A stretch of DNA of 64,000 nt from Kutzneria kofuensis (lineage in GTDB: Bacteria > Actinomycetota > Actinomycetes > Mycobacteriales > Pseudonocardiaceae), in the NCBI RefSeq assembly GCF_014203355.1, contig NZ_JACHIR010000001.1, positions 558,001 through 622,000 of the forward strand, in the 5' to 3' direction. The translations under genes and the position numbers were made by a program. Positions 1-64,000 of the stretch are shown here, one piece after another (positions within the stretch are counted from its first letter, which is position 1; the number at the start of each line of letters is the position of its first letter). Below the pieces are notes generated by a model. It did not search any database and was not told the DNA's origin. It worked only from the letters and a program-made list of their open reading frames with translations.

Positions 1-1
1 G

Positions 2-709
2 CAGGACATCCGCCAGGGCATCCCCCTGGCCATCGAGAACTACGCGCTGCTGCACAAGTTGTGGCGCGAGGACGTGGTGAACTGGTCCGGCAAGTTCCGC
101 ACGCCGCTGCAGGAGTTCACCTCCACGCCGCGGCCGCTGGACGGCGTGCCGCCGTTCGTCTGGCACGGCTCCATCCGCAGCCCCGAGATCGCCGAACAGG
201 CCGCCTACTACGGCGACGGCTTCTTCGCCAACCACATCTTCTGGCCCACGTACCACTTCCAGCAGCTGATCGGGCTGTACCGGCAGCGGTTCGAGCACTA
301 CGGGCACGGCTCCGCCGACCAGGCCATCGTCGGCCTCGGCGGCCAGGTGTTCATGCGGCGCAACTCCCAGGACGCCGTGCGCGAGTTCCGGCCGTACTTC
401 GACAACGCGCCGGTGTACGGGCACGGGCCGTCGCTGGAGGAGTTCACCTCGCAGACGCCGCTGACCGTCGGCAGCCCGCAGGAGGTCATCGACAAGACGC
501 TGACCTTCCGTGAGCACTTCGGCGACTACCAGCGCCAGCTGTTCCTGATGGACCACGCCGGGCTGCCGCTGAAGACCGTGCTCGAGCAGCTGGACCTGCT
601 CGGCGAGATCGTTCCCGTGCTGCGCCGGGAACTCGACGCCAAGCGGCCCGCGCACGTGCCCGACGCCCCCACCCACGAGTCGCTGAAGCAGAAGAAGGTG
701 TCCGCATGA
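2..709 (+). CDS. LLM-class FMN-dependent monooxygenase, CE1758-like (5' truncated)
   Basis: The reading frame is open from base 2, so the N-terminus lies outside the window; 235 residues remain. The sequence is a luciferase-like TIM-barrel C-terminal part (aromatic-rich YYGDGFFANHIFWPTYHFQQL, then a QALVGLGGQVFMR-like stretch and a PLTVGSPQEVIDK segment typical of this group). Its TGA overlaps the ATG of the following FMN reductase (ATGA), so the two are translationally coupled. The pairing with a CE1759-like reductase is the established arrangement for this two-component flavin monooxygenase type, where the reductase supplies reduced FMN. The substrate cannot be told from sequence. Confidence 0.85.
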   Translation, partial: QDIRQGIPLAIENYALLHKLWREDVVNWSGKFRTPLQEFTSTPRPLDGVPPFVWHGSIRSPEIAEQAAYYGDGFFANHIFWPTYHFQQLIGLYRQRFEHYGHGSADQAIVGLGGQVFMRRNSQDAVREFRPYFDNAPVYGHGPSLEEFTSQTPLTVGSPQEVIDKTLTFREHFGDYQRQLFLMDHAGLPLKTVLEQLDLLGEIVPVLRRELDAKRPAHVPDAPTHESLKQKKVSA

Positions 710-1281
710 CCACCGTCGCGGTCGTGACGGCCGGCCTGAGCCAGCCGTCCTCCACCCGGCTGCTGGCCGACCAGCTCGCCGCCGCCACGCAGGAGGCTCT
801 GGGCGACGCCGAGGTGACGGTGATCGAGCTGCGGGACATCGCCGTGGACGTCACCAACAACATGCTGACCGGCTTCCCCAGCCCCAAGCTCGCCGCCGCC
901 ATCTCCGCGGTGACGTCCGCCGACGCCCTGATCGCCGTCACGCCGGTGTTCACCGCCTCGTACAGCGGCTTGTTCAAGTCGTTCTTCGACGTGTTGGACA
1001 AGGATTCCCTGGTCGGCAAGCCCGTGCTGATCGCCGCCACCGGCGGCACCGAGCGGCATTCGCTGGTGCTCGACTACCAACTGCGCCCCATGTTCGCCTA
1101 CCTGCGGGCCGAGGTGACGCCCACCGGTGTCTACGCCGCGTCGTCCGACTTCGGCAGCCCTTCCCTGCACGACCGCGTCCGCCGCGCCGGCGCCGAACTC
1201 GCCGACCGGGCGCTCGGGATTCGTGCCGTGAAGAAGCCCGCCGACACCTTCGTCCCGTTCGAACAACTGCTGGCACAGTAG
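706..1281 (+). CDS. NADPH-dependent FMN reductase, CE1759-like
   Basis: A 191-residue flavodoxin-fold reductase. The phosphate-binding loop for FMN is seen near the N-terminus (TAGLSQPSSTRLLADQL, about residues 8-24), and the family segment TPVFTASYSGLFKSFFDVLD lies at about residues 78-97. The ATG overlaps the stop of the upstream luciferase-like gene by four bases. It most likely reduces FMN for that monooxygenase. Function is inferred from family and pairing; the physiological substrate is unknown. Confidence 0.87.
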   Translation: MTTVAVVTAGLSQPSSTRLLADQLAAATQEALGDAEVTVIELRDIAVDVTNNMLTGFPSPKLAAAISAVTSADALIAVTPVFTASYSGLFKSFFDVLDKDSLVGKPVLIAATGGTERHSLVLDYQLRPMFAYLRAEVTPTGVYAASSDFGSPSLHDRVRRAGAELADRALGIRAVKKPADTFVPFEQLLAQ

Positions 1282-1285
1282 GCGG

Positions 1286-1720
1286 GTGAACATCGAGGTC
1301 CTGTCCGAGGTCACCGACGAGGTCGCCGCCGCCTTCGCCCGGCTGCTGCCCCAGCTGTCCCGTTCCGCCGCGCCGCTTTCCCGAGCGGCGCTGGCGGAGA
1401 TCGCCGCCCACCAGGCCACCACCGTGCTGGTGGCTCGCGAGGGCTCCAGCATCGTCGGCACCCTCACCCTGGTGCTCTACCCCATCCCCACCGGCCTTCG
1501 GGCCCACATCGACGATGTTGTCGTCGATTCCTCCGCTCGCGGCCAAGGCGTCGGCGAGGCCCTGACTCTCGCCGCGCTTCGCATCGCCACCGAGTCCGGC
1601 GCCCGCACCGTCGACCTCACGTCACGGCCTTCCCGCGAGGCCGCCAACCGCCTCTACCAACGTCTCGGCTTCGTGCTGCGCGACTCCAACGTCTACCGCT
1701 ACACCGCAAGTCCCGCCTAG
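1286..1720 (+). CDS. GNAT-family N-acetyltransferase
   Basis: A 144-residue single-domain GNAT protein starting at GTG, four bases after the reductase stop. The acetyl-CoA pyrophosphate loop is visible as SSARGQGVGEAL (about residues 81-92), followed by the C-terminal AANRLYQRLGFVLRDSNVYRY segment common to GNATs. It is probably the third gene of the same operon. The acceptor substrate cannot be assigned. Confidence 0.85.
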   Translation: MNIEVLSEVTDEVAAAFARLLPQLSRSAAPLSRAALAEIAAHQATTVLVAREGSSIVGTLTLVLYPIPTGLRAHIDDVVVDSSARGQGVGEALTLAALRIATESGARTVDLTSRPSREAANRLYQRLGFVLRDSNVYRYTASPA

Positions 1721-1806
1721 CCCGACCCCGGCGAGTCACGCTCTCGGACACACCGAATGTAGGTTTCGGGCAGTTGGCGCGGCGTTCCGAGGGCACCGCG
1801 CCACCT

Positions 1807-2292
1807 CTAGAAGTGAGTCGCGATGCCGAACACCTCCCGGAGCCGGGCCATGTCGTAGCGGTCGCGGTCGGTGGGCTCGTAGCCCTGGTGGAAGCAGACC
1901 TGCTGCTCCGCCGACAGACACGGCACCCGCGTCCCCCGGATCGTGCCCGTGACGAAACACGATGCCGGATAGCGGAACGGCTGCTCGGGAACGAAAGACG
2001 CCTGCACCGCCGACCCGTCCGGCGCGAAGACCAACGGGTGCAGGTCGATCTCCCGCCCAGCCGGATCCGTCACCACGAACCGCACCGGCCGCCAGTCCAG
2101 CGTCTCCACGAACCCGGCCGCCGCCAACGCGGCGACGACTGCCGGCTCCTGGTCCTCCCGGTGCGCCAGGTCCAGATCCCGGTGCTCGCGCGTCTGCTCA
2201 CCGACGAGAGCGTCGATGCCCCAACCACCGCCGATCCAGACGTCGAACTCCCGCAGCACCGTCACAATGGCCAGCACATCGTCAGCCGTCAT
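1807..2292 (-). CDS. Nucleotidyltransferase of the aminoglycoside/lincosamide adenylyltransferase type
   Basis: A 161-residue protein with the minimal nucleotidyltransferase motif WIGGGWGIDALVGEQ followed by REHRDLDLAH (G-G ... D-x-D), as in LinA/ANT(2'')-type enzymes. The C-terminal part (RDRYDMARLREVFG) also fits this family. I chose ATG 2292 (MTADDVLAIV) because it directly precedes the conserved domain; the frame is open further upstream to 2439, but that extension lacks family similarity. Such enzymes transfer AMP to an antibiotic hydroxyl group. Drug modification here is inference; a housekeeping substrate is possible. Confidence 0.75.
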   Translation of the reverse strand: MTADDVLAIVTVLREFDVWIGGGWGIDALVGEQTREHRDLDLAHREDQEPAVVAALAAAGFVETLDWRPVRFVVTDPAGREIDLHPLVFAPDGSAVQASFVPEQPFRYPASCFVTGTIRGTRVPCLSAEQQVCFHQGYEPTDRDRYDMARLREVFGIATHF

Positions 2293-2427
2293 CACCGCCC
2301 GCACGCTAGCGACGCCTCGCACGAGTATGCGACCGGATTTTGCCCGACCGCATTCGACTAAAGTCGTACGACTCGTTCCGACGCAAGATCGATGCCGGGT
2401 AACCCGATCAGCCCATAGCTTCGTGTC

Positions 2428-2688
2428 ATGTCGCACCACCTCGCGCAGGCGCTCAGCATCAGTCGGGACGCGGCCGCCCAGGGCATCGGGATCGGCCTGC
2501 TCATCGCCCTCATCGCCGGGGGCATCTTCCTGGTCGTCTTCTTCCTGGCGGCGCTGTTCAGCATCCTCGGCGCCGACATCGGCTGCGGCGGCAAGATCCT
2601 CTGGTTTCTCGTGATCCTCTGCCTGCCGTTCCTGGGCAGCCTGCTCTGGTTCGTCGCCGGCCGCCCGCGCCCCCGCCCGTACTACTGA
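2428..2688 (+). CDS. PLDc_N-like small membrane protein
   Basis: An 86-residue protein with two hydrophobic helices, one at about residues 20-45 and one at about 57-78, the second ending LWFVAGRPRPR. That pattern (two helices, the second closing with a W-x-x-G-R-P-R-like turn) matches the phospholipase-D-nuclease N-terminal (PLDc_N) membrane module found alone in many actinobacteria. It is divergent from the nucleotidyltransferase and convergent with the LCP gene. The role is unknown. Confidence 0.7.
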   Translation: MSHHLAQALSISRDAAAQGIGIGLLIALIAGGIFLVVFFLAALFSILGADIGCGGKILWFLVILCLPFLGSLLWFVAGRPRPRPYY

Positions 2689-2736
2689 GCGAACACGAGG
2701 GGCACTACCGTCTGCCGCCCGTGGCCTGGGCCATCG

Positions 2737-4275
2737 CTAGTTGATGCAGGGAACGCCGTCGGCGGTGATCGCCGAGTTGGACGACGTCGTCGACGGCGCC
2801 GCGGCGGCGAAGGTGTTGAGCTGCATGGGGGCGTTGCCGGTGAAGCCGTACTTGGTGTTGTAGTCGGTGCCGACGTAGACCCGGACATGCCCGGCGGTGA
2901 TGGAGTCGTCGGGGACGAGCGGGAGGCCGCCGAGGGCGGTGGCCACGGCCTGCGCCGCCGCCTTGCCACCCGACGGGTAGTTCACGCTGGAAGCCTTGCG
3001 GGCAGTGGCATTCCCCGTGTCCCCGCGCCCAAAGCCCTTGCCCACCAGCTTTTCCTCGACGCTGCCGGCCAGGCCGGCCACGCCGGAGGCGTTGCGAACG
3101 TCCACAGTGGTCGATGAGTAGTCGACGCTGTTGGGGCTGGCGGCGCCGGTGGGCGAAGCGGAGCCGCTGGCGGCGCCGCCGATGGTCTGCTTGACGAACT
3201 CCTGCACCTGCGCGGGATCGACCTGGACGGCGTCGCCGTCGTGCGGGGTCTGCAGGGTGATGCTGACGATCGGAATCGTCACGAACTTGATGTTGCCGGT
3301 GCTCATGCCCTGCAGCTGCTGGGCGAACTGCAGCACGTCCCAGCCCTGGTCGATGACGACGGCCTTCTTCACGGCGCCGATGAGGTCGTTGAGCTTGCCG
3401 GGATTGGCCAGCGTGCCGGCGGACAGCACGGTCTTGGCCATGCTGGACATGAACGCCTGCTGCCGCTTGATCCGGTCCAGGTCGCCGTTGGGCAGACCAT
3501 GGCGCTGCCGAACGAAGGCGAGCGCGGCGGAGCCCTCCACGGTCTGCTGACCGGCCGGGAAGTTGGCGCCGGAGAAGGAATCCTTGACGGGCGCGACGAG
3601 GCACACGGGCACGCCGCCGATGGCCTGGCTGATGAAGTAGAAGCCGGCGAGATTGACCGCGGCGTAGTGGGTGATCTGGAGCCCGGTGAACTGTTCGATG
3701 GTGGCGATGGAGGTCTTGGCGCCGGCCTCGGCGGCCTTGGTCTCCAGGTCGGCGCCGGACAGCCCCTGCTTGGACAGCGTGGAGTAGGCGTCGTTGCGGC
3801 CGTAGCTGTAGGCCGAGTTGATCTTGTGCTTGCCGAAGCCGTCGGCGATCTGCACGTACGAGTCGCGCGGGATGGAGATCGCGGTCGCGGCGCCGCCGCC
3901 GGCCGGGATGTGGATCACGATCATGGTGTCGGTGGTGTCGCCGCCGTCGTCCCCACCGCCGGCGTGCAGCTGGTTGAGCACGTCCTTGGGCAGCGGGTTG
4001 CCCATCGCGTCGGTCCGGGTGTCCAGCCCGACCATGAGGATGTTCTGCTCGGCCAGCGGGGACACGGTCTTGCCGATCACGTTGGCCGTGGTCAGGCCGT
4101 TGAGCTGGGCCAGCTGCGACCACGCGTACCAGGTGCCGCCGAACACGACCATCGACACCACGACCATCAGCACCTGGACGGTGCGCAGGGCGGGGCTGGG
4201 GCGGCGGCGCGCGGCCGGCCGGGGCCGCCCGGCGGGCCGCGGGGGCACCCGCCGCACGTCGACACGCTCCGGCAT
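2737..4275 (-). CDS. LytR-CpsA-Psr (LCP) family wall-polymer ligase with LytR_C domain
   Basis: A 512-residue type II membrane protein. It has a basic Pro/Arg-rich cytoplasmic tail (residues 1-30), one transmembrane helix (about 33-54), then an extracytoplasmic LCP domain starting at NILMVGLDTRTD and containing the family arginine/aspartate segments (DTTDTMIVIHIP, ISIPRDSYVQI, HKINSAYSYG, DLDRIKRQQAFM). A Ser/Pro linker leads to a LytR_C domain (STTVDVRNASGVAGLAG to the C-terminus). LCP proteins attach undecaprenyl-linked glycopolymers to peptidoglycan or arabinogalactan. Start ATG 4275 is well placed before the basic tail. Confidence 0.92.
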   Translation of the reverse strand: MPERVDVRRVPPRPAGRPRPAARRRPSPALRTVQVLMVVVSMVVFGGTWYAWSQLAQLNGLTTANVIGKTVSPLAEQNILMVGLDTRTDAMGNPLPKDVLNQLHAGGGDDGGDTTDTMIVIHIPAGGGAATAISIPRDSYVQIADGFGKHKINSAYSYGRNDAYSTLSKQGLSGADLETKAAEAGAKTSIATIEQFTGLQITHYAAVNLAGFYFISQAIGGVPVCLVAPVKDSFSGANFPAGQQTVEGSAALAFVRQRHGLPNGDLDRIKRQQAFMSSMAKTVLSAGTLANPGKLNDLIGAVKKAVVIDQGWDVLQFAQQLQGMSTGNIKFVTIPIVSITLQTPHDGDAVQVDPAQVQEFVKQTIGGAASGSASPTGAASPNSVDYSSTTVDVRNASGVAGLAGSVEEKLVGKGFGRGDTGNATARKASSVNYPSGGKAAAQAVATALGGLPLVPDDSITAGHVRVYVGTDYNTKYGFTGNAPMQLNTFAAAAPSTTSSNSAITADGVPCIN

Positions 4276-4453
4276 GGCGCGATCCTCTCTTCCTGGTCAA
4301 CGGGGTCGCACGGTGGTGCACCCACTGTCCCTAGGACGTCCATATTGCCTTGCCGTTGCCCGCGGTGAGACGGCGACCGCCCGTCCGGGTGCACGACCCG
4401 GACAACGTGCCCCTTTTCCCCGCGCCGCCGCCACGCTGGGTGACGGCGTCACC

Positions 4454-5173
4454 TCATCGGGTCAGCGGAAGGCCGAAACGCACCGGGACGCCGGGCGACC
4501 ACAGCACGCTCACGGGCGGCTCGCCCGGCCGGGGCACCCCGGCGGCGACCAGCAGGCCGTCCTCGATGTCCAGCAGCTCGGCGCGGTGCAGCGGCCAGGC
4601 GGGGTGCTCGTTCGGCACGTAGAGCGTGCGGCCGTGCCACGCCACGTGCAGGCCCCAGCGGGCGGTCAGGAAGTGCTCCAGCTCACTCGGCTCGGCGATC
4701 GGCGCGCCGGGCAGCACCCGGATCCGGCTGGACGGGCCGCCGCCGCGTCGCCGGCAGGTGTACGTGACGACGTCGCCCTCCCGGCGCACCCGCATCGACG
4801 ACCAGATGTACGGCAGGCCGACGGCGTGCCGGCCGACGAGCACCGGCAGCAGCCGGGCCGCGTCCAGCGAGCGGAACACCACGCCGCGCCGGCCCCGACC
4901 GTCCACTGAGTACAGGCGCACGTTCGTCTCCGGGAACGTGCCGAAGTACGGCATCCGGAGCACGTTGCGCATCCCGAACGGAACCAGCCCCACGTACGTG
5001 ATTCCGGCCAGCGTGTCCGGAACCGTGCCGGCCGGCAGGAACCCGGCGATCCGGTCCGGCTCCACCGGCCAGTGCAGGAAGGTGAGGTCGCGCCAGGTCT
5101 GCGTCATCATCGCCCGCCGCACCGGCCGCGGCGTGGTGACAGTGATCGACTCGGGGACCGGCTCGACCTCCAC
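4454..5173 (-). CDS. DUF2071 (YqjF-like) protein
   Basis: A 239-residue protein matching the YqjF/DUF2071 family: TQTWRDLTFLHWPVEPDRIAGFLP near the N-terminus, then the family pattern LVPFGMRNVL, PYFGTFPETNVRLYS, GVVFRSLDAARLLPVLVGR and a C-terminal H-P-A-W segment. The GTG at 5173 is the furthest supported start; the internal Met-Met at about residue 21 is an alternative, since conservation begins there. It is divergent from the radical SAM operon. Its biochemical function is not established. Confidence 0.82.
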   Translation of the reverse strand: MEVEPVPESITVTTPRPVRRAMMTQTWRDLTFLHWPVEPDRIAGFLPAGTVPDTLAGITYVGLVPFGMRNVLRMPYFGTFPETNVRLYSVDGRGRRGVVFRSLDAARLLPVLVGRHAVGLPYIWSSMRVRREGDVVTYTCRRRGGGPSSRIRVLPGAPIAEPSELEHFLTARWGLHVAWHGRTLYVPNEHPAWPLHRAELLDIEDGLLVAAGVPRPGEPPVSVLWSPGVPVRFGLPLTR

Positions 5174-5288
5174 TCCCCCATGCTAACCCACGGGTTGCCC
5201 GAAACTACCCGGCCGGTGGTGACTCCGGTGCAACCACGCGTCGGGAAAAGCCTTGCGGGACACCGGTTCCGGCCCGTCCTACGTAGAT

Positions 5289-5302
5289 GTGCGTATACGC
5301 AC
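5289..5302. promoter_or_regulatory. Perfect 14-bp palindrome upstream of the radical SAM operon
   Basis: GTGCGTATACGCAC is self-complementary over all 14 bases. It lies 57 bp before the GTG of the radical SAM gene, in the only intergenic gap of the divergent DUF2071/radical SAM pair. Size and position fit an operator for a dimeric repressor. No obvious regulator gene is adjacent, so the cognate protein is unknown. Confidence 0.55.
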
Positions 5303-5359
5303 GGCCGCCCGGCGGCGACAGGATCTCCCCGGGGACCTCGTCCGAGGAGAACGGAAGCC

Positions 5360-6679
5360 GTGCGAGCAAGCAGATATCTCGTCGTCAGTGACACCGTGTA
5401 CGCCGATGGCCGTGGCAATCCGGTCCGGCTCGTGCTCAACACCCGCACCTCACGGGTCTGCACGCTCGGCGACAACCTGGCGTGGGCGCTGCGCCACGGC
5501 GACTGCGCCACGCTGCCGGTCGAGGTCTCCGACCAGCTGTCCGACCTCAAGATCCTCGTGCCCGAGGGCCGGGACGAGCTGACCGACGTGATGGACGAGC
5601 AGCGGGCCAAGGCGCGCTCGCTGGCGTCGCTGAACTACGTGCTGGTGCCGACCGGGTACTGCAACCTGGGCTGCGAGTACTGCGGTCAGGTGCACGTGCG
5701 CGGCAAGACCTCCGCCAATCACCGCGGCGCGGTGAGGGACCGGATCCTGCGCGGCATCCGGCGGCCGAGCACCGAGGAGGTGCAGGTCGGCTGGTTCGGC
5801 GGCGAACCGCTGATGGCGTACGCGATCGTGCGCGACCTGGCCCGGCAGTTCGTCGAGGCGGCCGAGGCGGAGGGCGTGCGCTACCGGTCCCGGATGACCA
5901 CCGGCGGCGCGCTGTTGACCATGCCCAAACTCCGTGCCCTGTATGAGGAATGCCGGATCAGCTCGCTGTGCCTGACGATGGACGGCATCGGCGACCGGCG
6001 CTCCCCGCACGAGCAGATCCTGTCCGTGCTGGCGGATCTGGTTGCCCACGCGGACGAATTCCCCGGTCTGCGGTTGACGATCCGCAGCAGCCTGGACGTG
6101 AAGGACGTCAACCGGGTGGACGCCTTCATCGACGCCATGGTGTCGGCCGGCCTGAACCACCCGATGATCGAGTTCGACCTGCGCGTGGTGCAGGGCTGGA
6201 GCAACGACGCGTCCACGACCCGAACCGCCCGGCAGCGGTTCGCGGCGGCGGAACCCCGCTGGCTGCGCCGGATGCACGAGGTCGGGATGGTCACCCGGAC
6301 GCTGATCCCGGCGCAGCTGCGGGGGCCGCTCTGCCCGGCCGTGACCCGCACGGCGGAGGTGATCAGCAGCAGCGGCGCGATCTTCTCGTGCACCGAGCAT
6401 CCGCTGGTGCCCGAGCACGAGCAGGGCGACGTGCTGGAGCTGGTGGAGCACGCCGACCACGACCGGCAGCGGCCGGCCGGCCGTTACGACGACTGGCATG
6501 ACCGGATCAACCGCGGCGAGCAGAGCTGCGCCGGCTGCGTGTTCCTGCCGGTGTGTGGCGGCAGCTGCCCGAAACACTGGGGCGAGGGCAATTCGCCCTG
6601 CCCCAGCTACAAGTTCAACATCCAGCAGCGGCTGGACCTGGAGGCCGCCCGCACCGGCCTGACCCCGCTCTTGACGTGA
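5360..6679 (+). CDS. Radical SAM/SPASM-domain protein
   Basis: A 439-residue protein. After an N-terminal domain of about 90 residues ([22 protein letters not shown]) comes the radical SAM motif CNLGCEYC (C101, C105, C108), then GGEP ([10 protein letters not shown]). A C-terminal Cys-rich SPASM-like region has cysteines at about 390, 393, 399, 403 and 414 ([14 protein letters not shown] then C). Such enzymes cleave SAM to a 5'-deoxyadenosyl radical, and many modify ribosomal peptides. GTG 5360 is chosen because GAGGAG precedes it by about 10 bases. The frame is open upstream to 5072, but that part runs antisense through the neighbouring gene. The substrate is unknown, and no precursor peptide was found next to it. 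Confidence 0.85.
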
Positions 6680-6726
6680 CCCGGTCGGCCTCGGTACTGA
6701 GGTACGAGACGTCGGAGAGGGGCACC

Positions 6727-7611
6727 ATGGCCACCGAGGGGCACGTCGCGTTCGGCGATCACCAGACCTGGTACCGGATCACAGGTGAGCTCGGCTCAGG
6801 TGGCGTGCCACTGGTCGCGCTGCACGGCGGGCCGGGCTGCACGCACTACTACCTGCTCCGGCTGACGTCGCTGGCCGACGACCGGGCCGTGGTGCACTAC
6901 GACCAGCTGGGCAACGGGCGTTCCACACACCTCAAGGACGCACCGCCCGACTTCTGGACGGTGGAGCTCTTCCTGGCAGAACTGGACAACCTGCTGAGCG
7001 CACTGGGCATCGCCGACCGCTACGCGCTGCTCGGGCAGTCCTGGGGCGGCATGCTGGCCGCGGAGCACGCCGTGCGCCGGCCGGCGGGCCTGCGCGGGCT
7101 GGTGATCGCCAACTCGCCGGCGTCGATGCACCTGTGGTCGGCGGCCGCGGACCGGCTGCGCGCGGAACTCCCGCCGGACGTCGAGAAGACGCTGCGCACG
7201 CACGAGGCCGACGGCACCACCGACAGCCAGGAGTACAAGGACGCCGTGCAGGTGTTCTACGAGCGGCACCTGTGCCGGGTGGTGCCGATGCCGGACGAGG
7301 TGGCCGCCACGTTCGAGGCGCTGGACGACGATCCGACCGTCTACCACGCGATGAACGGGCCCAGCGAGTTCCACGTGATCGGCAGCATCCGGGACTGGTC
7401 GATCATCGACCGGATCGATGCGGTCGCGGTGCCGACCCTGTTGGTCAGCGGCCGGCACGACGAGGCGACACCCGAGACCGTGCAGCCGTACTTCGACCGC
7501 ATCCCCGACGTGCGGTGGGAGATCTTCGAGGAGTCCAGCCACATGCCGCACGTGGAGGAGCCCGAGCGGTTCACCGAGGTGGTCGGCGGCTTCCTGCGGA
7601 CGCTGTCGTGA
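6727..7611 (+). CDS. Proline-iminopeptidase-like alpha/beta hydrolase (S33)
   Basis: A 294-residue alpha/beta hydrolase. It has the S33 oxyanion motif HGGPG (33-37), the nucleophile elbow GQSWGG (Ser105), the acid residue in [10 protein letters not shown] (about 245) and the catalytic His in [11 protein letters not shown] (about 272). This combination is typical of proline iminopeptidases and tricorn-factor-like aminopeptidases. ATG 6727 follows GGAGAGG with good spacing. It sits 47 bp after the radical SAM gene and overlaps the permease start by four bases, so it could cleave or hydrolyse a small peptide or amide handled by the same operon. The last point is inference. Confidence 0.87.
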
Positions 7612-8996
7612 GCGAACTCGCGGACTTCGGCTACAAGCAGGAGCTCAAGCGGTCGCTGCGGCTGCGGGACCTGCTGGTGTACGGGCTGATCTTCATGGTG
7701 CCGATCGCCCCGTTCGCGATCTTCGGCGTGGTGTTCAACGCGTCCCGGGGAATGGTGCCGCTGACCTACGTCATCGGCCTGGTCGCGATGCTGTTCACCG
7801 CGCTGAGCTATCGGGAGATGAGCCGTGCGTTCCCGGTGGCCGGCTCGGTCTACGCCTACGCCGGCCGCGGCATCGCGCCCTGGGTCGGCTTCCTGGCCGG
7901 CTGGGCCATTCTGCTCGACTACCTGCTCGTGCCGACGCTGCTCTACGTCACCGGCGCGGCCGCGCTGGGCACCGTGCTGCCGGGCGTTCCGCAGTGGCTG
8001 TGGGTGGTGCTGTTCGTCGTGCTGAACACCGTCGTCAACCTGGCCGGCATCGAGACCACGGCGCAGGTCAACCGGTGGTTCCTCGTCGGCGAACTGGTCG
8101 TGCTGGCGATCTTCGTGGTGGCCGCGGTCATCGCGGTGTCGGCCCGCGGCGGCTGGTCGTTCACGCCGTTCTTCAACGCCTCCGAGTTCTCCCCCGGCCT
8201 GGTGTTCGCGGCGCTGTCCGTCGCGGTGCTGTCGTTCCTCGGGTTCGACGCGATCTCCACCCAGTCCGAGGAGGTGCGGGGCGGGCCGCGTGTGGTGGGC
8301 CGGGCGACCGTGCTGTCCCTGTGCCTGGTGGCCGTGCTGTTCATCGTGCAGACCTGGCTGGCCGCGCTGCTGGTGCCCGGCACCACCGAGTTCGTCGGGC
8401 AGGACGCCACCAACCAGGCGTTCTACCAGGTCGCCGGCCTCGCCGCCGGGCCGTGGCTGACCGTGCTGGTGGCGATCACCTCGGCGCTGGCCGCCGCCGT
8501 GGCCAACAGCCTCGTCGCGCAGAACGCCACCGCGCGGCTGCTGTTCTCGATGGCCCGGGACCGCACGCTGCCCCGGTTTCTGGCCCACGTCAACGAGAAG
8601 CGCCGGGTGCCGGAACGTGCGGTGCTGCTGGTCGCCGCGGTCAGCCTGATCCTGGGCGTCTTCTTCGTCGGCCAGATCGAGTTCCTGTCCACGCTGGTCA
8701 ACTTCGGCGCCCTGTTCGCGTTCCTCGTGCTGCATGTGTCGGTCGCCGTGTACCACCTGGTCAAGCGGCGCCAGCGGACCTACGGCATGCACCTGGCGGT
8801 GCCGCTGATCGGCTTCGTGATCATCGGCTACGTGCTGCTGAACGCCGACGTGGACGCCAAGATCGGCGGCCTCGTCTGGCTCGCCGTCGGCGTCGGCGTG
8901 ATCGTCGTCCGCAAGCTCACCGGCCGCGAGATCACCCTCAACCTCGACGACCGCCCCCGCGAGTCGCGCTCTCAGACACCCGGACCGCAAGCCTGA
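7608..8996 (+). CDS. APC-superfamily amino acid permease
   Basis: A 462-residue integral membrane protein with about 12 hydrophobic helices. The first helix region contains [15 protein letters not shown], and the APC consensus follows ([32 protein letters not shown]). The C-terminal tail is hydrophilic. Its GTG start overlaps the hydrolase stop (GTGA at 7608-7611), indicating translational coupling. It belongs to the amino acid/polyamine/organocation group, so the operon combines a radical SAM enzyme, a peptidase-like hydrolase and an amino acid or amine transporter. Substrate unknown. Confidence 0.88.
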
Positions 8997-9086
8997 GGTA
9001 GCTCAACCGCACCGAGCAGGCATTCGGTGTGACGCCAAGGGGGCTTGTGCTGGACTGTCCCGACATGATCCGCACACGACACTGGG

Positions 9087-9578
9087 GTGACTGCGATGCC
9101 TCTCGAGGGCGAGTACGAGCCGAGTCCGGCGCAGTGGGTGCGCGAACAGGTCGAGCTGTACGAGAGTTCGGGTGGCACACAGGGCACAACGCTCTGGGAC
9201 ACGGGCCTGCCGGTCGTCATTGTCACGATACGCGGCGCGAAGAGCGGCAGGATTCGCAAGATTCCGCTGATGCGCGTGGAGCACGAGGGGCGGTACGCGG
9301 CGGTGGCCTCGAAGGCCGGCTTCCCGCGCCACCCGGTCTGGTACTTCAACCTCAAGGCCGACCCGCGGGTGGATCTCCAGGACGGCCCCGAACGCCAGCG
9401 CATGGTGGCCCGTGAGCTCACCGGGGACGAGAAGGCCCAGTGGTGGCAGCGCGCGGTCGCCGCGTATCCGCCGTACGCCGAATACCAGGAGAAGACCGAC
9501 CGCGTGATCCCGGTCTTCGTACTCGAACCCGAGCACCTCGCCGAGCCGGCGAAGGACCCGGCGCCGACGAGGAACTGA
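9087..9578 (+). CDS. Nitroreductase/quinone-reductase family protein, deazaflavin (F420)-dependent type
   Basis: A 163-residue split-barrel protein of the Ddn-like family: [31 protein letters not shown] followed by [19 protein letters not shown], the conserved stretch that binds coenzyme F420. Start is GTG 9087, or ATG 9096 three codons on; both keep the domain whole. A second, more distant member of the family lies at 57883-58272. It is expected to use F420H2 to reduce quinones or related acceptors; the substrate is unknown. Confidence 0.82.
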
Positions 9579-9624
9579 GCTCCGGATCCGCCGGCTCGAG
9601 CGCGGGCCGCGGGCGTCTCGCCTC

Positions 9625-9945
9625 TCAGGCCGGCTTGAGTTCCGCCATCTCCGACCAGCCGTCCTGCGGGATGGTGACGTTGATGATCTGCGGCGTGGTG
9701 GCGATGGCCTTCGGGAGCTCGGACATGGCCTTCCTGAAGTGCTCGGAGGTCACGTGGGCCTCGGCCGCGTCGTCCCGGAAGGCCTCGGTCAGGACGTAGA
9801 CGTTCGGGTCGTCGACGCTGCGGGACCAGTCGAAGAAGACGTTGCCCGGCTCGGCCCTGGTCGCGGCGGTGAAGTCGGCGACGAGGTCCAGCCAGCCGTC
9901 GGCGTGCTCGGGCCGGACGGTGAACCTGACCACGATGAAGATCAC
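9625..9945 (-). CDS. Antibiotic-biosynthesis-monooxygenase (ABM) domain protein
   Basis: A 106-residue single ABM/YgiN-like domain: IFIVVRFTVRPEHADGWLDLV, then PGNVFFDWSRSVDDPNVYVLTEAFRD and AHVTSEHFRKAM. These dimeric ferredoxin-like proteins act as cofactor-free quinol monooxygenases or as small-molecule binders. GTG 9945 is preceded by AGGAGG seven bases away and overlaps the upstream gene's stop (GTGA), so it is the last gene of the Nramp operon. A paralogue is encoded at 22557-22892. Confidence 0.83.
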   Translation of the reverse strand: MIFIVVRFTVRPEHADGWLDLVADFTAATRAEPGNVFFDWSRSVDDPNVYVLTEAFRDDAAEAHVTSEHFRKAMSELPKAIATTPQIINVTIPQDGWSEMAELKPA

Positions 9946-10145
9946 GGCGAGCCTCCTGTCGTGTGGGCGAGGCCCACGATACCGATGATCAATACGGTCG
10001 CGCTGGCCGTGAGCAGGCTCAGGGCGTGTGCGCAGAACCAGGCGACCCTGGCCCGCACGCACTCGGGCACGGACTGCGGCTCGACGGACCGGAACACGAG
10101 CAGCGACAGCGTGAGCGTGGCGCCGAGGACCGTCAGCGGGATCAT
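9942..10145 (-). CDS. Small two-helix membrane protein in the Nramp operon
   Basis: A 67-residue protein with hydrophobic helices at about residues 3-18 and 40-60, separated by a charged loop with a Cys (VPECVRARVAWFC). I recognise no family. Support for a real gene is positional: its ATG overlaps the stop of the Nramp gene by four bases and its stop overlaps the start of the ABM gene by four bases. A role as an accessory subunit of the metal transporter is speculation. Confidence 0.62.
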   Translation of the reverse strand: MIPLTVLGATLTLSLLVFRSVEPQSVPECVRARVAWFCAHALSLLTASATVLIIGIVGLAHTTGGSP

Positions 10146-11368
10146 GAACTCACCTCCGCGACGACGAGGTACACGTTCAACAGGGTGATCAACGCGGCGC
10201 AGCCGGAAGCGGCGACGGTCGTGACACGGCGGTTGACGAACGAGCCCATCACGTCGGCCCGCCTCGTCAGCAGCACCAGCGGGATCAGCGCGAACGGGAT
10301 GCCGAACGACAGCGCCACCTGGGAGATCACCAGGCTGTCGGTGGTTGGCAGCCCCAGGGCGAGCACCGTCAGCCCCGGCAGCATGGTGACGCCGCGCCGC
10401 ACGTACAGCGGGATGCTGCGGCGCACGAATCCCCGCATCACCACCTGTCCCGCGTACGTTCCGACGCTCGATGACGACACCCCCGACGCCAGCAGCGCGA
10501 CGGCGAACGCCAGTGCCGCCCCGCCCCCGACCATGCGTCCCAACGAGTCGTGCGCCGACAGGATCGGGTCGCCCGCGATCGGCAGCGACGCCGCCAGCAC
10601 CAGCATCGCCATGTTGATCAACCCCGCGGTGCCCAGCGCCAGCAGCACGTCCACCGCCTGCGACCGCAGCAGCGTGTGCCGGGACAGCTCGCTGCGGTGA
10701 TGCGCCCGCTTCTTCGTCAGCGCCGAGTGCAGGTAGATCACGTGCGGCATCACCGTCGCGCCGATGATGCTCACCGCGAGCAGCACGCTGTCCGGTCCCG
10801 CGAACCCCGGCACCAGCCCCGCCACGACTTCACGGCCGTGCGCCCCGACCGTCGTCACGTCGTAGGCGAAGCCGAGGAAGACCACCCCGAACAGCGCCGC
10901 GATCGCCAGCTCGAACGGCCGACGGCCGCGCTGTTCCAGGGCCAGCACCCCAAACGCCACGACTGCCGTCAGCACTCCCGCGATCGGCAGCGGTACTCCG
11001 AACAGCAGGTTCAGGCCCACCGCCGCGCCCACCAGCTCGGCCAGGTCCGTCGCCATCGCGACCAGCTCCGCCTGCACCCACAGGCCCCGCGACACCGGCC
11101 TCGGAAAGTGCTGCCGGCACAATTCCGGCAGGTCCCGGCCCGTCGCGATGCCCAGCTTGGCCGACAGGTACTGGACGAGCATGGCGGTCACGTTGGCCAC
11201 CACGATCACCCACAGCAACCGGTACCCGAACAGCCCGCCGGCGGTGATGTTGGTGGCGAAGTTCCCGGGATCGATGTACGCCACAGCCGCGACAAACGCC
11301 GGCCCCACCAACTTGGCGGAGATAGCCGGCCGCACCGCCGCCACGGTCGCCGGATCACGCTCAAGCAC
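10142..11368 (-). CDS. mntH: Nramp-family divalent metal ion transporter
   Basis: An 11-helix Nramp transporter. The metal-site motif DPGN lies in helix 1 (AYIDPGNFATN), and the helix 6 motif MPHVIYLHS matches the MPHNLYLHS-type signature; both are needed to coordinate Mn2+/Fe2+ in the family. I prefer GTG 11368 (VLERDPATVAAVRP), preceded by GAGGGGG, giving 408 residues. The longer frame starting at ATG 11413 would place the start codon inside a perfect hairpin stem. It heads an operon with a small membrane protein and an ABM protein. Manganese import is the usual role. Confidence 0.87.
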   Translation of the reverse strand: MLERDPATVAAVRPAISAKLVGPAFVAAVAYIDPGNFATNITAGGLFGYRLLWVIVVANVTAMLVQYLSAKLGIATGRDLPELCRQHFPRPVSRGLWVQAELVAMATDLAELVGAAVGLNLLFGVPLPIAGVLTAVVAFGVLALEQRGRRPFELAIAALFGVVFLGFAYDVTTVGAHGREVVAGLVPGFAGPDSVLLAVSIIGATVMPHVIYLHSALTKKRAHHRSELSRHTLLRSQAVDVLLALGTAGLINMAMLVLAASLPIAGDPILSAHDSLGRMVGGGAALAFAVALLASGVSSSSVGTYAGQVVMRGFVRRSIPLYVRRGVTMLPGLTVLALGLPTTDSLVISQVALSFGIPFALIPLVLLTRRADVMGSFVNRRVTTVAASGCAALITLLNVYLVVAEVSS

Positions 11369-11402
11369 AGCCACCCCCTCCACGTCAAGGATGAGTTGTT
11401 CG

Positions 11403-11445
11403 GAAAGGACCATTCCTCACGTTGAATGTCAGGAATGGTCCTTTC
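11403..11445. terminator. Intergenic hairpin, copy 1 of a three-member family
   Basis: A perfect 15-bp inverted repeat (GAAAGGACCATTCCT, 11403-11417, with 11431-11445) with a 13-base loop. It lies just beyond the groEL stop and ahead of the leftward Nramp operon. The outer stem GG-A-C-C-[A/G]-TTCC matches the copies at 24279 and 49667. It probably terminates the long prm-groEL transcript. No strong T-run follows. Confidence 0.65.
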
Positions 11446-11464
11446 ACAGCGGTAAACGGGGGTG

Positions 11465-14902
<3,438 letters not shown>

Positions 14903-14906
<4 letters not shown>

Positions 14907-15937
14907 GACGCCGGCACGCCGACCGGCTCGACCTCGGGCGCGTCGACATCGCACTCCGGGGGCACCTTCAGGTCGTACAGCTTGGCCGCGTTCAGGCCCA
15001 GGATCTTCTTCTTGGCGGTGACCGACAGCTTGCCGTAGTCCGAGAACTCCTCGCCGTCGGGCATCTGCCAGTCGACGAAGCCCTCCACCTGCCACCTGGG
15101 TTCCCAGATGGCGTAGTCCGCGCCGAACACCAGCCGGTCCTCGCCGAGCCAGAACAGCAGCTCGCCCATCACCTTGGCGAAGAACCGCGGCCGGGCGTGC
15201 ATCAGGCCGCCGACCACGACGGACAGCCCGGCGTACACGTTGGGCTCCTGCGTCGCCATGAAGCAGAAGTCCTCGATCCGGGGTAGTCCCACGTGCTCGA
15301 CGACGAAGTTCAGCTCGGGGAAGTTGGTCGCCGCGTGGTCCACATCGGACACGTCGAACGCGTCCTTGTCCAGGGGCCAGATCGTCGGTCCCTTGTGGAC
15401 GTGCACGTTCTTGATGCCCAGTTCCTGGCACTTCTCCAGGTACCGCGCGGCCTCCGGGCTCTTCAGGCTCCAGCCCCGGGAGTCGCCCTTCCACTCCGCG
15501 GTGTAGAGCTTGACGCCCTTGCAACCCCAGCGCCGGGCTCGCTCCTCCAGCGCCTTCAGGCCGTCATCGCCGTCACGGGGATCCCAGTTGGTGTTCACGA
15601 CGAACTTGCCGGGATGCCGCTCGGCCAGCTCCCCGTTGGTCTCCGTGGTGTTGAACCCGGTCGTGTACCACTGGCGGAGATCGGTCGGCTGGAAGATCGC
15701 GACGTCCACATGGCCCTCGTCGAACAGATCGGTCATCATCTGCTCTTCGGAGTACTTCTGGAACTTCTCGATCGGCCAGTGCGTCTGGGCCGGGCCGAGA
15801 CTCTGGTACGCGTGGAAGCACTCGATCCAGCCCTTGGCGTACTCCTCCTGGCCGGGCACCCAGTTGGCGGGGCTGGCGTCCCAGAAGTGGGTGTGGCCGT
15901 CGACCACGAAGTACTTCACGCCGTCCTTGACGTACAC
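14903..15937 (-). CDS. Amidohydrolase-family protein of the prm operon
   Basis: A 344-residue metal-dependent hydrolase of the amidohydrolase_2 (ACMSD-like) type. The metal motif is DGHTHFWD near residue 12, a Lys-containing strand follows (GCKGVKLYTAEW), then NVHVHKGPT, FVVEHVGLPR and the final metal Asp in FGADYAIWEP. GTG 15937 is preceded by AGGAGG at seven bases. An amidohydrolase at this position is typical of mycobacterial and Gordonia prm/mim clusters. Its reaction there is not established. Confidence 0.82.
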
Positions 15938-15945
15938 GCTGCCTC

Positions 15946-16317
15946 CTAGGACCGGGCCACGAGGTCGAAGTCGAGGTACTCGGCGGCGTCCTCGGGATTG
16001 GCGAACATGATCGTGCGGTCGTCCTCGTGGATCATGCGGCCGTAGTGGGTGGACATGCTCTCCTCGAACTCGGCCGCGTTGAACCAGCCCTCCTCCTCGC
16101 CGGCGGCCTCGTCGATCTCGGCGTAGACCACGTCCATCCGGCCGACCGCGTCCACCCGGATCATCGACGGCAGCGGCAGCACGGTGACGTTGTCCTTGGT
16201 CGCCATCACCTCCGCGACGATCGCCCCGACCTGGTTGTTCATCAGGGTGAAGCCGCACATGTTGGAGGCGGTGTTGTTCTGCTGGTACGGGCTCTCGGCC
16301 GTCTTGAACACAGTCAC
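15946..16317 (-). CDS. prmD: Propane monooxygenase coupling (effector) protein PrmD
   Basis: A 123-residue MmoB/DmpM-type regulatory protein (SNMCGFTLMNNQVGAIVAEVM, then VTVLPLPSMIRVDAVGRMDV). Such proteins bind the hydroxylase and couple electron transfer to oxygen activation; they carry no cofactor. GTG 16317 overlaps the stop of prmC (GTGA). Length and sequence match the family. Confidence 0.9.
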   Translation of the reverse strand: MTVFKTAESPYQQNNTASNMCGFTLMNNQVGAIVAEVMATKDNVTVLPLPSMIRVDAVGRMDVVYAEIDEAAGEEEGWFNAAEFEESMSTHYGRMIHEDDRTIMFANPEDAAEYLDFDLVARS

Positions 16318-17495
16318 TGGCCCAGCTCCTTCGGCGCCGTCAGTTCCAGGTCGGTCAGGATCGCGCTGAACCGGCTCTTGGCCCGGTCCAGGCCGTCCTC
16401 GAAGCGAGGCGGCTTGGCATCCGGCTGCGACCACAGCGGTTGCAGGGTCCGCGCGGCGTGGATGCACCGCGGCACCCAGTCGGAAAGCCACTGCTGCATC
16501 AGCTTCCTGTTCTCCGCGCCGAACTGCTTGTCGTTGACCAGCAGGTGGAACATCGGCTTGGTGTAGCGGAGATCCCGCTCGGCGAAGTCGTACTCCTCCG
16601 CGCCGATCAGGGTCGGTGTGATGAAGTCCCCGTTGGACGGCGCCGCCTGCTGGACCAGGTTGCTGCGGAACAGTTCCCCGACCAGCGGCTCGAACACGAT
16701 GTTGGCCGCGAACACCGCCTCGCACCAGTCCCACACCGAGGTCAGCTGCTCGGCGGTCTCGCGCACGCCCTGCCAGGCCGGGTCGGAGTTCCAGGTCTGG
16801 ATGTGGGCACTGCCGTCGAAGTCGGCGATCTCCTCGCTCAGCGTCAGGTTGTACAGCGCCAGGTCCTGCGCGGCCCGGATGCGGTGCATGCTGTTCACGG
16901 AGATCGCGTTGTTGTGCATGTTCGTGGGCGCACGCCGGTTGGCGTTGGCGAACAGGTAGAGCCCCAGGCCGTGGTCCACGTGCATCCACGCCCCCACGTG
17001 CTGGGCCACGAACTGCACCCAGTTGCGGTTCCACTGGTCGAACGCCTTGGCCTGGCGGGCGGCCTCGATGTTCTGGTTGAGCTGGCGGACCACGTTGGAG
17101 TTGTAGCGGTAGAGCGTGAGCTCCCACTCCTCGTTGGGGTCGCGGAACTCGTGCCAGCCGTGCGCCGGCCACTCGTAGCCCTGTCCGCCGGAGCCGGCGT
17201 AGCGCTCCGGCTCCGGCCGGTCGCTCCCCCAGGCCCGCAAGGCGGTCCACTCCAGGGGGTAGCCGCCCTTGCCGTCGGCGAAGCCGTACAGCCAGCCCTG
17301 GGCCAGGTAGTGCCGCGGGTCGGGCTGCACCTCGACGGTGACGTCCTCGTAGTGGCTCTGCTTGCGCTTGGCCGGCGTGAAGTAGTTGAAGCGGCGCGCG
17401 TCGGAGTCGGGGAACACCTTGGCGCCCGCCTCGGCGTCGGTGAACACCGGCTTGGGCACGCTGCGTTCGGTGCTGGGTTCTGCGGTCGTTGTCAT
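16314..17495 (-). CDS. prmC: Propane monooxygenase hydroxylase small (beta) subunit PrmC
   Basis: A 393-residue beta subunit of a soluble diiron monooxygenase. It shows the ferritin-like helical pattern (RFNYFTPAKRKQSHYEDVTVE, WELTLYRYNSNVVRQLNQN, TSVWDWCEAVFAANIVFEPLVG, PMFHLLVNDKQFG) without the E-x-x-H metal ligands of the alpha subunit, as expected. It lies between prmB and prmD, 12 bp after the reductase. It forms the (alpha-beta-gamma or alpha-beta)2 hydroxylase core with PrmA. Confidence 0.92.
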   Translation of the reverse strand: MTTTAEPSTERSVPKPVFTDAEAGAKVFPDSDARRFNYFTPAKRKQSHYEDVTVEVQPDPRHYLAQGWLYGFADGKGGYPLEWTALRAWGSDRPEPERYAGSGGQGYEWPAHGWHEFRDPNEEWELTLYRYNSNVVRQLNQNIEAARQAKAFDQWNRNWVQFVAQHVGAWMHVDHGLGLYLFANANRRAPTNMHNNAISVNSMHRIRAAQDLALYNLTLSEEIADFDGSAHIQTWNSDPAWQGVRETAEQLTSVWDWCEAVFAANIVFEPLVGELFRSNLVQQAAPSNGDFITPTLIGAEEYDFAERDLRYTKPMFHLLVNDKQFGAENRKLMQQWLSDWVPRCIHAARTLQPLWSQPDAKPPRFEDGLDRAKSRFSAILTDLELTAPKELGQ

Positions 17496-17507
17496 CGGCT
17501 AACTCCT

Positions 17508-18536
17508 TCAGCCGCCGGTCGTGGTGAACTTGTCGTAGAAGACCCGTCTGTCGGCCACCCCCAGGGCGGGCAGCAGCTCGATCGCCGCCTCCACCATCGG
17601 CGGCGGCCCGCACACGTAGGCGTCCGCGCCGGTCAGGTCGGCCTCTCGGCGGCGGACCACGTCGGTGATCAGCCCCACCTCGCCGTCCCACGGCTCACCG
17701 TCCGGTTCGGACAGTGCCGGCACGAACTCGAAGCCCGGCAACCGGGTCGCGAGCTCGGCGATCTCCTTCTCGAAGCAGAGATCACGCCGTCGGCGGGCGC
17801 CGTAGTAGAACACCGCCCGGCGCTCGATGCCGCGCTCGGCCATCGACCGCAACAGCGCCAGGATCGGCGCGATGCCGGCGCCACCGCCGAGAAACACCAG
17901 CGGGGCGGTGGAATCCCGCAACGTGAACACCCCGAACGGCCCGGTCACCCGCAACCGGTCGCCGACCGCGACTTCGCCGTCCAGCACGCCGGAGAACAGG
18001 CCGTCGGGGTAGATCTTGATGACGAACTCGAGCAGCCCGCCGGCGGCCGAGGTGGTGGCCATCGAGAACGAGCGGGTGGCGTCCCGACCCGGCACCTCGA
18101 AGTCCAGGTACTGGCCGGGAAAGAACTTCAGGTCGGCCGGCTCGACCAGCCGCACCACCAGCTGCACCATGTCGTGGGTGACCCGGTCCTTGGACACGAC
18201 CTCCACGGTGGCCTGCTGGATGGGCAGCCCGGACCGGATCATCTCCTCGTCGTAGTTGATCAGCTCGACGGTCAGGTCCTCGTACGCGTGCGCCCGGCAC
18301 AGCAGCGTGTAGCCCTCCTCCTTCTCGTAGTCGGGCAACGCGAAGGTGGAGTAGCGGTCGTGCTCGACGTCGTCACCGTCCAGGATGAACGACTTGCACG
18401 ACGCGCACTGGCCCTCCTTGCAGCCGTGCATGAGCATCACGCCCTGCTCGGCGGCGGCGCGCAGGATGGTCTGGTCCTCGTCGGCCTCGATCTCGATGCC
18501 GACCGGCTCGAAGCGGATCCGGTGCTTTTCGCCCAT
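17508..18536 (-). CDS. prmB: Propane monooxygenase reductase PrmB (2Fe-2S/FAD)
   Basis: A 342-residue electron-transfer protein. The N-terminal plant-type ferredoxin domain has C39, C44, C47 (CKEGQCASC) and C80. An FAD domain follows with RSFSMAT, then an NAD(P)H domain with GGGAGIAPILALLRSM and the C-terminal CGPPPMVEAA. It passes electrons from NADH to the PrmA diiron centre. It follows prmA by 78 bp; a separate start with its own ribosome site is likely. Confidence 0.94.
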   Translation of the reverse strand: MGEKHRIRFEPVGIEIEADEDQTILRAAAEQGVMLMHGCKEGQCASCKSFILDGDDVEHDRYSTFALPDYEKEEGYTLLCRAHAYEDLTVELINYDEEMIRSGLPIQQATVEVVSKDRVTHDMVQLVVRLVEPADLKFFPGQYLDFEVPGRDATRSFSMATTSAAGGLLEFVIKIYPDGLFSGVLDGEVAVGDRLRVTGPFGVFTLRDSTAPLVFLGGGAGIAPILALLRSMAERGIERRAVFYYGARRRRDLCFEKEIAELATRLPGFEFVPALSEPDGEPWDGEVGLITDVVRRREADLTGADAYVCGPPPMVEAAIELLPALGVADRRVFYDKFTTTGG

Positions 18537-18614
18537 GGCGCTGTCTGCCTCTCGATCGGGCGCTTTCGCTGGGATGAGGGAGGCGCCCGGGGGTCGCCTC
18601 CCTCCGACCGCGGT

Positions 18615-20267
18615 TCAAGCCCGGGCGGGAGCCGGCCTGCCGGCGGGGCCCTGCCGGTTGTAGTCGGCCTGGAACGCGGCCCGCTCCTCGTCGGTCATCT
18701 GGTTGAGCAGCACGTTCGGGCTCTGCACCGGCGGCATCCGGCGAAGGTGGTCCAGCGTCCACATCTTCTTCGGGTCCAGGTCCAGGTGCGGCTGCGCGAC
18801 CATCGTCCTGCCGTCGTCGCGGACGAAGCCCATGTCCTTGACCACGTCGGCCCAGTTCCAGCCGTGGTAGAGGGTTTCCCACTCGCGGGCGCCGATCAGC
18901 CGGCCCATGTTCGGCGTGTTGCGGCCCTGGTAGGTCGGCCGGAACGCCTCGGCGTCGGTCCACCGGCAGGCCTCGTGGCAGTACGTGCGCCACTGGCCGT
19001 CGACCTTGTCCATCACCATGTCCTCGCGCACCAGGCACGGCACCATGCAGGTCCAGCACCGGTGCGGGTACACGTAGTCGACGTTCTCGGCGACGATCGG
19101 GTGGTGGCCGTTGGGCTTCGACAGCCGGTTGTAGTTCTCCCACCACTTGCCGTACCGGTCGTACCAGCCCGGGTACTTGAACTCGAACCACTCGAAGTCC
19201 TCGTCGGTCATCGGGTCGATGCGCCAGTAGTTGGCCAGCCACCCGGTGGCGAAGAACTGCGCGACCTCGTGCACGTAGCCCTTGTTCCAGATCTGGTTCC
19301 AGGACTCCTCGATGAGGTCGTGCGGAATGGTCAGGCCGTACTTCTCCAGCGGGACGAGGTAACTGCGGTAGTAGTCGTCGTAGATCCAGCGCCGCCACAT
19401 CTCCGCATAGCTCTCGCGGTCCTTGCGGCGGTCCTTGGTGCCGTACTCGATGAACGTGCCGATCGCCGCGTCCACCACGCGGTGGTTGTTCCACCACGCG
19501 TAGCGCAGGTCGCGTTCGAGCAGCTGGTGGTTGGACTCGTCGGACAACGCCATCAGCAGGGTGGCGTAGCCGTTGCTGATGTGCCGGGACTCGTCGGACT
19601 GCACGGAATGGAACACCGTCGGCAGCAGATAGTCGCCGTTGGCCGCGGCCTCGGCCGGCATCGCGACGAACAGCGTGTTGGTGAACGCCGTTTCCGCGAC
19701 GATGGTGAGGTAGATGCTGGCCGCCGTGATGGCGTCGCCGGTGATGAATCCCTCGGCGAACTGCCGCCCGATCGTGCCGCAGTAGTCGTTCTGGAAGTTG
19801 CGCAGGCTGGAGTTGAAGCCGGCCGGGTCGATGTAGTTGTTCATGTACAGGCGCTTGAGGTTCTGCTGGATCGTCGAGTGCCTGACCTCGTCGATCATCT
19901 GGATCGCCTGGCCGTTGTGCAGTTCCGGGTTGGGCACCGTGCGGAACAGCAGCGGCATCGCCCGCGCCGCCGAGATCTCCGGCAGCGGAATGATGGACAG
20001 GAACAGTTTCTGCCATTCCAGCCAGCGTTCCTGGACCTGACGGAACATGTTGCCGCGGATCGCGCCGTCCTCGGCGCCGTACACGCGGTGGTCCTTCTCC
20101 TCCTGCATCGGGAAGTAGGACCGCAGCACCTGCTTGAGCGGGTCCTTCTTCTTCGCCTTGCGGAAGGTGTAGTCGGTGCCGTAGTGCGAGACCGGCTCGT
20201 GGTACACCGGGTCCCAGCTCAGCTCCTGGATCTTCTGGTGTGCTTTCGCCACGCTCTGGCGGCTCAT
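18615..20267 (-). CDS. prmA: Propane monooxygenase hydroxylase large (alpha) subunit PrmA
   Basis: A 550-residue diiron hydroxylase. Metal ligands can be placed: E97 (PEISAARA), E127 and H130 (DEVRH), E192 (AETAFTN), E226 and H229 (DESRH). The C-terminal third has a Cys cluster ([10 protein letters not shown] ... YCHEACRW) typical of the Prm/Mim group, probably structural. ATG 20267 is chosen because GAGGAG lies five bases before it; a GTG six bases upstream would abut that site. With PrmBCD it hydroxylates propane and related short alkanes; in some members also acetone or phenol. Confidence 0.94.
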
Positions 20268-20362
20268 GGTCACTCCTCACCCGCCGGTCGCCGGCGGTCG
20301 AGCGCGTCGTCGTCGTTGCGCTACTGCCTCAGGAATTACAACCGGTGGACGGGGCCGCTTCG

Positions 20363-20379
20363 GGTCTCAAAATGAGACA
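20363..20379. promoter_or_regulatory. Operator 1 for the AcoR/MimR-type activator (prmA side)
   Basis: The inverted repeat GTCTCA-AAA-TGAGAC is perfect and extends by one base on the right, matching the second site at 20668 (TGTCTCA-N3-TGAGACA) in all but one arm base. It lies 96 bp before the prmA ATG, just past the stop of the 78-aa gene. It is probably the activator site for prmABCD. Confidence 0.72.
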
Positions 20380-20380
20380 G

Positions 20381-20617
20381 TCAGCGCGGCCCGAACTGCT
20401 GGTCGAGCATTTCCGCGAGCTTGGCGCGGTTTTCCCGGGTCACCCGTTCGTCGGTGCCGCCGACAACCGGCGTGACGCCGAGCGCGCGCAGCAGCTGCGC
20501 CGCCGGCTCGCCCGGGTGGCCGGATTCGCCGAGCACCGGGTGGTAGCCCTGGTCGACCAGGTGGTGGAAGACGAGGTTGACGATGGTCCACGGGTTGTAG
20601 GACTCGTTGTCGGTCAT
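20381..20617 (-). CDS. Conserved-looking 78-aa protein between the activator and prmA
   Basis: The product MTDNESYNPWTIVNLVFHHL... is 78 residues, with no recognisable domain; it has a predicted helical N-terminus (IVNLVFHHLVDQGYHPVLG) and a hydrophilic C-terminus (TRENRAKLAEMLDQQFGPR). ATG 20617 is preceded by GGAGGT at nine bases. It is cotranscribed toward prmA but separated from it by operator 1. Its presence exactly between the two operators suggests it belongs to the propane regulon. Function unknown. Confidence 0.62.
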   Translation of the reverse strand: MTDNESYNPWTIVNLVFHHLVDQGYHPVLGESGHPGEPAAQLLRALGVTPVVGGTDERVTRENRAKLAEMLDQQFGPR

Positions 20618-20667
20618 TGCCCACACACCTCCGACCTCTCATCTCACTCCCGTCGAAGGCCACCGAC

Positions 20668-20684
20668 TGTCTCAATTTGAGACA
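20668..20684. promoter_or_regulatory. Operator 2 for the AcoR/MimR-type activator (divergent promoter)
   Basis: TGTCTCA-ATT-TGAGACA is a perfect 7+7 inverted repeat between the divergent activator gene and the 78-aa gene. It is 91 bp from the activator GTG and 51 bp from the leftward ATG. With the near-identical site at 20363 it defines a consensus TGTCTCA-N3-TGAGACA. Confidence 0.75.
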
Positions 20685-20775
20685 CCCGGCGGGACCGCCG
20701 GGGGCCTACCCTGGGCCCAGCGGAAGGCACCGCCGGGTGCCCGCGGCCAGGGCTGTCCGTGGGTAGGAGGTCCAT

Positions 20776-22560
20776 GTGCAGGACGTAGTGGCGGCCGACG
20801 AGCGGCGACTGGCCCGCACCCGGGAGCGGTTCCTGACCTCGGAGTCCATCGCCGGCGACCAGGTGCGCAAGAGCATCCTGGACTCGTGGTGGCGGTCCCG
20901 CCAGCTGCGGGTGCCGGCCGACAAGATCGTGCTGCCCTACGTCCGCCGGCCCGACCTGGACACGCCGCTGATCCGCGCCGCGGCCCCGGTGCTGCAGCGG
21001 CTCGGCGACCAGCTGGACGGCCAGCCCATCAGCCTGATCCTCACCGACCCGACGGGTGTGGTGCTCACCCAGCGCACCGGCGACACCGACCTGCACCGCA
21101 AGCTGGAACGGGTGGAGCTGGTGCCCGGCTTCAGCTACGGGGAGCAGTTCGTCGGCACGAACGGCATCGGCACCGCGCTGGAGGACGGCCGGCCCACACA
21201 CGTGTTCGGGCACGAGCACTACGCCGAGAACCTGGAGAACCTGGCCTGTGCCGGCGCGCCGATCCAGCATCCGGTGTCCGGAAAGACGGTCGGCGCGGTC
21301 GATCTGACGTGTTGGAGCCGCGATGCGGGCCGGCTGCTGGTGGCGCTGGCGCAGTCGGCGGCCGAGCAGATCAGCCAGACGCTGCTGACCCACACCAATC
21401 CCCGTGAACTGGCGCTGTTCCAGGCCTATCTGCGGGCGTGCCGGCGGACCACGGGGATCGTGCTGGCGTTCAACGACGGCATCGTGATGATGAACGACCA
21501 CGCCCGGCAGCTGCTGGACCCGGCCGACCAGTCGGTGCTGATCGCCCACGCCACGCAGGCGGTCGTCGAGCGGCGGTCCAGCACCGCGGACGTGGCGCTG
21601 CCGACCGGGAGCAAGGTGCGGTCCCAGTGCCGCAAGGTGTTCGGCCAGCACCGCAACGACGTCGCCGGTGTGGTGCTGTGCGGCAAGTTGATCGACTCCG
21701 AGCCCGAGGGGGCCGGTGTGCCCGAACCGCGGCTGCCGATGTTCCTGCCCGGCGCGGTCGGCTCCGCGCCGCTGTGGCTGCGCTGCGCGCACGACGTCGA
21801 CGCGGCGTACAACGCGGGCGAGTGGCTGGTGCTCGGCGGCGATCCCGGCGTGGGCAAGACGACCCTGGCCCGGTGCGTGCACCAGCGCCGGCATCCGACG
21901 GGCCGGGTGCACCTGCTGGACGCGGCGGCGGCCGACGCCGGCTGGCACGACGACCTGCGGCGGGAACTGGTCGAGGATCCGGTGGACGCGTTGGTGATCC
22001 GGCACGTTGACCGCCTGGCCGGTCCGGCGCTGGGCACCACGATTCGGTTGCTACGCCTGGCATCCCCGGCGACCTGGATCGCGATGACGCTGTCCGAGAA
22101 CGCCATCGGCCGGCCGGACCTGGCCGAGCTGCTGGCGCTGTTCCCCCGCACCGTCAGGGTTCCCCCGCTGCGCCGGCACGTGGAGGACCTGGCCGAACTG
22201 GTGCCGCTGTTCCTGAACCGGCTCGGGCACGGCGGCCAGCTCACCTGCTCGCCGGCGGCGATGCACCTGCTGATGCGGGCCGACTGGCCGGGCAACGTCG
22301 CCGAGTTGCACCACGTGCTCAAGATCGCGGTGCAGCACCGGCGGACGGGCACCATCCAGCCGGGCGACCTGCCGGCCGAGTTCCGCACCCTGACCCGGCG
22401 GCCGCTGTCCCGGCTGGAGTCGATCGAGCGGGACGCCATCGTGCAGGGCCTGGCCGACAGCGGCGGCAACAAGGTGCAGACCGCGCAGCTGCTCGGCATG
22501 TCCCGGGCGACGCTGTACCGCAAGATCCACGAGTACGGGATCGTGACGCCGGAGCGCTAG
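20776..22560 (+). CDS. AcoR/MimR-type AAA+ transcriptional activator of the propane locus
   Basis: A 594-residue regulator. A GAF-like sensory region occupies about residues 60-190 (LILTDPTGVVLTQRTGD, FVGTNGIGTALEDGRP). An AAA+ domain has Walker A GGDPGVGKTT at about 354, and a Fis-type HTH closes the protein (GGNKVQTAQLLGMSRATLYRKI). The GAFTGA loop that contacts sigma-54 is missing, and the Walker B region is reduced (DALVIRHVDRL). GTG 20776 has TAGGAGG five bases upstream. By position it controls prmABCD, as MimR does in mycobacteria. Confidence 0.87.
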   Translation: MQDVVAADERRLARTRERFLTSESIAGDQVRKSILDSWWRSRQLRVPADKIVLPYVRRPDLDTPLIRAAAPVLQRLGDQLDGQPISLILTDPTGVVLTQRTGDTDLHRKLERVELVPGFSYGEQFVGTNGIGTALEDGRPTHVFGHEHYAENLENLACAGAPIQHPVSGKTVGAVDLTCWSRDAGRLLVALAQSAAEQISQTLLTHTNPRELALFQAYLRACRRTTGIVLAFNDGIVMMNDHARQLLDPADQSVLIAHATQAVVERRSSTADVALPTGSKVRSQCRKVFGQHRNDVAGVVLCGKLIDSEPEGAGVPEPRLPMFLPGAVGSAPLWLRCAHDVDAAYNAGEWLVLGGDPGVGKTTLARCVHQRRHPTGRVHLLDAAAADAGWHDDLRRELVEDPVDALVIRHVDRLAGPALGTTIRLLRLASPATWIAMTLSENAIGRPDLAELLALFPRTVRVPPLRRHVEDLAELVPLFLNRLGHGGQLTCSPAAMHLLMRADWPGNVAELHHVLKIAVQHRRTGTIQPGDLPAEFRTLTRRPLSRLESIERDAIVQGLADSGGNKVQTAQLLGMSRATLYRKIHEYGIVTPER

Positions 22561-22892
22561 AACACCTGGCCGTGCGGGGTGGCGTTGGGGAACACCTTGG
22601 CGATCTCGGCTACGTCGTCGCCGGGGCCGCCGTAGACGTCGACGTGGGTGATCGTGGCGACGGTGGGTATCCGCCCGAGCAGCTCCCGGCCGTTCTTGCC
22701 GTGCTCGGCGGACGCGGCGGCGTCGACGTACTCCTCGATGAAGGTGTAGCTGCCCGGGACGCCGGAGAAGACGCGGTAGGTCAGGGTGCCGGGCTCGTCG
22801 GCGGCCTGGGCCACCAGGGCCTTCGCGATCTCCTCGAACTCGGCCTGCTTGCCGTCGTGCGGGGTGACCTCGACGCGCAGATAGATGCTCAT
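22557..22892 (-). CDS. ABM-domain (quinol-monooxygenase-like) protein
   Basis: A 111-residue YgiN-like domain (SIYLRVEVTPHDGKQAEFEEIAKAL, PGTLTYRVFSGVPGSYTFIEEYVD). It is convergent with the activator gene and overlaps its last four bases. ATG 22892 is chosen; ATG 22901 would add three residues. Related by fold, but not closely by sequence, to the ABM protein at 9625. Substrate unknown. Confidence 0.8.
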   Translation of the reverse strand: MSIYLRVEVTPHDGKQAEFEEIAKALVAQAADEPGTLTYRVFSGVPGSYTFIEEYVDAAASAEHGKNGRELLGRIPTVATITHVDVYGGPGDDVAEIAKVFPNATPHGQVF

Positions 22893-22950
22893 GGCGGCCA
22901 TTCCACCAGCATCCCGCGGGTCTGCGCGCCCCGAGCACACGAACGCTGCG

Positions 22951-23649
22951 TCATCGGCCCTCGATCAGCAGCTCCAGGCCGTCGAAGATGCGCGCCAGCC
23001 CGAACTCCCAGCTGCTGTCGGGGGCGGCGTCCGCGGCGTCGTCGGTCGCGGCCACCAGCGCCGGGAACCGGTCGCCGTGAGCCGCGATCTGGCCGTGCAG
23101 CCGCTTGTCCCGGTTCCACGGCTGCGTGCCGGACGTCGACGCCGACTGGGTGTTGCGGATGTGCCCGCTCACCAGGAAAACGGCGTCCATCCGCTGGGTG
23201 CCGGTCAGGCCGGTGCCCTCCAGCGCGGCGACCGCCGCCTCGGTCCAGCCGATCTCGCGCGGCCCCATGGCCCGGTCGCCGACGGTGGCCGCCGGCAGCC
23301 ACGGGTGCCGCTGCCAGGTCTCGCGCATCAGGCGGGCCCATTCGGTCAGCTTCGGCCGCCAGCCGCCGGGCACCGTGGACAGGTCGGGCGGCGCGCCGAC
23401 GGCGATCTCGATCATCACGGCCACCAGCTCGGCCTTGTTGGTGACGTGCCGGTAGAGCGCCATCTTCGTCACGTCAAGCATGCCGGCCACCTGCTGCATG
23501 GACACCGCCGCCATGCCGGCCTCGTCGGCGAGCATGATGCCGGCGGTCGCGATGCGCGGCACGGTCAGCGCCGGCCGCGTGACGGCCCGGCCCTGGTCGC
23601 CCAGCTCCCAGAGCAGTTCCGTACCGACGAACTTGGCACTTTCTGTCAA
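22951..23649 (-). CDS. TetR-family transcriptional repressor
   Basis: A 232-residue regulator. The HTH is IATAGIMLADEAGMAAVSMQQVAGMLDVTKMALYRHVTNKAEL (about residues 28-72), followed by a TetR_C-type ligand domain (WQRHPWLPA...FLVSGHIRNTQ). I chose TTG 23649, preceded by AAGGGG six bases away; upstream codons run into the operator region. It is divergent from the DHFR-like gene and shares with it a palindromic intergenic region, so autoregulation and control of that gene are likely. Confidence 0.85.
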   Translation of the reverse strand: MTESAKFVGTELLWELGDQGRAVTRPALTVPRIATAGIMLADEAGMAAVSMQQVAGMLDVTKMALYRHVTNKAELVAVMIEIAVGAPPDLSTVPGGWRPKLTEWARLMRETWQRHPWLPAATVGDRAMGPREIGWTEAAVAALEGTGLTGTQRMDAVFLVSGHIRNTQSASTSGTQPWNRDKRLHGQIAAHGDRFPALVAATDDAADAAPDSSWEFGLARIFDGLELLIEGR

Positions 23650-23677
23650 TGCCGGCCCCTTGCTGTCCTCCCCAGGC

Positions 23678-23711
23678 GTGTCTACCGTACACCGTAGTGT
23701 CCGGTAGACAC
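23678..23711. promoter_or_regulatory. 34-bp palindromic TetR operator
   Basis: GTGTCTACCG and CGGTAGACAC (23678-23687 and 23702-23711) flank an inner ACAC/GTGT pair, all centred on 23694.5. The palindrome lies in the 100-bp gap of the divergent TetR/DHFR-like genes. Length and symmetry fit two overlapping TetR dimers or one extended site. Confidence 0.72.
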
Positions 23712-23749
23712 ACATGTGTCCGAAGGACACCGAGAACGAAGGGGCCGGC

Positions 23750-24268
23750 ATGGTCATCCGCACGCACGTGGGCGTGAGCCTCGACGGGTTCATCGCCGAT
23801 GCGGACGGCGTGGCGGCGTGGGAGTCGCTGCCCGGTTACGAGCACCGCTCGCACGGTATCGCGGAGGTGCTCGAGCACTGCGAGGCCGTGGTGATGGGCC
23901 GGGCCACGTTCGACCGCGGGCTGGCCAAGTGGAAGCGGGACTGGCCGTGGACGGACAAAGAAGTGCACGTGCTGACCTCCCGTCCGCTCCCGGACGACGT
24001 CGCCGCGCGGCGGTGTGACAACCCCGCCGACCTGTTGCGCCGGCTCCAGCTCACCGGCCTGATGGGGGACGTGCACCTGCTCGGCGGCGCCCGCACCATC
24101 CGAGCATTCCTCGACCTCGGGGCCGTCGCCCGCCTCGGCGTCGTCGTGTTGCCGATGCTGCTGGGCCACGGAATCCCGCTGTTCGCCGGCACCAGCCAGG
24201 CGCTGCGCCTGCAGTGCCAGCGGATGCATCCCGGCGGCGCAGTCGAGCTGATCTACACGCCGGCCTGA
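23750..24268 (+). CDS. Dihydrofolate-reductase-like / RibD C-terminal domain protein
   Basis: A 172-residue protein: RTHVGVSLDGFIADADGVAAW at the N-terminus, VVMGRATFDRG in the middle and VHLLGGARTIRAFLDLGAVARLGVVVLPMLLGHGIPLF, all typical of the RibD_C/DHFR-like family of NADPH-dependent reductases. ATG 23750 follows GAAGGGG. Members are often regulated by a divergent TetR protein, as here, and may act on xenobiotics. It is not the biosynthetic FolA. Confidence 0.83.
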   Translation: MVIRTHVGVSLDGFIADADGVAAWESLPGYEHRSHGIAEVLEHCEAVVMGRATFDRGLAKWKRDWPWTDKEVHVLTSRPLPDDVAARRCDNPADLLRRLQLTGLMGDVHLLGGARTIRAFLDLGAVARLGVVVLPMLLGHGIPLFAGTSQALRLQCQRMHPGGAVELIYTPA

Positions 24269-24278
24269 GCTTCGACGC

Positions 24279-24327
24279 TCGGAACGGACCATTCCTCAAC
24301 TCCGAGTTGAGGAATGGTCCGTTCCGA
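24279..24327. terminator. Intergenic hairpin, copy 2 (24-bp perfect inverted repeat)
   Basis: The arms 24279-24302 and 24304-24327 are perfectly complementary over 24 bases around a single central base. Core sequence: GGAACGGACCATTCCTC. It sits between the convergent DHFR-like and chitinase genes and probably terminates both. Compared with copy 3, both sides of the stem change together. Confidence 0.75.
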
Positions 24328-24350
24328 ACATCTGTCCCTTGACAAGCGGG

Positions 24351-25406
24351 CTAGTTGTGCGTAAAGGCGGCCATGGTGCGGGTGTACTGCCATGGGGCCT
24401 GGTCGACGCCGGAGCAGGCGTCGGAGTGCTGGCCCGGGCAGGAGCCGCTGTCGCGGCCGAGCGCCCAGAACGACAGCGAGCCGATGTCGTGCAGCCACGA
24501 CCAGACCGTCACGTCGATGGCGTCACGGGGCGTGAAGATCTCCAGCGGGCCGGGCTCGCCGCCCGAGCCGTAGTCGTCGATGCCGACCATCTCGATGATG
24601 CCGACCTGCTGCCACAGCTTGGCGTCCGGCGTGCCGGGGTGCAGCACCCGCAGCTCCTCCAGCAGCCGGTCGGCGGCCGTCTTGGTGTCGGCGGCCATCT
24701 GGTGCTGCTGGTTGTCGTAGTAGTCGAAGGTCATGATGTTGACGATGTGGATGTCCGCGCCGTTGGCCACGGCGTTGGCCAGCATGTCCTTCGTTTCCTT
24801 GGTGATCCCGACGACGTCGGTCGGCACCGTGTAGTCGAACTGGATCGTCCGGTGGTTGGCGGCCGCCCACTTCTCGACCTTGGCGATCGCCTTGTTGCGG
24901 CGGTCCACGCCCGGCAGGTTCTTCGGCATCGGCCCCTCGACGTCGAGGTCGATCCGGGTGATGCCGTAGGTCGTGATCACCTTCTCGAAGTTCTCGGCGA
25001 TCTTGTCGACGTCGGTGCAGCTGTCGGCGATGTCGGTGCCGTGGCCGGAGGCGTCGCCGCCGCCGTAGGACGCGATCACGTCGCCGCCCATGGCCCGCAG
25101 CCGGGCGATCGAGTCGCCGTACTCGGCCTGGGAGATCGGACGTTTCGGGTCGCCGTCCCAGGTCGCCTCGCAGGAGCCGGCGACCGGCGTCTGCAGGAAG
25201 GCCATGGTCAGGTAGCGGGCGCCGGAGGCGGCCGCCTGCTCGGCCGGGTCGCCCGGCTTGTACGTCTGGAAGTACGGGGCGAAGACGTGCGCGGGGATGG
25301 CTCGCTGGTGCCCGGCGGCCGCCGCGCTGCCGGGAGTCGCCGTGGCGGCCACCGCGGCCAGCGCCACGGCCGTGGCCAGCCCACGGGCCAGTCGTGAGGT
25401 CAACAT
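24351..25406 (-). CDS. Secreted GH18 chitinase-type glycoside hydrolase
   Basis: A 351-residue exported enzyme. The signal peptide covers about residues 1-31 (MLTSRLARGLATAVALAAVA, then an AAAA cleavage region). The GH18 barrel follows: HVFAPYFQTY, VIASYGGGDASGHGTD, the catalytic strand ITRIDLDVEG (D-x-D-x-E with the acid Glu) and the IVNIMTFDYYDN strand. The usual first Asp of the D-x-x-D-x-D-x-E motif is a Thr. ATG 25406 places the signal peptide correctly. A DasR-like box lies 27 bp upstream. Chitin or chito-oligosaccharide hydrolysis is expected. Confidence 0.88.
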   Translation of the reverse strand: MLTSRLARGLATAVALAAVAATATPGSAAAAGHQRAIPAHVFAPYFQTYKPGDPAEQAAASGARYLTMAFLQTPVAGSCEATWDGDPKRPISQAEYGDSIARLRAMGGDVIASYGGGDASGHGTDIADSCTDVDKIAENFEKVITTYGITRIDLDVEGPMPKNLPGVDRRNKAIAKVEKWAAANHRTIQFDYTVPTDVVGITKETKDMLANAVANGADIHIVNIMTFDYYDNQQHQMAADTKTAADRLLEELRVLHPGTPDAKLWQQVGIIEMVGIDDYGSGGEPGPLEIFTPRDAIDVTVWSWLHDIGSLSFWALGRDSGSCPGQHSDACSGVDQAPWQYTRTMAAFTHN

Positions 25407-25420
25407 CCCCACAGCCTTCC

Positions 25421-25448
25421 GGTACCGGTACCAAAGGTCCAGACCTTT
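25421..25448. promoter_or_regulatory. DasR-like box and adjoining palindrome before the chitinase
   Basis: AAAGGTCCAGACCTTT (25433-25448) is a perfect inverted repeat around CA. It shares the GGTC-N2-GACC core with the DasR responsive element of streptomycetes, whose usual form is TGGTCTAGACCA. Next to it is GGTACCGGTACC (25421-25432), a 12-bp palindrome. DasR represses chitin-utilisation genes until GlcNAc metabolites appear, which suits this target. Binding is inferred. Confidence 0.65.
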
Positions 25449-25507
25449 GTCCGAACAAACCCGGGACCGGTTCCGACATTGACACCGGCCCGCGTGTCGG
25501 ATGACCA

Positions 25508-25521
25508 TGAGAGCGCTCTCA
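25508..25521. promoter_or_regulatory. LacI/CebR-type operator before the GH64 gene
   Basis: TGAGAGCGCTCTCA is a perfect 14-bp palindrome, 59 bp before the GH64 start. It differs by one base per arm from the CebR/CelR box TGGGAGCGCTCCCA that controls glucan-degrading genes in actinobacteria. It is the expected kind of site for a glucan-responsive LacI repressor. Confidence 0.72.
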
Positions 25522-25580
25522 CCACCCTGCCGAGAGCACGGCCGCCTCGCCACCCTGCATCCGACGAGGGGAATTCACGC

Positions 25581-26768
25581 ATGCGCACGACAAGGAAGTT
25601 GTGCACGACCGCCGCCGCGGCACTGCTCGCCGCGGCCGCCCTGGTGTCCGCGGAACTCGTGTCCACCGGGCCGGCACAGGCCGCCGTGCCGGCCACCATC
25701 CCGTTGAAGATCGTCAACAACTCCGGCCGCAGCGGCCCGGTCTACCTCTACGACCTCGGCACCAACCTGGCCACCGGCCAGCAGGGCTGGGCCGACGCCA
25801 ACGGCACGTTCCACGCCTGGCCGCCCGGCGGCAACCCGCCGACGGCCGCGCCGGACGCGTCGATCGCCGGACCCGGCAACGGGGGTTCGGTCACCATCCG
25901 GATCCCGAAGTTCTCCGGCCGGGTGTACTTCTCCTACGGACAGAAGCTCGTGTTCAAGCTGACCACCGGCGGCCTGGTGCAGCCGGCGGTGCAGAACCCC
26001 AGTGACCCCAACCGGAACATCCTGTTCAACTGGTCCGAGTACACGCTCAACGACGCCGGCATCTGGATCAACAGCACCCAGGTGGACATGTTCTCCGCGC
26101 CGTACGCGGTGAGCGTCGGCACGAAGACCACCGGACACCTGAAGGCCGGCGGCTACAACGCCGTGCTGAACGGGTTGAAGGCGCAGCCCGGCGGCTGGGC
26201 GGGCCTGATCCAGACCGCGCCCGACGGCTCGATCCTGCGGGCCCTGTCGCCGGGGCACGGCGTGGAGACCGGGGCGCTGACGGAAAGCGCGATGAGCGAC
26301 TACGTCAACCGCGTGTGGAGCCGGTACAGCAGCTCCACCCTGACGGTGACGCCGTTCGCCGACCAGCCGAACACCAAGTACTTCGGGCGGGTCTCCGGCA
26401 ACGTCATGAACTTCACAAACAGTTCCGGCCAGGTCGTGACGTCCTTCCAGAAGCCGGACGCCTCCAGCATCTTCGGCTGCTTCAAGCTGCTGGACGCGCC
26501 CAACGACCTGGTGCGCGGGCCGATCTCGCGGACGCTGTGCGCCGGCTACAACCGGGGCACGCTGCTCACCACCGCGAACCAGCCGGACCTCAACGCCGGC
26601 GACTTCTACAAGGACGGCGTGACCAACCACTACGCGCGCCTGATCCACGGCCAGATGGTGGACGGCAAGGCCTACGCGTTCGCCTTCGACGACGTCGGCA
26701 ACTTCGAGTCGCTCGTCAACGACGGCAACCCGGCCGGCGCCACCATGACGCTGGATCCGTTCAACTGA
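25581..26768 (+). CDS. Secreted GH64 beta-1,3-glucanase
   Basis: A 395-residue exported protein. The signal peptide is residues 1 to about 35 (MRTTRKLCTTAAAALLAAAA to GPAQAA). The GH64 thaumatin-like domain follows: PLKIVNNSGRSGPVYLYDLG, then RIPKFSGRVYFSYGQKLVFKL, LFNWSEYTLNDAGIWINSTQVDMF and a C-terminal HYARLIHGQMVDGKAYAFAFDDVGNF. ATG 25581 gives a proper signal peptide. GH64 enzymes release pentasaccharides from beta-1,3-glucan such as fungal walls. With the divergent chitinase it makes a fungal-wall-degrading pair. Confidence 0.92.
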   Translation: MRTTRKLCTTAAAALLAAAALVSAELVSTGPAQAAVPATIPLKIVNNSGRSGPVYLYDLGTNLATGQQGWADANGTFHAWPPGGNPPTAAPDASIAGPGNGGSVTIRIPKFSGRVYFSYGQKLVFKLTTGGLVQPAVQNPSDPNRNILFNWSEYTLNDAGIWINSTQVDMFSAPYAVSVGTKTTGHLKAGGYNAVLNGLKAQPGGWAGLIQTAPDGSILRALSPGHGVETGALTESAMSDYVNRVWSRYSSSTLTVTPFADQPNTKYFGRVSGNVMNFTNSSGQVVTSFQKPDASSIFGCFKLLDAPNDLVRGPISRTLCAGYNRGTLLTTANQPDLNAGDFYKDGVTNHYARLIHGQMVDGKAYAFAFDDVGNFESLVNDGNPAGATMTLDPFN

Positions 26769-26781
26769 CAGAATCGGCCGG

Positions 26782-27327
26782 GTGAACAAGCCCAGCAAGG
26801 CGGAACTGGCCGCCGCCCACGGCACCGTCATCGACGACCTGGTCGCTCCCGAGCTGAACGTGCTGTTCTGCGGGATCAATCCGGGGCTGTGGTCGGCGGC
26901 CACCGGCTTCCACTTCGCCCGGCCGGGCAACCGGTTCTGGCCGGCGCTGCATCTTTCCGGGTTCACGCCGCGGTTGTTCGACCCGTCCGAGCAGAAGGCC
27001 CTGCTGGGACTGGGTTTGGGCATCACCAACGTCGTCGCCCGCGCCACGGCTCGGGCCGATGAGCTGACGCCCGAGGAGTTCGTGGCCGGCGGCAAGCGGC
27101 TGGTGAAGCTCGTGCACGAGTGGCGGCCGAAGTTCCTGGCCGTGGTGGGGTTGGGCGCGTACCGGACGGCGTTCGGCTCGCCGAAGGCGACGGTCGGGCT
27201 GCAGCCGGAGACGATCGGCGACACCCGGGTGTGGGTGCTGCCCAATCCCAGCGGCCTCAACGCGCACTGGCAGCTTCCCGACCTGGCGGCGGAGTTCGGC
27301 CGGCTGCGGAAAGCGTCATCGCAGTGA
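26782..27327 (+). CDS. mug: G/U mismatch-specific DNA glycosylase (Mug)
   Basis: A 181-residue uracil-DNA-glycosylase superfamily member with the Mug signatures: the active-site loop CGINPGLWSAATGFHFARPGN (Asn in GINPG) and the C-terminal LPNPSGLNAHW loop. It removes U or ethenocytosine opposite G. GTG 26782 follows the glucanase by 13 bp. Its stop overlaps the stop of the convergent phosphotransferase-like gene by 12 bp. Confidence 0.9.
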   Translation: MNKPSKAELAAAHGTVIDDLVAPELNVLFCGINPGLWSAATGFHFARPGNRFWPALHLSGFTPRLFDPSEQKALLGLGLGITNVVARATARADELTPEEFVAGGKRLVKLVHEWRPKFLAVVGLGAYRTAFGSPKATVGLQPETIGDTRVWVLPNPSGLNAHWQLPDLAAEFGRLRKASSQ

Positions 27328-29874
27328 CACAGTTCCCGCCGCCCCGTCGACGGTGATCTCGTCGCCGGTGGCGATCCGCTGGGTGGCGTTCGGAACCCCG
27401 ACCACCGCCGGAATCCCGTACTCCCGAGCCACGACGGCCCCGTGCGAGTTGGCGCCGCCCATCTCCATCACCAGCCCGCCGGCGGTGAGGAACAGCGGTG
27501 TCCAGCCCGGATCCGTCGACGGGGCAACGAGAATCTCCCCGGGTTCGAGGTGCGCGCCGACGGGATCCAGCACCACGCGGGCGATGCCGGTGATGTGGCC
27601 GGTGGAGGCGGCGGTGCCGACCAGCGCGCCGTCGGCCGGCGGCGGTGCGATGGCCTCGGGGTCGGTGCCGTCGGACAGCAGCATCTGCGGAACCTTGCGG
27701 CGGTGAAGTTCCCGGTCGTACGACTCGTGCCTGGCCGCGACGACCTCCCGGAAGTCCTTGCCGGCCAGGGCTTCCCGGCACTCCTTGAGCGTCAGGAAGA
27801 AGACGTCGTCGGCGCAGGCGAGACGGTCGGCGGCCGCCAGATCAGCGCCGACGTGCTGGAGTTGGCGGCGAACCTCGGCGAGGGTCTGGATCAGGAAGAA
27901 CTTCGGCGTCTCCCGCAGACCGGCAAGGCGGCGGGTGCGGCGGAGCGCGAACCGGACGAGGCGTCCGCGGACGCCGCCGGCCTTGCCGGACAACGACCGG
28001 ATCATCGCCTCGGCCTCGGCGCTGCCGCGGGCGAACTGGGCGTCCGGGGCGGCGTCGGGGTCGTCCAGCCGCAGGTAGTTGGCCAGCACGCCGAGAATGT
28101 GGGTCGGGTCGTCGGCCCAGCGGGGCATCCCGAGGTCGATCTCGGCGACGGCTCGGTGGCCGTACCGGGCCAGGAACCCTTGCAGCGCCAGCTGAACCTC
28201 GGCGGGCAGCGTGCCGGCGCGATACCGGGCGGACAGCTCGGCGGGCCCGCTGGTCGTGAACAGGTCCGTGTGGGCGCGGAGCCGGGTCGCCACGTGCCAG
28301 AGTTCGAGATCCATCTCCGTGGTGACGTTGTGCGGGAGTCCACGAAGGACGGTCTCCAGACCGGCGCCGCTGCCCAGCAGCCGGCGGGCGAACGCCAGCA
28401 TGATGAAACCCGCCAGCGGCACGGGAAGCGCCTTCGGCAGCATCGTGGGGATCTCCGGCATCGCGCGGATGACGTGCTCCAGCCTGGTCCTTGAGTCATG
28501 CTCGCCGGACAGGGTCGTGGTAGCCAGCAAACGCTTGCCCACACCGTCGAGACGCCGCTCGGCGGCCGCGGGCCGGATCATCGCCTCGATCAGCCGGAAC
28601 GGGAATCCCATCCGCAGCATCAGCTTCACGATGCGCAGTGCCGCCGGGAAGGCACCGGGCCGCAGCGCCATGTCGGGGTCGTCGAACAGCGACCGCATCG
28701 CGGCGGCCGACCGCGCCTCCATCACGTCGAAGATCCGCGGAACCACCGCCCGGCCCAGGCGACTGCGCATGACCGCCGTGACATCGCCGTACACCCGCTG
28801 TCCGGCGTCGGAGAAGAACGCCGGCCCGGCCAGGGCATCGGTGACCGGCAGGCGGAACATGCGCCGCCCGCCGCTGGCGATGAGCCGGAACGACGCCAGC
28901 CCCATCGGCGTGATGGGCCGATACAGGCCCTGCGCGACGGAAACACAGATGTAGGCCCGCCGGCCCCGGCCGTCGTTGGATGGACTGTCGGGCACCGGAA
29001 ACAGGGTCGTGATCGGACGGGCCTGCGTCAGCCACAACCGGCCGTCGGCGTCGATGGCCCACTCGGTGTCCTGCGGGCTCCCGTAGTGCCGCTCGACCCG
29101 GTCCCCCAGCGCCGCCAGCTCACGGATCTGCTGGTCCGACAGGCACGGCTCGCTGCCGTCGACCTCAACCTCTCGCGTGCCACCGCCGGCAACGGACCGG
29201 ACGGCGATCTTCTTGTCCCCCAAGCGCCGCTGAAGGATCGCACCCGTCGCCGTGTCGACGACGAAGTGGTCCGGGTTGACCGAGCCCGACACGACGGTCT
29301 CCCCCAGGCCGGCGTTGGCGTCGATCACGGCCTCGCGCCGCCGGCCGGTGACCGGGTTGGCGGTGAACAGCACACCCGCCACCTCGGCGTCGACCATGAG
29401 CTGCACGACCGCCGCGAGCTCGACGGCGTTGTGGTCGATGCCGTTGCTCTCCCGGTAGGCGTACGCGCGATCCGTCCACAGCGACGCCCAGCACCGGCGC
29501 ACGGCGTCCAGCACGGCATCGGCGCCGACGACGTTGAGGAACGTGTCCTGCTGACCGGCGAAGCTGGCGAACGGCAGGTCCTCGGCGGTGGCCGACGACC
29601 GCACGGCGACCGGGGCATCCGCGCCCAGCTCCGCGTACCGGGACCGGATCTCGTCGGCGATGTCGGCGGGGATCTCGACGCCGAGCAGCGCCTCCCGCAC
29701 CCGGTCGAGCGGAATCCCGGCCGCCACCCGCCGGTACGCCTCGGTGGTCACGCAGAAGCCCGGCGGCACCGGCAGGCCGGCCCCGGTCAGCTCCCCGAGG
29801 TTGGCCGCCTTGCCGCCGACGGCGGCCAGCATGGTGCCGTCGATACGGGCGAAGTCCAAGGTCAGCGTCGACAT
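27316..29874 (-). CDS. Rifampin-phosphotransferase-like / PEP-synthase-type protein
   Basis: An 852-residue protein. The N-terminal ATP-grasp domain (about 1-310) has VGGKAANLGELTGAGLPVPPGF, PVAVRSSATAEDLPFASFAGQQDTFLNV and WLTQARPITTLFPV. A central helical domain contains FLARYGHRAVAEIDLGMPRWADDP, close to the rifampin-binding region of Rph. The C-terminal phosphohistidine domain has H811 in GGANSHGAVVAREYGIPAVVG. Rph enzymes use ATP to phosphorylate rifamycins. Rph is favoured over PEP synthase because of the central domain and the missing PEP/pyruvate barrel. ATG 29874 begins the conserved region. Confidence 0.8.
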   Translation of the reverse strand: MSTLTLDFARIDGTMLAAVGGKAANLGELTGAGLPVPPGFCVTTEAYRRVAAGIPLDRVREALLGVEIPADIADEIRSRYAELGADAPVAVRSSATAEDLPFASFAGQQDTFLNVVGADAVLDAVRRCWASLWTDRAYAYRESNGIDHNAVELAAVVQLMVDAEVAGVLFTANPVTGRRREAVIDANAGLGETVVSGSVNPDHFVVDTATGAILQRRLGDKKIAVRSVAGGGTREVEVDGSEPCLSDQQIRELAALGDRVERHYGSPQDTEWAIDADGRLWLTQARPITTLFPVPDSPSNDGRGRRAYICVSVAQGLYRPITPMGLASFRLIASGGRRMFRLPVTDALAGPAFFSDAGQRVYGDVTAVMRSRLGRAVVPRIFDVMEARSAAAMRSLFDDPDMALRPGAFPAALRIVKLMLRMGFPFRLIEAMIRPAAAERRLDGVGKRLLATTTLSGEHDSRTRLEHVIRAMPEIPTMLPKALPVPLAGFIMLAFARRLLGSGAGLETVLRGLPHNVTTEMDLELWHVATRLRAHTDLFTTSGPAELSARYRAGTLPAEVQLALQGFLARYGHRAVAEIDLGMPRWADDPTHILGVLANYLRLDDPDAAPDAQFARGSAEAEAMIRSLSGKAGGVRGRLVRFALRRTRRLAGLRETPKFFLIQTLAEVRRQLQHVGADLAAADRLACADDVFFLTLKECREALAGKDFREVVAARHESYDRELHRRKVPQMLLSDGTDPEAIAPPPADGALVGTAASTGHITGIARVVLDPVGAHLEPGEILVAPSTDPGWTPLFLTAGGLVMEMGGANSHGAVVAREYGIPAVVGVPNATQRIATGDEITVDGAAGTVSLR

Positions 29875-29929
29875 GACGCCGAGGTTAGGACTCCCCGGCA
29901 CCAAACTCAACAGCTGTTGAATAACGAAC

Positions 29930-30913
29930 TCAGGACTCGGTGTGCCGGTGCACGGCGAACATCGCCCGCTCGTCACCCTCCCCCACGCAGCTGACCAGAG
30001 CCTCCTCCAGCCCGCTCATGTCCACGCCGATCAACACCAGGCTGGTCCGGCGCGGTTCGTTCCTGCCCCATGGGGCACGCCGAAAGCGCAGGAAGCCGCC
30101 GACCACCTGCAGCTCGTACCGCTCAGGCTGTCCGAAGTGGACGTAACCCTTGATCCGGAACACGCCGTCCGGGCGGCCGTCGAGGAACGCCATCAACCGC
30201 TCGGGATGCATCGGCTCGTCGGTCTCGAAGGACACGCTCTGGTACAGCGCGTGGGCGTGCTCCCCATGGTCCGTCGCGCCGTGGTCCTCCAGGTCGTCGA
30301 ACGACAGCTGCGCCGGCCGCGGGCGCTCCCGACGGTCGAACAGCAGCCCCGGGTCGAGCCGCCCGTACTCGGTGGTGACGATCGCGCCGCCCTCGGCCAG
30401 CTCCGTCACCACGGCGAACACCTCGGCCAGCTCGGCGGCGTCCACCCGGTCGACCTTGTTCAGCACCACCAGGTCCGCGACCTGCAGGTGCTTGTCCAGC
30501 TCCGGATGCCGCTCCCGGGTGGCGGCGAACTCGACGGCGTCCACCACCTCGACCAGGCCGCCGTACTCGACCGACGGGTCCGCGCTGCCCAGCACCTGCC
30601 GGGCCACCGCCTGCGGCTCGGCGATGCCGCTGGCCTCCACCACGATCACGTCCACCGTGCCGGTCAGCTTGCCCAGCACGTCGTCCAGCCCGCCCTCGTC
30701 GGTCACGCAGCACACGCAGCCGTTGGACAGCGACACCATCGCGTCCACCTGGCCGGCGACCGCCATCGCGTCGATGTTCACCGCGCCGAAGTCGTTGACC
30801 ACCACCCCGATCCGGGTGCCGGAACTGGTCCGGAGCAGGTGGTTGAGCAGCGTTGTCTTGCCCGCGCCGAGAAAACCGGCCAGCACCACCACGGGGACAG
30901 TCGTCCGCGCCAT
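29930..30913 (-). CDS. COG0523 (CobW-like) GTPase, metal chaperone type
   Basis: A 327-residue G3E GTPase. Walker A is GFLGAGKTTLLNHLL at about residues 12-26, the metal-binding motif is GCVCCV at about 65-70, the base motif is NKVD, and a CobW_C domain ends the protein (DGVFRIKGYVHFGQPERYELQVVGGF). A His-rich stretch (HGATDHGEHAHAL) is also present. COG0523 proteins deliver zinc or other metals to target enzymes. No Zur-type box could be confirmed upstream. Confidence 0.87.
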   Translation of the reverse strand: MARTTVPVVVLAGFLGAGKTTLLNHLLRTSSGTRIGVVVNDFGAVNIDAMAVAGQVDAMVSLSNGCVCCVTDEGGLDDVLGKLTGTVDVIVVEASGIAEPQAVARQVLGSADPSVEYGGLVEVVDAVEFAATRERHPELDKHLQVADLVVLNKVDRVDAAELAEVFAVVTELAEGGAIVTTEYGRLDPGLLFDRRERPRPAQLSFDDLEDHGATDHGEHAHALYQSVSFETDEPMHPERLMAFLDGRPDGVFRIKGYVHFGQPERYELQVVGGFLRFRRAPWGRNEPRRTSLVLIGVDMSGLEEALVSCVGEGDERAMFAVHRHTES

Positions 30914-30977
30914 GGTCCCCTTCCCGAATGTCGCGATTTCCGCCCATGATAACCGGTGTCGTGGTTACAGTCGGTAC

Positions 30978-31352
30978 ATGATTGACTTCGAGAAGGCGAC
31001 GCTGCTCAAGCTGGCCCGCATCGACCCTCGGGACATCGCCGGCAGCGTGGAGCCGCTGATCGTGCCCGGCGAGGAGTTGCACGCGGCGTTCAAGACGGTG
31101 CGGGACTTCGTCGTCTTCACGAACAAGCGGGTGATCGCGGTCAACGTGCAGGGCATGACCGGCAAGAAGAAGGACTACACCTCGCTGCCGTACAGCAAGA
31201 TCCAGGCCTTCTCGGTGGAGACCGCCGGCCACTTCGACCTCGACGCCGAGCTGGACCTGTGGTTCAGCGGCCTGGGCAAGGTGCGCTTCGAGTTCCGCGG
31301 CGAGTCCGACATCCGGCAGATCAGTCAGCTGATCGGCTCGTACGTGCTATGA
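30978..31352 (+). CDS. Bacterial PH-domain protein (bPH_1)
   Basis: A 124-residue protein that is entirely a bacterial PH domain: PGEELHAAFKTVRDFVVFTNKRVIAVNVQGMTGKKKDYTSLPYSKIQAFSVETAG and a closing amphipathic helix. It is divergent from the COG0523 gene by 64 bp. These domains form pentameric rings in related proteins; cellular role unknown. Confidence 0.85.
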   Translation: MIDFEKATLLKLARIDPRDIAGSVEPLIVPGEELHAAFKTVRDFVVFTNKRVIAVNVQGMTGKKKDYTSLPYSKIQAFSVETAGHFDLDAELDLWFSGLGKVRFEFRGESDIRQISQLIGSYVL

Positions 31353-31353
31353 G

Positions 31354-32601
31354 ATGAGCATGGAAACCCTGCCGTGCGGGCACGTGGCCGAGGCCGGCGA
31401 CATCCGGATGTGCGCGCATCTGGTGGCCGAGAAGCCGCCGTGGGCCTCGTACCGGTGCTTGACCGGTCGCGGCCTCGAGTACGTGCGCCTGTGCGAGCCG
31501 TGTGTCGACGGCGGGCTCTCGGCAACCGTCACGGTGTGCGTCGGCTGCGTCGAGCGGGTCGAGGCGCAGACGCACTCCCGTGGCACGCGCGGGCGGCCGG
31601 AGTTCCGGCGCCGTGACGAGGTCCTGGCCGAGCCGACTTCCGTTGCCTGCACGGTGGTTCCGCGCAACGAGTACTGCCTGGCGGCGCTGCCCGACGGCTG
31701 GCTGGCCCTGACCGACGACGCCCTGATCCGCATCGCCGACGACGGCGCCACGACCTTCGTCGGCGAAGTGGACTTCGAGGAGTGGTACGACCCGGACGAC
31801 GAGAACTCGCCGGAGGCGGTGGGCGACTTCGAGATCGGCTCGGGGCTGCATGTCTCCCCCGACGGCCGCTTTGCCGCCGTGGTAACGAATTTCGGCCGCT
31901 ACGGCATCGTGATCGACCTGTCGGACGGCTCCGTCGTGCTCGAACTCGACCGGACCTTCGACGACAACTGGACCACGTTCTTCCCCTTCGCCTTCCTGCC
32001 CGACGGCACGTTCGTCACGGCGACGGCCAGCAACTGCCTGGACCGCTTCGACCTCGCCACCGGGAATTGCCTTACCGAGCGCGACATCTCCTACGGCACC
32101 GAGCGCTACGTGGACTGCTTCCACGGCGGCCTGACGCCCAGCCCGTCCGGCCGCTGGCTGATCGACGACGGTTGGGTGTGGATGCCGATCGGCGTCCTCA
32201 GCGCCATCGACACGGTGGCCTGGGCGCGGGACCGGTACGCCGCGGAGCACGGCGTCACCGTCGACGACCCGGATGGCGACTGGAACCGGCCGCTGGCCTG
32301 GCTGGACGACGAGATGGTGGCGGTGCAGCGGATCGGCCGCTCCTGGGACAGGATGATCGACGGCGTCACCCTGTACCGGGCGCCGACGTTCGAGAAGGTC
32401 GGCCACTTCTATGGCCCCACCGGCCGGATGTGGGCGCATCGCGGTCGGCTGCACACCGTCACGGATGAGGGCATGGAGGTCTGGGACCCCGCTGACGGCG
32501 CGCGCATCGGCCTGCTCAAAGGATTCTCACCCACCGCGCACAACCGTGCCGCCGGCGTGTTCGCGCAGCTCACCGACGGACAACTGCGTACCTGGCGGTA
32601 A
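31354..32601 (+). CDS. Cys-rich/beta-propeller-like protein of unknown function
   Basis: A 415-residue protein starting two bases after the PH-domain stop, with a second Met two codons on. The first 70 residues are Cys/His-rich (LPCGHV, RMCAHL, YRCLTG, RLCEPCVDGG, TVCVGCVERV), arranged like a metal site. The remainder resembles a beta-propeller with repeated strand-turn units (GLHVSPDGRFAAVVTNFGRYGIVIDLSDGSVV, FAFLPDGTFVTATASNCLDRFDLATGNCL, LTPSPSGRWLIDDGWVW). I do not recognise a family; probably a structural or sensing protein. Confidence 0.7.
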   Translation: MSMETLPCGHVAEAGDIRMCAHLVAEKPPWASYRCLTGRGLEYVRLCEPCVDGGLSATVTVCVGCVERVEAQTHSRGTRGRPEFRRRDEVLAEPTSVACTVVPRNEYCLAALPDGWLALTDDALIRIADDGATTFVGEVDFEEWYDPDDENSPEAVGDFEIGSGLHVSPDGRFAAVVTNFGRYGIVIDLSDGSVVLELDRTFDDNWTTFFPFAFLPDGTFVTATASNCLDRFDLATGNCLTERDISYGTERYVDCFHGGLTPSPSGRWLIDDGWVWMPIGVLSAIDTVAWARDRYAAEHGVTVDDPDGDWNRPLAWLDDEMVAVQRIGRSWDRMIDGVTLYRAPTFEKVGHFYGPTGRMWAHRGRLHTVTDEGMEVWDPADGARIGLLKGFSPTAHNRAAGVFAQLTDGQLRTWR

Positions 32602-32726
32602 CCTCCGGCCGGCGCAGCGCCGGCTGCTCCCCATGGCGTCAGTCCCCCTCCGGTCCGGCGCAAAGCGCGTTTCGCGTGGCGAGAACCGGGCAATCGTCGG
32701 GGGTCACACCGACGAAGGAGGACCCC

Positions 32727-33275
32727 ATGTCGACCACAGCCATCGTGATCGTGGTCGTTGTCGTTGTCGTGCTGCTGGTGGCCGCGCTCGTGGCGCGCCC
32801 CTACCTGAAGCGCCGGCAGCTGCAGGCCAAGTTCGGCCCCGAATACGACCATCTGGTGCGGGACAAGGGAGATCGCCGCACCGCCGAGCAGGAGCTCGAG
32901 GAGCGCCAGCGCCGGCACGAGCGGTTCGAGCTGCGCCCGCTGAGCGAGGAGAGCCGGGAGGGCTACCTGCGCGACTGGGCCTGGGCGCAGGAGCAGTTCG
33001 TGGACTCGCCGCGCGGCGCCGTCCGGCGGGCCGACGAGCTGGTCGGGCAGATCATGCGCGAGCGGGGCTACCCGGTCGAGGGCACCGAGCAGCAGATCGC
33101 CGACCTGTCCGTCGAGCACTCGGCGGTGCTGGACAACTACCGCATCGCGCACGACATCTCCAGCCGCGGCGACGACGACGCACCGTCCACTGAGGACCTG
33201 CGCAACGCCATGCGGCACTACCGCACGCTCGTCGAGGACCTGCTCGACCACGCCACGACGGAACGGAGCAAGTGA
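32727..33275 (+). CDS. Membrane-anchored helical protein, paralogous to its neighbour
   Basis: A 182-residue protein with an N-terminal hydrophobic helix rich in Val (AIVIVVVVVVVLLVAALVA, about residues 5-23), then a charged linker (TAEQELEERQRRHERFE) and a C-terminal domain (WAWAQEQFVDSPRGAVRRADELV ... STEDLRNAMRHYRTLVEDLL). The same C-terminal pattern appears in the next gene, so the two are duplicates. ATG 32727 follows AAGGAGG. Seen in many actinobacteria as unnamed secreted or anchored proteins; function unknown. Confidence 0.75.
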   Translation: MSTTAIVIVVVVVVVLLVAALVARPYLKRRQLQAKFGPEYDHLVRDKGDRRTAEQELEERQRRHERFELRPLSEESREGYLRDWAWAQEQFVDSPRGAVRRADELVGQIMRERGYPVEGTEQQIADLSVEHSAVLDNYRIAHDISSRGDDDAPSTEDLRNAMRHYRTLVEDLLDHATTERSK

Positions 33276-33904
33276 TGCGACAGCACGAGGACAGCAAGAA
33301 CGTCACGACCACCGAGGACATCGCGGCCGTCGACGAACCCCGTGCCGAGACCGACCCGATCGACTCGGACCGGACCGACGCCGACCGCGTCGAGTCGGAG
33401 CGCGTCGACACCGACCGCGCCTCCGATGACCGGATCTCCGGCGACCGGTTCTCCGACGACGAGCGGATGGCCTCCGGCCAGACCGACTCGGAGCGGATCG
33501 GCTCGGAGCGGGACGACGACCGGGTCGTCACCGTCGACGAGACGGCCCGCCCCACCGACACCACGCTCGCCGGCCGGCACGAGCCCGGCCACGTCGCCGA
33601 GGTCCCCGGCCAGCGTCAGCCCGGCGACGCCGCCGCCGACGTCCTGTTCGACGAGGCCGACGCCGCCCGCTTCCGGGACCGCTGGCGCGAGGTGCAGGCC
33701 GGCTTCGTCGACGACCCGAAGCGCGCCGTGCAGGACGCGGACGTGCTGGTCGCCGAGCTGATGCAGTCGCTGGCCTCAGCGTTCAGCGAGCGCAAGCACC
33801 TGCTCGAGGACCAGTGGCGGGAGGGGTCGAGCGCCGAGACCGAGGATCTGCGCCTGGCCCTGCGCGGCTACCGGTCGTTCCTGGACCAGCTGCTGGCGCA
33901 CTGA
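33275..33904 (+). CDS. Soluble paralogue with Asp/Arg-rich repeat region
   Basis: A 209-residue protein whose ATG shares a base with the upstream stop (TGATG). Residues about 25-85 are an acidic/basic low-complexity stretch built from repeats of D/E-S/T-D/E-R (for example SDRTDADRVESERVDTDR). The C-terminus (FRDRWREVQAGFVDDPKRAVQ, DADVLVAELMQ ... ETEDLRLALRGYRSFLDQLLAH) is homologous to that of the upstream gene. The repeat part is probably disordered. Function unknown. Confidence 0.75.
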   Translation: MRQHEDSKNVTTTEDIAAVDEPRAETDPIDSDRTDADRVESERVDTDRASDDRISGDRFSDDERMASGQTDSERIGSERDDDRVVTVDETARPTDTTLAGRHEPGHVAEVPGQRQPGDAAADVLFDEADAARFRDRWREVQAGFVDDPKRAVQDADVLVAELMQSLASAFSERKHLLEDQWREGSSAETEDLRLALRGYRSFLDQLLAH

Positions 33905-34000
33905 CCAGTCGGGGCCGCCACCCTGACGGCGACCCTGAAATGACCCTGGTCCTCTTCCGTTGCGACGCCACCGGCGGCACCGGCCGGGCAGGATGGGGGC

Positions 34001-34372
34001 ATGAAGACCCTGCTGAACCTGATCTGGCTGGTGCTGTCCGGCTTCTGGATGGCGCTGGGCTACGCCGTGGCCGGCGTGATCTGCTGCGTGCTGATCATCA
34101 CGATCCCGTTCGGCGTCGCGTCGTTCCGGATGGCGAACTACGCGCTGTGGCCGTTCGGCCGCACCCTGGTCGACAAGCCGACCTCCGGCGCGGGCGCGGT
34201 GCTCGGCAACATCATCTGGTTGGTGGTGGCGGGCTGGTGGCTGGCACTCGGGCATCTGGTCACCGGCTTCCTGCTCTGCGTCACGATCATCGGCATCCCG
34301 CTCGGGGTGGCGAACTTCAAGCTGATCCCGGTGTCACTGCTGCCGCTCGGCAAGCAGATCGTCGAGACCTGA
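34001..34372 (+). CDS. YccF-family inner-membrane protein
   Basis: A 123-residue protein of two tandem YccF units, each with a hydrophobic helix and the turn TIPFGVASFRMANYALWPFGR or IGIPLGVANFKLIPVSLLPLG. The duplication and length match the family. The role is not known. The last 39 bp overlap the 3' end of the convergent sigma-like gene. Confidence 0.88.
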   Translation: MKTLLNLIWLVLSGFWMALGYAVAGVICCVLIITIPFGVASFRMANYALWPFGRTLVDKPTSGAGAVLGNIIWLVVAGWWLALGHLVTGFLLCVTIIGIPLGVANFKLIPVSLLPLGKQIVET

Positions 34373-34771
34373 TTTCGTCACGCCGCGCGCCGCGAGAGCG
34401 TCCTTGAACGCATGCAGCGCGACGAAGGCGTCCTTGGTTGCGGTCGCGCCGGCCTTCGGCGCGACCAAAACGTCACGGTGCCGGGGCGGCAGCGCGAGCA
34501 GCGCGTCGGCGACGGCGAGCTGGCGGCGCTGCGCCGCCGGAACCACGCTGTCGGTGCCCTCACCCACCACGTCCTGCACGGTCCGGAACAGCCACAGCCT
34601 GGCCTGCACGCCTTCGCCCAGGTCACGGGCCTTGGCCGCCCGAACCAGGGTCTGCGTGACGACGTCCTCGGCCCAGGCGCGGCGGCCCCCGGTCAGCCGG
34701 TTCGCGTATGCCATCAGCGCGGCCCCGTGCTGCTGGTACAACGCCCGGACGACCTTCTCACCCCTAGCCAT
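34334..34771 (-). CDS. ECF sigma-factor-like protein, degenerate region 4
   Basis: A 145-residue protein. Region 2 resembles ECF sigma factors (ALYQQHGAALMAYANRLTGGRRAWAEDVVTQTLVRAAKARD), and RLWLFRTVQDVV matches the usual region 2 end. Region 4 starts normally (ADALLALPPRHRDVLV), but the second helix of its HTH is replaced by APKAGATATKDAFVALHAF. ATG 34771 is chosen; ATG 34789 is possible and neither has a clear ribosome site. DNA binding at the -35 element is doubtful, so it may be inactive or act otherwise. Confidence 0.6.
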   Translation of the reverse strand: MARGEKVVRALYQQHGAALMAYANRLTGGRRAWAEDVVTQTLVRAAKARDLGEGVQARLWLFRTVQDVVGEGTDSVVPAAQRRQLAVADALLALPPRHRDVLVAPKAGATATKDAFVALHAFKDALAARGVTKSGLDDLLAERQQ

Positions 34772-34824
34772 GGTTCGAGTTTCAACCATCCGCGTGGATG
34801 GGACATCGGGGAAACCCACAGCGC

Positions 34825-37230
34825 TCAGGGGCGTGACGAAACCCGGCCCTGCTCGACCGCCCACGCCGCGACCTGGGCCCGGGTCCGCAGGTCCAGCTTG
34901 GTGCGGATGTGCAGCAGATGTGTCTCCACGGTCCGCTCGGAGATCGACAGCCGGACCGCGATCTCCCGGTTGGTCAGGCCCTCCGCCGTCAGCATCGCCA
35001 CGTCCCACTCGCGCTGCGACAGCGGCGAGTCGTCGTCATCGGCGACCGGCGTCCGCAGCGCGTACGCGATCGCCTGCGCCAGGGTCATCCGCTCGCCGGC
35101 CTCGGTGGCCTCCCGCGCCGCCTGCGCGCTCAGCGACGCCCGCGCGGTGGCCATGGCGGCGTCGACATGCCGCTGCCAGAACGGTTCCCGGCGCATCCGC
35201 CACTTCCGCAGCTGCGTCGCCATCGCCGTGCCGAGCAGCAGCGCCCGCTTCGGCTCGCCGGTCAGCGCGGCGACGATCGCCAGCCCCTCCACCGGGTACG
35301 TGGCCGGCTCACCCGCCGCCGGACAGACCTCGACGCTGCGCCGGAAGTAGTCCCCGGCCTGGTCGATCTTCCCGCGCTCCAGGGCGATCCCGCCGGCCGA
35401 GTGCAGGATCTCCATCTGCTTCACTGGATCCGCGAGCTCCATGTAGACCGGCAGGCACTCCTCGATCAGCTCCGCCGCCCGCGCCGGGTCGCCGCCGGCC
35501 ATGGCGCCGTAGCCGAGATTGTGCATTCCCACCGCGGTGTCCAGGGGCCGGCCCAGCGGCCGCACCAACTCCACGCAGCGCTCGGCGCACCGCGTGCTGC
35601 GCTCCACGTCGCCCAGGGCCTGGTAGACCATGGACAACAGGGTCATGTTGCGACCCAGCACCACCGGCCGGTCGCGCGGCTCCTCCAACGCCATCGCCTC
35701 GACGGCCAGGTCGCGGGCCCGCTCGAAGTCCCCCGCGGTGACGTTGAACCACCCCAGTTCGATCAGCGCCAGGCTGCGGTACGGATTGTCGGCCTTCGTG
35801 ATCGTCAGCGCGGCCTCGAGCAGCTTGCGGATCTGGACGGTGTGCCCCTGCCGCCGCCAGGCGCCGCCGAGCGCGGCGGCCAGCACCGCAAGGCGCTCGT
35901 CGCGGCGTGCCGTCGTCCATTCCACGGCCTGCAACAGGTTGTCGCGCTCGTCGTCGACCTTGGGGCCGTCGTCGTACACCGTGAGCAGCATCTGGTCCAC
36001 GTAGTGCGACTCGCCGAGCGAGGTCAGCCAGCCGACCAGCCGTTCGGTGGTGTCGTCGACCTCGCCGGCCTCGGCCAGCTTCTCCCGCGCGTAGAGCCGG
36101 ATCGACTCCAGCTGGCGGAACCGCTGCACCATCCCGGGCACGGCCACGACCAGCGACTTCGCGTCCAGGTCGGCGAGCAGCCGGAGCGTGCGCTGCGGGC
36201 CGACGCCGCACACCGCGCTGGCCGAGTCGAGGCTGAAGTCGCCGGCCAGCACCGACAACCGGCGCAGCGCCTCGCGCTCGGTGTCGTCGAGCAGCTCGTA
36301 GCTCCACTCGATGGTCGCCCGCAGGTCACGGTGCCGCGTCGCGGCCGTGCGCGGGCCGCGCGACAGCAGTTCGAACCGGTCGTCCAGGCGCGCGAGGATC
36401 TCCTCGACCGACAGTACTCGCACCCAGCGCGCGGCCAGCTCGATCGCCAGCGGCATGCCGTCCAGGCGCATGCAGATCTCCGCCACGACCGGCCGGTTCG
36501 CGTCCGTCAACTCGAAGTCCGGCCTCAGCAGCCGGGCCCGTTCCACGAAGAGCTGCACGGCTTCGGAACGCTGCGAGGAGTCCGGCAGCGAGAGATGTCC
36601 GACCCGGAGCACGGCTTCCCCAGGCAGGTCAAGGGATTCCCGGCTGGTGACGAGCACGCGCAGCTGCGGGCAGCCGGTGAGCAGCGCGTCGGCCAGCGAC
36701 GCGCTCGCATCCACGAGATGCTCACAGTTGTCGATGACGAGCAGTGCTCGCTTGCCCTGCAGCGCAAGGACAACCGTGTCCACCAGATCCTCACCGGCCT
36801 GCTCCCGCACGCCCAGCGCGGAGGCGATCGTCTGCGCCAGCAGGTGATCGCTGGTCAGCGGGGCCAGCTCGACGATCCACACGCCGTCGGGATACGTGGC
36901 CACGGCACGGGTCGCGTACTCCGTCGCCAACCGCGTCTTGCCGGCGCCGCCCGTGCCGACCAGGCTCACCAGTCGGGCGCGGCGCAACAGCAGGCCGATG
37001 TCGGTCAGCTCCTGGACCCGCCCGACGAACGCGTCGCGGCTGGCCGGCAACCGGCGCGCGGCCATGGGCTGAGCCTCTGCCGTCGACTCGGGCTGCTGGT
37101 CGCCGGAGCGCTGGCGGTAGGCCCGCTGACGGCAGGCACGCGAGCAGAACCGAGCAGGCCGACCCGGCCCGTCAGCGCGCGACGGCAGCTCGTTTCCGCA
37201 CGTCTCGCAGCGCGTCGGTGCCACTGACAA
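34825..37230 (-). CDS. LuxR-type regulator with NB-ARC-like ATPase and TPR-like repeats
   Basis: An 801-residue regulator. A small Cys motif opens the protein (CETCGNELP ... RFCSRACRQRAYRQR). An AAA/NB-ARC-like domain follows: FVGRVQELTDIG, P-loop GTGGAGKTRLA, Walker B ALLVIDNCEHL, GMPLAIELAARW. The middle holds helical TPR-like repeats, and a LuxR HTH ends the protein (LSQREWDVAMLTAEGLTNREIAVRLSISERTVETHLLHI). The organisation is that of large ATP-binding LuxR regulators (LAL type). Targets are not evident. Confidence 0.87.
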   Translation of the reverse strand: MSVAPTRCETCGNELPSRADGPGRPARFCSRACRQRAYRQRSGDQQPESTAEAQPMAARRLPASRDAFVGRVQELTDIGLLLRRARLVSLVGTGGAGKTRLATEYATRAVATYPDGVWIVELAPLTSDHLLAQTIASALGVREQAGEDLVDTVVLALQGKRALLVIDNCEHLVDASASLADALLTGCPQLRVLVTSRESLDLPGEAVLRVGHLSLPDSSQRSEAVQLFVERARLLRPDFELTDANRPVVAEICMRLDGMPLAIELAARWVRVLSVEEILARLDDRFELLSRGPRTAATRHRDLRATIEWSYELLDDTEREALRRLSVLAGDFSLDSASAVCGVGPQRTLRLLADLDAKSLVVAVPGMVQRFRQLESIRLYAREKLAEAGEVDDTTERLVGWLTSLGESHYVDQMLLTVYDDGPKVDDERDNLLQAVEWTTARRDERLAVLAAALGGAWRRQGHTVQIRKLLEAALTITKADNPYRSLALIELGWFNVTAGDFERARDLAVEAMALEEPRDRPVVLGRNMTLLSMVYQALGDVERSTRCAERCVELVRPLGRPLDTAVGMHNLGYGAMAGGDPARAAELIEECLPVYMELADPVKQMEILHSAGGIALERGKIDQAGDYFRRSVEVCPAAGEPATYPVEGLAIVAALTGEPKRALLLGTAMATQLRKWRMRREPFWQRHVDAAMATARASLSAQAAREATEAGERMTLAQAIAYALRTPVADDDDSPLSQREWDVAMLTAEGLTNREIAVRLSISERTVETHLLHIRTKLDLRTRAQVAAWAVEQGRVSSRP

Positions 37231-37308
37231 CGGCGCTCCCTCTCCTGCACCCGTGCCTCGACCCTACCCGTGGAAAGACCGGACATCGTAGCCGCCGACC
37301 GCCACGGG

Positions 37309-38469
37309 TCACACGTGCTGCCCGTCCGTGCCCAGATACCCGGTCGGCCGGGACCAGTCCAGATGGGCCAGGAAATCCGGCTGTTCGGACGGCTTCGGCC
37401 GGGCGCTGGGCGGCGTCGTGCTGCCCGTTCGCGCGGCGGTGAACCGGGCGCTGGTGGCGATGTTCTGCTCGACGCGGGGCCGGCGCAACGTCTCGTAGGC
37501 ATCCAGGGCCTCGGTCGTCACGCCCAGGTCGCGCAGGGCCTTGCCCAGTACGACGGCGTCCTCCAAGGCCATCGACGCGCCCTGGCCGGTCGCGGGGGAC
37601 GCGGCGTGCGCGGCGTCCCCGACGAGCAGCATCCGGCCGGCCCGCCACGGCATGCCTTCCGGCAGGTCACGGGCGTTGGTGACCATCAGCCGGTCGGTCG
37701 TCGCGGCGATGATCTCGGCCGCCGGCGTCGCGTCCGGGCGGACCAGTGGCAGCAGCGTCTCCCGCCACTGCTCGGGCGAGCCGGCGGCGATCTCCTCGGC
37801 CGTCAGCTCGGTGTCCGGCACGCGGCAGAACCAGTTCGTCTCCCCCTCCGGCGACACGGCGTAGCCGATGGCCGTGCCGCTGCCGCGGAGCATCTCGATC
37901 CGCCCCGGCTCGTGATCGGGCTTGGCGTCGGTGGTGTAGCCGTAGAAGACGCGCTGGCCGGCGTAGCGGGGGCTGGTCGGCGCGATGAGCGAGCGGACCG
38001 TCGAGTTCAGCCCGTCCGCGCCGAGGATGAGGTCACCGGTCGCGGTGCTGCCGTCCTCGAAGGTGACGGTGCCGTCGTCGACACCGATGAGGCGCTTGCC
38101 GTGCACGATCTCGATGCCCCGCCGCCTGGCCTCCGCGCGCAGGGCGGCGCCCAACTCGGCGCGGCCGATGCAGCGGTAGTGCCTGAGCGGATCGTCCTGC
38201 TCGCCGATCGGCGTGACGGCCAGCACATCGCCGTTGTGCGCGGTGACGCGCATGGCGGTCAGCGGAAAGCCGACCCGGGCGACGGCCTCGGCGGCGTCCA
38301 GCTGGGCCAACGCGATCATGCCGTTGCTGGCCAGCGTGAGGAATGCTCCGATGTCGGCGCCGCTGTCCGGGTGGGCCTCGAACACGGTCACGTCGAGGCC
38401 CGCCTTGTGCACGGCCAGCGCCGCCGACGTGCCCGCGATGCCGCCGCCGATGATCAGGATTCGCGTCAC
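37309..38469 (-). CDS. FAD-dependent monooxygenase (PHBH/UbiH type)
   Basis: A 386-residue group A flavin monooxygenase: FAD-binding GGGIAGTSAALAVHKAG at the N-terminus, a DG motif (DLILGADGLNSTVRSLI) and the second FAD motif GRMLLVGDAAHAASPATGQGASMALEDAVVL. GTG 38469 begins directly before the Rossmann strand. It is divergent from the CoA transferase by 34 bp. It hydroxylates an aromatic or polyketide-like ring in other members; substrate unknown. Confidence 0.88.
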   Translation of the reverse strand: MTRILIIGGGIAGTSAALAVHKAGLDVTVFEAHPDSGADIGAFLTLASNGMIALAQLDAAEAVARVGFPLTAMRVTAHNGDVLAVTPIGEQDDPLRHYRCIGRAELGAALRAEARRRGIEIVHGKRLIGVDDGTVTFEDGSTATGDLILGADGLNSTVRSLIAPTSPRYAGQRVFYGYTTDAKPDHEPGRIEMLRGSGTAIGYAVSPEGETNWFCRVPDTELTAEEIAAGSPEQWRETLLPLVRPDATPAAEIIAATTDRLMVTNARDLPEGMPWRAGRMLLVGDAAHAASPATGQGASMALEDAVVLGKALRDLGVTTEALDAYETLRRPRVEQNIATSARFTAARTGSTTPPSARPKPSEQPDFLAHLDWSRPTGYLGTDGQHV

Positions 38470-38503
38470 GGGTCCATTATTGCGGGCGAGCAGGGAGGTA
38501 CCG

Positions 38504-39634
38504 ATGCCAGGACCGCTGTCCGGACTGCTGGTCGTCGCCTTGGAACAGGCCGTGGCCGCGCCCTTCGCCACGCGCCAACTGGCCGACCTCGGCGCCCGGG
38601 TGATCAAGATCGAGCGTCCCGGGGGCGATTTCGCGCGGGGCTACGACCGGGCCGTGCACGGGCAGTCCAGCCACTTCGTGTGGCTCAACCGCGGCAAGCA
38701 AAGCGTCGAGCTGGACGTGAAGGAATCCCCGCACGTGCTGCGGGCCCTGGTGGAGCGGGCCGACGTGTTCGTGCAGAACCTCGCGCCCGGCGCGGCCGCC
38801 CGGCTCGGCTTCGGGGCGGACGACCTGACGGCCCGACATCCGCGGCTGGTCACGTGCGACATCTCCGGCTACGGCTCGGACGGCCCGTACCGTGACCGCA
38901 AGGCCTACGACCTGCTGATCCAGAGCGAGGCCGGACTCATCTCGATCACCGGCACCCCGGAGTCGCCGGCCAAGGTCGGCATCGCCGCCGCCGACATCGC
39001 CGCCGGAATGTACGCGTACAGCGGGATCCTGACCGCTCTGTACGACCGTGAGCGCACCGGCCGGGGCAGCGCCATCGAGGTGTCGATGCTGGAGGCGCTC
39101 GGCGAGTGGATGGGATTTCCCTTCTACTACGGCACTTACGGCGGCACCCCGCCCGTGCGCAGCGGCGTGCACCACGCCACCATCGCGCCGTACGGGGCCT
39201 ACCGGGCCGGCGACGGCACCGTGATCCAGCTCGGCATCCAGAACGAGCGGGAGTGGCAGGAGTTCTGCACCAAGGCGCTCCTCATGCCGCATGTGGCCAC
39301 CGATGCGCGTTTCGTGTCGAACTCCGACCGCCTGGTTCACCGATCGGAACTGGACGCCGTCATCGACTCCGTGTTCGGCGGCCTGACCGGCCCGGAGCTG
39401 ATAGGTCGCCTGGAATCCGCCCGTATCGCCTTCGCCCAGCAGCGGACGGTCGCCGAGTTCGCCGCCCATCCCCAGCTCCGCCACCGTGATCGCTGGCGGA
39501 CCGTGTCCACACCCGAGGGCGACGTGCGGGCATTGCTGCCGCCGGCCACCTTCCGCGGCCGGGAGGCCGAGATGGGGCCGGTGCCGGCGTTGGGCCAGCA
39601 CACCGAGGAAGTGCTGCGCTGGCTGGGCGTCTAG
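38504..39634 (+). CDS. CaiB/BaiF-family (class III) CoA transferase
   Basis: A 376-residue CoA transferase. The family N-terminus is GPLSGLLVVALEQAVAAPFATRQLADLGARVIKIERPGGDFAR, and the catalytic Asp is probably in DLLIQSEAGLISITGTPESPAKVG. The C-terminal helix FAAHPQLRHRDRW is conserved. ATG 38504 follows GGGAGG. It moves CoA between carboxylic acids by a covalent aspartyl-CoA route. Convergent with the next LLM gene, overlapping its stop by four bases. Confidence 0.9.
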   Translation: MPGPLSGLLVVALEQAVAAPFATRQLADLGARVIKIERPGGDFARGYDRAVHGQSSHFVWLNRGKQSVELDVKESPHVLRALVERADVFVQNLAPGAAARLGFGADDLTARHPRLVTCDISGYGSDGPYRDRKAYDLLIQSEAGLISITGTPESPAKVGIAAADIAAGMYAYSGILTALYDRERTGRGSAIEVSMLEALGEWMGFPFYYGTYGGTPPVRSGVHHATIAPYGAYRAGDGTVIQLGIQNEREWQEFCTKALLMPHVATDARFVSNSDRLVHRSELDAVIDSVFGGLTGPELIGRLESARIAFAQQRTVAEFAAHPQLRHRDRWRTVSTPEGDVRALLPPATFRGREAEMGPVPALGQHTEEVLRWLGV

Positions 39635-40521
39635 TTGTGTAGCGCCTCCGCCAGCGGCAGGAACTTCGCCAGGAACTCGTCCCAACTCGTCGAGCCCGCC
39701 GGCCGCAGCACGAACTTCGACAGCCCGGCATCCAGATAGCCGTCGAGCAGCCGCCGGGCATCGTCCCAACTGCCGGCGACCAGATCCGCGGGGTCGACGC
39801 CCGGCGCGCGGTCCGCGGCGGCCTTGGCCAGCGCGGGCGGAATGCCGTCGGGGGCGACGGCCAGCGACAGGCCGTAATGATCCTCCTCGACCTCCCGGCC
39901 GGCCTCGGCGGCGGCCGCCTTGATCGTCTCGACGTGCAGCTTGGCCTGCTCGGGCGTGACGAAGCTGCCCAGCCAGCCGTCGGCCAGACGGCCGACCCGG
40001 CGGAGCGCGGCGGGCGCGCTGCCGCCGACCCAGATGTCCAGCGGCCGCGCCGGGCGTTCGGCCAGGGAAACGCCGTCCACCTGGAAGAACTCGCCGTCGA
40101 AGCTGACGTTGTCCTCGGTGAGCAGCAGCCGCAGCAACCGCAGCGACTCGTCGAAGACGGCCGCGCGGCGGCCCTCCGGCACGGGGAACAGGTTCCACTC
40201 GTCGCGCCGCGCGGGCCGTAGCCCGAACACCGGCAACACGCGCTTCGGCGCCAGCCCGGCCAACGTGGCGAGCTGCTTGGCCACCAGCACCGGATGCCGC
40301 CCGGGCAGCACCGAAACCCCGGTGCCGACCTTGAGCTTGGTGGTGCGGGCCAACGCGTGCGCCATGCCGATCATCGGATCGACGTTGCCGCCGTAGACGA
40401 CCTCGGACAACCACAGCGAGTCGACGCCCTCGGCCTCCAGCTCGTCGACGATCTTCGGGAACTCGGCGGCGCCGCCGCCCGGTCTCAGTCCGACGCCCAA
40501 CCGCACCTTCAGCACGCCCAT
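39631..40521 (-). CDS. LLM-class flavin-dependent (or F420-dependent) oxidoreductase
   Basis: A 296-residue luciferase-like TIM barrel: RLGVGLRPGGGAAEFPKIVDELEAEGVDSLWLSEVVYG, VGTGVSVLPGRHPVLVAKQLATLAGLAPKR and a PLDIWVGGSAPAALRRVGRLADGWLGSF strand. Conservation starts at about residue 6. ATG 40521 is used; an in-frame ATG at 40554 repeats the same ATGGGCGTGCT sequence and is an alternative. Many members in actinobacteria use F420. Substrate unknown. Confidence 0.83.
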   Translation of the reverse strand: MGVLKVRLGVGLRPGGGAAEFPKIVDELEAEGVDSLWLSEVVYGGNVDPMIGMAHALARTTKLKVGTGVSVLPGRHPVLVAKQLATLAGLAPKRVLPVFGLRPARRDEWNLFPVPEGRRAAVFDESLRLLRLLLTEDNVSFDGEFFQVDGVSLAERPARPLDIWVGGSAPAALRRVGRLADGWLGSFVTPEQAKLHVETIKAAAAEAGREVEEDHYGLSLAVAPDGIPPALAKAAADRAPGVDPADLVAGSWDDARRLLDGYLDAGLSKFVLRPAGSTSWDEFLAKFLPLAEALHN

Positions 40522-40636
40522 GCCCAAGGTCTTACCAGAGGAAAGCACGCCCATGTCGGCGTCTTCCCGGCGCGACTTGCACACCCGACCGTACTTACGC
40601 TTTGATAAGCACTGTACAGCTGCGAAGGAGGCAGCC

Positions 40637-42223
40637 ATGGATCCGAGAACCTGGGACACCGACGAGGTGCGTCGCTACCTGCTGCTCGGCACGTCGCCGC
40701 CGGACACCGAGGGCGTCTCCGGCGTGGGCGAGCGGGCGATGGTGGTGGGCTCCACCGGGCCGTTCGCCCAGCTCGCCGGCCGGCAGGCGCTGGCGGCCGG
40801 CGGCAGCGCGGTGGACGCCGTCATCGCGACGTCCCTCGCCCAGATCGCGCTGGCCGCCGGCTCGTGGGTGAGCTATGCGGGTGTATTCACCATGACGCAT
40901 TTCCTCGACGGCAGAACGGATTCGCTCAGCGCCGGCTTCGCGACGTTCGCCGAGGAGGACGACCCCGCCAGCATCCCGCGGCAGCCGATCGCGAGCGGCC
41001 GTACGGCATTGGTGCCGGGCTTCATGGCCGGAGTGCAGGCAGCGCACCGAAGATTCGGTCGCCTACCGTGGGCGGATCTCTTCGAGCCGGCGATTTTTGT
41101 TGCCGAGCAGGGCTTTCCGGTCGGCCTCGGCCGGGCAAACCAGTTCGCGCTACGGAAAGATGTTCTGCCGCCGGGGTTTCATGCCGTCGAGGGCGACGAG
41201 TTCCGCCAGCCCGACCTGGCCCGCACGCTGCGGGCCGTCGCCGCCGAGGGCGCGGAGTGGATGTATCACGGGCCGTGGGCACGGGAGTTCGTCGACGTCG
41301 TGCGCGCGGCCGGCGGCAAGGCCACGCCGGCCGATCTCGCCGCGTACGAACCGGTTTGGGACACGCCGGTGACCGTGGACTTCCACGGTGCCCAGGTGCA
41401 CGCCGTCGGCCGACCGAACCGTGGCGGCGTGGCCCTCGCCGAGGCGTTACGCCTGGCCGAGGGCATCGGCGACCCGCTGACCGACCCGGTCGCGCTGCGG
41501 GACCTGATCGGCGTCGCGCGGCAATCCGGCCGTCCCGGCGGGCACTCCGACTTCGTGCTGGCCGTCGACTCGTACGGGGCCGTGGCCGCCGCGTGCCACT
41601 CCATCAACACCAGCTTGTGGGGCACCACCGGCTTGTTCGCCGGCGGCGTCTCCATCCCCGATGCAGCGTCGTTCCAGCAGGCCACCCTGGCCAAGCTCGG
41701 CCCCGGCGAGCACTTACCGTCGCCCGCCAACCCCGCGATCGTGCTGCGCGACGGCGTGCCGGTGCTGGCATCCAGCAGCATCGGCGCCGGCTTGCACTGC
41801 GCCACCCTGCAATGCCTGCACGCCGTGCTCGGCCTCGGCGTGGACATCGCCGACGCCGTGCGCCGCCCAATGTTCCACGGCCCCGACTACCTGGCCGGCG
41901 ACACCGTCGTCACACCCGTGCAGGATCGATTACAGGGCAAGCGTTTCGGCTCCGCGTGGCAGAACGCCGTGCAGCGCGCCCGCGAGGCCGGCGTGTCCCG
42001 CGAAGGCATGTGGGATGCCGTGCTGGCCGACATCCCCCAGGTCATCGAGGACCGCTTCGACTCGGATGTGCTGCGCCGCGCCGAGGAGCTCGGTCAGCGG
42101 CTCACCGTGCGACCCGTCACCGAGCCGTCCATCCCCCGCGGCTTCTGGGGCGGGATCGCCCTCGGTGACCGGCTCGTCGGCGCACGCACCCCGTTCTCGG
42201 GCGGCACCGTCGAAGGGCTGTAG
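40637..42223 (+). CDS. Gamma-glutamyltransferase-like Ntn-hydrolase
   Basis: A 528-residue protein of the GGT family: GPFAQLAGRQALAAGGSAVDAVIATSLAQIALAAG, a large-subunit region to about residue 310, and a small-subunit-like part with CHSINTSLWGTTGLFAGG and PANPAIVLRDG. ATG 40637 follows AAGGAGG. At the expected self-cleavage site (T-T-H in known GGTs) the protein has G-H-S-D, so a Ser may replace the Thr nucleophile. No signal peptide is visible. It may cleave gamma-glutamyl or related amide bonds, or be inactive. Confidence 0.8.
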   Translation: MDPRTWDTDEVRRYLLLGTSPPDTEGVSGVGERAMVVGSTGPFAQLAGRQALAAGGSAVDAVIATSLAQIALAAGSWVSYAGVFTMTHFLDGRTDSLSAGFATFAEEDDPASIPRQPIASGRTALVPGFMAGVQAAHRRFGRLPWADLFEPAIFVAEQGFPVGLGRANQFALRKDVLPPGFHAVEGDEFRQPDLARTLRAVAAEGAEWMYHGPWAREFVDVVRAAGGKATPADLAAYEPVWDTPVTVDFHGAQVHAVGRPNRGGVALAEALRLAEGIGDPLTDPVALRDLIGVARQSGRPGGHSDFVLAVDSYGAVAAACHSINTSLWGTTGLFAGGVSIPDAASFQQATLAKLGPGEHLPSPANPAIVLRDGVPVLASSSIGAGLHCATLQCLHAVLGLGVDIADAVRRPMFHGPDYLAGDTVVTPVQDRLQGKRFGSAWQNAVQRAREAGVSREGMWDAVLADIPQVIEDRFDSDVLRRAEELGQRLTVRPVTEPSIPRGFWGGIALGDRLVGARTPFSGGTVEGL

Positions 42224-42598
42224 TCAGTCCTCGCGCACCTGCACGTCCACGACGTTCGGGTAGAACGCCACGTACTCCTTGATCTCCGCCACCGCGTCGT
42301 AGGGAGTCTCGTACGTCCACACCGCGTTGTCCGCCGAGGTCTCCCCCGCCCGGATGCTGTAGTAGGAGGCGTCCCCCTTGTACGGGCAGTACGTCTCGTG
42401 CTCCGACCGCTCCAGCAGCGTGAAGTCCACGTCCTTGCGCGGGATGTACCGCACCGCCGGGTACGTGCTCTCCTGCAGCGTCAGCGCCTCCCGGGTGTCC
42501 GCGATGACCCGGCCGCCGACCGTCGCCACCACGTGCTCACCCGTCGCCGTCACCGTGATCGGGTGCTTCTCGTTCGGGATCAGGACCTGCTTGCTCAC
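42224..42598 (-). CDS. DUF427 domain protein
   Basis: A 124-residue DUF427 protein: HVVATVGGRVIADTREALTLQESTYPAVRYIPRKDV, then ETYCPYKGDASYYSI and AVWTYETPYDAVAEIKEYVAFYP, the full family signature. It starts the base after the convergent GGT-like stop. No function is established. Confidence 0.9.
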   Translation of the reverse strand: MSKQVLIPNEKHPITVTATGEHVVATVGGRVIADTREALTLQESTYPAVRYIPRKDVDFTLLERSEHETYCPYKGDASYYSIRAGETSADNAVWTYETPYDAVAEIKEYVAFYPNVVDVQVRED

Positions 42599-42677
42599 CG
42601 TGCGTCAACTCCTCGACCTCTCGGATAGGAGGTGCAACGCCCCGCCCCCGGCGGCTTGTTCCGCGCTACCGTGACAC

Positions 42678-43187
42678 ATGATCGTCTGGGTGAACGGGAC
42701 CTTCGGGGCGGGCAAGACCACCACGTCGCGACTGCTGGTGAAGGCGCTGCCGCAGGCCCGGATCTTCGACACCGAGTACGTCGGCTTCATGCTGGGCCAC
42801 GTGCTGACCGAACCGGTCGAGAACTTCCAGGACAATCCGCCTTGGCGGGCCCTGGTCGTGCGCACCGCCGTCGAGGTGCTCGACCACGTCGGCGGCACGC
42901 TGGTCATCCCGCAGACCGTGCTGACCGAGTCCTACGCCCGGGAGATCTTCGACGGGCTGGCCGCCGAGGGCGTGAAGGTGCACCACTTCGTGCTGCACGT
43001 CGATCGCGAGGAGCTGGTTCGAAGGATCGTCGAGGATCGAGAGGAGGCGGGAGCGAAGCAGTGGCGACTCGACCATGTCGAGCGGTATGAGGCTGCGCTG
43101 CCGTGGCTGCGGGAGGCGGGGGTGGTTGTGGATACGACGAGGTTGGGAGCGGAGGAGGTGTGTGCCCGGATCGTGTCCGAGGTTTGA
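42678..43187 (+). CDS. TmrB-like P-loop ATP-binding protein
   Basis: A 169-residue P-loop protein: WVNGTFGAGKTTTSRLLVKALP at the N-terminus, then IFDTEYVGFMLGHVL and a helix with VDREELVRRIVEDREEAGAKQWRLDHVERYEAAL. The order and spacing match TmrB, which confers tunicamycin resistance in Bacillus. ATG 42678 follows no strong ribosome site. Substrate and resistance role here are inferred. Confidence 0.78.
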   Translation: MIVWVNGTFGAGKTTTSRLLVKALPQARIFDTEYVGFMLGHVLTEPVENFQDNPPWRALVVRTAVEVLDHVGGTLVIPQTVLTESYAREIFDGLAAEGVKVHHFVLHVDREELVRRIVEDREEAGAKQWRLDHVERYEAALPWLREAGVVVDTTRLGAEEVCARIVSEV

Positions 43188-43230
43188 GGGCTTGAGGCTC
43201 GGGGTTGTGGCGGGTTTTGCCGTGCATGTC

Positions 43231-43350
43231 GCGTGGATTTTGTGTGGAGCCTCTGGACGATGGCACTCAGGACTGTTTAGGGGCAGGCAGAGCCTGCCCT
43301 GAGTCGCTGTCAATTGTATGCCATCGTCCACCTCCACACAAAATCCACGC
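43231..43350. repeat. Hairpin repeat A (left inverted copy)
   Basis: A 110-bp core (43236-43345) is 96% identical (106 of 110) to the reverse complement of the core at 44906-45015. The copy is a long imperfect hairpin: GCGTGGATTTTGTGTGGA (43231-43248) pairs with 43333-43350, TGGACGATGGCA (43254-43265) with 43319-43330, and GGGCAGGC with GCCTGCCC near the tip (43281-43299). It lies 237 bp before the DUF222/HNH gene. Confidence 0.85.
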
Positions 43351-43550
43351 TCCGCTTCACCGCTTGCTGGCCCGCTTCACCGTTTCCCGACCCCGCTTCC
43401 CCCGCTTCACCGCTTGCCGGCCTCGCTTCCCCGCTTCCCACTTCCACGATCCCCCGATCCCCCGCTTCCCACTTCCTCAGTCCCCCGACCCCCATCCCCC
43501 AGAACGCGAAGCGCCCAGCGATTATGCATGAAACAATCACCCATTAGTGA

Positions 43551-43580
43551 TTCGAGTTCGATCTTTGGAGCGCGTATTCT
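43551..43580 (+). promoter_or_regulatory. Probable promoter of the DUF222/HNH gene (leaderless)
   Basis: TTCGAG (43551-43556) and TATTCT (43575-43580) are separated by 18 bp. The -10 hexamer ends six bases before the ATG at 43587, so transcription would start at or next to the start codon. No ribosome-binding site is present, which fits a leaderless message. Confidence 0.55.
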
Positions 43581-43586
43581 AAAGAC

Positions 43587-44732
43587 ATGGAAGAACTCAC
43601 CCTCGACATGGAGAACAAGGAGCCTTGCGGGGCCCTGTTTGACCTGTTGGCGAGGGTGGGCATTCCAGGCCTCTCCGGTCAGGAGAAGGTCACCGCCTAC
43701 ATTCTGGCCGGCAAGATCGCCGCATTCGGCCACGCCATCCAGCTGGAGGTCCTCCACCACGTCGACGACCTCACGGAGTTGGCCATGGCCGGCCATGAAC
43801 CCGAGCGGGCGTTGGGACAACGCAAGGAATTCAGCCGGGTGGTCGAGACACTGCCCCGGCTGTTCGCCCAGCTGCGGCGCGGGGAGATCGACCAGCGGCG
43901 GCTGGAAGTCGTGGACGAGCGGGTCGCCCACCTGCCCACCCAGGCCCTGATCACCCAGGTCGAAGACACCCTGATCGAGGTCGCGCCCGGGTTGAACCGC
44001 AGCCAACTCGCCCGCCAGACCACCAAACTCGTCGCGCTGGCCGACCCCGACGGCAGCGACCGACGCTGCCAGCAGGCCAAGGCCGAGCGCCGAGTCGAAT
44101 TCAGACCCCTCCCGGACGGGATGGCCCAGCTCAAGGCGGTGCTGCCCGCCGTGGAGGCCCGCATGGCCTACGACCTGCTCAACGCCGACGTCGCCGAGCT
44201 GCCCCAAGATGACCGGACCACCGACCAGAAGCGGGCCGACGCCTTCCTCGACCGCTTCCTCGCCAACACCAAGGAGCGCCAGGTCCAGGTGCATGTGACG
44301 ATCCCCGTCGAGACCTTGATCGGGCTGACCAAAGACCCCGGCCTGTTGGACGGCTACGGCCCCATCCCCGCCGAACTCGCCTGCGAACTGGCCATGCAGG
44401 GCCCCTGGCGCGGCATCCTGCTCGACGAGTACCGGCACGCCACCGGCATGAGCACCGCCAAGTACCGGCCCACCGCCCCCATGCGGGAGATGGTCAAGAT
44501 CCACGACGGCGGCACCTGCACCGCCCCCGGCTGCACCAGCCCCATCCGCGAACTCGACCACGTCATCCCCTGGCCCAAAGGCAAAACCACAGCCACCCAA
44601 CTCAAGGGCCTCTGCTCCTGGCACCACCACCGCAAACACGACAACTACACCGTCACCCTCGACCCCGACGGCACCACCACCTGGACCACACCCCAGGGCC
44701 GGGTCCACACCACCCGACCCCATCAGTACTAA
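43587..44732 (+). CDS. DUF222 / HNH-endonuclease protein (13E12-repeat type)
   Basis: A 381-residue protein. The N-terminal helical DUF222 domain covers residues about 20-280 (AYILAGKIAAFGHAIQLEVL, FSRVVETLPRLFAQLRRGEIDQRRLEVVDE, AYDLLNADVAEL, RADAFLDRFL). The C-terminal HNH site is CTAPGCTSPIRELDHVIPW, then GLCSWHHHRKHDN (C-x4-C, D-H, C-x2-HHH), with all catalytic and zinc residues kept. It resembles the REP13E12-type proteins of mycobacteria. It is bracketed by two inverted hairpin repeats, suggesting a mobile or DNA-processing role. Function is not established. Confidence 0.87.
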   Translation: MEELTLDMENKEPCGALFDLLARVGIPGLSGQEKVTAYILAGKIAAFGHAIQLEVLHHVDDLTELAMAGHEPERALGQRKEFSRVVETLPRLFAQLRRGEIDQRRLEVVDERVAHLPTQALITQVEDTLIEVAPGLNRSQLARQTTKLVALADPDGSDRRCQQAKAERRVEFRPLPDGMAQLKAVLPAVEARMAYDLLNADVAELPQDDRTTDQKRADAFLDRFLANTKERQVQVHVTIPVETLIGLTKDPGLLDGYGPIPAELACELAMQGPWRGILLDEYRHATGMSTAKYRPTAPMREMVKIHDGGTCTAPGCTSPIRELDHVIPWPKGKTTATQLKGLCSWHHHRKHDNYTVTLDPDGTTTWTTPQGRVHTTRPHQY

Positions 44733-45156
44733 CCCGCGTTCTTTGACAACTCCACAGCGAACGAAACCCGCCCGCCGACTCGTCGAACACCACGCCCCCA
44801 ATCCGATGGCGACCTTTCACCGCCCGCACCCACCACCCCTTCTCACCGGCACCCTTACACCACCCGACAGCCGCCACCCCATCACCCTCACCCCATACTT
44901 GGGCCGATTTTGTGTGGAGGTGGACGATGGCATACAATTGACAGCGACTCGGGGCAGGCTCTGCCTGCCTCTAAACAGCCCTGAGTGCCATCGTCCAGAG
45001 GCTCCACACCAAATCGGCCCACCCACGCCGCCAACCCCCGCCGCCCTAACACCACACAAATCCGCCCCGAACACCACTGAACCCCACCCAACCCAACACC
45101 TCAAATCCCCATCCCCTCCACAACCAAACCTACCGCCCATCCAAAGCATCAAACCC
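44733..45156. other. 424-bp gap holding hairpin repeat B and a C-rich tract
   Basis: Repeat B is at 44900-45021. Both flanks (44740-44900 and 45022-45150) are rich in C and A and poor in G on the plus strand, unlike the surrounding genes. No open frame has supporting features. The secreted protein gene ends at its right edge. Confidence 0.7.
44900..45021. repeat. Hairpin repeat B (right inverted copy)
   Basis: The 110-bp core 44906-45015 is the inverted counterpart of repeat A with four differences. The core again folds on itself, and its outer flanks pair further (TGGGCC at 44900-44905 with GGCCCA at 45016-45021). The flanks are unrelated to those of repeat A, yet in both copies they are complementary. 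Confidence 0.85.
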
Positions 45157-46347
45157 TCAAGCCTGATACGCCGCCGTCAGATCAGCGACCACCACATGCT
45201 TGTCGGTGTTGTAGTAGACGTAGAACTCGGTCTCCGTCCCGTGCATGGTGTCGTCCGGCGCGGCGAACGCCCCGATCCAGCCGAGGCCGTCGGGAATCGG
45301 CTCGCTGTCCCGCCACACGTACCAATCCCCGGCCCGCGTCCGCACGTACTCCCGCACGGCCCCGTCCGCGCCGGTCGTGAACATGTGCTCGCTGCCGTCG
45401 GCGTTCCAAAGGTACGAGTCATTAGCCGCATTAGGAGCCCAGCGCGGGTCGACCGTCGGGGTGGCCGCGGCGACGTCGGTGTCGGTCCACCGCCCGCCCT
45501 CCCACGCAACCTCGTGCAGGTGGGTGTCGCTGGTGTAGTAGCGCAGGGCATAGCGCACGAGGCGCCCGTCCCGCAGGAAGACCATCGAGTTCATGGTGAA
45601 GAACTTCTCGTCGGCCGGTACCCCGACCCGCTGGTCGGTCCACCGGCCGTGCTGCCCGGCCAGCACGTGCGGGTAGCCGTCGGTGCCGATGTACCCGATG
45701 GCCTCGCCGTCGGTGCCGAGCGACGACGCGGCGAGGTACCAGCCGTAGTCGTTCTTCGGGTGGATCCCGGCCCGCTCGGTCAGGTTGGTGAACCCCCACC
45801 CCGCCCCGGGCGCGAACGTCGCCTCCCAGATCACGCCGTTGCCGTGCCCGTCCTTGAAGACGACGTGCTGCTGGCCGTCCTGCTCGTAGCCGCGCGGGTC
45901 GAGCTCGATCAGCGGCCCGTGGTACGTCTCGGTGAGGTCGACCTTCTGCCACGTCGGCGAAGCGTCGCTGGACCACAATTCGATCAGGTGGTGGGTGACG
46001 CCGTCGGCGTAGACGATGTGCGAGCTGTGGTCCCAGGAGTACGAATACGTGGTCAGGTAGCCGAGGACGTACGCACTGTCCAAAGCGGTGGTCCACGTCC
46101 AGGATCCGCCCGGGGCAGAGCTGGCGACGATGATCCGTTGGTCGTCGCTGACGTACGCGAAGTGCCGCTTGAGGTCCCACGGCGTGTACCACCCCGCGGG
46201 CTCCATCTGCCCGACGGGAACGCCGGCGGAGCCGGTCAGGTCCTGGCTGGTGAAGTACCCGGCGCCGGCGTGCGCGGCCGGGGCCGCCAGCAGCGCGACC
46301 CCCACGGCGAGCGCGGCGGACAGCGCTCTGGCCCAGTTGCGTGACAT
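45157..46347 (-). CDS. Secreted beta-propeller-like protein of unknown function
   Basis: A 396-residue protein with a clear signal peptide (MSRNWARALSAALAVGVALLAAPAAHAG, cleaved near residue 27). The mature part has repeated W/Y-rich strand units (WTWTTALDSAYVLGYLTTYSY, HHLIELWSSDASPTWQKVDLTE, QHVVFKDGHGNGVIWEATF, YPHVLAGQHGRWTDQRVG), suggesting a lectin-like or beta-propeller fold. I recognise no family. ATG 46347 is chosen because it starts the signal peptide. Confidence 0.75.
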   Translation of the reverse strand: MSRNWARALSAALAVGVALLAAPAAHAGAGYFTSQDLTGSAGVPVGQMEPAGWYTPWDLKRHFAYVSDDQRIIVASSAPGGSWTWTTALDSAYVLGYLTTYSYSWDHSSHIVYADGVTHHLIELWSSDASPTWQKVDLTETYHGPLIELDPRGYEQDGQQHVVFKDGHGNGVIWEATFAPGAGWGFTNLTERAGIHPKNDYGWYLAASSLGTDGEAIGYIGTDGYPHVLAGQHGRWTDQRVGVPADEKFFTMNSMVFLRDGRLVRYALRYYTSDTHLHEVAWEGGRWTDTDVAAATPTVDPRWAPNAANDSYLWNADGSEHMFTTGADGAVREYVRTRAGDWYVWRDSEPIPDGLGWIGAFAAPDDTMHGTETEFYVYYNTDKHVVVADLTAAYQA

Positions 46348-46643
46348 GGCGACATCGTGACCAGCGCAAACGCCGTCCGGAATACGCAGTTCTGCGTAGT
46401 TCCTCCAGCAGGCCGAGCGCTCGGCGAGCAGCGCACGCAGCCCGCGCTCCCGGCGCGATGACCGCCACCAGCGCGACAACCTGTTGCAGACCAATGACTT
46501 CGCCAGGTAGCGGACGGCGTCAAACGTCCACTGGCCACAATACGACGCCGTGATCGAGGGCTGCGCGAGTTGTATCGGCAGAGTGTCCTGAGCCCGTCAC
46601 AGGTGATCCTGCGGCAACCGCCGACCGTGGTTAGGCTCGGGCC

Positions 46644-48563
46644 GTGGAGCCGAGTGCGATCACCGAGATCCTCGACGGGCGGTGGGCCGCTCTGCGGCGC
46701 ACGGTCCGCGAGCAGCTGGCCGCCGTCGAGTACAGCGACACCAGCGGCCTGAGCACGGACGAACACCGGGCGCTGGTGTTCGAGCAGATGCACGCCCTGG
46801 CCAAAACGGACGGCCCCAGGCTGGGGTTCGACCGCGAATACGGTGGCGGCGGCGACATCGGCGGCTCGGTGGTCGCGTTCGAGATGCTCGGCTTCGGCGA
46901 CCTGTCGCTGATGGTGAAGGCCGGCGTGCAGTGGGGACTGTTCGGCGGCGCGGTGCAGTTGCTCGGCACGCGCCGGCACCACGAGCGCCACCTCGCCGAC
47001 ATCATGGACCTGACGCTGCCGGGTTGTTTCGCCATGACCGAGACCGGTCACGGTTCCGACGTGCAGCACCTGCGCACGACCGCCACCTTCGACGGCGGCG
47101 AGTTCGTCATCCACACGCCGCATCAGTCCGCCCGCAAGGACTACATCGGCAACGCGGCGCGGGACGGCCGTGCGGCGGTGGTGTTCGCCCAGCTGATCAC
47201 GGACGGCCGCAGTCGCGGCGTACATGCCTTCCTGGTGCCGATCCGGGACACCGAGGGCAATCCGATGCCCGGGGTGTCCATTGAGGACTGCGGCCGCAAG
47301 GGCGGCCTGAACGGCGTCGACAACGGCCGGCTGACGTTCGACCACGTCCGTGTGCCGCGCGACAACCTGCTCGACCACTACGGCCAGGTCGACGAGGACG
47401 GCACGTACCGCAGCCCGATCGACAGCGACAACCGACGCTTCTTCACCATGCTGGGCACGCTGATCCGCGGTCGGGTCAGCGTCGCGGGCAGCGCCGGCAG
47501 CGCGGCCAAGCGCGCACTGACCATTGCCGTCCGCTACGCCGACACCCGCCGCCAGTTCAACCGCCCGGACGAAGCACGCGAGGTCGTGCTGCTGGACTAC
47601 CAGGCGCACCAACGTAAACTGCTACCGGCACTGGCCACCACGTATGCGCTGCACTTCGCCCAGGAGGCCCTGACGGCCACTTTGGACGAACTGCAGAGCG
47701 CCGCGGACCCGGACGAGCGCCGGCAGCGCGAGCTGGAATCCCGCGCCGCCGGCGTCAAGGCACTGTCCACATGGCACACCACCGCGACGATCCAGACCTG
47801 TCGCGAGGCGTGCGGCGGAGCCGGCTACCTGGCCGAGAACCTGCTGACCGGGCTGAAGGCCGACACGGACGTGTTCACCACGTTCGAGGGCGACAACACG
47901 GTGCTGTTGCAGCTGGTCGCCAAGGGGCTGTTGACCAACTACCGCAGTCACTTCGAGGATCTCGGCACGCTGGCGACCGCCCGCTTCGTCGCCGAGCAGT
48001 TCGTCGGCATGGTCGCCGAGCGACTGCCCAGCCTCGGCCCCGGCCGGGACGACGCCGACGCCCTCTACGACCGCGGCTGGCAGCTGCGGGCGTTCGAGGA
48101 CCGGGAGGCGCACGTGCTGGACGGGCTGGCCCGCCGGCTGCGGCGGGCCGCGAGCGGCGACGCGGACCCGTTCGAGGTGTTCAACAGCGCGCAGGACCAC
48201 GTGCTGCGCGCCGGCCGCGTGCACACCGAACGCGTTGTGCTACAAGCGTTCGCGGACGCGGTCGAGGGCTGCGCCGACCCGGAGGTCAAGCACCTGCTCG
48301 ACCGGGTGTGCACGCTGTACGCGCTGCACACCGTGAACGACGACCTGGCGTGGTTCCTCGCGCACGGCCGGCTGGCGGCCGGTCGCGGCAAGGCGGTGAA
48401 CGGTGCGGTGAACGCGCTGTGCGCCGAGTTGCGGCCGCATGCGCGCACCCTGGTGGACGCCTTCGCCATCCCGGAACGCTTCCTCGACGCGGCGATCCTG
48501 CGTGAGGAACCGGACCGGCAGGACGTCCAGTGGCGGCACGATCAGGCGAACGCCGCCAGCTGA
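46644..48563 (+). CDS. Acyl-CoA dehydrogenase/oxidase family protein
   Basis: A 639-residue acyl-CoA oxidase-sized flavoprotein. FAD and substrate motifs: FAMTETGHGSDVQHLRTTATFD, the CACGGAGY-like CREACGGAGYLAENLLTGLK and the catalytic glutamate region FTTFEGDNTVLLQLVAKGLL. The C-terminal ACOX helical domain extends to the end. GTG 46644 is the likely start. The 296 bp upstream contain no gene. Expected reaction: alpha,beta-oxidation of acyl-CoA to enoyl-CoA with oxygen or ETF as acceptor. Confidence 0.88.
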   Translation: MEPSAITEILDGRWAALRRTVREQLAAVEYSDTSGLSTDEHRALVFEQMHALAKTDGPRLGFDREYGGGGDIGGSVVAFEMLGFGDLSLMVKAGVQWGLFGGAVQLLGTRRHHERHLADIMDLTLPGCFAMTETGHGSDVQHLRTTATFDGGEFVIHTPHQSARKDYIGNAARDGRAAVVFAQLITDGRSRGVHAFLVPIRDTEGNPMPGVSIEDCGRKGGLNGVDNGRLTFDHVRVPRDNLLDHYGQVDEDGTYRSPIDSDNRRFFTMLGTLIRGRVSVAGSAGSAAKRALTIAVRYADTRRQFNRPDEAREVVLLDYQAHQRKLLPALATTYALHFAQEALTATLDELQSAADPDERRQRELESRAAGVKALSTWHTTATIQTCREACGGAGYLAENLLTGLKADTDVFTTFEGDNTVLLQLVAKGLLTNYRSHFEDLGTLATARFVAEQFVGMVAERLPSLGPGRDDADALYDRGWQLRAFEDREAHVLDGLARRLRRAASGDADPFEVFNSAQDHVLRAGRVHTERVVLQAFADAVEGCADPEVKHLLDRVCTLYALHTVNDDLAWFLAHGRLAAGRGKAVNGAVNALCAELRPHARTLVDAFAIPERFLDAAILREEPDRQDVQWRHDQANAAS

Positions 48564-49099
48564 TAGTCCAGCGGCGCCTTGGTCATCCGGTTGGCGAAGG
48601 TGGACAGGGTGTAGGCGCCGATGCCCAGCACCACCTCCAGGGCCTGCTGCGTGGTGTAGCCGTGCCCGAGGAACTCCTTGAGCACGACGTCGTCCACGCC
48701 GCCGGCGGTGGCCAGGACCTCGATGGTGAAGGTACGCAAGGCTTCCAGCTTCTCGTCGGCGAGCGGCCGCTGGTCGCGCAGGGCTGCCACCAGCTCGGCG
48801 TCCGCGCCGATGCCGCCGAGCTTGGCGGTGTGCATGGCGATGCAGACGTGGCAGCCGTTGCGCACGGCCACCGTCATGACAACCACCTCGCGGGCGACCG
48901 GCTCCAGCGACGTGGTCTCGAACATGGTGCTGAGCCGGAGAAAGCCGTCCAGCAGCTGCGGCGACGCCGCGAGCCGCGCGACCGGCGACGGCAGGTAACC
49001 GAGGTGGTCGATGGTGGCCTTCATGGATCTCCGCGCCGCCTCGGGCGCGGTCTCCAGGGTGTGGTCGGCGAACAACATCTCCTCCAGATGGACTAGCAT
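48542..49099 (-). CDS. Carboxymuconolactone decarboxylase / AhpD-like protein
   Basis: A 185-residue AhpD-fold protein. The redox motif NGCHVCIAMHTAKL (C-x2-C-x3-H) is intact, followed by the family helices (LVAALRDQRPLADEKLEALRTFTIEVL, LKEFLGHGYTTQQALEVVLGIGAYTLSTFANRM). ATG 49099 is chosen. It is divergent from a MarR gene and convergent with the acyl-CoA oxidase gene, with a 22-bp overlap. Such proteins act in peroxide or electrophile defence. Confidence 0.85.
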   Translation of the reverse strand: MLVHLEEMLFADHTLETAPEAARRSMKATIDHLGYLPSPVARLAASPQLLDGFLRLSTMFETTSLEPVAREVVVMTVAVRNGCHVCIAMHTAKLGGIGADAELVAALRDQRPLADEKLEALRTFTIEVLATAGGVDDVVLKEFLGHGYTTQQALEVVLGIGAYTLSTFANRMTKAPLDYQLAAFA

Positions 49100-49108
49100 C
49101 GTCAACGT

Positions 49109-49138
49109 GGTTGTCGAAAAGGTAAACCAGGTTGTCGA
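49109..49138. promoter_or_regulatory. Direct repeats in the AhpD-like/MarR divergent promoter
   Basis: GGTTGTCGA occurs at 49109-49117 and 49130-49138, start to start 21 bp apart, about two helical turns. A small CAAC-GTG-GTTG palindrome overlaps the first. They occupy most of the 47-bp gap between the divergent genes. They are probably MarR sites. Confidence 0.5.
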
Positions 49139-49146
49139 GTTGCGCA

Positions 49147-49623
49147 ATGACTAATCCATCCGGGGACGAGCCCGGCTTCGCGCTGCCGCTGCTGTTGTTC
49201 GCCGGCTTCCGCACGCTCATCGACCGCCTACACGCGGAACTGGCCGCTCAGGGGCACCCGGATCTGCGCCCCGCGCACGGCTTCGCGCTGCAGGCCATCG
49301 GCCGCGCCGGCACCACCGCGAGCGAGCTGGGCCGACGCCTCGGCGTGTCCAAGCAGGCTGCCGGCAAGACCGCGGACCGGCTGGAGGCGCTCGGCTACGT
49401 GGAGCGCGTCGACGACACCCACGACGCTCGGCGCAAACTGGTCCGCCTCACCCCGCACGGCGTCGACGCGCTCGTCCGATCGGCCCAGATCTTCGACGAG
49501 CTGCGCGCCGAATGGGCCCAAACCCTGGGGCCGCAACGCCTCCGCGACATGGAAGCGGGCCTGCGCACGATGACCCCGGGCAACTTCTTCCGCCTCGACG
49601 CCCCCGGCTGGTTCACCAGCTGA
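49147..49623 (+). CDS. MarR-family transcriptional regulator
   Basis: A 158-residue MarR protein. The winged HTH is ALQAIGRAGTTASELGRRLGVSKQAAGKTADRLEALGYVERVDDTHDARRKLVRLT, followed by a dimerisation helix. ATG 49147 starts 47 bp from the divergent AhpD-like start. By position it controls that gene and itself. Confidence 0.9.
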   Translation: MTNPSGDEPGFALPLLLFAGFRTLIDRLHAELAAQGHPDLRPAHGFALQAIGRAGTTASELGRRLGVSKQAAGKTADRLEALGYVERVDDTHDARRKLVRLTPHGVDALVRSAQIFDELRAEWAQTLGPQRLRDMEAGLRTMTPGNFFRLDAPGWFTS

Positions 49624-49666
49624 CCCGCCACCGCCCACACTCCACCCCGTCAAGCCCCGAACGTTC

Positions 49667-49711
49667 GGAAAGGACCGTTCCTCTACTCGGAGTAGAGGAA
49701 CGGTCCTTTCC
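49667..49711. terminator. Intergenic hairpin, copy 3 (22-bp perfect inverted repeat)
   Basis: Arms 49667-49688 and 49690-49711 are perfectly complementary around one central base. The stem begins GGAAAGGACCGTTCCTC. It separates the convergent MarR and S53 protease genes and probably ends both transcripts. Confidence 0.75.
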
Positions 49712-49730
49712 TAGCGGTGCTGGCGGTGGG

Positions 49731-52172
49731 TCAGCTGAGCGTGACGGCCGTGTCGTCGATGACGAACGAGGTCTGCAGGCCCGAGTCCTCCGCGCCGGTG
49801 AACGAGATCGTCACCGTCTGGCCGGCCAGCGAGGAGACGTCGAACGTCTTCTGCGCGTAGCCGCTGGCCTTGTTCAGGTTGGAGTACGTCGCCAGTGTCG
49901 TCGAGCCGGCCTTGACGGTCAGCTTGTCGTACGCGGTCGAGGTGGTCGTCTCGGCGGTGTCGATGTGCAGCCAGAACGACAGCGTGGCGTGGCAGCCGGC
50001 CGGAATGGTCACCGACTGGGACAGGGTGTCGCTGTGGGTCTGGCCGTAGCCGTCCAGCCAGGCCAGGTAGCTGCCGGAGTGCGCGGCCTCGCCGGCGGAG
50101 GCGTTGCTGACCACGCCCGAGGAGGCGCTCCACGGCGAGGCGCTGCCGGTCTCGAAGCCGGGGTTGCCGAGCTTCTGGCCGGAGCAGGAGCCGCCGGTGG
50201 TGCTGACGGTCCAGGTGAAGGAGGCGCTGCCGGCCTTGCCGGCGGCGTCGGTCGCCGTGACGGTCACGTTGTACGTGCCGGCCGTGGTGGTCTTGCCGCT
50301 GATCACGCCGGTGCCCGAGGCGATGGACAGGCCGGCCGGCAGGCCGGACGCGGTCCACGTGTACGGCGAGGTGCCGCCGGTGGCGCGGACGGTGATGTTG
50401 ACGCTGTCACCGACCAGGTTGGACTGGTTGCCCGGGCTGGTCACCGACGGGGCGCCCGGCTGCGTGGTGCCGCCGCCGGACAGGTTCGGCACGAGGGCGT
50501 CGGCCTTCGGCGAGCCCCAGCCGCTGGCCTCGTCGAAGTTGGCCGCGGCGCTGTAGTGCAGGTTGTCGCCGCTGGTGATGTCGTGGAACAGCGAGCCGTA
50601 GTTGCTCGACGAACCCAGCTGGTACAGCGTGGAGTTGACCTGGCCGACGCGGGAGTGGCCGGCCGCGGCCGCCTGCTGGTTGGCCAGCGTCAGCACGGAA
50701 GCCCACAGCGGGGTGGCCGCGCTGGTGCCGCCGACGGTGGTCCACTGGCTCTGGGTGTAGATCGAGTAGTCCGACGCGACGGCCGAGACGTCCGGCACCT
50801 GGCGCAGCGCGCTGGTGTTGACGCCGGGGCCGGTCTGCCAGGACGGGCGGGCGAACTTGCTGGACACGCCGCCGCCACCGGCCCACTTGGTGGCCGTGCC
50901 CTCGTTCCACACGGTCTCGGAGCTGTAGCTGCCGCCGCTGCCCTCGGTCAGCACGGTGCCGCCGACGCTGGTCACGTACGGGTCGGAGCCGGGGAAGTCG
51001 ACCGCGAGGTTGTTGGCGTTGGGCGACTGGGTGCCGGAGTGCCGGTAGCAGTCGTAGGCGCCGGAGTCACCGGCCGCCGACAGGAAGGTCTGGCCCTGGG
51101 CCGCGCCCTGCTTGGCCACGTTGTCCACGGCGGTCTCGGTCGACGCCGTGTCGTCGAGCTCGCAGGCGCCCCAACTGGAGGACACCACTGACACGTTGTC
51201 GGTGATGAACTTGTTCCACATGTCGATCTCGCCCTGGTCGCTGTTCGGGGCCTCGTAGACCGCGACATTGGCCTTGGGCGCGATCGCGTGCGCGACCTCG
51301 ATGTCCAGCTCGACCTCGACGGTGCCGTCGCCGGCGGTGTCGTCGTCGCCGCCGTCGACCTTGACCACGGTCGGGGTCGGCGAGCCGGTGCCGTACTGCG
51401 AGTCGTACTTGCTGATGTTGGTCTGGCTGAAGTGCGAGAACTCCAGCATGGCGACGGTCTGGCCGGCGCCGGTGGTGCCGGCGTTGAACAGCTTGTCGAC
51501 GCCGTAGGCCGAGCGCAGCTCCTGCGCGGTGTAGCCGCCGGCCGGGCCGCTGCCCGCCTTCGGCGCGTTCGCGTTGGGCGTCCTGGTGTAGCTGTGCAGC
51601 TGGTAGTGGTTGTTCAGGCCGGAGATGCCGCCGATGAGGCCGGCGACCGAGCTGTCGACCGACGGGGCCGTGTCGTTGGCGGTGAAGTCCTTGTTGGTCT
51701 TGTTGTCGTGGTAGCGCGACACCGAGGTGGCGAAGGCGCTCTGCACCGTCTTGGCCGGGCCCTTGGCGTCGATCAGCATCCGGTTGGACGCCACGTCGGT
51801 GATGGTGAGGCCCTTGCTCTGCAGGTACGCGCGCACCTGGTCGACCTGCGCCTGGGTGGGCGCGAACCGGTCGCGGAACTGCTCCGGCGTCAGGTAGTGG
51901 TGGTAGTCGGCCGAGCTCGGGTTGTTCACGCGGGCCAGGAAGGCGTCCAGGCCGGCCGCGTCCCGGTAGTTCAGCGAGACGGCGACCTGCATCTGCTGGT
52001 CGGCGTTCACCGAGCCGGTTCTTGTGGCGAACTCGAGTCCCGGGGCGGCACTGTTGGCCAGCTGGGTGGTGTGCGGGTTCGTCTGCGCGGAGGCGGTGAA
52101 CCCGGCGCCGGTCGCCAGGACCATCGGCGCGGCAACCAGCAGCGCCACGGAGGCGCGACGGGTCAGCTTCAC
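49731..52172 (-). CDS. Secreted S53 (sedolisin/kumamolisin-like) serine-carboxyl protease
   Basis: An 813-residue exported protease. Signal peptide residues 1-29. The pro-kumamolisin activation domain follows ([40 protein letters not shown]). The S53 catalytic domain has Glu and Asp in [15 protein letters not shown], the oxyanion Asp in [13 protein letters not shown] and the Ser in [14 protein letters not shown]-terminal Ig-like repeat ([20 protein letters not shown]) and a lectin-like domain ([14 protein letters not shown] to the end) follow. It degrades protein outside the cell, usually at acid pH. Confidence 0.92.
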
Positions 52173-52516
52173 GATTGCTCCATCCCTACAGGGGAGATGA
52201 AAATGGCAGGGGTTATTTCCCTCGGCGAGGGAGTTACCGGAACACTAACAGCCGGACTTCCGCCAGGGAATGGATTCCCTACCAAGGTATGGAATCGCCC
52301 GTCACGGGTGGCCGTATCGTGACCTGGCCGTCACGCACGGGACAGCATGCGTCGACCGACCGTGACACATTCCCCGGCAAAGCGGACAAACCAACTGGTT
52401 TTGCGTCCATTCCTTGGGATATGGACCTTAACAGTCATCAACACCGGCAGCCCGACGAAAGAAGGATTGTCAAAACTCGTTCGCGAACGGATCATCCCGG
52501 CCGGTAACGTGACCCG
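52173..52516. other. 344-bp divergent intergenic region with palindromes
   Basis: The region is less GC-rich than its surroundings. AGGGAATGGATTCCCT (52265-52280) is a perfect 7+7 palindrome with two central bases, 93 bp upstream of the protease start. TCCCTC-GGC-GAGGGA (52218-52232) could form a small hairpin in the protease leader. Nothing else is identified. Confidence 0.55.
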
Positions 52517-53569
52517 GTGACCAGAACCGGACGATTCGCGGCCGTATCCAGCGCATTGGCGTTGCTCAGCGACCGGCAGGTCGCACGGCTGCTGGAGACC
52601 ACGACGCCGGTCGACAGCAGCGGCGTCGGCGGCGCGGCCGGGGTGCTGACCGTGGCCGGCGAGCGGGTGTTCGTCAAGAGGGTGCCGCTGACCGAACTGG
52701 AGCGCCGCCCGGAGCACCAGCGGTCGACCGCGAACATGTTCGGCCTGCCGCCGTGGTGCCAGTACGGCGTTCTCACGCCCGGTTTCGGCGTGTGGCGGGA
52801 GGTGGCCGCGCACGTGATGACCACCAACTGGGTGCTGTCCGGTGCGTGCGCCAACTTCCCGCTGCTCTATCACTGGCGGGTGCTGGACACGCCGCCGCCG
52901 GTGCGGCCGGACCTCGACGACGTCGACCGGTTCGTCGAATACCTGCACGACGGCACGGGTGTGCGGGCCCGTGCGGAGGCGTTGGTCGCCGCCGAGGCGA
53001 CCGTGGTGCTGTTCATGGAGCACTTTCCGCACGTGCTGAGCGACTGGCTGCCGGCCCGGCTCGCCGCCGGCGACATCGAGGGCCCGTGCGCGATGGTGGA
53101 ACGGGACCTGCTGGCCGTCACCGCGTTTATGGAGAGCCACGAGCTGATCCATTTCGACGCCCATTTCGCCAACATCCTCACCGACGGCGAGCGGCTCTAT
53201 CTCGGCGATCTCGGGCTGGCGACCTCGCCCCGGTTCGATCTGTCGCCGGCCGAACGGGAGTTTCTCGAACACAATGCCGGCCACGACCGCTGTTACGTGC
53301 TGGCACACCTGGTCAATTCCCTGGTGCGGGCGTTCGGCAACGTCGAGGGCGGCCCGTTGGACCGGCACGCCTTCGTCCGTGACTTCAACGACGACGTGGC
53401 GTTTCCTCCCGCCGCGGCCGACATCCTGCGCCGCTACCGCTCGATAGCCGTGCCGTTCAACGACTTCTTCGCCGCTCTGTTCGGCGAGAGCCGCCAGACC
53501 CCGTATCCGCGAGCAGCCCTCGCTCCGGCGCTGGCCCTCATCCGCGAGCAACCCTCACCCGTTCGCTAG
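52517..53569 (+). CDS. Protein-kinase-like/aminoglycoside-phosphotransferase-like protein
   Basis: A 350-residue protein. A catalytic-loop-like HFDAHFANIL (residues about 213-222) matches H-x-D-x4-N of the kinase superfamily. It is followed by LYLGDLGLATSP in place of DFG. An ATP-site lysine may be K in VFVKRVPL (about 54). The fold is therefore probably kinase-like. The GTG is preceded by only a weak ribosome site. It is convergent with the PP2C gene. Confidence 0.68.
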   Translation: MTRTGRFAAVSSALALLSDRQVARLLETTTPVDSSGVGGAAGVLTVAGERVFVKRVPLTELERRPEHQRSTANMFGLPPWCQYGVLTPGFGVWREVAAHVMTTNWVLSGACANFPLLYHWRVLDTPPPVRPDLDDVDRFVEYLHDGTGVRARAEALVAAEATVVLFMEHFPHVLSDWLPARLAAGDIEGPCAMVERDLLAVTAFMESHELIHFDAHFANILTDGERLYLGDLGLATSPRFDLSPAEREFLEHNAGHDRCYVLAHLVNSLVRAFGNVEGGPLDRHAFVRDFNDDVAFPPAAADILRRYRSIAVPFNDFFAALFGESRQTPYPRAALAPALALIREQPSPVR

Positions 53570-53596
53570 CGCGCCCGCGTCCACTTCGGACATGGC

Positions 53597-54388
53597 TCAG
53601 AACTGGAGGAACACAACCGACGCGTCGTCGCGGGACTTGCCGCGCGGAAAGGCCGTCCGCTCCGGGTCCGCGATCTCCGCCTCACGCACCTCGTCGACCA
53701 CTCGCTGAACACCATTGTCCCTGACCTGCTTGAACAACTCGGTCCAGTCGCCGAAGCCGAACACCTCGGTCCACCGGCTCGCGCCGTCCGACATCGCCGC
53801 CGCCGCGCGCACTTCCGCGCGGGGCAGATGCCCGGTCACCGCGCGCTTCGCCACTTCCGGGTCCGCCGCCGCCGTATAGAACCCGTCGTCGGCATTCCTC
53901 ATGCTCTCCAACGCATCAAAATATGCCGGCGTATAGCGGATAGCCCGCAGCTCCGGCCGGCCAGTGACCTCGTCCAGCCTCGTATCAAGAATCGGCGTCA
54001 CCGTGCCGTTGACGTCCAACAGCAACACCGAGTCCGACAACACCAGCCACTCCACCCGGTCGTCGTCCCACCGCACCGCCACCACCGTCGACTGCGGCGT
54101 GCGCCGATGGCCCAGATCGCAGGTCCCCTCGTGCTGCGCCGCCGTCTGCGCGATCGCTTCCGCCAGGCAGTCCGCCAGCGACTGATCGCGCCTCTGCTCC
54201 GCCCGCCCCAGCAACGCCGGCCCCAACTTCTGCACGAACCACGTCACCGTGTGGATGCATCCCGTCTGCCCGTCCGGCGGTGGCGTCACCCCGTCCAGCA
54301 CCAGCGCGGCCCCTCGCGGCGACACCGCCGCGAAGTCCTCGTTCGCGCGATCCGGTTCGCCGGGCACGGAGAGCAGTTCGGTGCGCAT
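53597..54388 (-). CDS. PP2C-family protein phosphatase-like protein
   Basis: A 263-residue PP2C-like protein: ANEDFAAVSPRGAALVLDGVTPP (metal Asp), TVVAVRWDDDRVEWLVLSDSVLLLD, AAAMSDGASRW and the final DDASVVFLQF. Several metal residues of PP2C are kept, though the canonical D-G-x-G after the second strand is altered. It lies convergent with the kinase-like gene, 27 bp apart. A kinase/phosphatase partnership is suggested by position only. Confidence 0.78.
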   Translation of the reverse strand: MRTELLSVPGEPDRANEDFAAVSPRGAALVLDGVTPPPDGQTGCIHTVTWFVQKLGPALLGRAEQRRDQSLADCLAEAIAQTAAQHEGTCDLGHRRTPQSTVVAVRWDDDRVEWLVLSDSVLLLDVNGTVTPILDTRLDEVTGRPELRAIRYTPAYFDALESMRNADDGFYTAAADPEVAKRAVTGHLPRAEVRAAAAMSDGASRWTEVFGFGDWTELFKQVRDNGVQRVVDEVREAEIADPERTAFPRGKSRDDASVVFLQF

Positions 54389-54445
54389 GCCGTCAGCCTC
54401 TCACCAGCCCCGACCCCGCGCGACCGAGCCCGCACCCCTGGCCTC

Positions 54446-55657
54446 TCAAACCCCGACCAGGTCCTGCTCCGCGCGGCCGAGATCCCGCACCGGCGGCGCG
54501 AGCAGCAGTGCGACCATGCCGGCCACCGCCGTCACCGCACCCACCACCAGCACCGGTCCGCTGCCGAGCAGACCCGCCGCCGGGCCGGCGAGCGCCTGGC
54601 CGACCGGCATCATCGCCAGCGAGCCGGCGACCTCGTAGGCGTGGATGCGGTTGAGGATCGAGCCGGGGATCTGGGTCTGGATGCTCGTCGCCCACATCAC
54701 GCTCCAGAACGTCTGGACGCCGCCGGTGACCGCGAACCCCGTCGCCACCAGCCAGATCGGGGCGTGCAGCGCGACCATCACCGGTTGCAGTCCGTACGCG
54801 AGCATCGCGATCGCGCCGGCGCGCAGCGGATGGCGTGGCCGCAGGCGCATCGCGATCAGGCCGCCGACGGCCATTCCCGCGCCGCCGATCGAGTTGACCA
54901 GGCCGTACGCGGTGTCGCCGTGGGCGGTGATGATCTCGGTGGCGACGAGCGGGGTGAGCGGGCCGAAGGTCGTGATCATCAGGACCATCCACACCAGGAT
55001 CACGCCCCACACCCAGCCGCGGGCTCGGAATTCCCGCCAACCCTCGACCAGATCCGTCCGGAACCGTTCGCGCTCGGCCGGCCGCGGCCCTCGGCGCAGG
55101 CGCAAACCCAGTAGGCACAGCGCACTCGTGAGGTATGTCGCCGCGTGCGCCGCGAAGACGCCGCCCACCGACGTGACGCCGATCAGCAGGCCCGCGACGG
55201 CCGGGCCGGCCACGCCCATCACCGACTCCGCGATGCGGATGATCCCGTTGGCGCCCTGCACGTCGGTGGCGATCTGTGGGATCGTGCTGGCGATGCCCGG
55301 CTGGAACAGCGCCGCGCACAGGCCGTTGATCGCGCCGACCACGCAGATCTGCCAGAACACCACGTGGCCGGTGAAGAACATCATCGCCACCGACGATTGG
55401 GTGACCACCCGCGTCAGGTCCGCGCACACCATCACCGCTCGGGTGTCGAAACGGTCCGCGATCACGCCGCCGAAGATGACAAAACCGGCGAAGCACGCAC
55501 TGAAGGCCGCCATCGCACCGCCGACCGCGCCGACTCCGTAGCCGTACTGGATCAGGCCCGCCGCGAGCGCGACCGGCAGCATCATGTCGCCGAGTCGGGC
55601 CGCCGCGCGGGCCACGAAGAACAAGGAGAAGTCACGGTTCCACCGGCCGGTGCGCAC
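54446..55657 (-). CDS. MFS transporter
   Basis: A 403-residue integral membrane protein with about 12 helices. It has the MFS loop 2-3 signature GGVIADRFDTRAVMV and the internal-repeat loop RPRHPLRAGA. The N-terminus FSLFFVARAAARLGDMMLPVALA is typical of the drug/enterobactin exporter branch. Substrate unknown. Confidence 0.85.
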   Translation of the reverse strand: MRTGRWNRDFSLFFVARAAARLGDMMLPVALAAGLIQYGYGVGAVGGAMAAFSACFAGFVIFGGVIADRFDTRAVMVCADLTRVVTQSSVAMMFFTGHVVFWQICVVGAINGLCAALFQPGIASTIPQIATDVQGANGIIRIAESVMGVAGPAVAGLLIGVTSVGGVFAAHAATYLTSALCLLGLRLRRGPRPAERERFRTDLVEGWREFRARGWVWGVILVWMVLMITTFGPLTPLVATEIITAHGDTAYGLVNSIGGAGMAVGGLIAMRLRPRHPLRAGAIAMLAYGLQPVMVALHAPIWLVATGFAVTGGVQTFWSVMWATSIQTQIPGSILNRIHAYEVAGSLAMMPVGQALAGPAAGLLGSGPVLVVGAVTAVAGMVALLLAPPVRDLGRAEQDLVGV

Positions 55658-55694
55658 GTGCCGTCACCCTACCGGAAGGCGGATGTTCTCCTTG

Positions 55695-56543
55695 CTACCA
55701 ATCAGAAATTCCCACCAGTTGGGCACTTTCACACCACAACCGCTCGCAGCGCTCCGGGTCCGTCGTGTGCTCCGCCGTCTTCACGAGCTCGCGGCCCACA
55801 TAGAAGCCGCCCGTCCTGCCGTCCACTTCGGACGCCGTCGCCAGCCACACCGGGGTTTCCGCCCCCACTTCCGCCCTCGGCGCCGTCCGGCCGAGCTCCT
55901 CGCCCAGTCTCTTCAGCGCGCCACGGGCATTCCTCCCCAGCCCCGTGCCCCCGATGATCCCCGGATGCACCGCATTGACCGTGATCGCCGTCAGCCTTCG
56001 CGCCAGCGCGTAGCAGAACATGGCGTTCATGTTCTTGGTCCGCCCATACGCCACGAACGGCCGCAGATCCGGGTCCGGCATGCGAAGCCGTCGGGACTCC
56101 AGATCATCCAGATCCACCGGCACCCTGGCCAACGCCACCGGATCCGCCCCGACGATCACGAACCTCGCCTGCCGACCACCCCCTTCGCCGATTCGCTCCG
56201 CCAGCAACCGCAACAACAGGTACGGAGCAAGGTGATTCGTCGCCAGCAAGGTCTGCACCCCCTCGTCGGTGCGGTCATCCAGGTCCGTGATCACCGCTGC
56301 ATTGCTCACCACCACGTCCGGCGACTCCAGCCGTTCCGCGAGGCTCCGGACTTCCCCGCACAGCGCAAGATCAGCCCGTTCCAGGATCAGGTCCGCGCCC
56401 GGCACGGCCTTGCCGATCCGCGCCGCCGCCGCGCGCAGCCGAGTGTCGTCCCGGCCGACCAGCGTCACCGTCGCGGATCGGGCCAGCTTCGCCGCGATCG
56501 CCTCGCCGATGCCGGACGTCGCCCCCGTGACCACCGCATGCAT
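55695..56543 (-). CDS. SDR-family NAD(P)-dependent oxidoreductase
   Basis: A 282-residue short-chain dehydrogenase. Cofactor motif TGATSGIG at residues 7-14, NAAV in the active-site strand, and the catalytic Y-x3-K as YGRTK near residue 164. The preceding strand has VIVGAD in place of the usual catalytic Ser, so the Ser may be shifted. ATG 56543 has AGGGGGAG two bases upstream. It is controlled by the divergent TetR gene through two operators. Confidence 0.85.
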   Translation of the reverse strand: MHAVVTGATSGIGEAIAAKLARSATVTLVGRDDTRLRAAAARIGKAVPGADLILERADLALCGEVRSLAERLESPDVVVSNAAVITDLDDRTDEGVQTLLATNHLAPYLLLRLLAERIGEGGGRQARFVIVGADPVALARVPVDLDDLESRRLRMPDPDLRPFVAYGRTKNMNAMFCYALARRLTAITVNAVHPGIIGGTGLGRNARGALKRLGEELGRTAPRAEVGAETPVWLATASEVDGRTGGFYVGRELVKTAEHTTDPERCERLWCESAQLVGISDW

Positions 56544-56556
56544 GACTCCCCCTTCA

Positions 56557-56600
56557 GGTTGACGTCGTCAACCTAGCTCCGGCGGTTGACAGCGTCAACC
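56557..56600. promoter_or_regulatory. Two TetR operators overlaying divergent promoters
   Basis: GGTTGACGTCGTCAACC (56557-56573) and GGTTGACAGCGTCAACC (56584-56600) are near-identical 17-bp palindromes, 27 bp apart. The second contains TTGACG on the minus strand (56598-56593); 17 bp further on, TAGGTT (56575-56570) overlaps the first operator. On the plus strand TTGACA (56586-56591) precedes TAAGAT (56607-56612). A repressor bound here would block both promoters. Confidence 0.82.
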
Positions 56601-56618
56601 ACCGTCTAAGATGCGGCA

Positions 56619-57182
56619 ATGGCTTCCGGGACCCGTGAGGCATTGCTCGACGCGGCGACGCGACTGCTCGACGCGGGCGGGGTGGAGGCCGTCACGCTGC
56701 GGGAGGTCGGGCGGCAGGCCGGGGTCTCCCACAACGCCCCGTACAAGCACTTCCCCAGCAAGGAGGCCCTGCTCGCCGCGCTCGCCGCCCGCGAGCTCGA
56801 ACGCCGGGCCTCCCGCCCCCAGCCCGACGCGTCGCCCGCGAACCGGCTTCGCCACACCCTGCACGGCTACGTCCGCTGGGCGCTCGACTCCCCCGCCCTG
56901 TTCCGTTTGATCTTCGGGCCCTGGACCGTCGACTCCACCGAGCTGCACCACGCCGCCGATGCCGCCCAAGCCCGGTTCGTCGAGACGGTGCTCGCCGCCC
57001 AACAGGCCGGCGTGCTCCCCGCCGGTGACCCCGTGCGGCTCGCCTCCCTGCTCCGCTCCCTCGCCCACGGTGCCGCCGACCTCGCGTCCGCCGGCCATCT
57101 CGCCGCCGGTGGCAAGGGCAATGCCGACCCCGAGGGCCTCGTCGACGACCTGCTCGCCTACCTCGGGACAGTGTCCGGCTGA
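56619..57182 (+). CDS. TetR-family transcriptional regulator (WHG-domain type)
   Basis: A 187-residue TetR protein. The HTH is ALLDAATRLLDAGGVEAVTLREVGRQAGVSHNAPYKHFPSKEALLAALA, followed by a C-terminal ligand domain (GYVRWALDSPALFRLIFGPW) of the TetR_C_33/WHG kind. A TAAGAT -10 ends seven bases before the ATG, so the message may be leaderless. It most likely represses the divergent SDR gene and itself. Confidence 0.9.
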   Translation: MASGTREALLDAATRLLDAGGVEAVTLREVGRQAGVSHNAPYKHFPSKEALLAALAARELERRASRPQPDASPANRLRHTLHGYVRWALDSPALFRLIFGPWTVDSTELHHAADAAQARFVETVLAAQQAGVLPAGDPVRLASLLRSLAHGAADLASAGHLAAGGKGNADPEGLVDDLLAYLGTVSG

Positions 57183-57184
57183 AA

Positions 57185-57826
57185 GTGCCGGAAACGCCTC
57201 CGGGCCGGCGCATCGCGCGTACCGTCGTTCCCGTGCAGCACAGGTGGAAACCCGTGTTCCGGCTCGGGGTCATGGACGCCGTCGCCACTGCTTGTCTCAT
57301 GGGCTTCGGCGGGTTCCTGGCGCTGGCCGGCATCGTCGTCCTGACGCGACTGTACCCGGGCCTGCGGCCGGACTTCATCGTGCTGTTCCCGGCCGGGGCC
57401 GTCTTCTTCGGCACCGGCCTCCGTTGGCGCATGGTCAATGTGTACGTCGGTGGCGACGGCGTTCTGCTGCGGTTCTTCTGGTCCACCCGGATGATGCCCT
57501 GGGGCACCATCGCCGCGGTGGAGAACGTGTCCGTCAACGGCGTGTTCGGCGACACTGCCGGCCAGGAACTGTGGTTCGACCTGACGGATGGTTCCGCCGC
57601 CGACACGCCGATCTGCCATGCCCCCTGGGCTCGCACCGGCCTCCTGCGCAATGTCCGCACCCGCTACCGCTACGACGAGGGCTTCGACGAACTGCGCGCC
57701 GTCGTCACGGAGCGCGCCGCCGGCGAGATCAGGAAACCGGCCACCGCGCCGCCGGCCACCCAGCTGCCGATGCGGCGGTCGGCGGCATGGGCGAAACCCG
57801 TCAGCCGCGGCGGGAAGCGATCGTGA
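57185..57826 (+). CDS. PH-domain-like membrane protein
   Basis: A 213-residue protein with two hydrophobic helices (about residues 30-54 and 64-82) followed by a PH-like strand set (VYVGGDGVLLRFFWSTRMMPWGTIAAVENVS) and a hydrophilic C-terminus. GTG 57185 is two bases after the TetR stop; GTG 57233 is an alternative. Function unknown; probably cotranscribed with the TetR gene. Confidence 0.7.
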   Translation: MPETPPGRRIARTVVPVQHRWKPVFRLGVMDAVATACLMGFGGFLALAGIVVLTRLYPGLRPDFIVLFPAGAVFFGTGLRWRMVNVYVGGDGVLLRFFWSTRMMPWGTIAAVENVSVNGVFGDTAGQELWFDLTDGSAADTPICHAPWARTGLLRNVRTRYRYDEGFDELRAVVTERAAGEIRKPATAPPATQLPMRRSAAWAKPVSRGGKRS

Positions 57827-57882
57827 CCAGCCTCGGCCACGAGGACTACGCGGGCGGCCGCCGCGGTCTAGTCGGTCAGGGT

Positions 57883-58272
57883 CTAGTCGGTCAGTTCGAC
57901 GCGGATGGTCAGCAGGTCGGTGCCGAGCAGGCGCACGCCGGCGCTGTTGGCCGCGGGGAGCGTGCGAAGGCGCGCCTTGGCGTCGTCCTCCGGCATGAGG
58001 TGCGCGATGCCGGCACGCCAACGCCCCCTGATCCGGACGCGGACCCGGGGGTCGGCCTGGATGTTGCGCACGTACTGGGACTTCTCGCCGTGCTCGGAGA
58101 CGAGCCAGAAGTCCCGGCCGACCACGCGGCCGCCGAGCGGGGTCCGGCGGGGCAGGCCGGAGCGGCGCCCGGTGGTCTCCAGCAGCGTCTGACCCGGCAT
58201 GCGTTTCAGGATCGGGTTGATCCCGCGCTGGAAGGACGTGACGATCCGGTGCTTGGCCCGATTGCTGGACAT
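57883..58272 (-). CDS. Nitroreductase-family deazaflavin-dependent oxidoreductase
   Basis: A 129-residue Ddn-like protein: GRRSGLPRRTPLGGRVVGRDFWLVSEHGEKSQYVRNIQADPRVRVRIRGRWRAGIAHLM, the F420-binding split barrel. It is shorter than the member at 9087. ATG 58272 is chosen because the region upstream is a palindrome. Function as for the family: F420H2-dependent reduction. Confidence 0.83.
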   Translation of the reverse strand: MSSNRAKHRIVTSFQRGINPILKRMPGQTLLETTGRRSGLPRRTPLGGRVVGRDFWLVSEHGEKSQYVRNIQADPRVRVRIRGRWRAGIAHLMPEDDAKARLRTLPAANSAGVRLLGTDLLTIRVELTD

Positions 58273-58301
58273 TCCTGACCTCTCCGAGTCCGGGGAAAAA
58301 T

Positions 58302-58408
58302 GCAGCCCCCGTTTCCATCCAATCACGTGGAGCTGGCAGTGCGGGGCGGTGATGATCACCAGCCACGAGGTTGCCAGGTTCGTCTGGTTGGATGGAAACG
58401 GGGGCTGC
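58302..58408. repeat. 107-bp concentric palindrome between divergent genes
   Basis: Perfect 21-bp arms (58302-58322 and 58388-58408) enclose a second pair CTGGCA/TGCCAG (58333-58338 and 58372-58377) and a central GGTGAT-G-ATCACC (58348-58360). All three are centred on 58354-58355. The element fills the gap between the Ddn-like gene and a small membrane protein gene. Confidence 0.75.
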
Positions 58409-58445
58409 GTCGAACGGGACGGGCGGCGAGGTCGGACGGAGCGGC

Positions 58446-58703
58446 ATGGCGGCGGGCGGCATGGGGCAATCCGAGAGTGGGGGGCACCGGGCCTTCCACG
58501 ACCCGACGGCTGGCATGGGCGGGGTGGTTCCGACGCGGACGGCGCGACTGTGGCTGGCGGCGGTGGGCCTGGCGCTGTGCGTCGCATCGGCGCTGGTCTC
58601 CTTCCGGCTCGGCATGACGTGGGCGGGCGTGCTGCTGGCGGTGTTGTCGGCGACGACGGTGGTCAACATCGGTTGGGTGGCCTACCGGCGCCGCCGGGGC
58701 TGA
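58446..58703 (+). CDS. Small two-helix membrane protein
   Basis: An 85-residue protein with a hydrophilic N-terminus, then two hydrophobic helices (about 34-50 and 54-76) and an Arg-rich end (YRRRRG). ATG 58446 has GGAG five bases upstream. It ends two bases before the stop of the convergent ribosomal-protection gene. No family is recognised. Confidence 0.6.
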   Translation: MAAGGMGQSESGGHRAFHDPTAGMGGVVPTRTARLWLAAVGLALCVASALVSFRLGMTWAGVLLAVLSATTVVNIGWVAYRRRRG

Positions 58704-58705
58704 GG

Positions 58706-60664
58706 TCAGACCCGGCGAAGCACGTGCAGCAGGTATTCCTTGCGGTTCAACGGGTTGTGGTCCCATCGCGGTCGGTCCGGGGCCGGACCGTCGACGGGCC
58801 GGTAGTGGTCGAAGGCGGACTCCAGCACACCCTCGCCACTGGTCAGCGACGGTAGCCGGCGCTCAAGCCCGTGGACCTCGGCGGCGGGGATGTCGCCGGA
58901 GAGGACATGAGTGCCGCCGCGGATGGACGACATCAGCGGCGCGGCGCGGAGATTCACCAACACCGGCAGCACGGCGGCGAACGCCTCGGTGGGAATCTCC
59001 AGCTGGTAGCGATGAATGGGCTCGTGGACCCGGGTGCCGGCCTTCGCCAGGGCGGACATCAGCACGAGCGGGGTGAGGCCGCGGAAGTCGGCGCCGGTAC
59101 TGGACATCGACTTGTCGAACGTGGCGTGCATGTGGCTCTGCCGTGGGGAATAGCCGGAATGAGTCATCGTGACGACGCAGTCGATCACCTGCCAGCCGTG
59201 CAGACCTTGCAGCAGGGTCTCCCGAACGGTGTCCTCGACCGCCTTCATGAAGGCGTACGGCATGGAGCCGAGTTCGACACCGAGCCGGTAGCGCACACCA
59301 CTGTCGATCGGGCCGGGCTCGATACGAAGACCGACGGTGGCGAGGAAGGGATTGGGCTGGACGTGCATGATCTCGAACGCCGCACCGGTGCCGACAACAC
59401 GTTCGACATTGATGGTCGTGGTCTCCCGGAAGGAGACTTCGAGGCCGAACTCCTCGGCGAGCGTGGCCTGGATGACCTCCTTCTGCACCTCGCCGTAGAG
59501 CGACACCGAGATCTCGCGGCGAATTTCGTCCTGACGGACGTCGATCAGCGGATCCTGTTCGGCCAACTGGTCGAGGGCGGCGCGAAGCGTGCCGCGCTCC
59601 CCCGAACGCGCCGGCAGGACGACGGTTTCCAGCGTGGGCAGCGAGAAGTAGCGCTCCGCCGCGCCGGGAGACGAACCGATGGTGTCGCCGATGCGAATGC
59701 CGTTGAGCCCCCACAGCTTGGCGATGGAACCGGCGGAAACGGCCGACCGTGAAACGCTGGTGCCCGCCGAGAAGACGGAGATGGCGGTCACCTTGTCGTC
59801 GCTGTCGGGCAGCCGGTCCCGGACGCGCAGGGTGCCGGCGTGCATTCGCACGTAGGCGATCTTCTCGCCGGCGGGTCCGCGCTCGACCTTGAACACCGTG
59901 CCGGAAACCGGGGCATCGGCATCGGAAGGAGCCGTCGGCAGGAACGACGTGATGCCTTCGGCCAGGGCATCCACGCCCGTCCCGGTGATCGCGGAACCGA
60001 AGTACACCGGGTGCGCCAGTCCCCGCCGCGACCGCTCCGCGAGCGTGGACAACGCTTGCTCGTAGGGAACTTCCGTAGCGGAGAGGTAAGCGGCGGTGAG
60101 GTCGTCGTCCAACTCGATGAGCCGTTCCACGAAATCGAGGTCACCCGCGCCGAAAGGCACGGCGCGGGCGGCACGGGTACCGAGACCGGAAACCGAGCCC
60201 ATCGGCACGATCGAGGACGACAGTTTGGCGGAAATGTCCGCCAACAGCTCGTCGTAGCGGGCGCCGCCGCGATCGACCTTGTTGACGAAGATGAGCGTCG
60301 GAATACGCAGCCTGCGCAACACACGCATCAGAATCCGGGTCTGCGCCTGCACGCCTTCCACCGCCGACACCACGAGCACCGCGCCGTCGAGCACGCCCAA
60401 CACCCGTTCCACCTCGGCGATGAAATCCGGGTGGCCGGGCGTGTCGATGAGGTTGACCGTGCGGTCGCCGAGGGTGAAGGACACCACCGCCGACTTGATG
60501 GTGATGCCTCGACGGCGTTCCAGCGCCATCGAATCGGTTTGCGTGTTTCCGTCGTCGACGCTGCCGATCTCGTCGATGATCCCGGCGGTGAACAGCAACC
60601 GCTCGGTCAGGCTGGTCTTACCGGCGTCGACGTGCGCGAGAATCCCGAGGTTGAGCACTGCCAT
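58706..60664 (-). CDS. TetM/OtrA-type ribosomal protection GTPase
   Basis: A 652-residue EF-G-like GTPase. G motifs: AHVDAGKTS (10-18), RRGITIKSA, DTPGHPDF, NKVDRG. The C-terminal part keeps the domain IV/V features of tetracycline ribosomal protection proteins (MTHSGYSPRQSHMHATFDKSMSSTGADFRGLTPLVLMSAL). OtrA-like chromosomal members protect actinomycete ribosomes; EF-G itself is excluded by size and motif. A leader ORF with a sequestered ribosome site precedes it. Confidence 0.88.
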   Translation of the reverse strand: MAVLNLGILAHVDAGKTSLTERLLFTAGIIDEIGSVDDGNTQTDSMALERRRGITIKSAVVSFTLGDRTVNLIDTPGHPDFIAEVERVLGVLDGAVLVVSAVEGVQAQTRILMRVLRRLRIPTLIFVNKVDRGGARYDELLADISAKLSSSIVPMGSVSGLGTRAARAVPFGAGDLDFVERLIELDDDLTAAYLSATEVPYEQALSTLAERSRRGLAHPVYFGSAITGTGVDALAEGITSFLPTAPSDADAPVSGTVFKVERGPAGEKIAYVRMHAGTLRVRDRLPDSDDKVTAISVFSAGTSVSRSAVSAGSIAKLWGLNGIRIGDTIGSSPGAAERYFSLPTLETVVLPARSGERGTLRAALDQLAEQDPLIDVRQDEIRREISVSLYGEVQKEVIQATLAEEFGLEVSFRETTTINVERVVGTGAAFEIMHVQPNPFLATVGLRIEPGPIDSGVRYRLGVELGSMPYAFMKAVEDTVRETLLQGLHGWQVIDCVVTMTHSGYSPRQSHMHATFDKSMSSTGADFRGLTPLVLMSALAKAGTRVHEPIHRYQLEIPTEAFAAVLPVLVNLRAAPLMSSIRGGTHVLSGDIPAAEVHGLERRLPSLTSGEGVLESAFDHYRPVDGPAPDRPRWDHNPLNRKEYLLHVLRRV

Positions 60665-60728
60665 GCGGCGTCATGTCCTTCAGAAGGGGGCGATTTCCAT
60701 CTGCGGTGAACATGACAGCTGCTCGCAT
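60618..60728 (-). CDS. Leader ORF overlapping the ribosomal-protection gene
   Basis: A 36-residue frame (MRAAVMFTADGNRPLLKDMT, then PHGSAQ and an Arg-rich end) starts 64 bp before the GTPase ATG and overlaps its first codons in another frame. AGGAG lies five bases upstream, inside a hairpin arm. It resembles the leader peptides that control antibiotic resistance genes by translational coupling. It may not be conserved as a protein. Confidence 0.5.
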   Translation of the reverse strand: MRAAVMFTADGNRPLLKDMTPHGSAQPRDSRARRRR

Positions 60729-60762
60729 CTCAACTCCTCGCTCGGCTACGCCAGGAGTTGAG
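60729..60762 (-). promoter_or_regulatory. Hairpin sequestering the leader ribosome-binding site
   Basis: On the transcribed strand CTCAACTCCT (60762-60753) pairs perfectly with AGGAGTTGAG (60738-60729) over a 14-base loop. The second arm contains the AGGAG of the leader ORF, whose ATG follows at once. The structure is placed to block or delay translation. Confidence 0.62.
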
Positions 60763-60789
60763 CAGAACCGGCGCGCGGCAGGCAACCGA

Positions 60790-60795
60790 ATTATA
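60790..60795 (-). promoter_or_regulatory. -10 element of the ribosomal-protection gene promoter
   Basis: A perfect TATAAT reads leftward here. No good -35 hexamer is seen at 16-18 bp. A start near 60783 would put the leader hairpin about 20 bases from the 5' end. Confidence 0.6.
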
Positions 60796-60880
60796 GGAGG
60801 ACGGCGTGACACCACGGCGCCGGAGCTGAGGATCAGGGGCGGGGGGCCGGGTTCGGAGTCGGGGCGGAGGGTCGCCGGAT

Positions 60881-61519
60881 TCAGCGGCGGGCGGCGAGGT
60901 TGCGGACGGCGGCGGCGAGGTGCTCGCGCATCTCGGCCTGGGCGATGGCGACGTCGCCGGTGGCAATGGCGGTGAGGAGGCGGCGGTGTTCGGTCGCCAG
61001 ATTGTCACCACCGGGATAGAACGTGTGCAGCTGGGCCAGGCAGAGCTGCATCTCCTCCTGGAGCGCCGGGTACACGCGGTTGAGGCGGGGGCTGCCGGCG
61101 AGTTCCACGAGGGCGATGTGGAACTCGGTGTGGATCTCGACGCGGTCGGCCCAGCTGGCGTCGGGGGCCAGGGCGTCCATCTTGGCGAGGATGCGCTCGG
61201 GGCGGTCGAGGCAGGCGCCGGACTCGACGATGACGCGGACGGCCTCCAGCTCGAGCGGGGTCCGGACGAAGAAGAGGTCCTGGACGTCGGCCTCGGTGAG
61301 CACGGGCACGACGAGCGACCGGCCGTTGGCGCGCTGGGCGAGGTTGCGGGCGACCAGCTCCTGCAGCGCGGAGCGGATGGTGGGCCGGGCGACGCCGAAG
61401 CGCGAGGCCAGCATCGTCTCGGTGAGGCTCGCGCCGGGCGGCAGCTCGCCGCTCAGGATGAGCCTGCGAACCTCGGCGACCAGGGCGTCCCGAGTGCTGG
61501 TCGTCTGAAGCGCCGTCAC
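60881..61519 (-). CDS. GntR-family regulator, FadR/FCD type
   Basis: A 212-residue regulator. The GntR HTH is VAEVRRLILSGELPPGASLTETMLASRFGVARPTIRSALQELVARNL, and the FCD ligand domain has the expected metal-binding pattern (RTPLELEAV, FHIALVELAGS, EHRRLLTAIATGDVAIAQAEMREHL). GTG 61519 follows a TATACT -10 by eight bases, so translation may be leaderless. It is divergent from an EamA transporter and shares two operators with it. Confidence 0.9.
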   Translation of the reverse strand: MTALQTTSTRDALVAEVRRLILSGELPPGASLTETMLASRFGVARPTIRSALQELVARNLAQRANGRSLVVPVLTEADVQDLFFVRTPLELEAVRVIVESGACLDRPERILAKMDALAPDASWADRVEIHTEFHIALVELAGSPRLNRVYPALQEEMQLCLAQLHTFYPGGDNLATEHRRLLTAIATGDVAIAQAEMREHLAAAVRNLAARR

Positions 61520-61534
61520 ACCGCGTGAGTATAG

Positions 61535-61566
61535 CGGTCAGACCGTTGTGTATGACGGTCATACCG
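61535..61566. promoter_or_regulatory. Two GntR operators in the GntR/EamA divergent region
   Basis: CGGTCAGACCG (61535-61545) and CGGTCATACCG (61556-61566) are the same 11-bp palindromic site, 21 bp apart. They fit the GGTC-x-GACC/TNGT-N3-ACNA pattern of FCD-type regulators. The first is immediately upstream of the TATACT (61533-61528) -10 of gntR. Confidence 0.78.
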
Positions 61567-61581
61567 TATTACCGTCAGCGG

Positions 61582-62568
61582 GTGACGAGAAGCGGGCAGG
61601 CGGCGGCCAGCGCGGCCGCGGGCGCACTGTTGTGGGGCACGCTCGGCCCGGTCGCGGCGCTGTTCGGCACCGGCGACCGGATCGCGGCGGGCGGCATCCG
61701 GCTGGCGATCGGCGCGCTGGTGCTGCTGGCGGTGGCGAAAGGCCGGCCGCTGCGGGGAATGGCGCGAGGAGGTCGGGCCGTGGACGCCGGTCCACCGGCG
61801 GCCGGCGGGCAGCCGGCGCAGAGCGGAGCGGGCCGGGTCGCGCCATGGAGCCGTACGGACCTCCGCCCCCTCGCGGGCGGGGCGGTCGGCATCGCCGGCT
61901 TCCAGATCGCCTACTTCGGGGCGATCACCAGCGCGGGTGTTGCCGTGAGCACCGCCGTGGGCATCGGCCTCTCCCCCGTGTTCACGGGGTTGTGGACGGC
62001 GATCAGGGACCGCCGTCAACCAAACGCAGGCTGGATCGTGGGCACGGCAGTGGCGGTGGGCGGGCTGTGCCTGCTGGCCTTCGCAACCACCAGCGTCACG
62101 TTCTCCCTTGCGGGGCTGGGACTCTCGGTCCTGGCGGCGGCCTTTTTCAGCCTGCAGGCCGTATCCATCCAGGAATTGACCCAGAGGCACGATGACGCGA
62201 CGGCGCTGACGGGGATCTTCGCGCTCGGGGCGGTGCTGATGACGCCGGTGATCATCGGCACGGCGACGGCGAAACTCCTGACACCACAGGGGATCGCCGG
62301 AATCGCCTACCTGGGCGTGGTGACGACGGGGATGTCGTACTGGCTGTTCGCCCGGGGCATCAGGCACATCGGCGCGGCGGCAGCGGTGACGATCACGCTG
62401 CTGGAGCCGGCGGCCGCGGCGGTGATCGCGGCGCTGTTGCTGCACGAGACGTTGTCGACCGGCCAGTGGGCGGGGATCGTGCTGATCGGCGTAGCGATCA
62501 CGATCACCGGCCGCACCAGCCGGTCGACGGCGGAACCAGAACTCAGTTCGGCTGCGGCGGGATCCTGA
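61582..62568 (+). CDS. EamA-family (DMT) transporter
   Basis: A 328-residue membrane protein of two five-helix EamA units (ALLWGTLGPVAALFGTGDRIAAGGIRLAIGALVLLAV, and FFSLQAVSIQELTQRH ... TITLLEPAAAAVIAALLLHETLSTGQWAGIVLIGVAI). A Gly/Pro-rich hydrophilic insert separates helices 2 and 3. GTG 61582 is used because ATG 61552 lies in the operator. The divergent GntR protein probably controls it; substrate unknown. Confidence 0.85.
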   Translation: MTRSGQAAASAAAGALLWGTLGPVAALFGTGDRIAAGGIRLAIGALVLLAVAKGRPLRGMARGGRAVDAGPPAAGGQPAQSGAGRVAPWSRTDLRPLAGGAVGIAGFQIAYFGAITSAGVAVSTAVGIGLSPVFTGLWTAIRDRRQPNAGWIVGTAVAVGGLCLLAFATTSVTFSLAGLGLSVLAAAFFSLQAVSIQELTQRHDDATALTGIFALGAVLMTPVIIGTATAKLLTPQGIAGIAYLGVVTTGMSYWLFARGIRHIGAAAAVTITLLEPAAAAVIAALLLHETLSTGQWAGIVLIGVAITITGRTSRSTAEPELSSAAAGS

Positions 62569-63085
62569 TCCCGGGCCGCCCGGCCGACGCGGCGGCCTTG
62601 GCGATCCGGGTCCCGACCTCCTTGCCGATGCGTGCCGCCCGACCGGGGCCGGGCAGCGTCAGCGCGGGCGGCATGACCACCACGGGACAACCGACGTGGT
62701 ACATCAACCGGTGCGCCAGTAAAGTGTTCGCCTTCAGGTCGGTGCGCCGGGGAGCGTCGAGCACGAGCATCAACGCGCCCTCGCTTTCCTTCAGCAGCAC
62801 CGAAACGGGCGTCCCCTTCACCAGCCGGCACTCCACCTTGGCGTCCTCGCCCAAGGCGGCGGCCACGTCGGCACGCAGCTTCTCCTCGCCCTCGGCGAAC
62901 ACCGCGTCCACGTCCCGGCTGACGGCCGGCGGGTGTACACCGGGCGCGCTCGGCGGGCGAGGAGCCCGCCAGGCGCGGACGGCGACCAACCCGCACCGCC
63001 GGCGCCGCGCCTCGTCGGCCGCCCACCGCAGCGCGGTCGGCGATCCACTGCGGACACTCACGCCCACGACGATGAAATCAGCCAC
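62543..63085 (-). CDS. Universal stress protein (UspA-like)
   Basis: A 180-residue UspA-domain protein: FIVVGVSVRSGSPTALRWAADEARRR at the start, VECRLVKGTPVSVLLKESEGALMLVLD in the middle and LAHRLMYHVGCPVVVM near the end. The usual G-x2-G-x9-G(S/T) ATP loop is not clear, so ATP binding is uncertain. A basic tail of about 35 residues follows the domain. Its 3' end overlaps that of the EamA gene by 26 bp. Confidence 0.82.
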   Translation of the reverse strand: MADFIVVGVSVRSGSPTALRWAADEARRRRCGLVAVRAWRAPRPPSAPGVHPPAVSRDVDAVFAEGEEKLRADVAAALGEDAKVECRLVKGTPVSVLLKESEGALMLVLDAPRRTDLKANTLLAHRLMYHVGCPVVVMPPALTLPGPGRAARIGKEVGTRIAKAAASAGRPGIRIPPQPN

Positions 63086-63110
63086 GGCTACCTCCTCGTC
63101 GTCGCGGATC

Positions 63111-64000
63111 CTAGCGGGCTTCCTGCGCCGGCGCCTTGGACAGCGGATCGGCCACGTCCTCCAGCGACTGCCCCTCGGCGTTGACGCCGAAGAACCAGGC
63201 GATCAGCCCGCCCAGGATCATGATCCCGGCGCCGAAGTAGTAGCCGATGGTCAGCGGCCCGCGCTCGGTGCCCTCGCCGACCAGCGCGCCGAACACCGTG
63301 GGCGCGATGGCGCCGGCGACCTGGCCGATGGCGAAGAAGTACGAGATCGCCTGCCCCCGCAGCTCCAGCGGGAAGATCTCGCTCACCGTCAGGTACGCCG
63401 ACGATGCGCCCGCGGAGGCGAAGAAGAACGACACGCACCAGAAGATCGTCTGGGTGGTCGCGGTCAGCGAGCCGGCGCTGAACAGGGCCGCCGAGACCGC
63501 GAGCACGATGCCGGCGAAGCCGTAGGTGCCGAGGATCATCTTGCGCCGACCGACGGTGTCGAAGAACGGTCCGAGAATGAGCGGCCCCAGCAGGTTCCCC
63601 ACCGCGAACGGGAAGAAGTACCAGGACGTGTCGCTGTCACTGATGTGGTAGAAGTTGTGCAGCACCAACGCATACGTGAAGAAGATGGCGTTGTACAGGA
63701 ACGACTGCGTGACCATCATCGAGAAGCCGAGGAAGGACCGCTTCGGGTACTTCTTCAGGAAGATCGCGGACACGGTGCGGAAGCCCAGCCGCGGCGCCTC
63801 CACGATCGACATCGCCTTCTCCGGCGGCACGGGCGTCAGCGTCACGCCCTCCCGCTGCACCCCGGCCTCGATCTCGTCGACGGTCTTCTCCGCCTCGGCC
63901 AGCCGGCCGTGCGTCATCAGCCACCGCGGGCTCTCCGGGATGTGCCGGCGCAGGTAGATGATGATCAGACCGAGCACCGGGCCGATGAAGAAGCCGATCC
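63111..64000 (-). CDS. MFS transporter, sugar-porter type (5' truncated)
   Basis: The frame is open to the right edge, so the N-terminus is missing; 296 residues are present, reading from IGFFIGP. It has the central sugar-porter motif RHIPESPRWLMTHGRLAEAEKTVDEIEAG, a long cytoplasmic loop and six C-terminal helices, with the loop GPFFDTVGRRKMILGTYGFAG (G-x3-D-x2-GRRK). Substrate of the family: sugars or aromatic and dicarboxylic acids. It is followed by the universal stress gene 25 bp on. Confidence 0.85.
   Translation of the reverse strand, partial: IGFFIGPVLGLIIIYLRRHIPESPRWLMTHGRLAEAEKTVDEIEAGVQREGVTLTPVPPEKAMSIVEAPRLGFRTVSAIFLKKYPKRSFLGFSMMVTQSFLYNAIFFTYALVLHNFYHISDSDTSWYFFPFAVGNLLGPLILGPFFDTVGRRKMILGTYGFAGIVLAVSAALFSAGSLTATTQTIFWCVSFFFASAGASSAYLTVSEIFPLELRGQAISYFFAIGQVAGAIAPTVFGALVGEGTERGPLTIGYYFGAGIMILGGLIAWFFGVNAEGQSLEDVADPLSKAPAQEAR

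What the first reader, a model, noticed from the sequence alone, without database searches (positions are those of the whole stretch)
43231..45021. DUF222/HNH gene bracketed by inverted copies of a 110-bp hairpin repeat
The two cores (43236-43345 and 44906-45015) are reverse complements with only four differences in 110 bases, and nothing else in the window resembles them. The single gene between them encodes an intact HNH endonuclease with a DUF222 domain, the type found in mycobacterial REP13E12 repeats. The layout (gene, then terminal inverted hairpins, 1.8 kb in all) resembles a small mobile element whose ends are structured DNA, or a nuclease and the sites it recognises. No transposase is present, so the HNH protein itself would be the candidate enzyme. 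This is the best candidate here for an undescribed system.
Basis: partly seen in the sequence, partly recalled or inferred. Interest (0 to 1): 0.85.

Follow-up and report, generated by a model that had tools for sequence, protein, structure and literature searches.

The report
Palindrome-bounded HNH nuclease mobile element
A small gene for a DNA-cutting enzyme sits between two large mirror-image DNA hairpins, and the same package is scattered in many copies through this soil bacterium and its relatives, which points to an apparently undescribed kind of mobile DNA built on a nuclease family whose job is unknown.

Summary
In detail: two 110-bp arms, 96% complementary, each itself a hairpin, flank one intact DUF222-HNH gene. 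It is not a one-off. The same genome (genus Kutzneria) holds 17 copies, each gene between inward-facing hairpins. In three further species both hairpins were found at 34 of 48 fetched DUF222 loci (34 of 44 of the main clade). The window copy is absent at the four orthologous loci where both flanks were found; at least 3 of 17 sites are shared with other species. The hairpins covary (83 double-change against 12 one-sided cells in the main stems), keep a 5-nt bulge and a loop motif across genera, and occur in 19 of 120 genomes of the family, mostly beside DUF222 genes in two of four genomes tested, not in the other two. No intact Y1 transposase was found in the genus. Best reading: a REPtron-like mobile element whose enzyme would be an HNH nuclease. 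Against it: hairpin sequence follows host genome more than linked protein, solo hairpins exist, no target duplication was resolved. That HNH cuts the hairpins is inference.

The parts
43206..43229 (+). left outer motif (G/T-rich, roughly GGcGGGTTTttGcGGTGtgGGT), degenerate but shared by element ends in four genomes
   Evidence: conservation outside the hairpins in 110 ends of G000, G004, G002, G001
43231..43350 (+). left terminal hairpin (about 120 bp, stems interrupted by a bulge and loops)
   Evidence: covariation
43250..43254 (+). CCTCT bulge on the outer strand of the left hairpin (CCYCT in most relatives)
43312..43318 (+). unpaired loop motif AATTGTA (AGCTTA / AGCGTA in other copies and genera)
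43587..44732 (+). DUF222-HNH protein, 381 aa, intact
   Evidence: dN/dS 0.16 among the 6 subfamily-A copies
44517..44639 (+). HNH zinc-nuclease motif (residues 311-351), nearest solved relative by sequence IscB HNH
44900..45021 (-). right terminal hairpin, inverted copy of the left core with a different but self-complementary outer stem
44997..45001 (-). CCTCT bulge of the right hairpin (read on the - strand, outer side)
45022..45045 (-). right outer motif (inverted relative of the left one, weakly conserved in this copy)
42678..43187 (+). left neighbour gene (AAA_33/AAA_18 domain), not part of the element
45157..46494 (-). right neighbour gene (no Pfam family), convergent with the left one, not part of the element

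Best explanation
The unit is a small mobile element: outer motif, large asymmetric palindrome, one DUF222-HNH gene, the palindrome again in inverted orientation. It works like a REPtron (palindromes plus the enzyme that processes them) with an HNH nuclease in place of the HUH/Y1 transposase. Proposed steps: (1) the ends fold as single-strand hairpins or cruciforms, for example on the lagging strand [inferred; that the palindrome is kept through sequence change is shown]; (2) the protein reads the conserved CCYCT bulge and loop motif, which tell outer from inner side [inferred; the asymmetry and its conservation are shown]; (3) HNH nicks at or near the hairpin [inferred]; (4) the freed element, or a copy of it, is joined to intergenic DNA, mostly near gene 3' ends, by host replication and repair [the intergenic, 3'-end-biased distribution is shown; the chemistry is inferred]; (5) copies in one genome are kept alike by recombination or gene conversion [the homogenisation is shown; its cause is inferred].
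For: 17 of 17 copies in the genome have gene plus inward-facing hairpins; in other genus members both hairpins were found at 15 of 16 main-clade loci fetched in G002, 13 of 20 in G004, 6 of 8 in G001. Closest copies (96-98% alike) lack homologous flanks. Window copy absent at the four orthologous loci where both flanks were found; G002 copy L084 has no element at the matching place in G000, G001, G003, G004; L023 site empty in G004, where the stop codons of the two convergent genes are about 1 bp apart. The hairpin model finds nothing in any of these nine empty-site stretches. Hairpins: 95.2% of cells paired, 84 double-change cells against 22.6 shuffled, 0 of 500 shuffles; bulge and loop motif kept across genera. 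Hairpins within 2 kb of a listed DUF222 gene point inward: 48 of 48 in three genomes (G006 21, G039 20, G035 7). Gene under purifying selection, dN/dS 0.10-0.20 in five paralogue groups. No Y1 transposase in the seven genus genomes except a 33-position match in a 58-aa frame. 51 complete elements: no predicted gene crosses a boundary (home-made gene caller); 24 convergent, 20 tandem, 7 divergent.
Against: Hairpin sequence follows the genome rather than the linked protein: in G039 two DUF222 clades with 25% identical proteins carry 86% identical hairpins, in G006 27% against 73%. Genomes with many hairpins and few DUF222 genes exist (G060: 8 hairpin places, 2 DUF222 matches; G082: 27 hairpin match rows, 1 DUF222). 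Not every DUF222 locus has hairpins: 2 of 20 fetched in G004 have none and 5 one; 0 of 3 in G003 have two; four distant-clade loci in G002 have none. No target-site duplication stood out against shuffled flanks (best z 4.8 among about 2,000 tests, i.e. nothing firm). Some sites are old and shared between species, so present mobility is not shown. Double changes in stems can also arise by template switching in replication (PMC8794818, listing and start of abstract), so covariation alone does not prove selection. HNH enzymes cut by hydrolysis and keep no covalent link to DNA (recalled), so joining must be done by something else.
Confidence: 0.5

Rival explanations
1. The HNH protein is not the mover but a retention or homing nuclease, as IscB and TnpB are proposed to be in IS200/IS605-like elements (recalled): it cuts copies or sites lacking the element, and repair from a filled copy restores or converts it. 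Movement itself is by an unknown enzyme in trans.
For: The nearest solved relative of the HNH domain by sequence is the IscB HNH (E 6.9e-7). Copies at three sites shared between species have the same orientation and look like their own genome's family (element 71-75% DNA identity against 79-89% in the long flank matches), as expected from conversion. A broken copy and its near twin share the lesion and differ at 1 position in the first 1113 bp (L018/L024). REP13E12 repeats of the tuberculosis bacillus are gene-conversion hotspots (PMC13061034, passages).
Against: No candidate trans transposase was found: Y1_Tnp is essentially absent in the genus; other transposase families were not screened. 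A RuvC domain as in IscB is not found (Pfam gives only DUF222).
Confidence: 0.22
2. The palindromes are an independent dispersed repeat (REP-like, or related to single-strand origins of rolling-circle elements) moved or kept by another factor; DUF222 genes are hitchhikers that use them as ends.
For: Hairpins without a DUF222 gene nearby in G060, G082, G111, G121, G027 and part of G035; inverted hairpin pairs without a gene between them at 3 of 6 fetched G082 places; hairpin type follows the genome; weak matches in another genus, one beside a pSAM2-type replication initiator and two beside a phage-type integrase among 10 loci.
Against: 21 of 22 hairpins in G006 and 20 of 23 in G039 sit upstream of a DUF222 gene and point inward, at 186-429 bp in G039; all 17 pairs in this genome enclose one.
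Confidence: 0.15
3. Not a mobile element now: an old multi-copy gene family with strong bidirectional terminators at its ends, spread by ancient duplication and kept alike by gene conversion.
For: Copies within a genome are old (mean dS 0.21-0.35 within groups); at least 3 of 17 sites are shared between species; hairpins lie mostly at gene 3' ends.
Against: 17 scattered sites on three contigs with loss of homology at the ends; absence at the four orthologous window loci; terminators need neither a conserved bulge nor mirrored asymmetry at both ends (inference).
Confidence: 0.1
4. The hairpins are transcribed structured RNAs that guide the nuclease (OMEGA-like).
For: HNH domain close to IscB; strong predicted fold.
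Against: Main stems show 83 double-change cells against 12 one-sided (G-U type) cells, more like paired DNA than RNA; two copies per element in inverted orientation; no Rfam family reaches its gathering score in window 42000-46500.
Confidence: 0.04

Closest known systems
REPtron / RAYT (TnpA-REP with REP and BIME palindromes)
   Same: enzyme gene beside palindromic repeats; inverted palindrome pairs; stem bulge as a likely recognition mark; palindromes mostly extragenic (PMC8266576, passages)
   Different: HNH nuclease with DUF222 instead of the HUH/Y1 transposase (no intact one in the genus); palindromes about 120-140 bp instead of 20-50 nt; a GTAG foot was not looked for
REP13E12 / 13E12 repeat family of mycobacteria (DUF222-HNH)
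   Same: same protein domain pair (family link as cited in PMC10589994, passages), multi-copy, gene conversion between copies (PMC13061034, passages)
   Different: terminal hairpins not tested there; described in print as repeats lacking a defined biological function; a mobile-element finder reported them as 'other repetitive elements'
IS200/IS605-like elements with IscB/TnpB
   Same: structured ends, single nuclease gene possible (recalled), HNH domain similar to IscB
   Different: no RuvC domain found; the ends are true inverted copies; no intact Y1 transposase
Classical DDE insertion sequences
   Same: size 1.6-1.8 kb, terminal inverted repeats, multi-copy
   Different: no DDE transposase in the element; no target duplication found; each terminal repeat is itself a long palindrome

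Membership tests
REPtron / RAYT | Y1 HUH transposase (PF01797) encoded | tested here: not met
   no intact Y1_Tnp in 7 genus genomes; one 33-position match in a 58-aa frame in G000
REPtron / RAYT | palindromes in inverted orientation around the enzyme gene | tested here: met
   17 of 17 in the genome
REPtron / RAYT | dispersed solo palindromes or inverted pairs | tested here: inconclusive
   not seen in this genome; seen in other genera, where the responsible enzyme is unknown
DUF222 / REP13E12 protein family | DUF222 domain (PF02720) above gathering score | tested here: met
   75.5 bits against a cut-off of 24.4
DUF222 / REP13E12 protein family | C-terminal HNH motif | tested here: met
   Pfam HNH itself is below threshold for the window copy
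REP13E12 repeats | nucleotide relationship to the mycobacterial repeat | not tested
   mycobacterial copies were not fetched
DDE insertion sequence | DDE transposase inside the element | tested here: not met
   single gene with DUF222 in the window copy; DDE_5 appears only in extra DNA within two other copies
DDE insertion sequence | target-site duplication | tested here: inconclusive
   no clear signal over 51 elements; exact boundary unknown
IscB / OMEGA | RuvC plus HNH nuclease | tested here: not met
   no RuvC in Pfam; only the HNH part aligns to IscB; NCBIfam guided_IscB hit far below cut-off in one of three proteins (19.7 against 175 bits)
Single-strand origin of rolling-circle elements | primes second-strand synthesis on single-stranded DNA | not testable with these tools
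   only a weak structural match beside RepSA at 1 of 10 loci

The most novel reading that the evidence does not exclude
A transposition and spreading system in which a DUF222-HNH nuclease recognises and cuts bulged palindromes folded from single-stranded or cruciform DNA, moves the unit between them, and by cutting unlike copies drives gene conversion that keeps all copies of a genome alike. To my knowledge (recalled) this would be the first mobile element run by a stand-alone HNH enzyme on hairpin ends, and it would give the large DUF222/REP13E12 family a function.
Probability: 0.3. Interest if true: 0.93.

Novelty: new variant of a known kind. Interest (0 to 1): 0.78.

Why it matters
DUF222 genes are numerous in several of the genomes examined (33, 30, 50 and 46 matches in G006, G035, G039, G099), and the mycobacterial REP13E12 repeats with them are described as lacking a defined biological function (PMC13061034, passages). 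Tying such genes to a specific, conserved DNA structure at the ends of a dispersed unit makes a function directly testable. If the HNH enzyme moves the unit, it is a transposition chemistry not based on DDE, tyrosine, serine or HUH enzymes (classes recalled). In the ten paper searches made (open-licence PMC papers only; listings, plus passages of five papers) I found no description of DUF222 genes bounded by long palindromes.

Tried and rejected
Target duplication: no firm signal. Exact empty-site junction: at the window locus the species also differ in neighbour genes; at L023 the empty site is only about 1 bp of intergenic DNA with altered gene ends. The L084-site stretches L123-L126 were not aligned base by base, only searched with the hairpin model, without a match. 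Per-element concerted evolution of left and right hairpins: rejected in that form; an end nearly always finds a better match in another element than in its own partner (own partner joint best for 0 of 28 ends in G000, 0 of 30 in G002, 2 of 26 in G004, 0 of 12 in G001), so homogenisation is genome-wide. Protein-hairpin codivergence: overall correlation is high (Mantel r 0.784, 0 of 2000 permutations, 24 elements) but is confounded by host kinship and contradicted inside G039 and G006. A first version used three mis-extracted proteins and was redone. Fold comparison: model of mean pLDDT 74, no Foldseek match with E <= 0.001. PADLOC Csx19 hit (E 1e-4, partial): judged chance. Rfam microRNA hits far below gathering scores: chance hits to a long hairpin. 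Phages and plasmids: only distant partial protein hits, 7 records each; no plasmid match to the left hairpin, no exact match to one 21-base stretch of it in viral contigs. Single-strand-origin and MksG papers (PMC4595007, PMC10123090; passages): the second is about DUF2220, not DUF222; the first gave no shared motif. Rows dropped: alignment A1 keeps 37 ends and leaves out ends differing by 5 or fewer bases from one already taken in the same genome; the right ends of L011, L016, L022 were left out of the profile built, and those three elements out.

Full report
OBSERVATION. The two arms (43236-43345, 44906-45015; 110 nt, 96% complementary) are real, and each is a palindrome in its own right. 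A pair like this is not expected by chance (about 10^-41 per window under a simple composition model). The gene between them encodes an intact 381-aa DUF222 protein with an HNH motif whose nearest solved relative by sequence is the HNH domain of IscB. The neighbours, a gene with an AAA_33 domain and a gene without a Pfam family, point towards each other.

COPIES IN THE SAME GENOME. The window lies in a 10.4-Mb genome of five contigs. Its genus is Kutzneria: G004, listed as the same genus, matches Kutzneria sp. CA-103260 in contig length and position, and Kutzneria belongs to Pseudonocardiaceae. The DNA search gives 62 match rows, which all fall in 17 inward-facing pairs. The protein search gives 17 DUF222-HNH genes, 14 open along the match and three broken (L016, L018, L024), and two distant partial hits. 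Both ends were found at 17 of 17; in 14 the unit is 1555-1792 bp, in three it is longer because of extra DNA. Copies fall into subfamily A (6 genes, 91-100% identical to the window protein) and B (11 genes, 56-58% for the open or long ones, 51-60% for pieces of the broken ones). The closest pairs (97.8, 97.1, 95.9% DNA identity) do not share flanks. The one long flank match found joins L010 and L020 and belongs to another repeat that starts 10-40 bp away; four other pairs share 22-68 bp on the left, within or next to the end motif.

OTHER SPECIES. Six of seven genus genomes have relatives, 14 to 48 match rows each; the seventh, G005, a 4.7-Mb genome, has none. A hairpin profile finds both ends at 15 of 16 main-clade loci fetched in G002, 13 of 20 in G004 (five more with one end, two with none), 6 of 8 in G001 (two with one end), 0 of 3 in G003 (one end each) and 0 of 9 in G006 (three with one end); four loci of a distant DUF222 clade in G002 have none. 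With G000 that makes 51 complete elements.

MOVEMENT. At the window locus, both flanks are found in G001, G002, G003 and G004 and none has the element; G001-G003 also lack the left-hand gene and G004 lacks the right-hand gene, so the exact junction cannot be read. At L023 the two convergent genes are adjacent in G004 (stop codons about 1 bp apart), while G000, G002 and G003 carry an element there. The G002 element L084 has no element at the matching place in G000, G001, G003 or G004. The hairpin model finds no match in any of the nine stretches covering these empty sites. Among the fetched loci, three of 17 G000 sites (L017, L019, L023) have an element with both flanks matching in another species, in the same orientation; two more (L010, L016) match on one flank. 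This is a lower bound, because only fetched elements were compared. At the three sites the elements are 71-75% identical in DNA while the long flank matches are 79-89%. So insertions differ between species, some are old, and old ones look like the rest of their own genome. Gene conversion is the simplest cause; repeated insertion at one site is not excluded.

THE HAIRPINS. In 37 distinct ends from six genomes, 14 of 28 pairs of the predicted fold have double changes. For the structure I named, 95.2% of cells pair, with 84 double-change cells against 22.6 in shuffles (0 of 500) and 13 or fewer when the partner is slid; one of the five measures, further pair types, is no better than shuffled (24 against 23.5). 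In the two main stems 83 cells changed on both sides and 12 on one side, which fits paired DNA better than RNA. Template switching can also produce double changes (PMC8794818, listing and start of abstract). The two sides of the hairpin differ: the outer strand keeps a five-base bulge (CCTCT here, CCYCT in most relatives) and the inner loop keeps AGCTTA, AGCGTA or AATTGTA, so the element's ends are mirror images at this level too. Outside the hairpins a degenerate G/T-rich motif of about 22 bp is shared. In five of 17 elements (L015, L020, L021, L024, L025) extra copies of the outermost stem sequence lie just upstream of the left end.

WIDER FAMILY. A covariance model (R1) finds the hairpin in 19 of 120 genomes drawn from the family, 8 of 46 genera. 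In four genomes compared with listed DUF222 genes, hairpins within 2 kb of one were 21 of 22 (G006), 20 of 23 (G039), 7 of 18 (G035) and 0 of 8 (G060). The gene list was cut: 25 of 33, 44 of 50, 30 of 30 and 1 of 2 genes were available, so the misses are upper bounds for G006, G039 and G060. All 48 near hairpins point inward, and all near ones in G006 and G039 are upstream of the gene. In G035 four of eight fetched DUF222 loci have palindromes on both sides of the gene; in one (L164) both are of the R1 type, in three the upstream one is a different 91-bp palindrome that in two cases overlaps the start of the open frame. Hairpins without a DUF222 gene (shared unit 126-243 bp) occur in G060, G082, G111, G121, G027 and G035. 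In G082 three of six fetched places have a second hairpin nearby in inverted orientation, outer sides facing each other, a little like a BIME or REPIN. Class-wide, 11 of 394 genomes match: G000 and ten genomes of one other genus with weak scores; of the ten loci taken from them none has a DUF222 hit within about 1.5 kb, one lies beside a RepSA replication initiator and two beside an integrase.

LOCATION. By a home-made gene caller, no predicted gene crosses a boundary of the 51 complete elements; 24 lie between convergent genes, 20 tandem, 7 divergent. Convergent and divergent gaps are about equally frequent in any genome, so 24 to 7 is a bias (one-sided p 0.0017). Of 18 hairpin places without a DUF222 gene in six genomes, 16 had both neighbours called: 9 convergent, 7 tandem, none divergent.

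THE PROTEIN. dN/dS is 0.16, 0.18, 0.10, 0.20 and 0.20 in five paralogue groups, so the protein is under selection although copies are old (mean dS 0.21-0.35). L018 and L024 share a broken gene and differ at one position in the first 1113 bp, then at many: either a broken copy moved with help in trans, or one copy converted the other. For the N-terminal part no convincing solved relative was found (one weak MarR-type match over 60 residues, E 0.0035). Y1 transposase, the RAYT enzyme, is absent from the seven genus genomes except for a fragment.

RESULTS AGAINST. Hairpin sequence follows the genome: in G039, DUF222 proteins of 25% identity carry hairpins of 86% identity; in G006 27% against 73%. 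A simple one-protein-one-hairpin lock is therefore wrong; either related proteins read a shared mark (bulge and loop) or the hairpins have another user. No target duplication was found. Some genomes have hairpins with almost no DUF222 gene, and some DUF222 loci have no hairpin.

VERDICT. What is shown: a multi-copy, palindrome-bounded DUF222-HNH unit, present or absent at orthologous sites, with ends conserved in shape and asymmetry. What is inferred: that HNH cuts the folded ends and so moves or homogenises the unit. It works like a REPtron but is not one, because the defining HUH/Y1 enzyme is absent. I rate it a new variant of a known kind, with a fair chance that it is a new kind.

Noticed in passing
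L016 about 4537-6795 and L022 about 4578-6004: In two of 17 elements the right hairpin is split by extra DNA carrying a DDE_5 transposase gene; palindrome-targeting insertion sequences would be a parallel.
   Followed up: partly
L011:4572-5585: One element carries a Peripla_BP_6 gene between the HNH gene and a half right hairpin: passenger or rearrangement.
   Followed up: partly
L178:2839-3210, L181:2988-3368, L182:2738-3104 (G082): Pairs of neighbouring hairpins in inverted orientation, outer sides facing, about 95-120 bp apart and without a gene between them, in a genome with one DUF222 gene.
   Followed up: partly
L197-L206, e.g. L200:1501-1606 and 1822-3102: Hairpins of the same general plan in another actinobacterial genus; one lies upstream of a RepSA rolling-circle initiator, two beside integrase genes. 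A link to replication origins of integrating plasmids is possible.
   Followed up: partly
L018:3031-4588 and L024:3067-4622: Two copies 97.8% alike share the same broken gene but have unrelated flanks.
   Followed up: partly
L015, L020, L021, L024, L025, just upstream of the left end: Extra copies of the outermost stem sequence, possibly footprints of earlier insertions or tandem slippage.
   Followed up: no
window 45157-46494 and its relatives in L118, L119, L120: The right neighbour gene has two or more adjacent relatives at this locus in G001, G002 and G003.
   Followed up: no
L093-L096 and L055: Other DUF222-HNH clades (about 30% identical to the window protein) in the same genus with no detectable hairpin of this type.
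   Followed up: no
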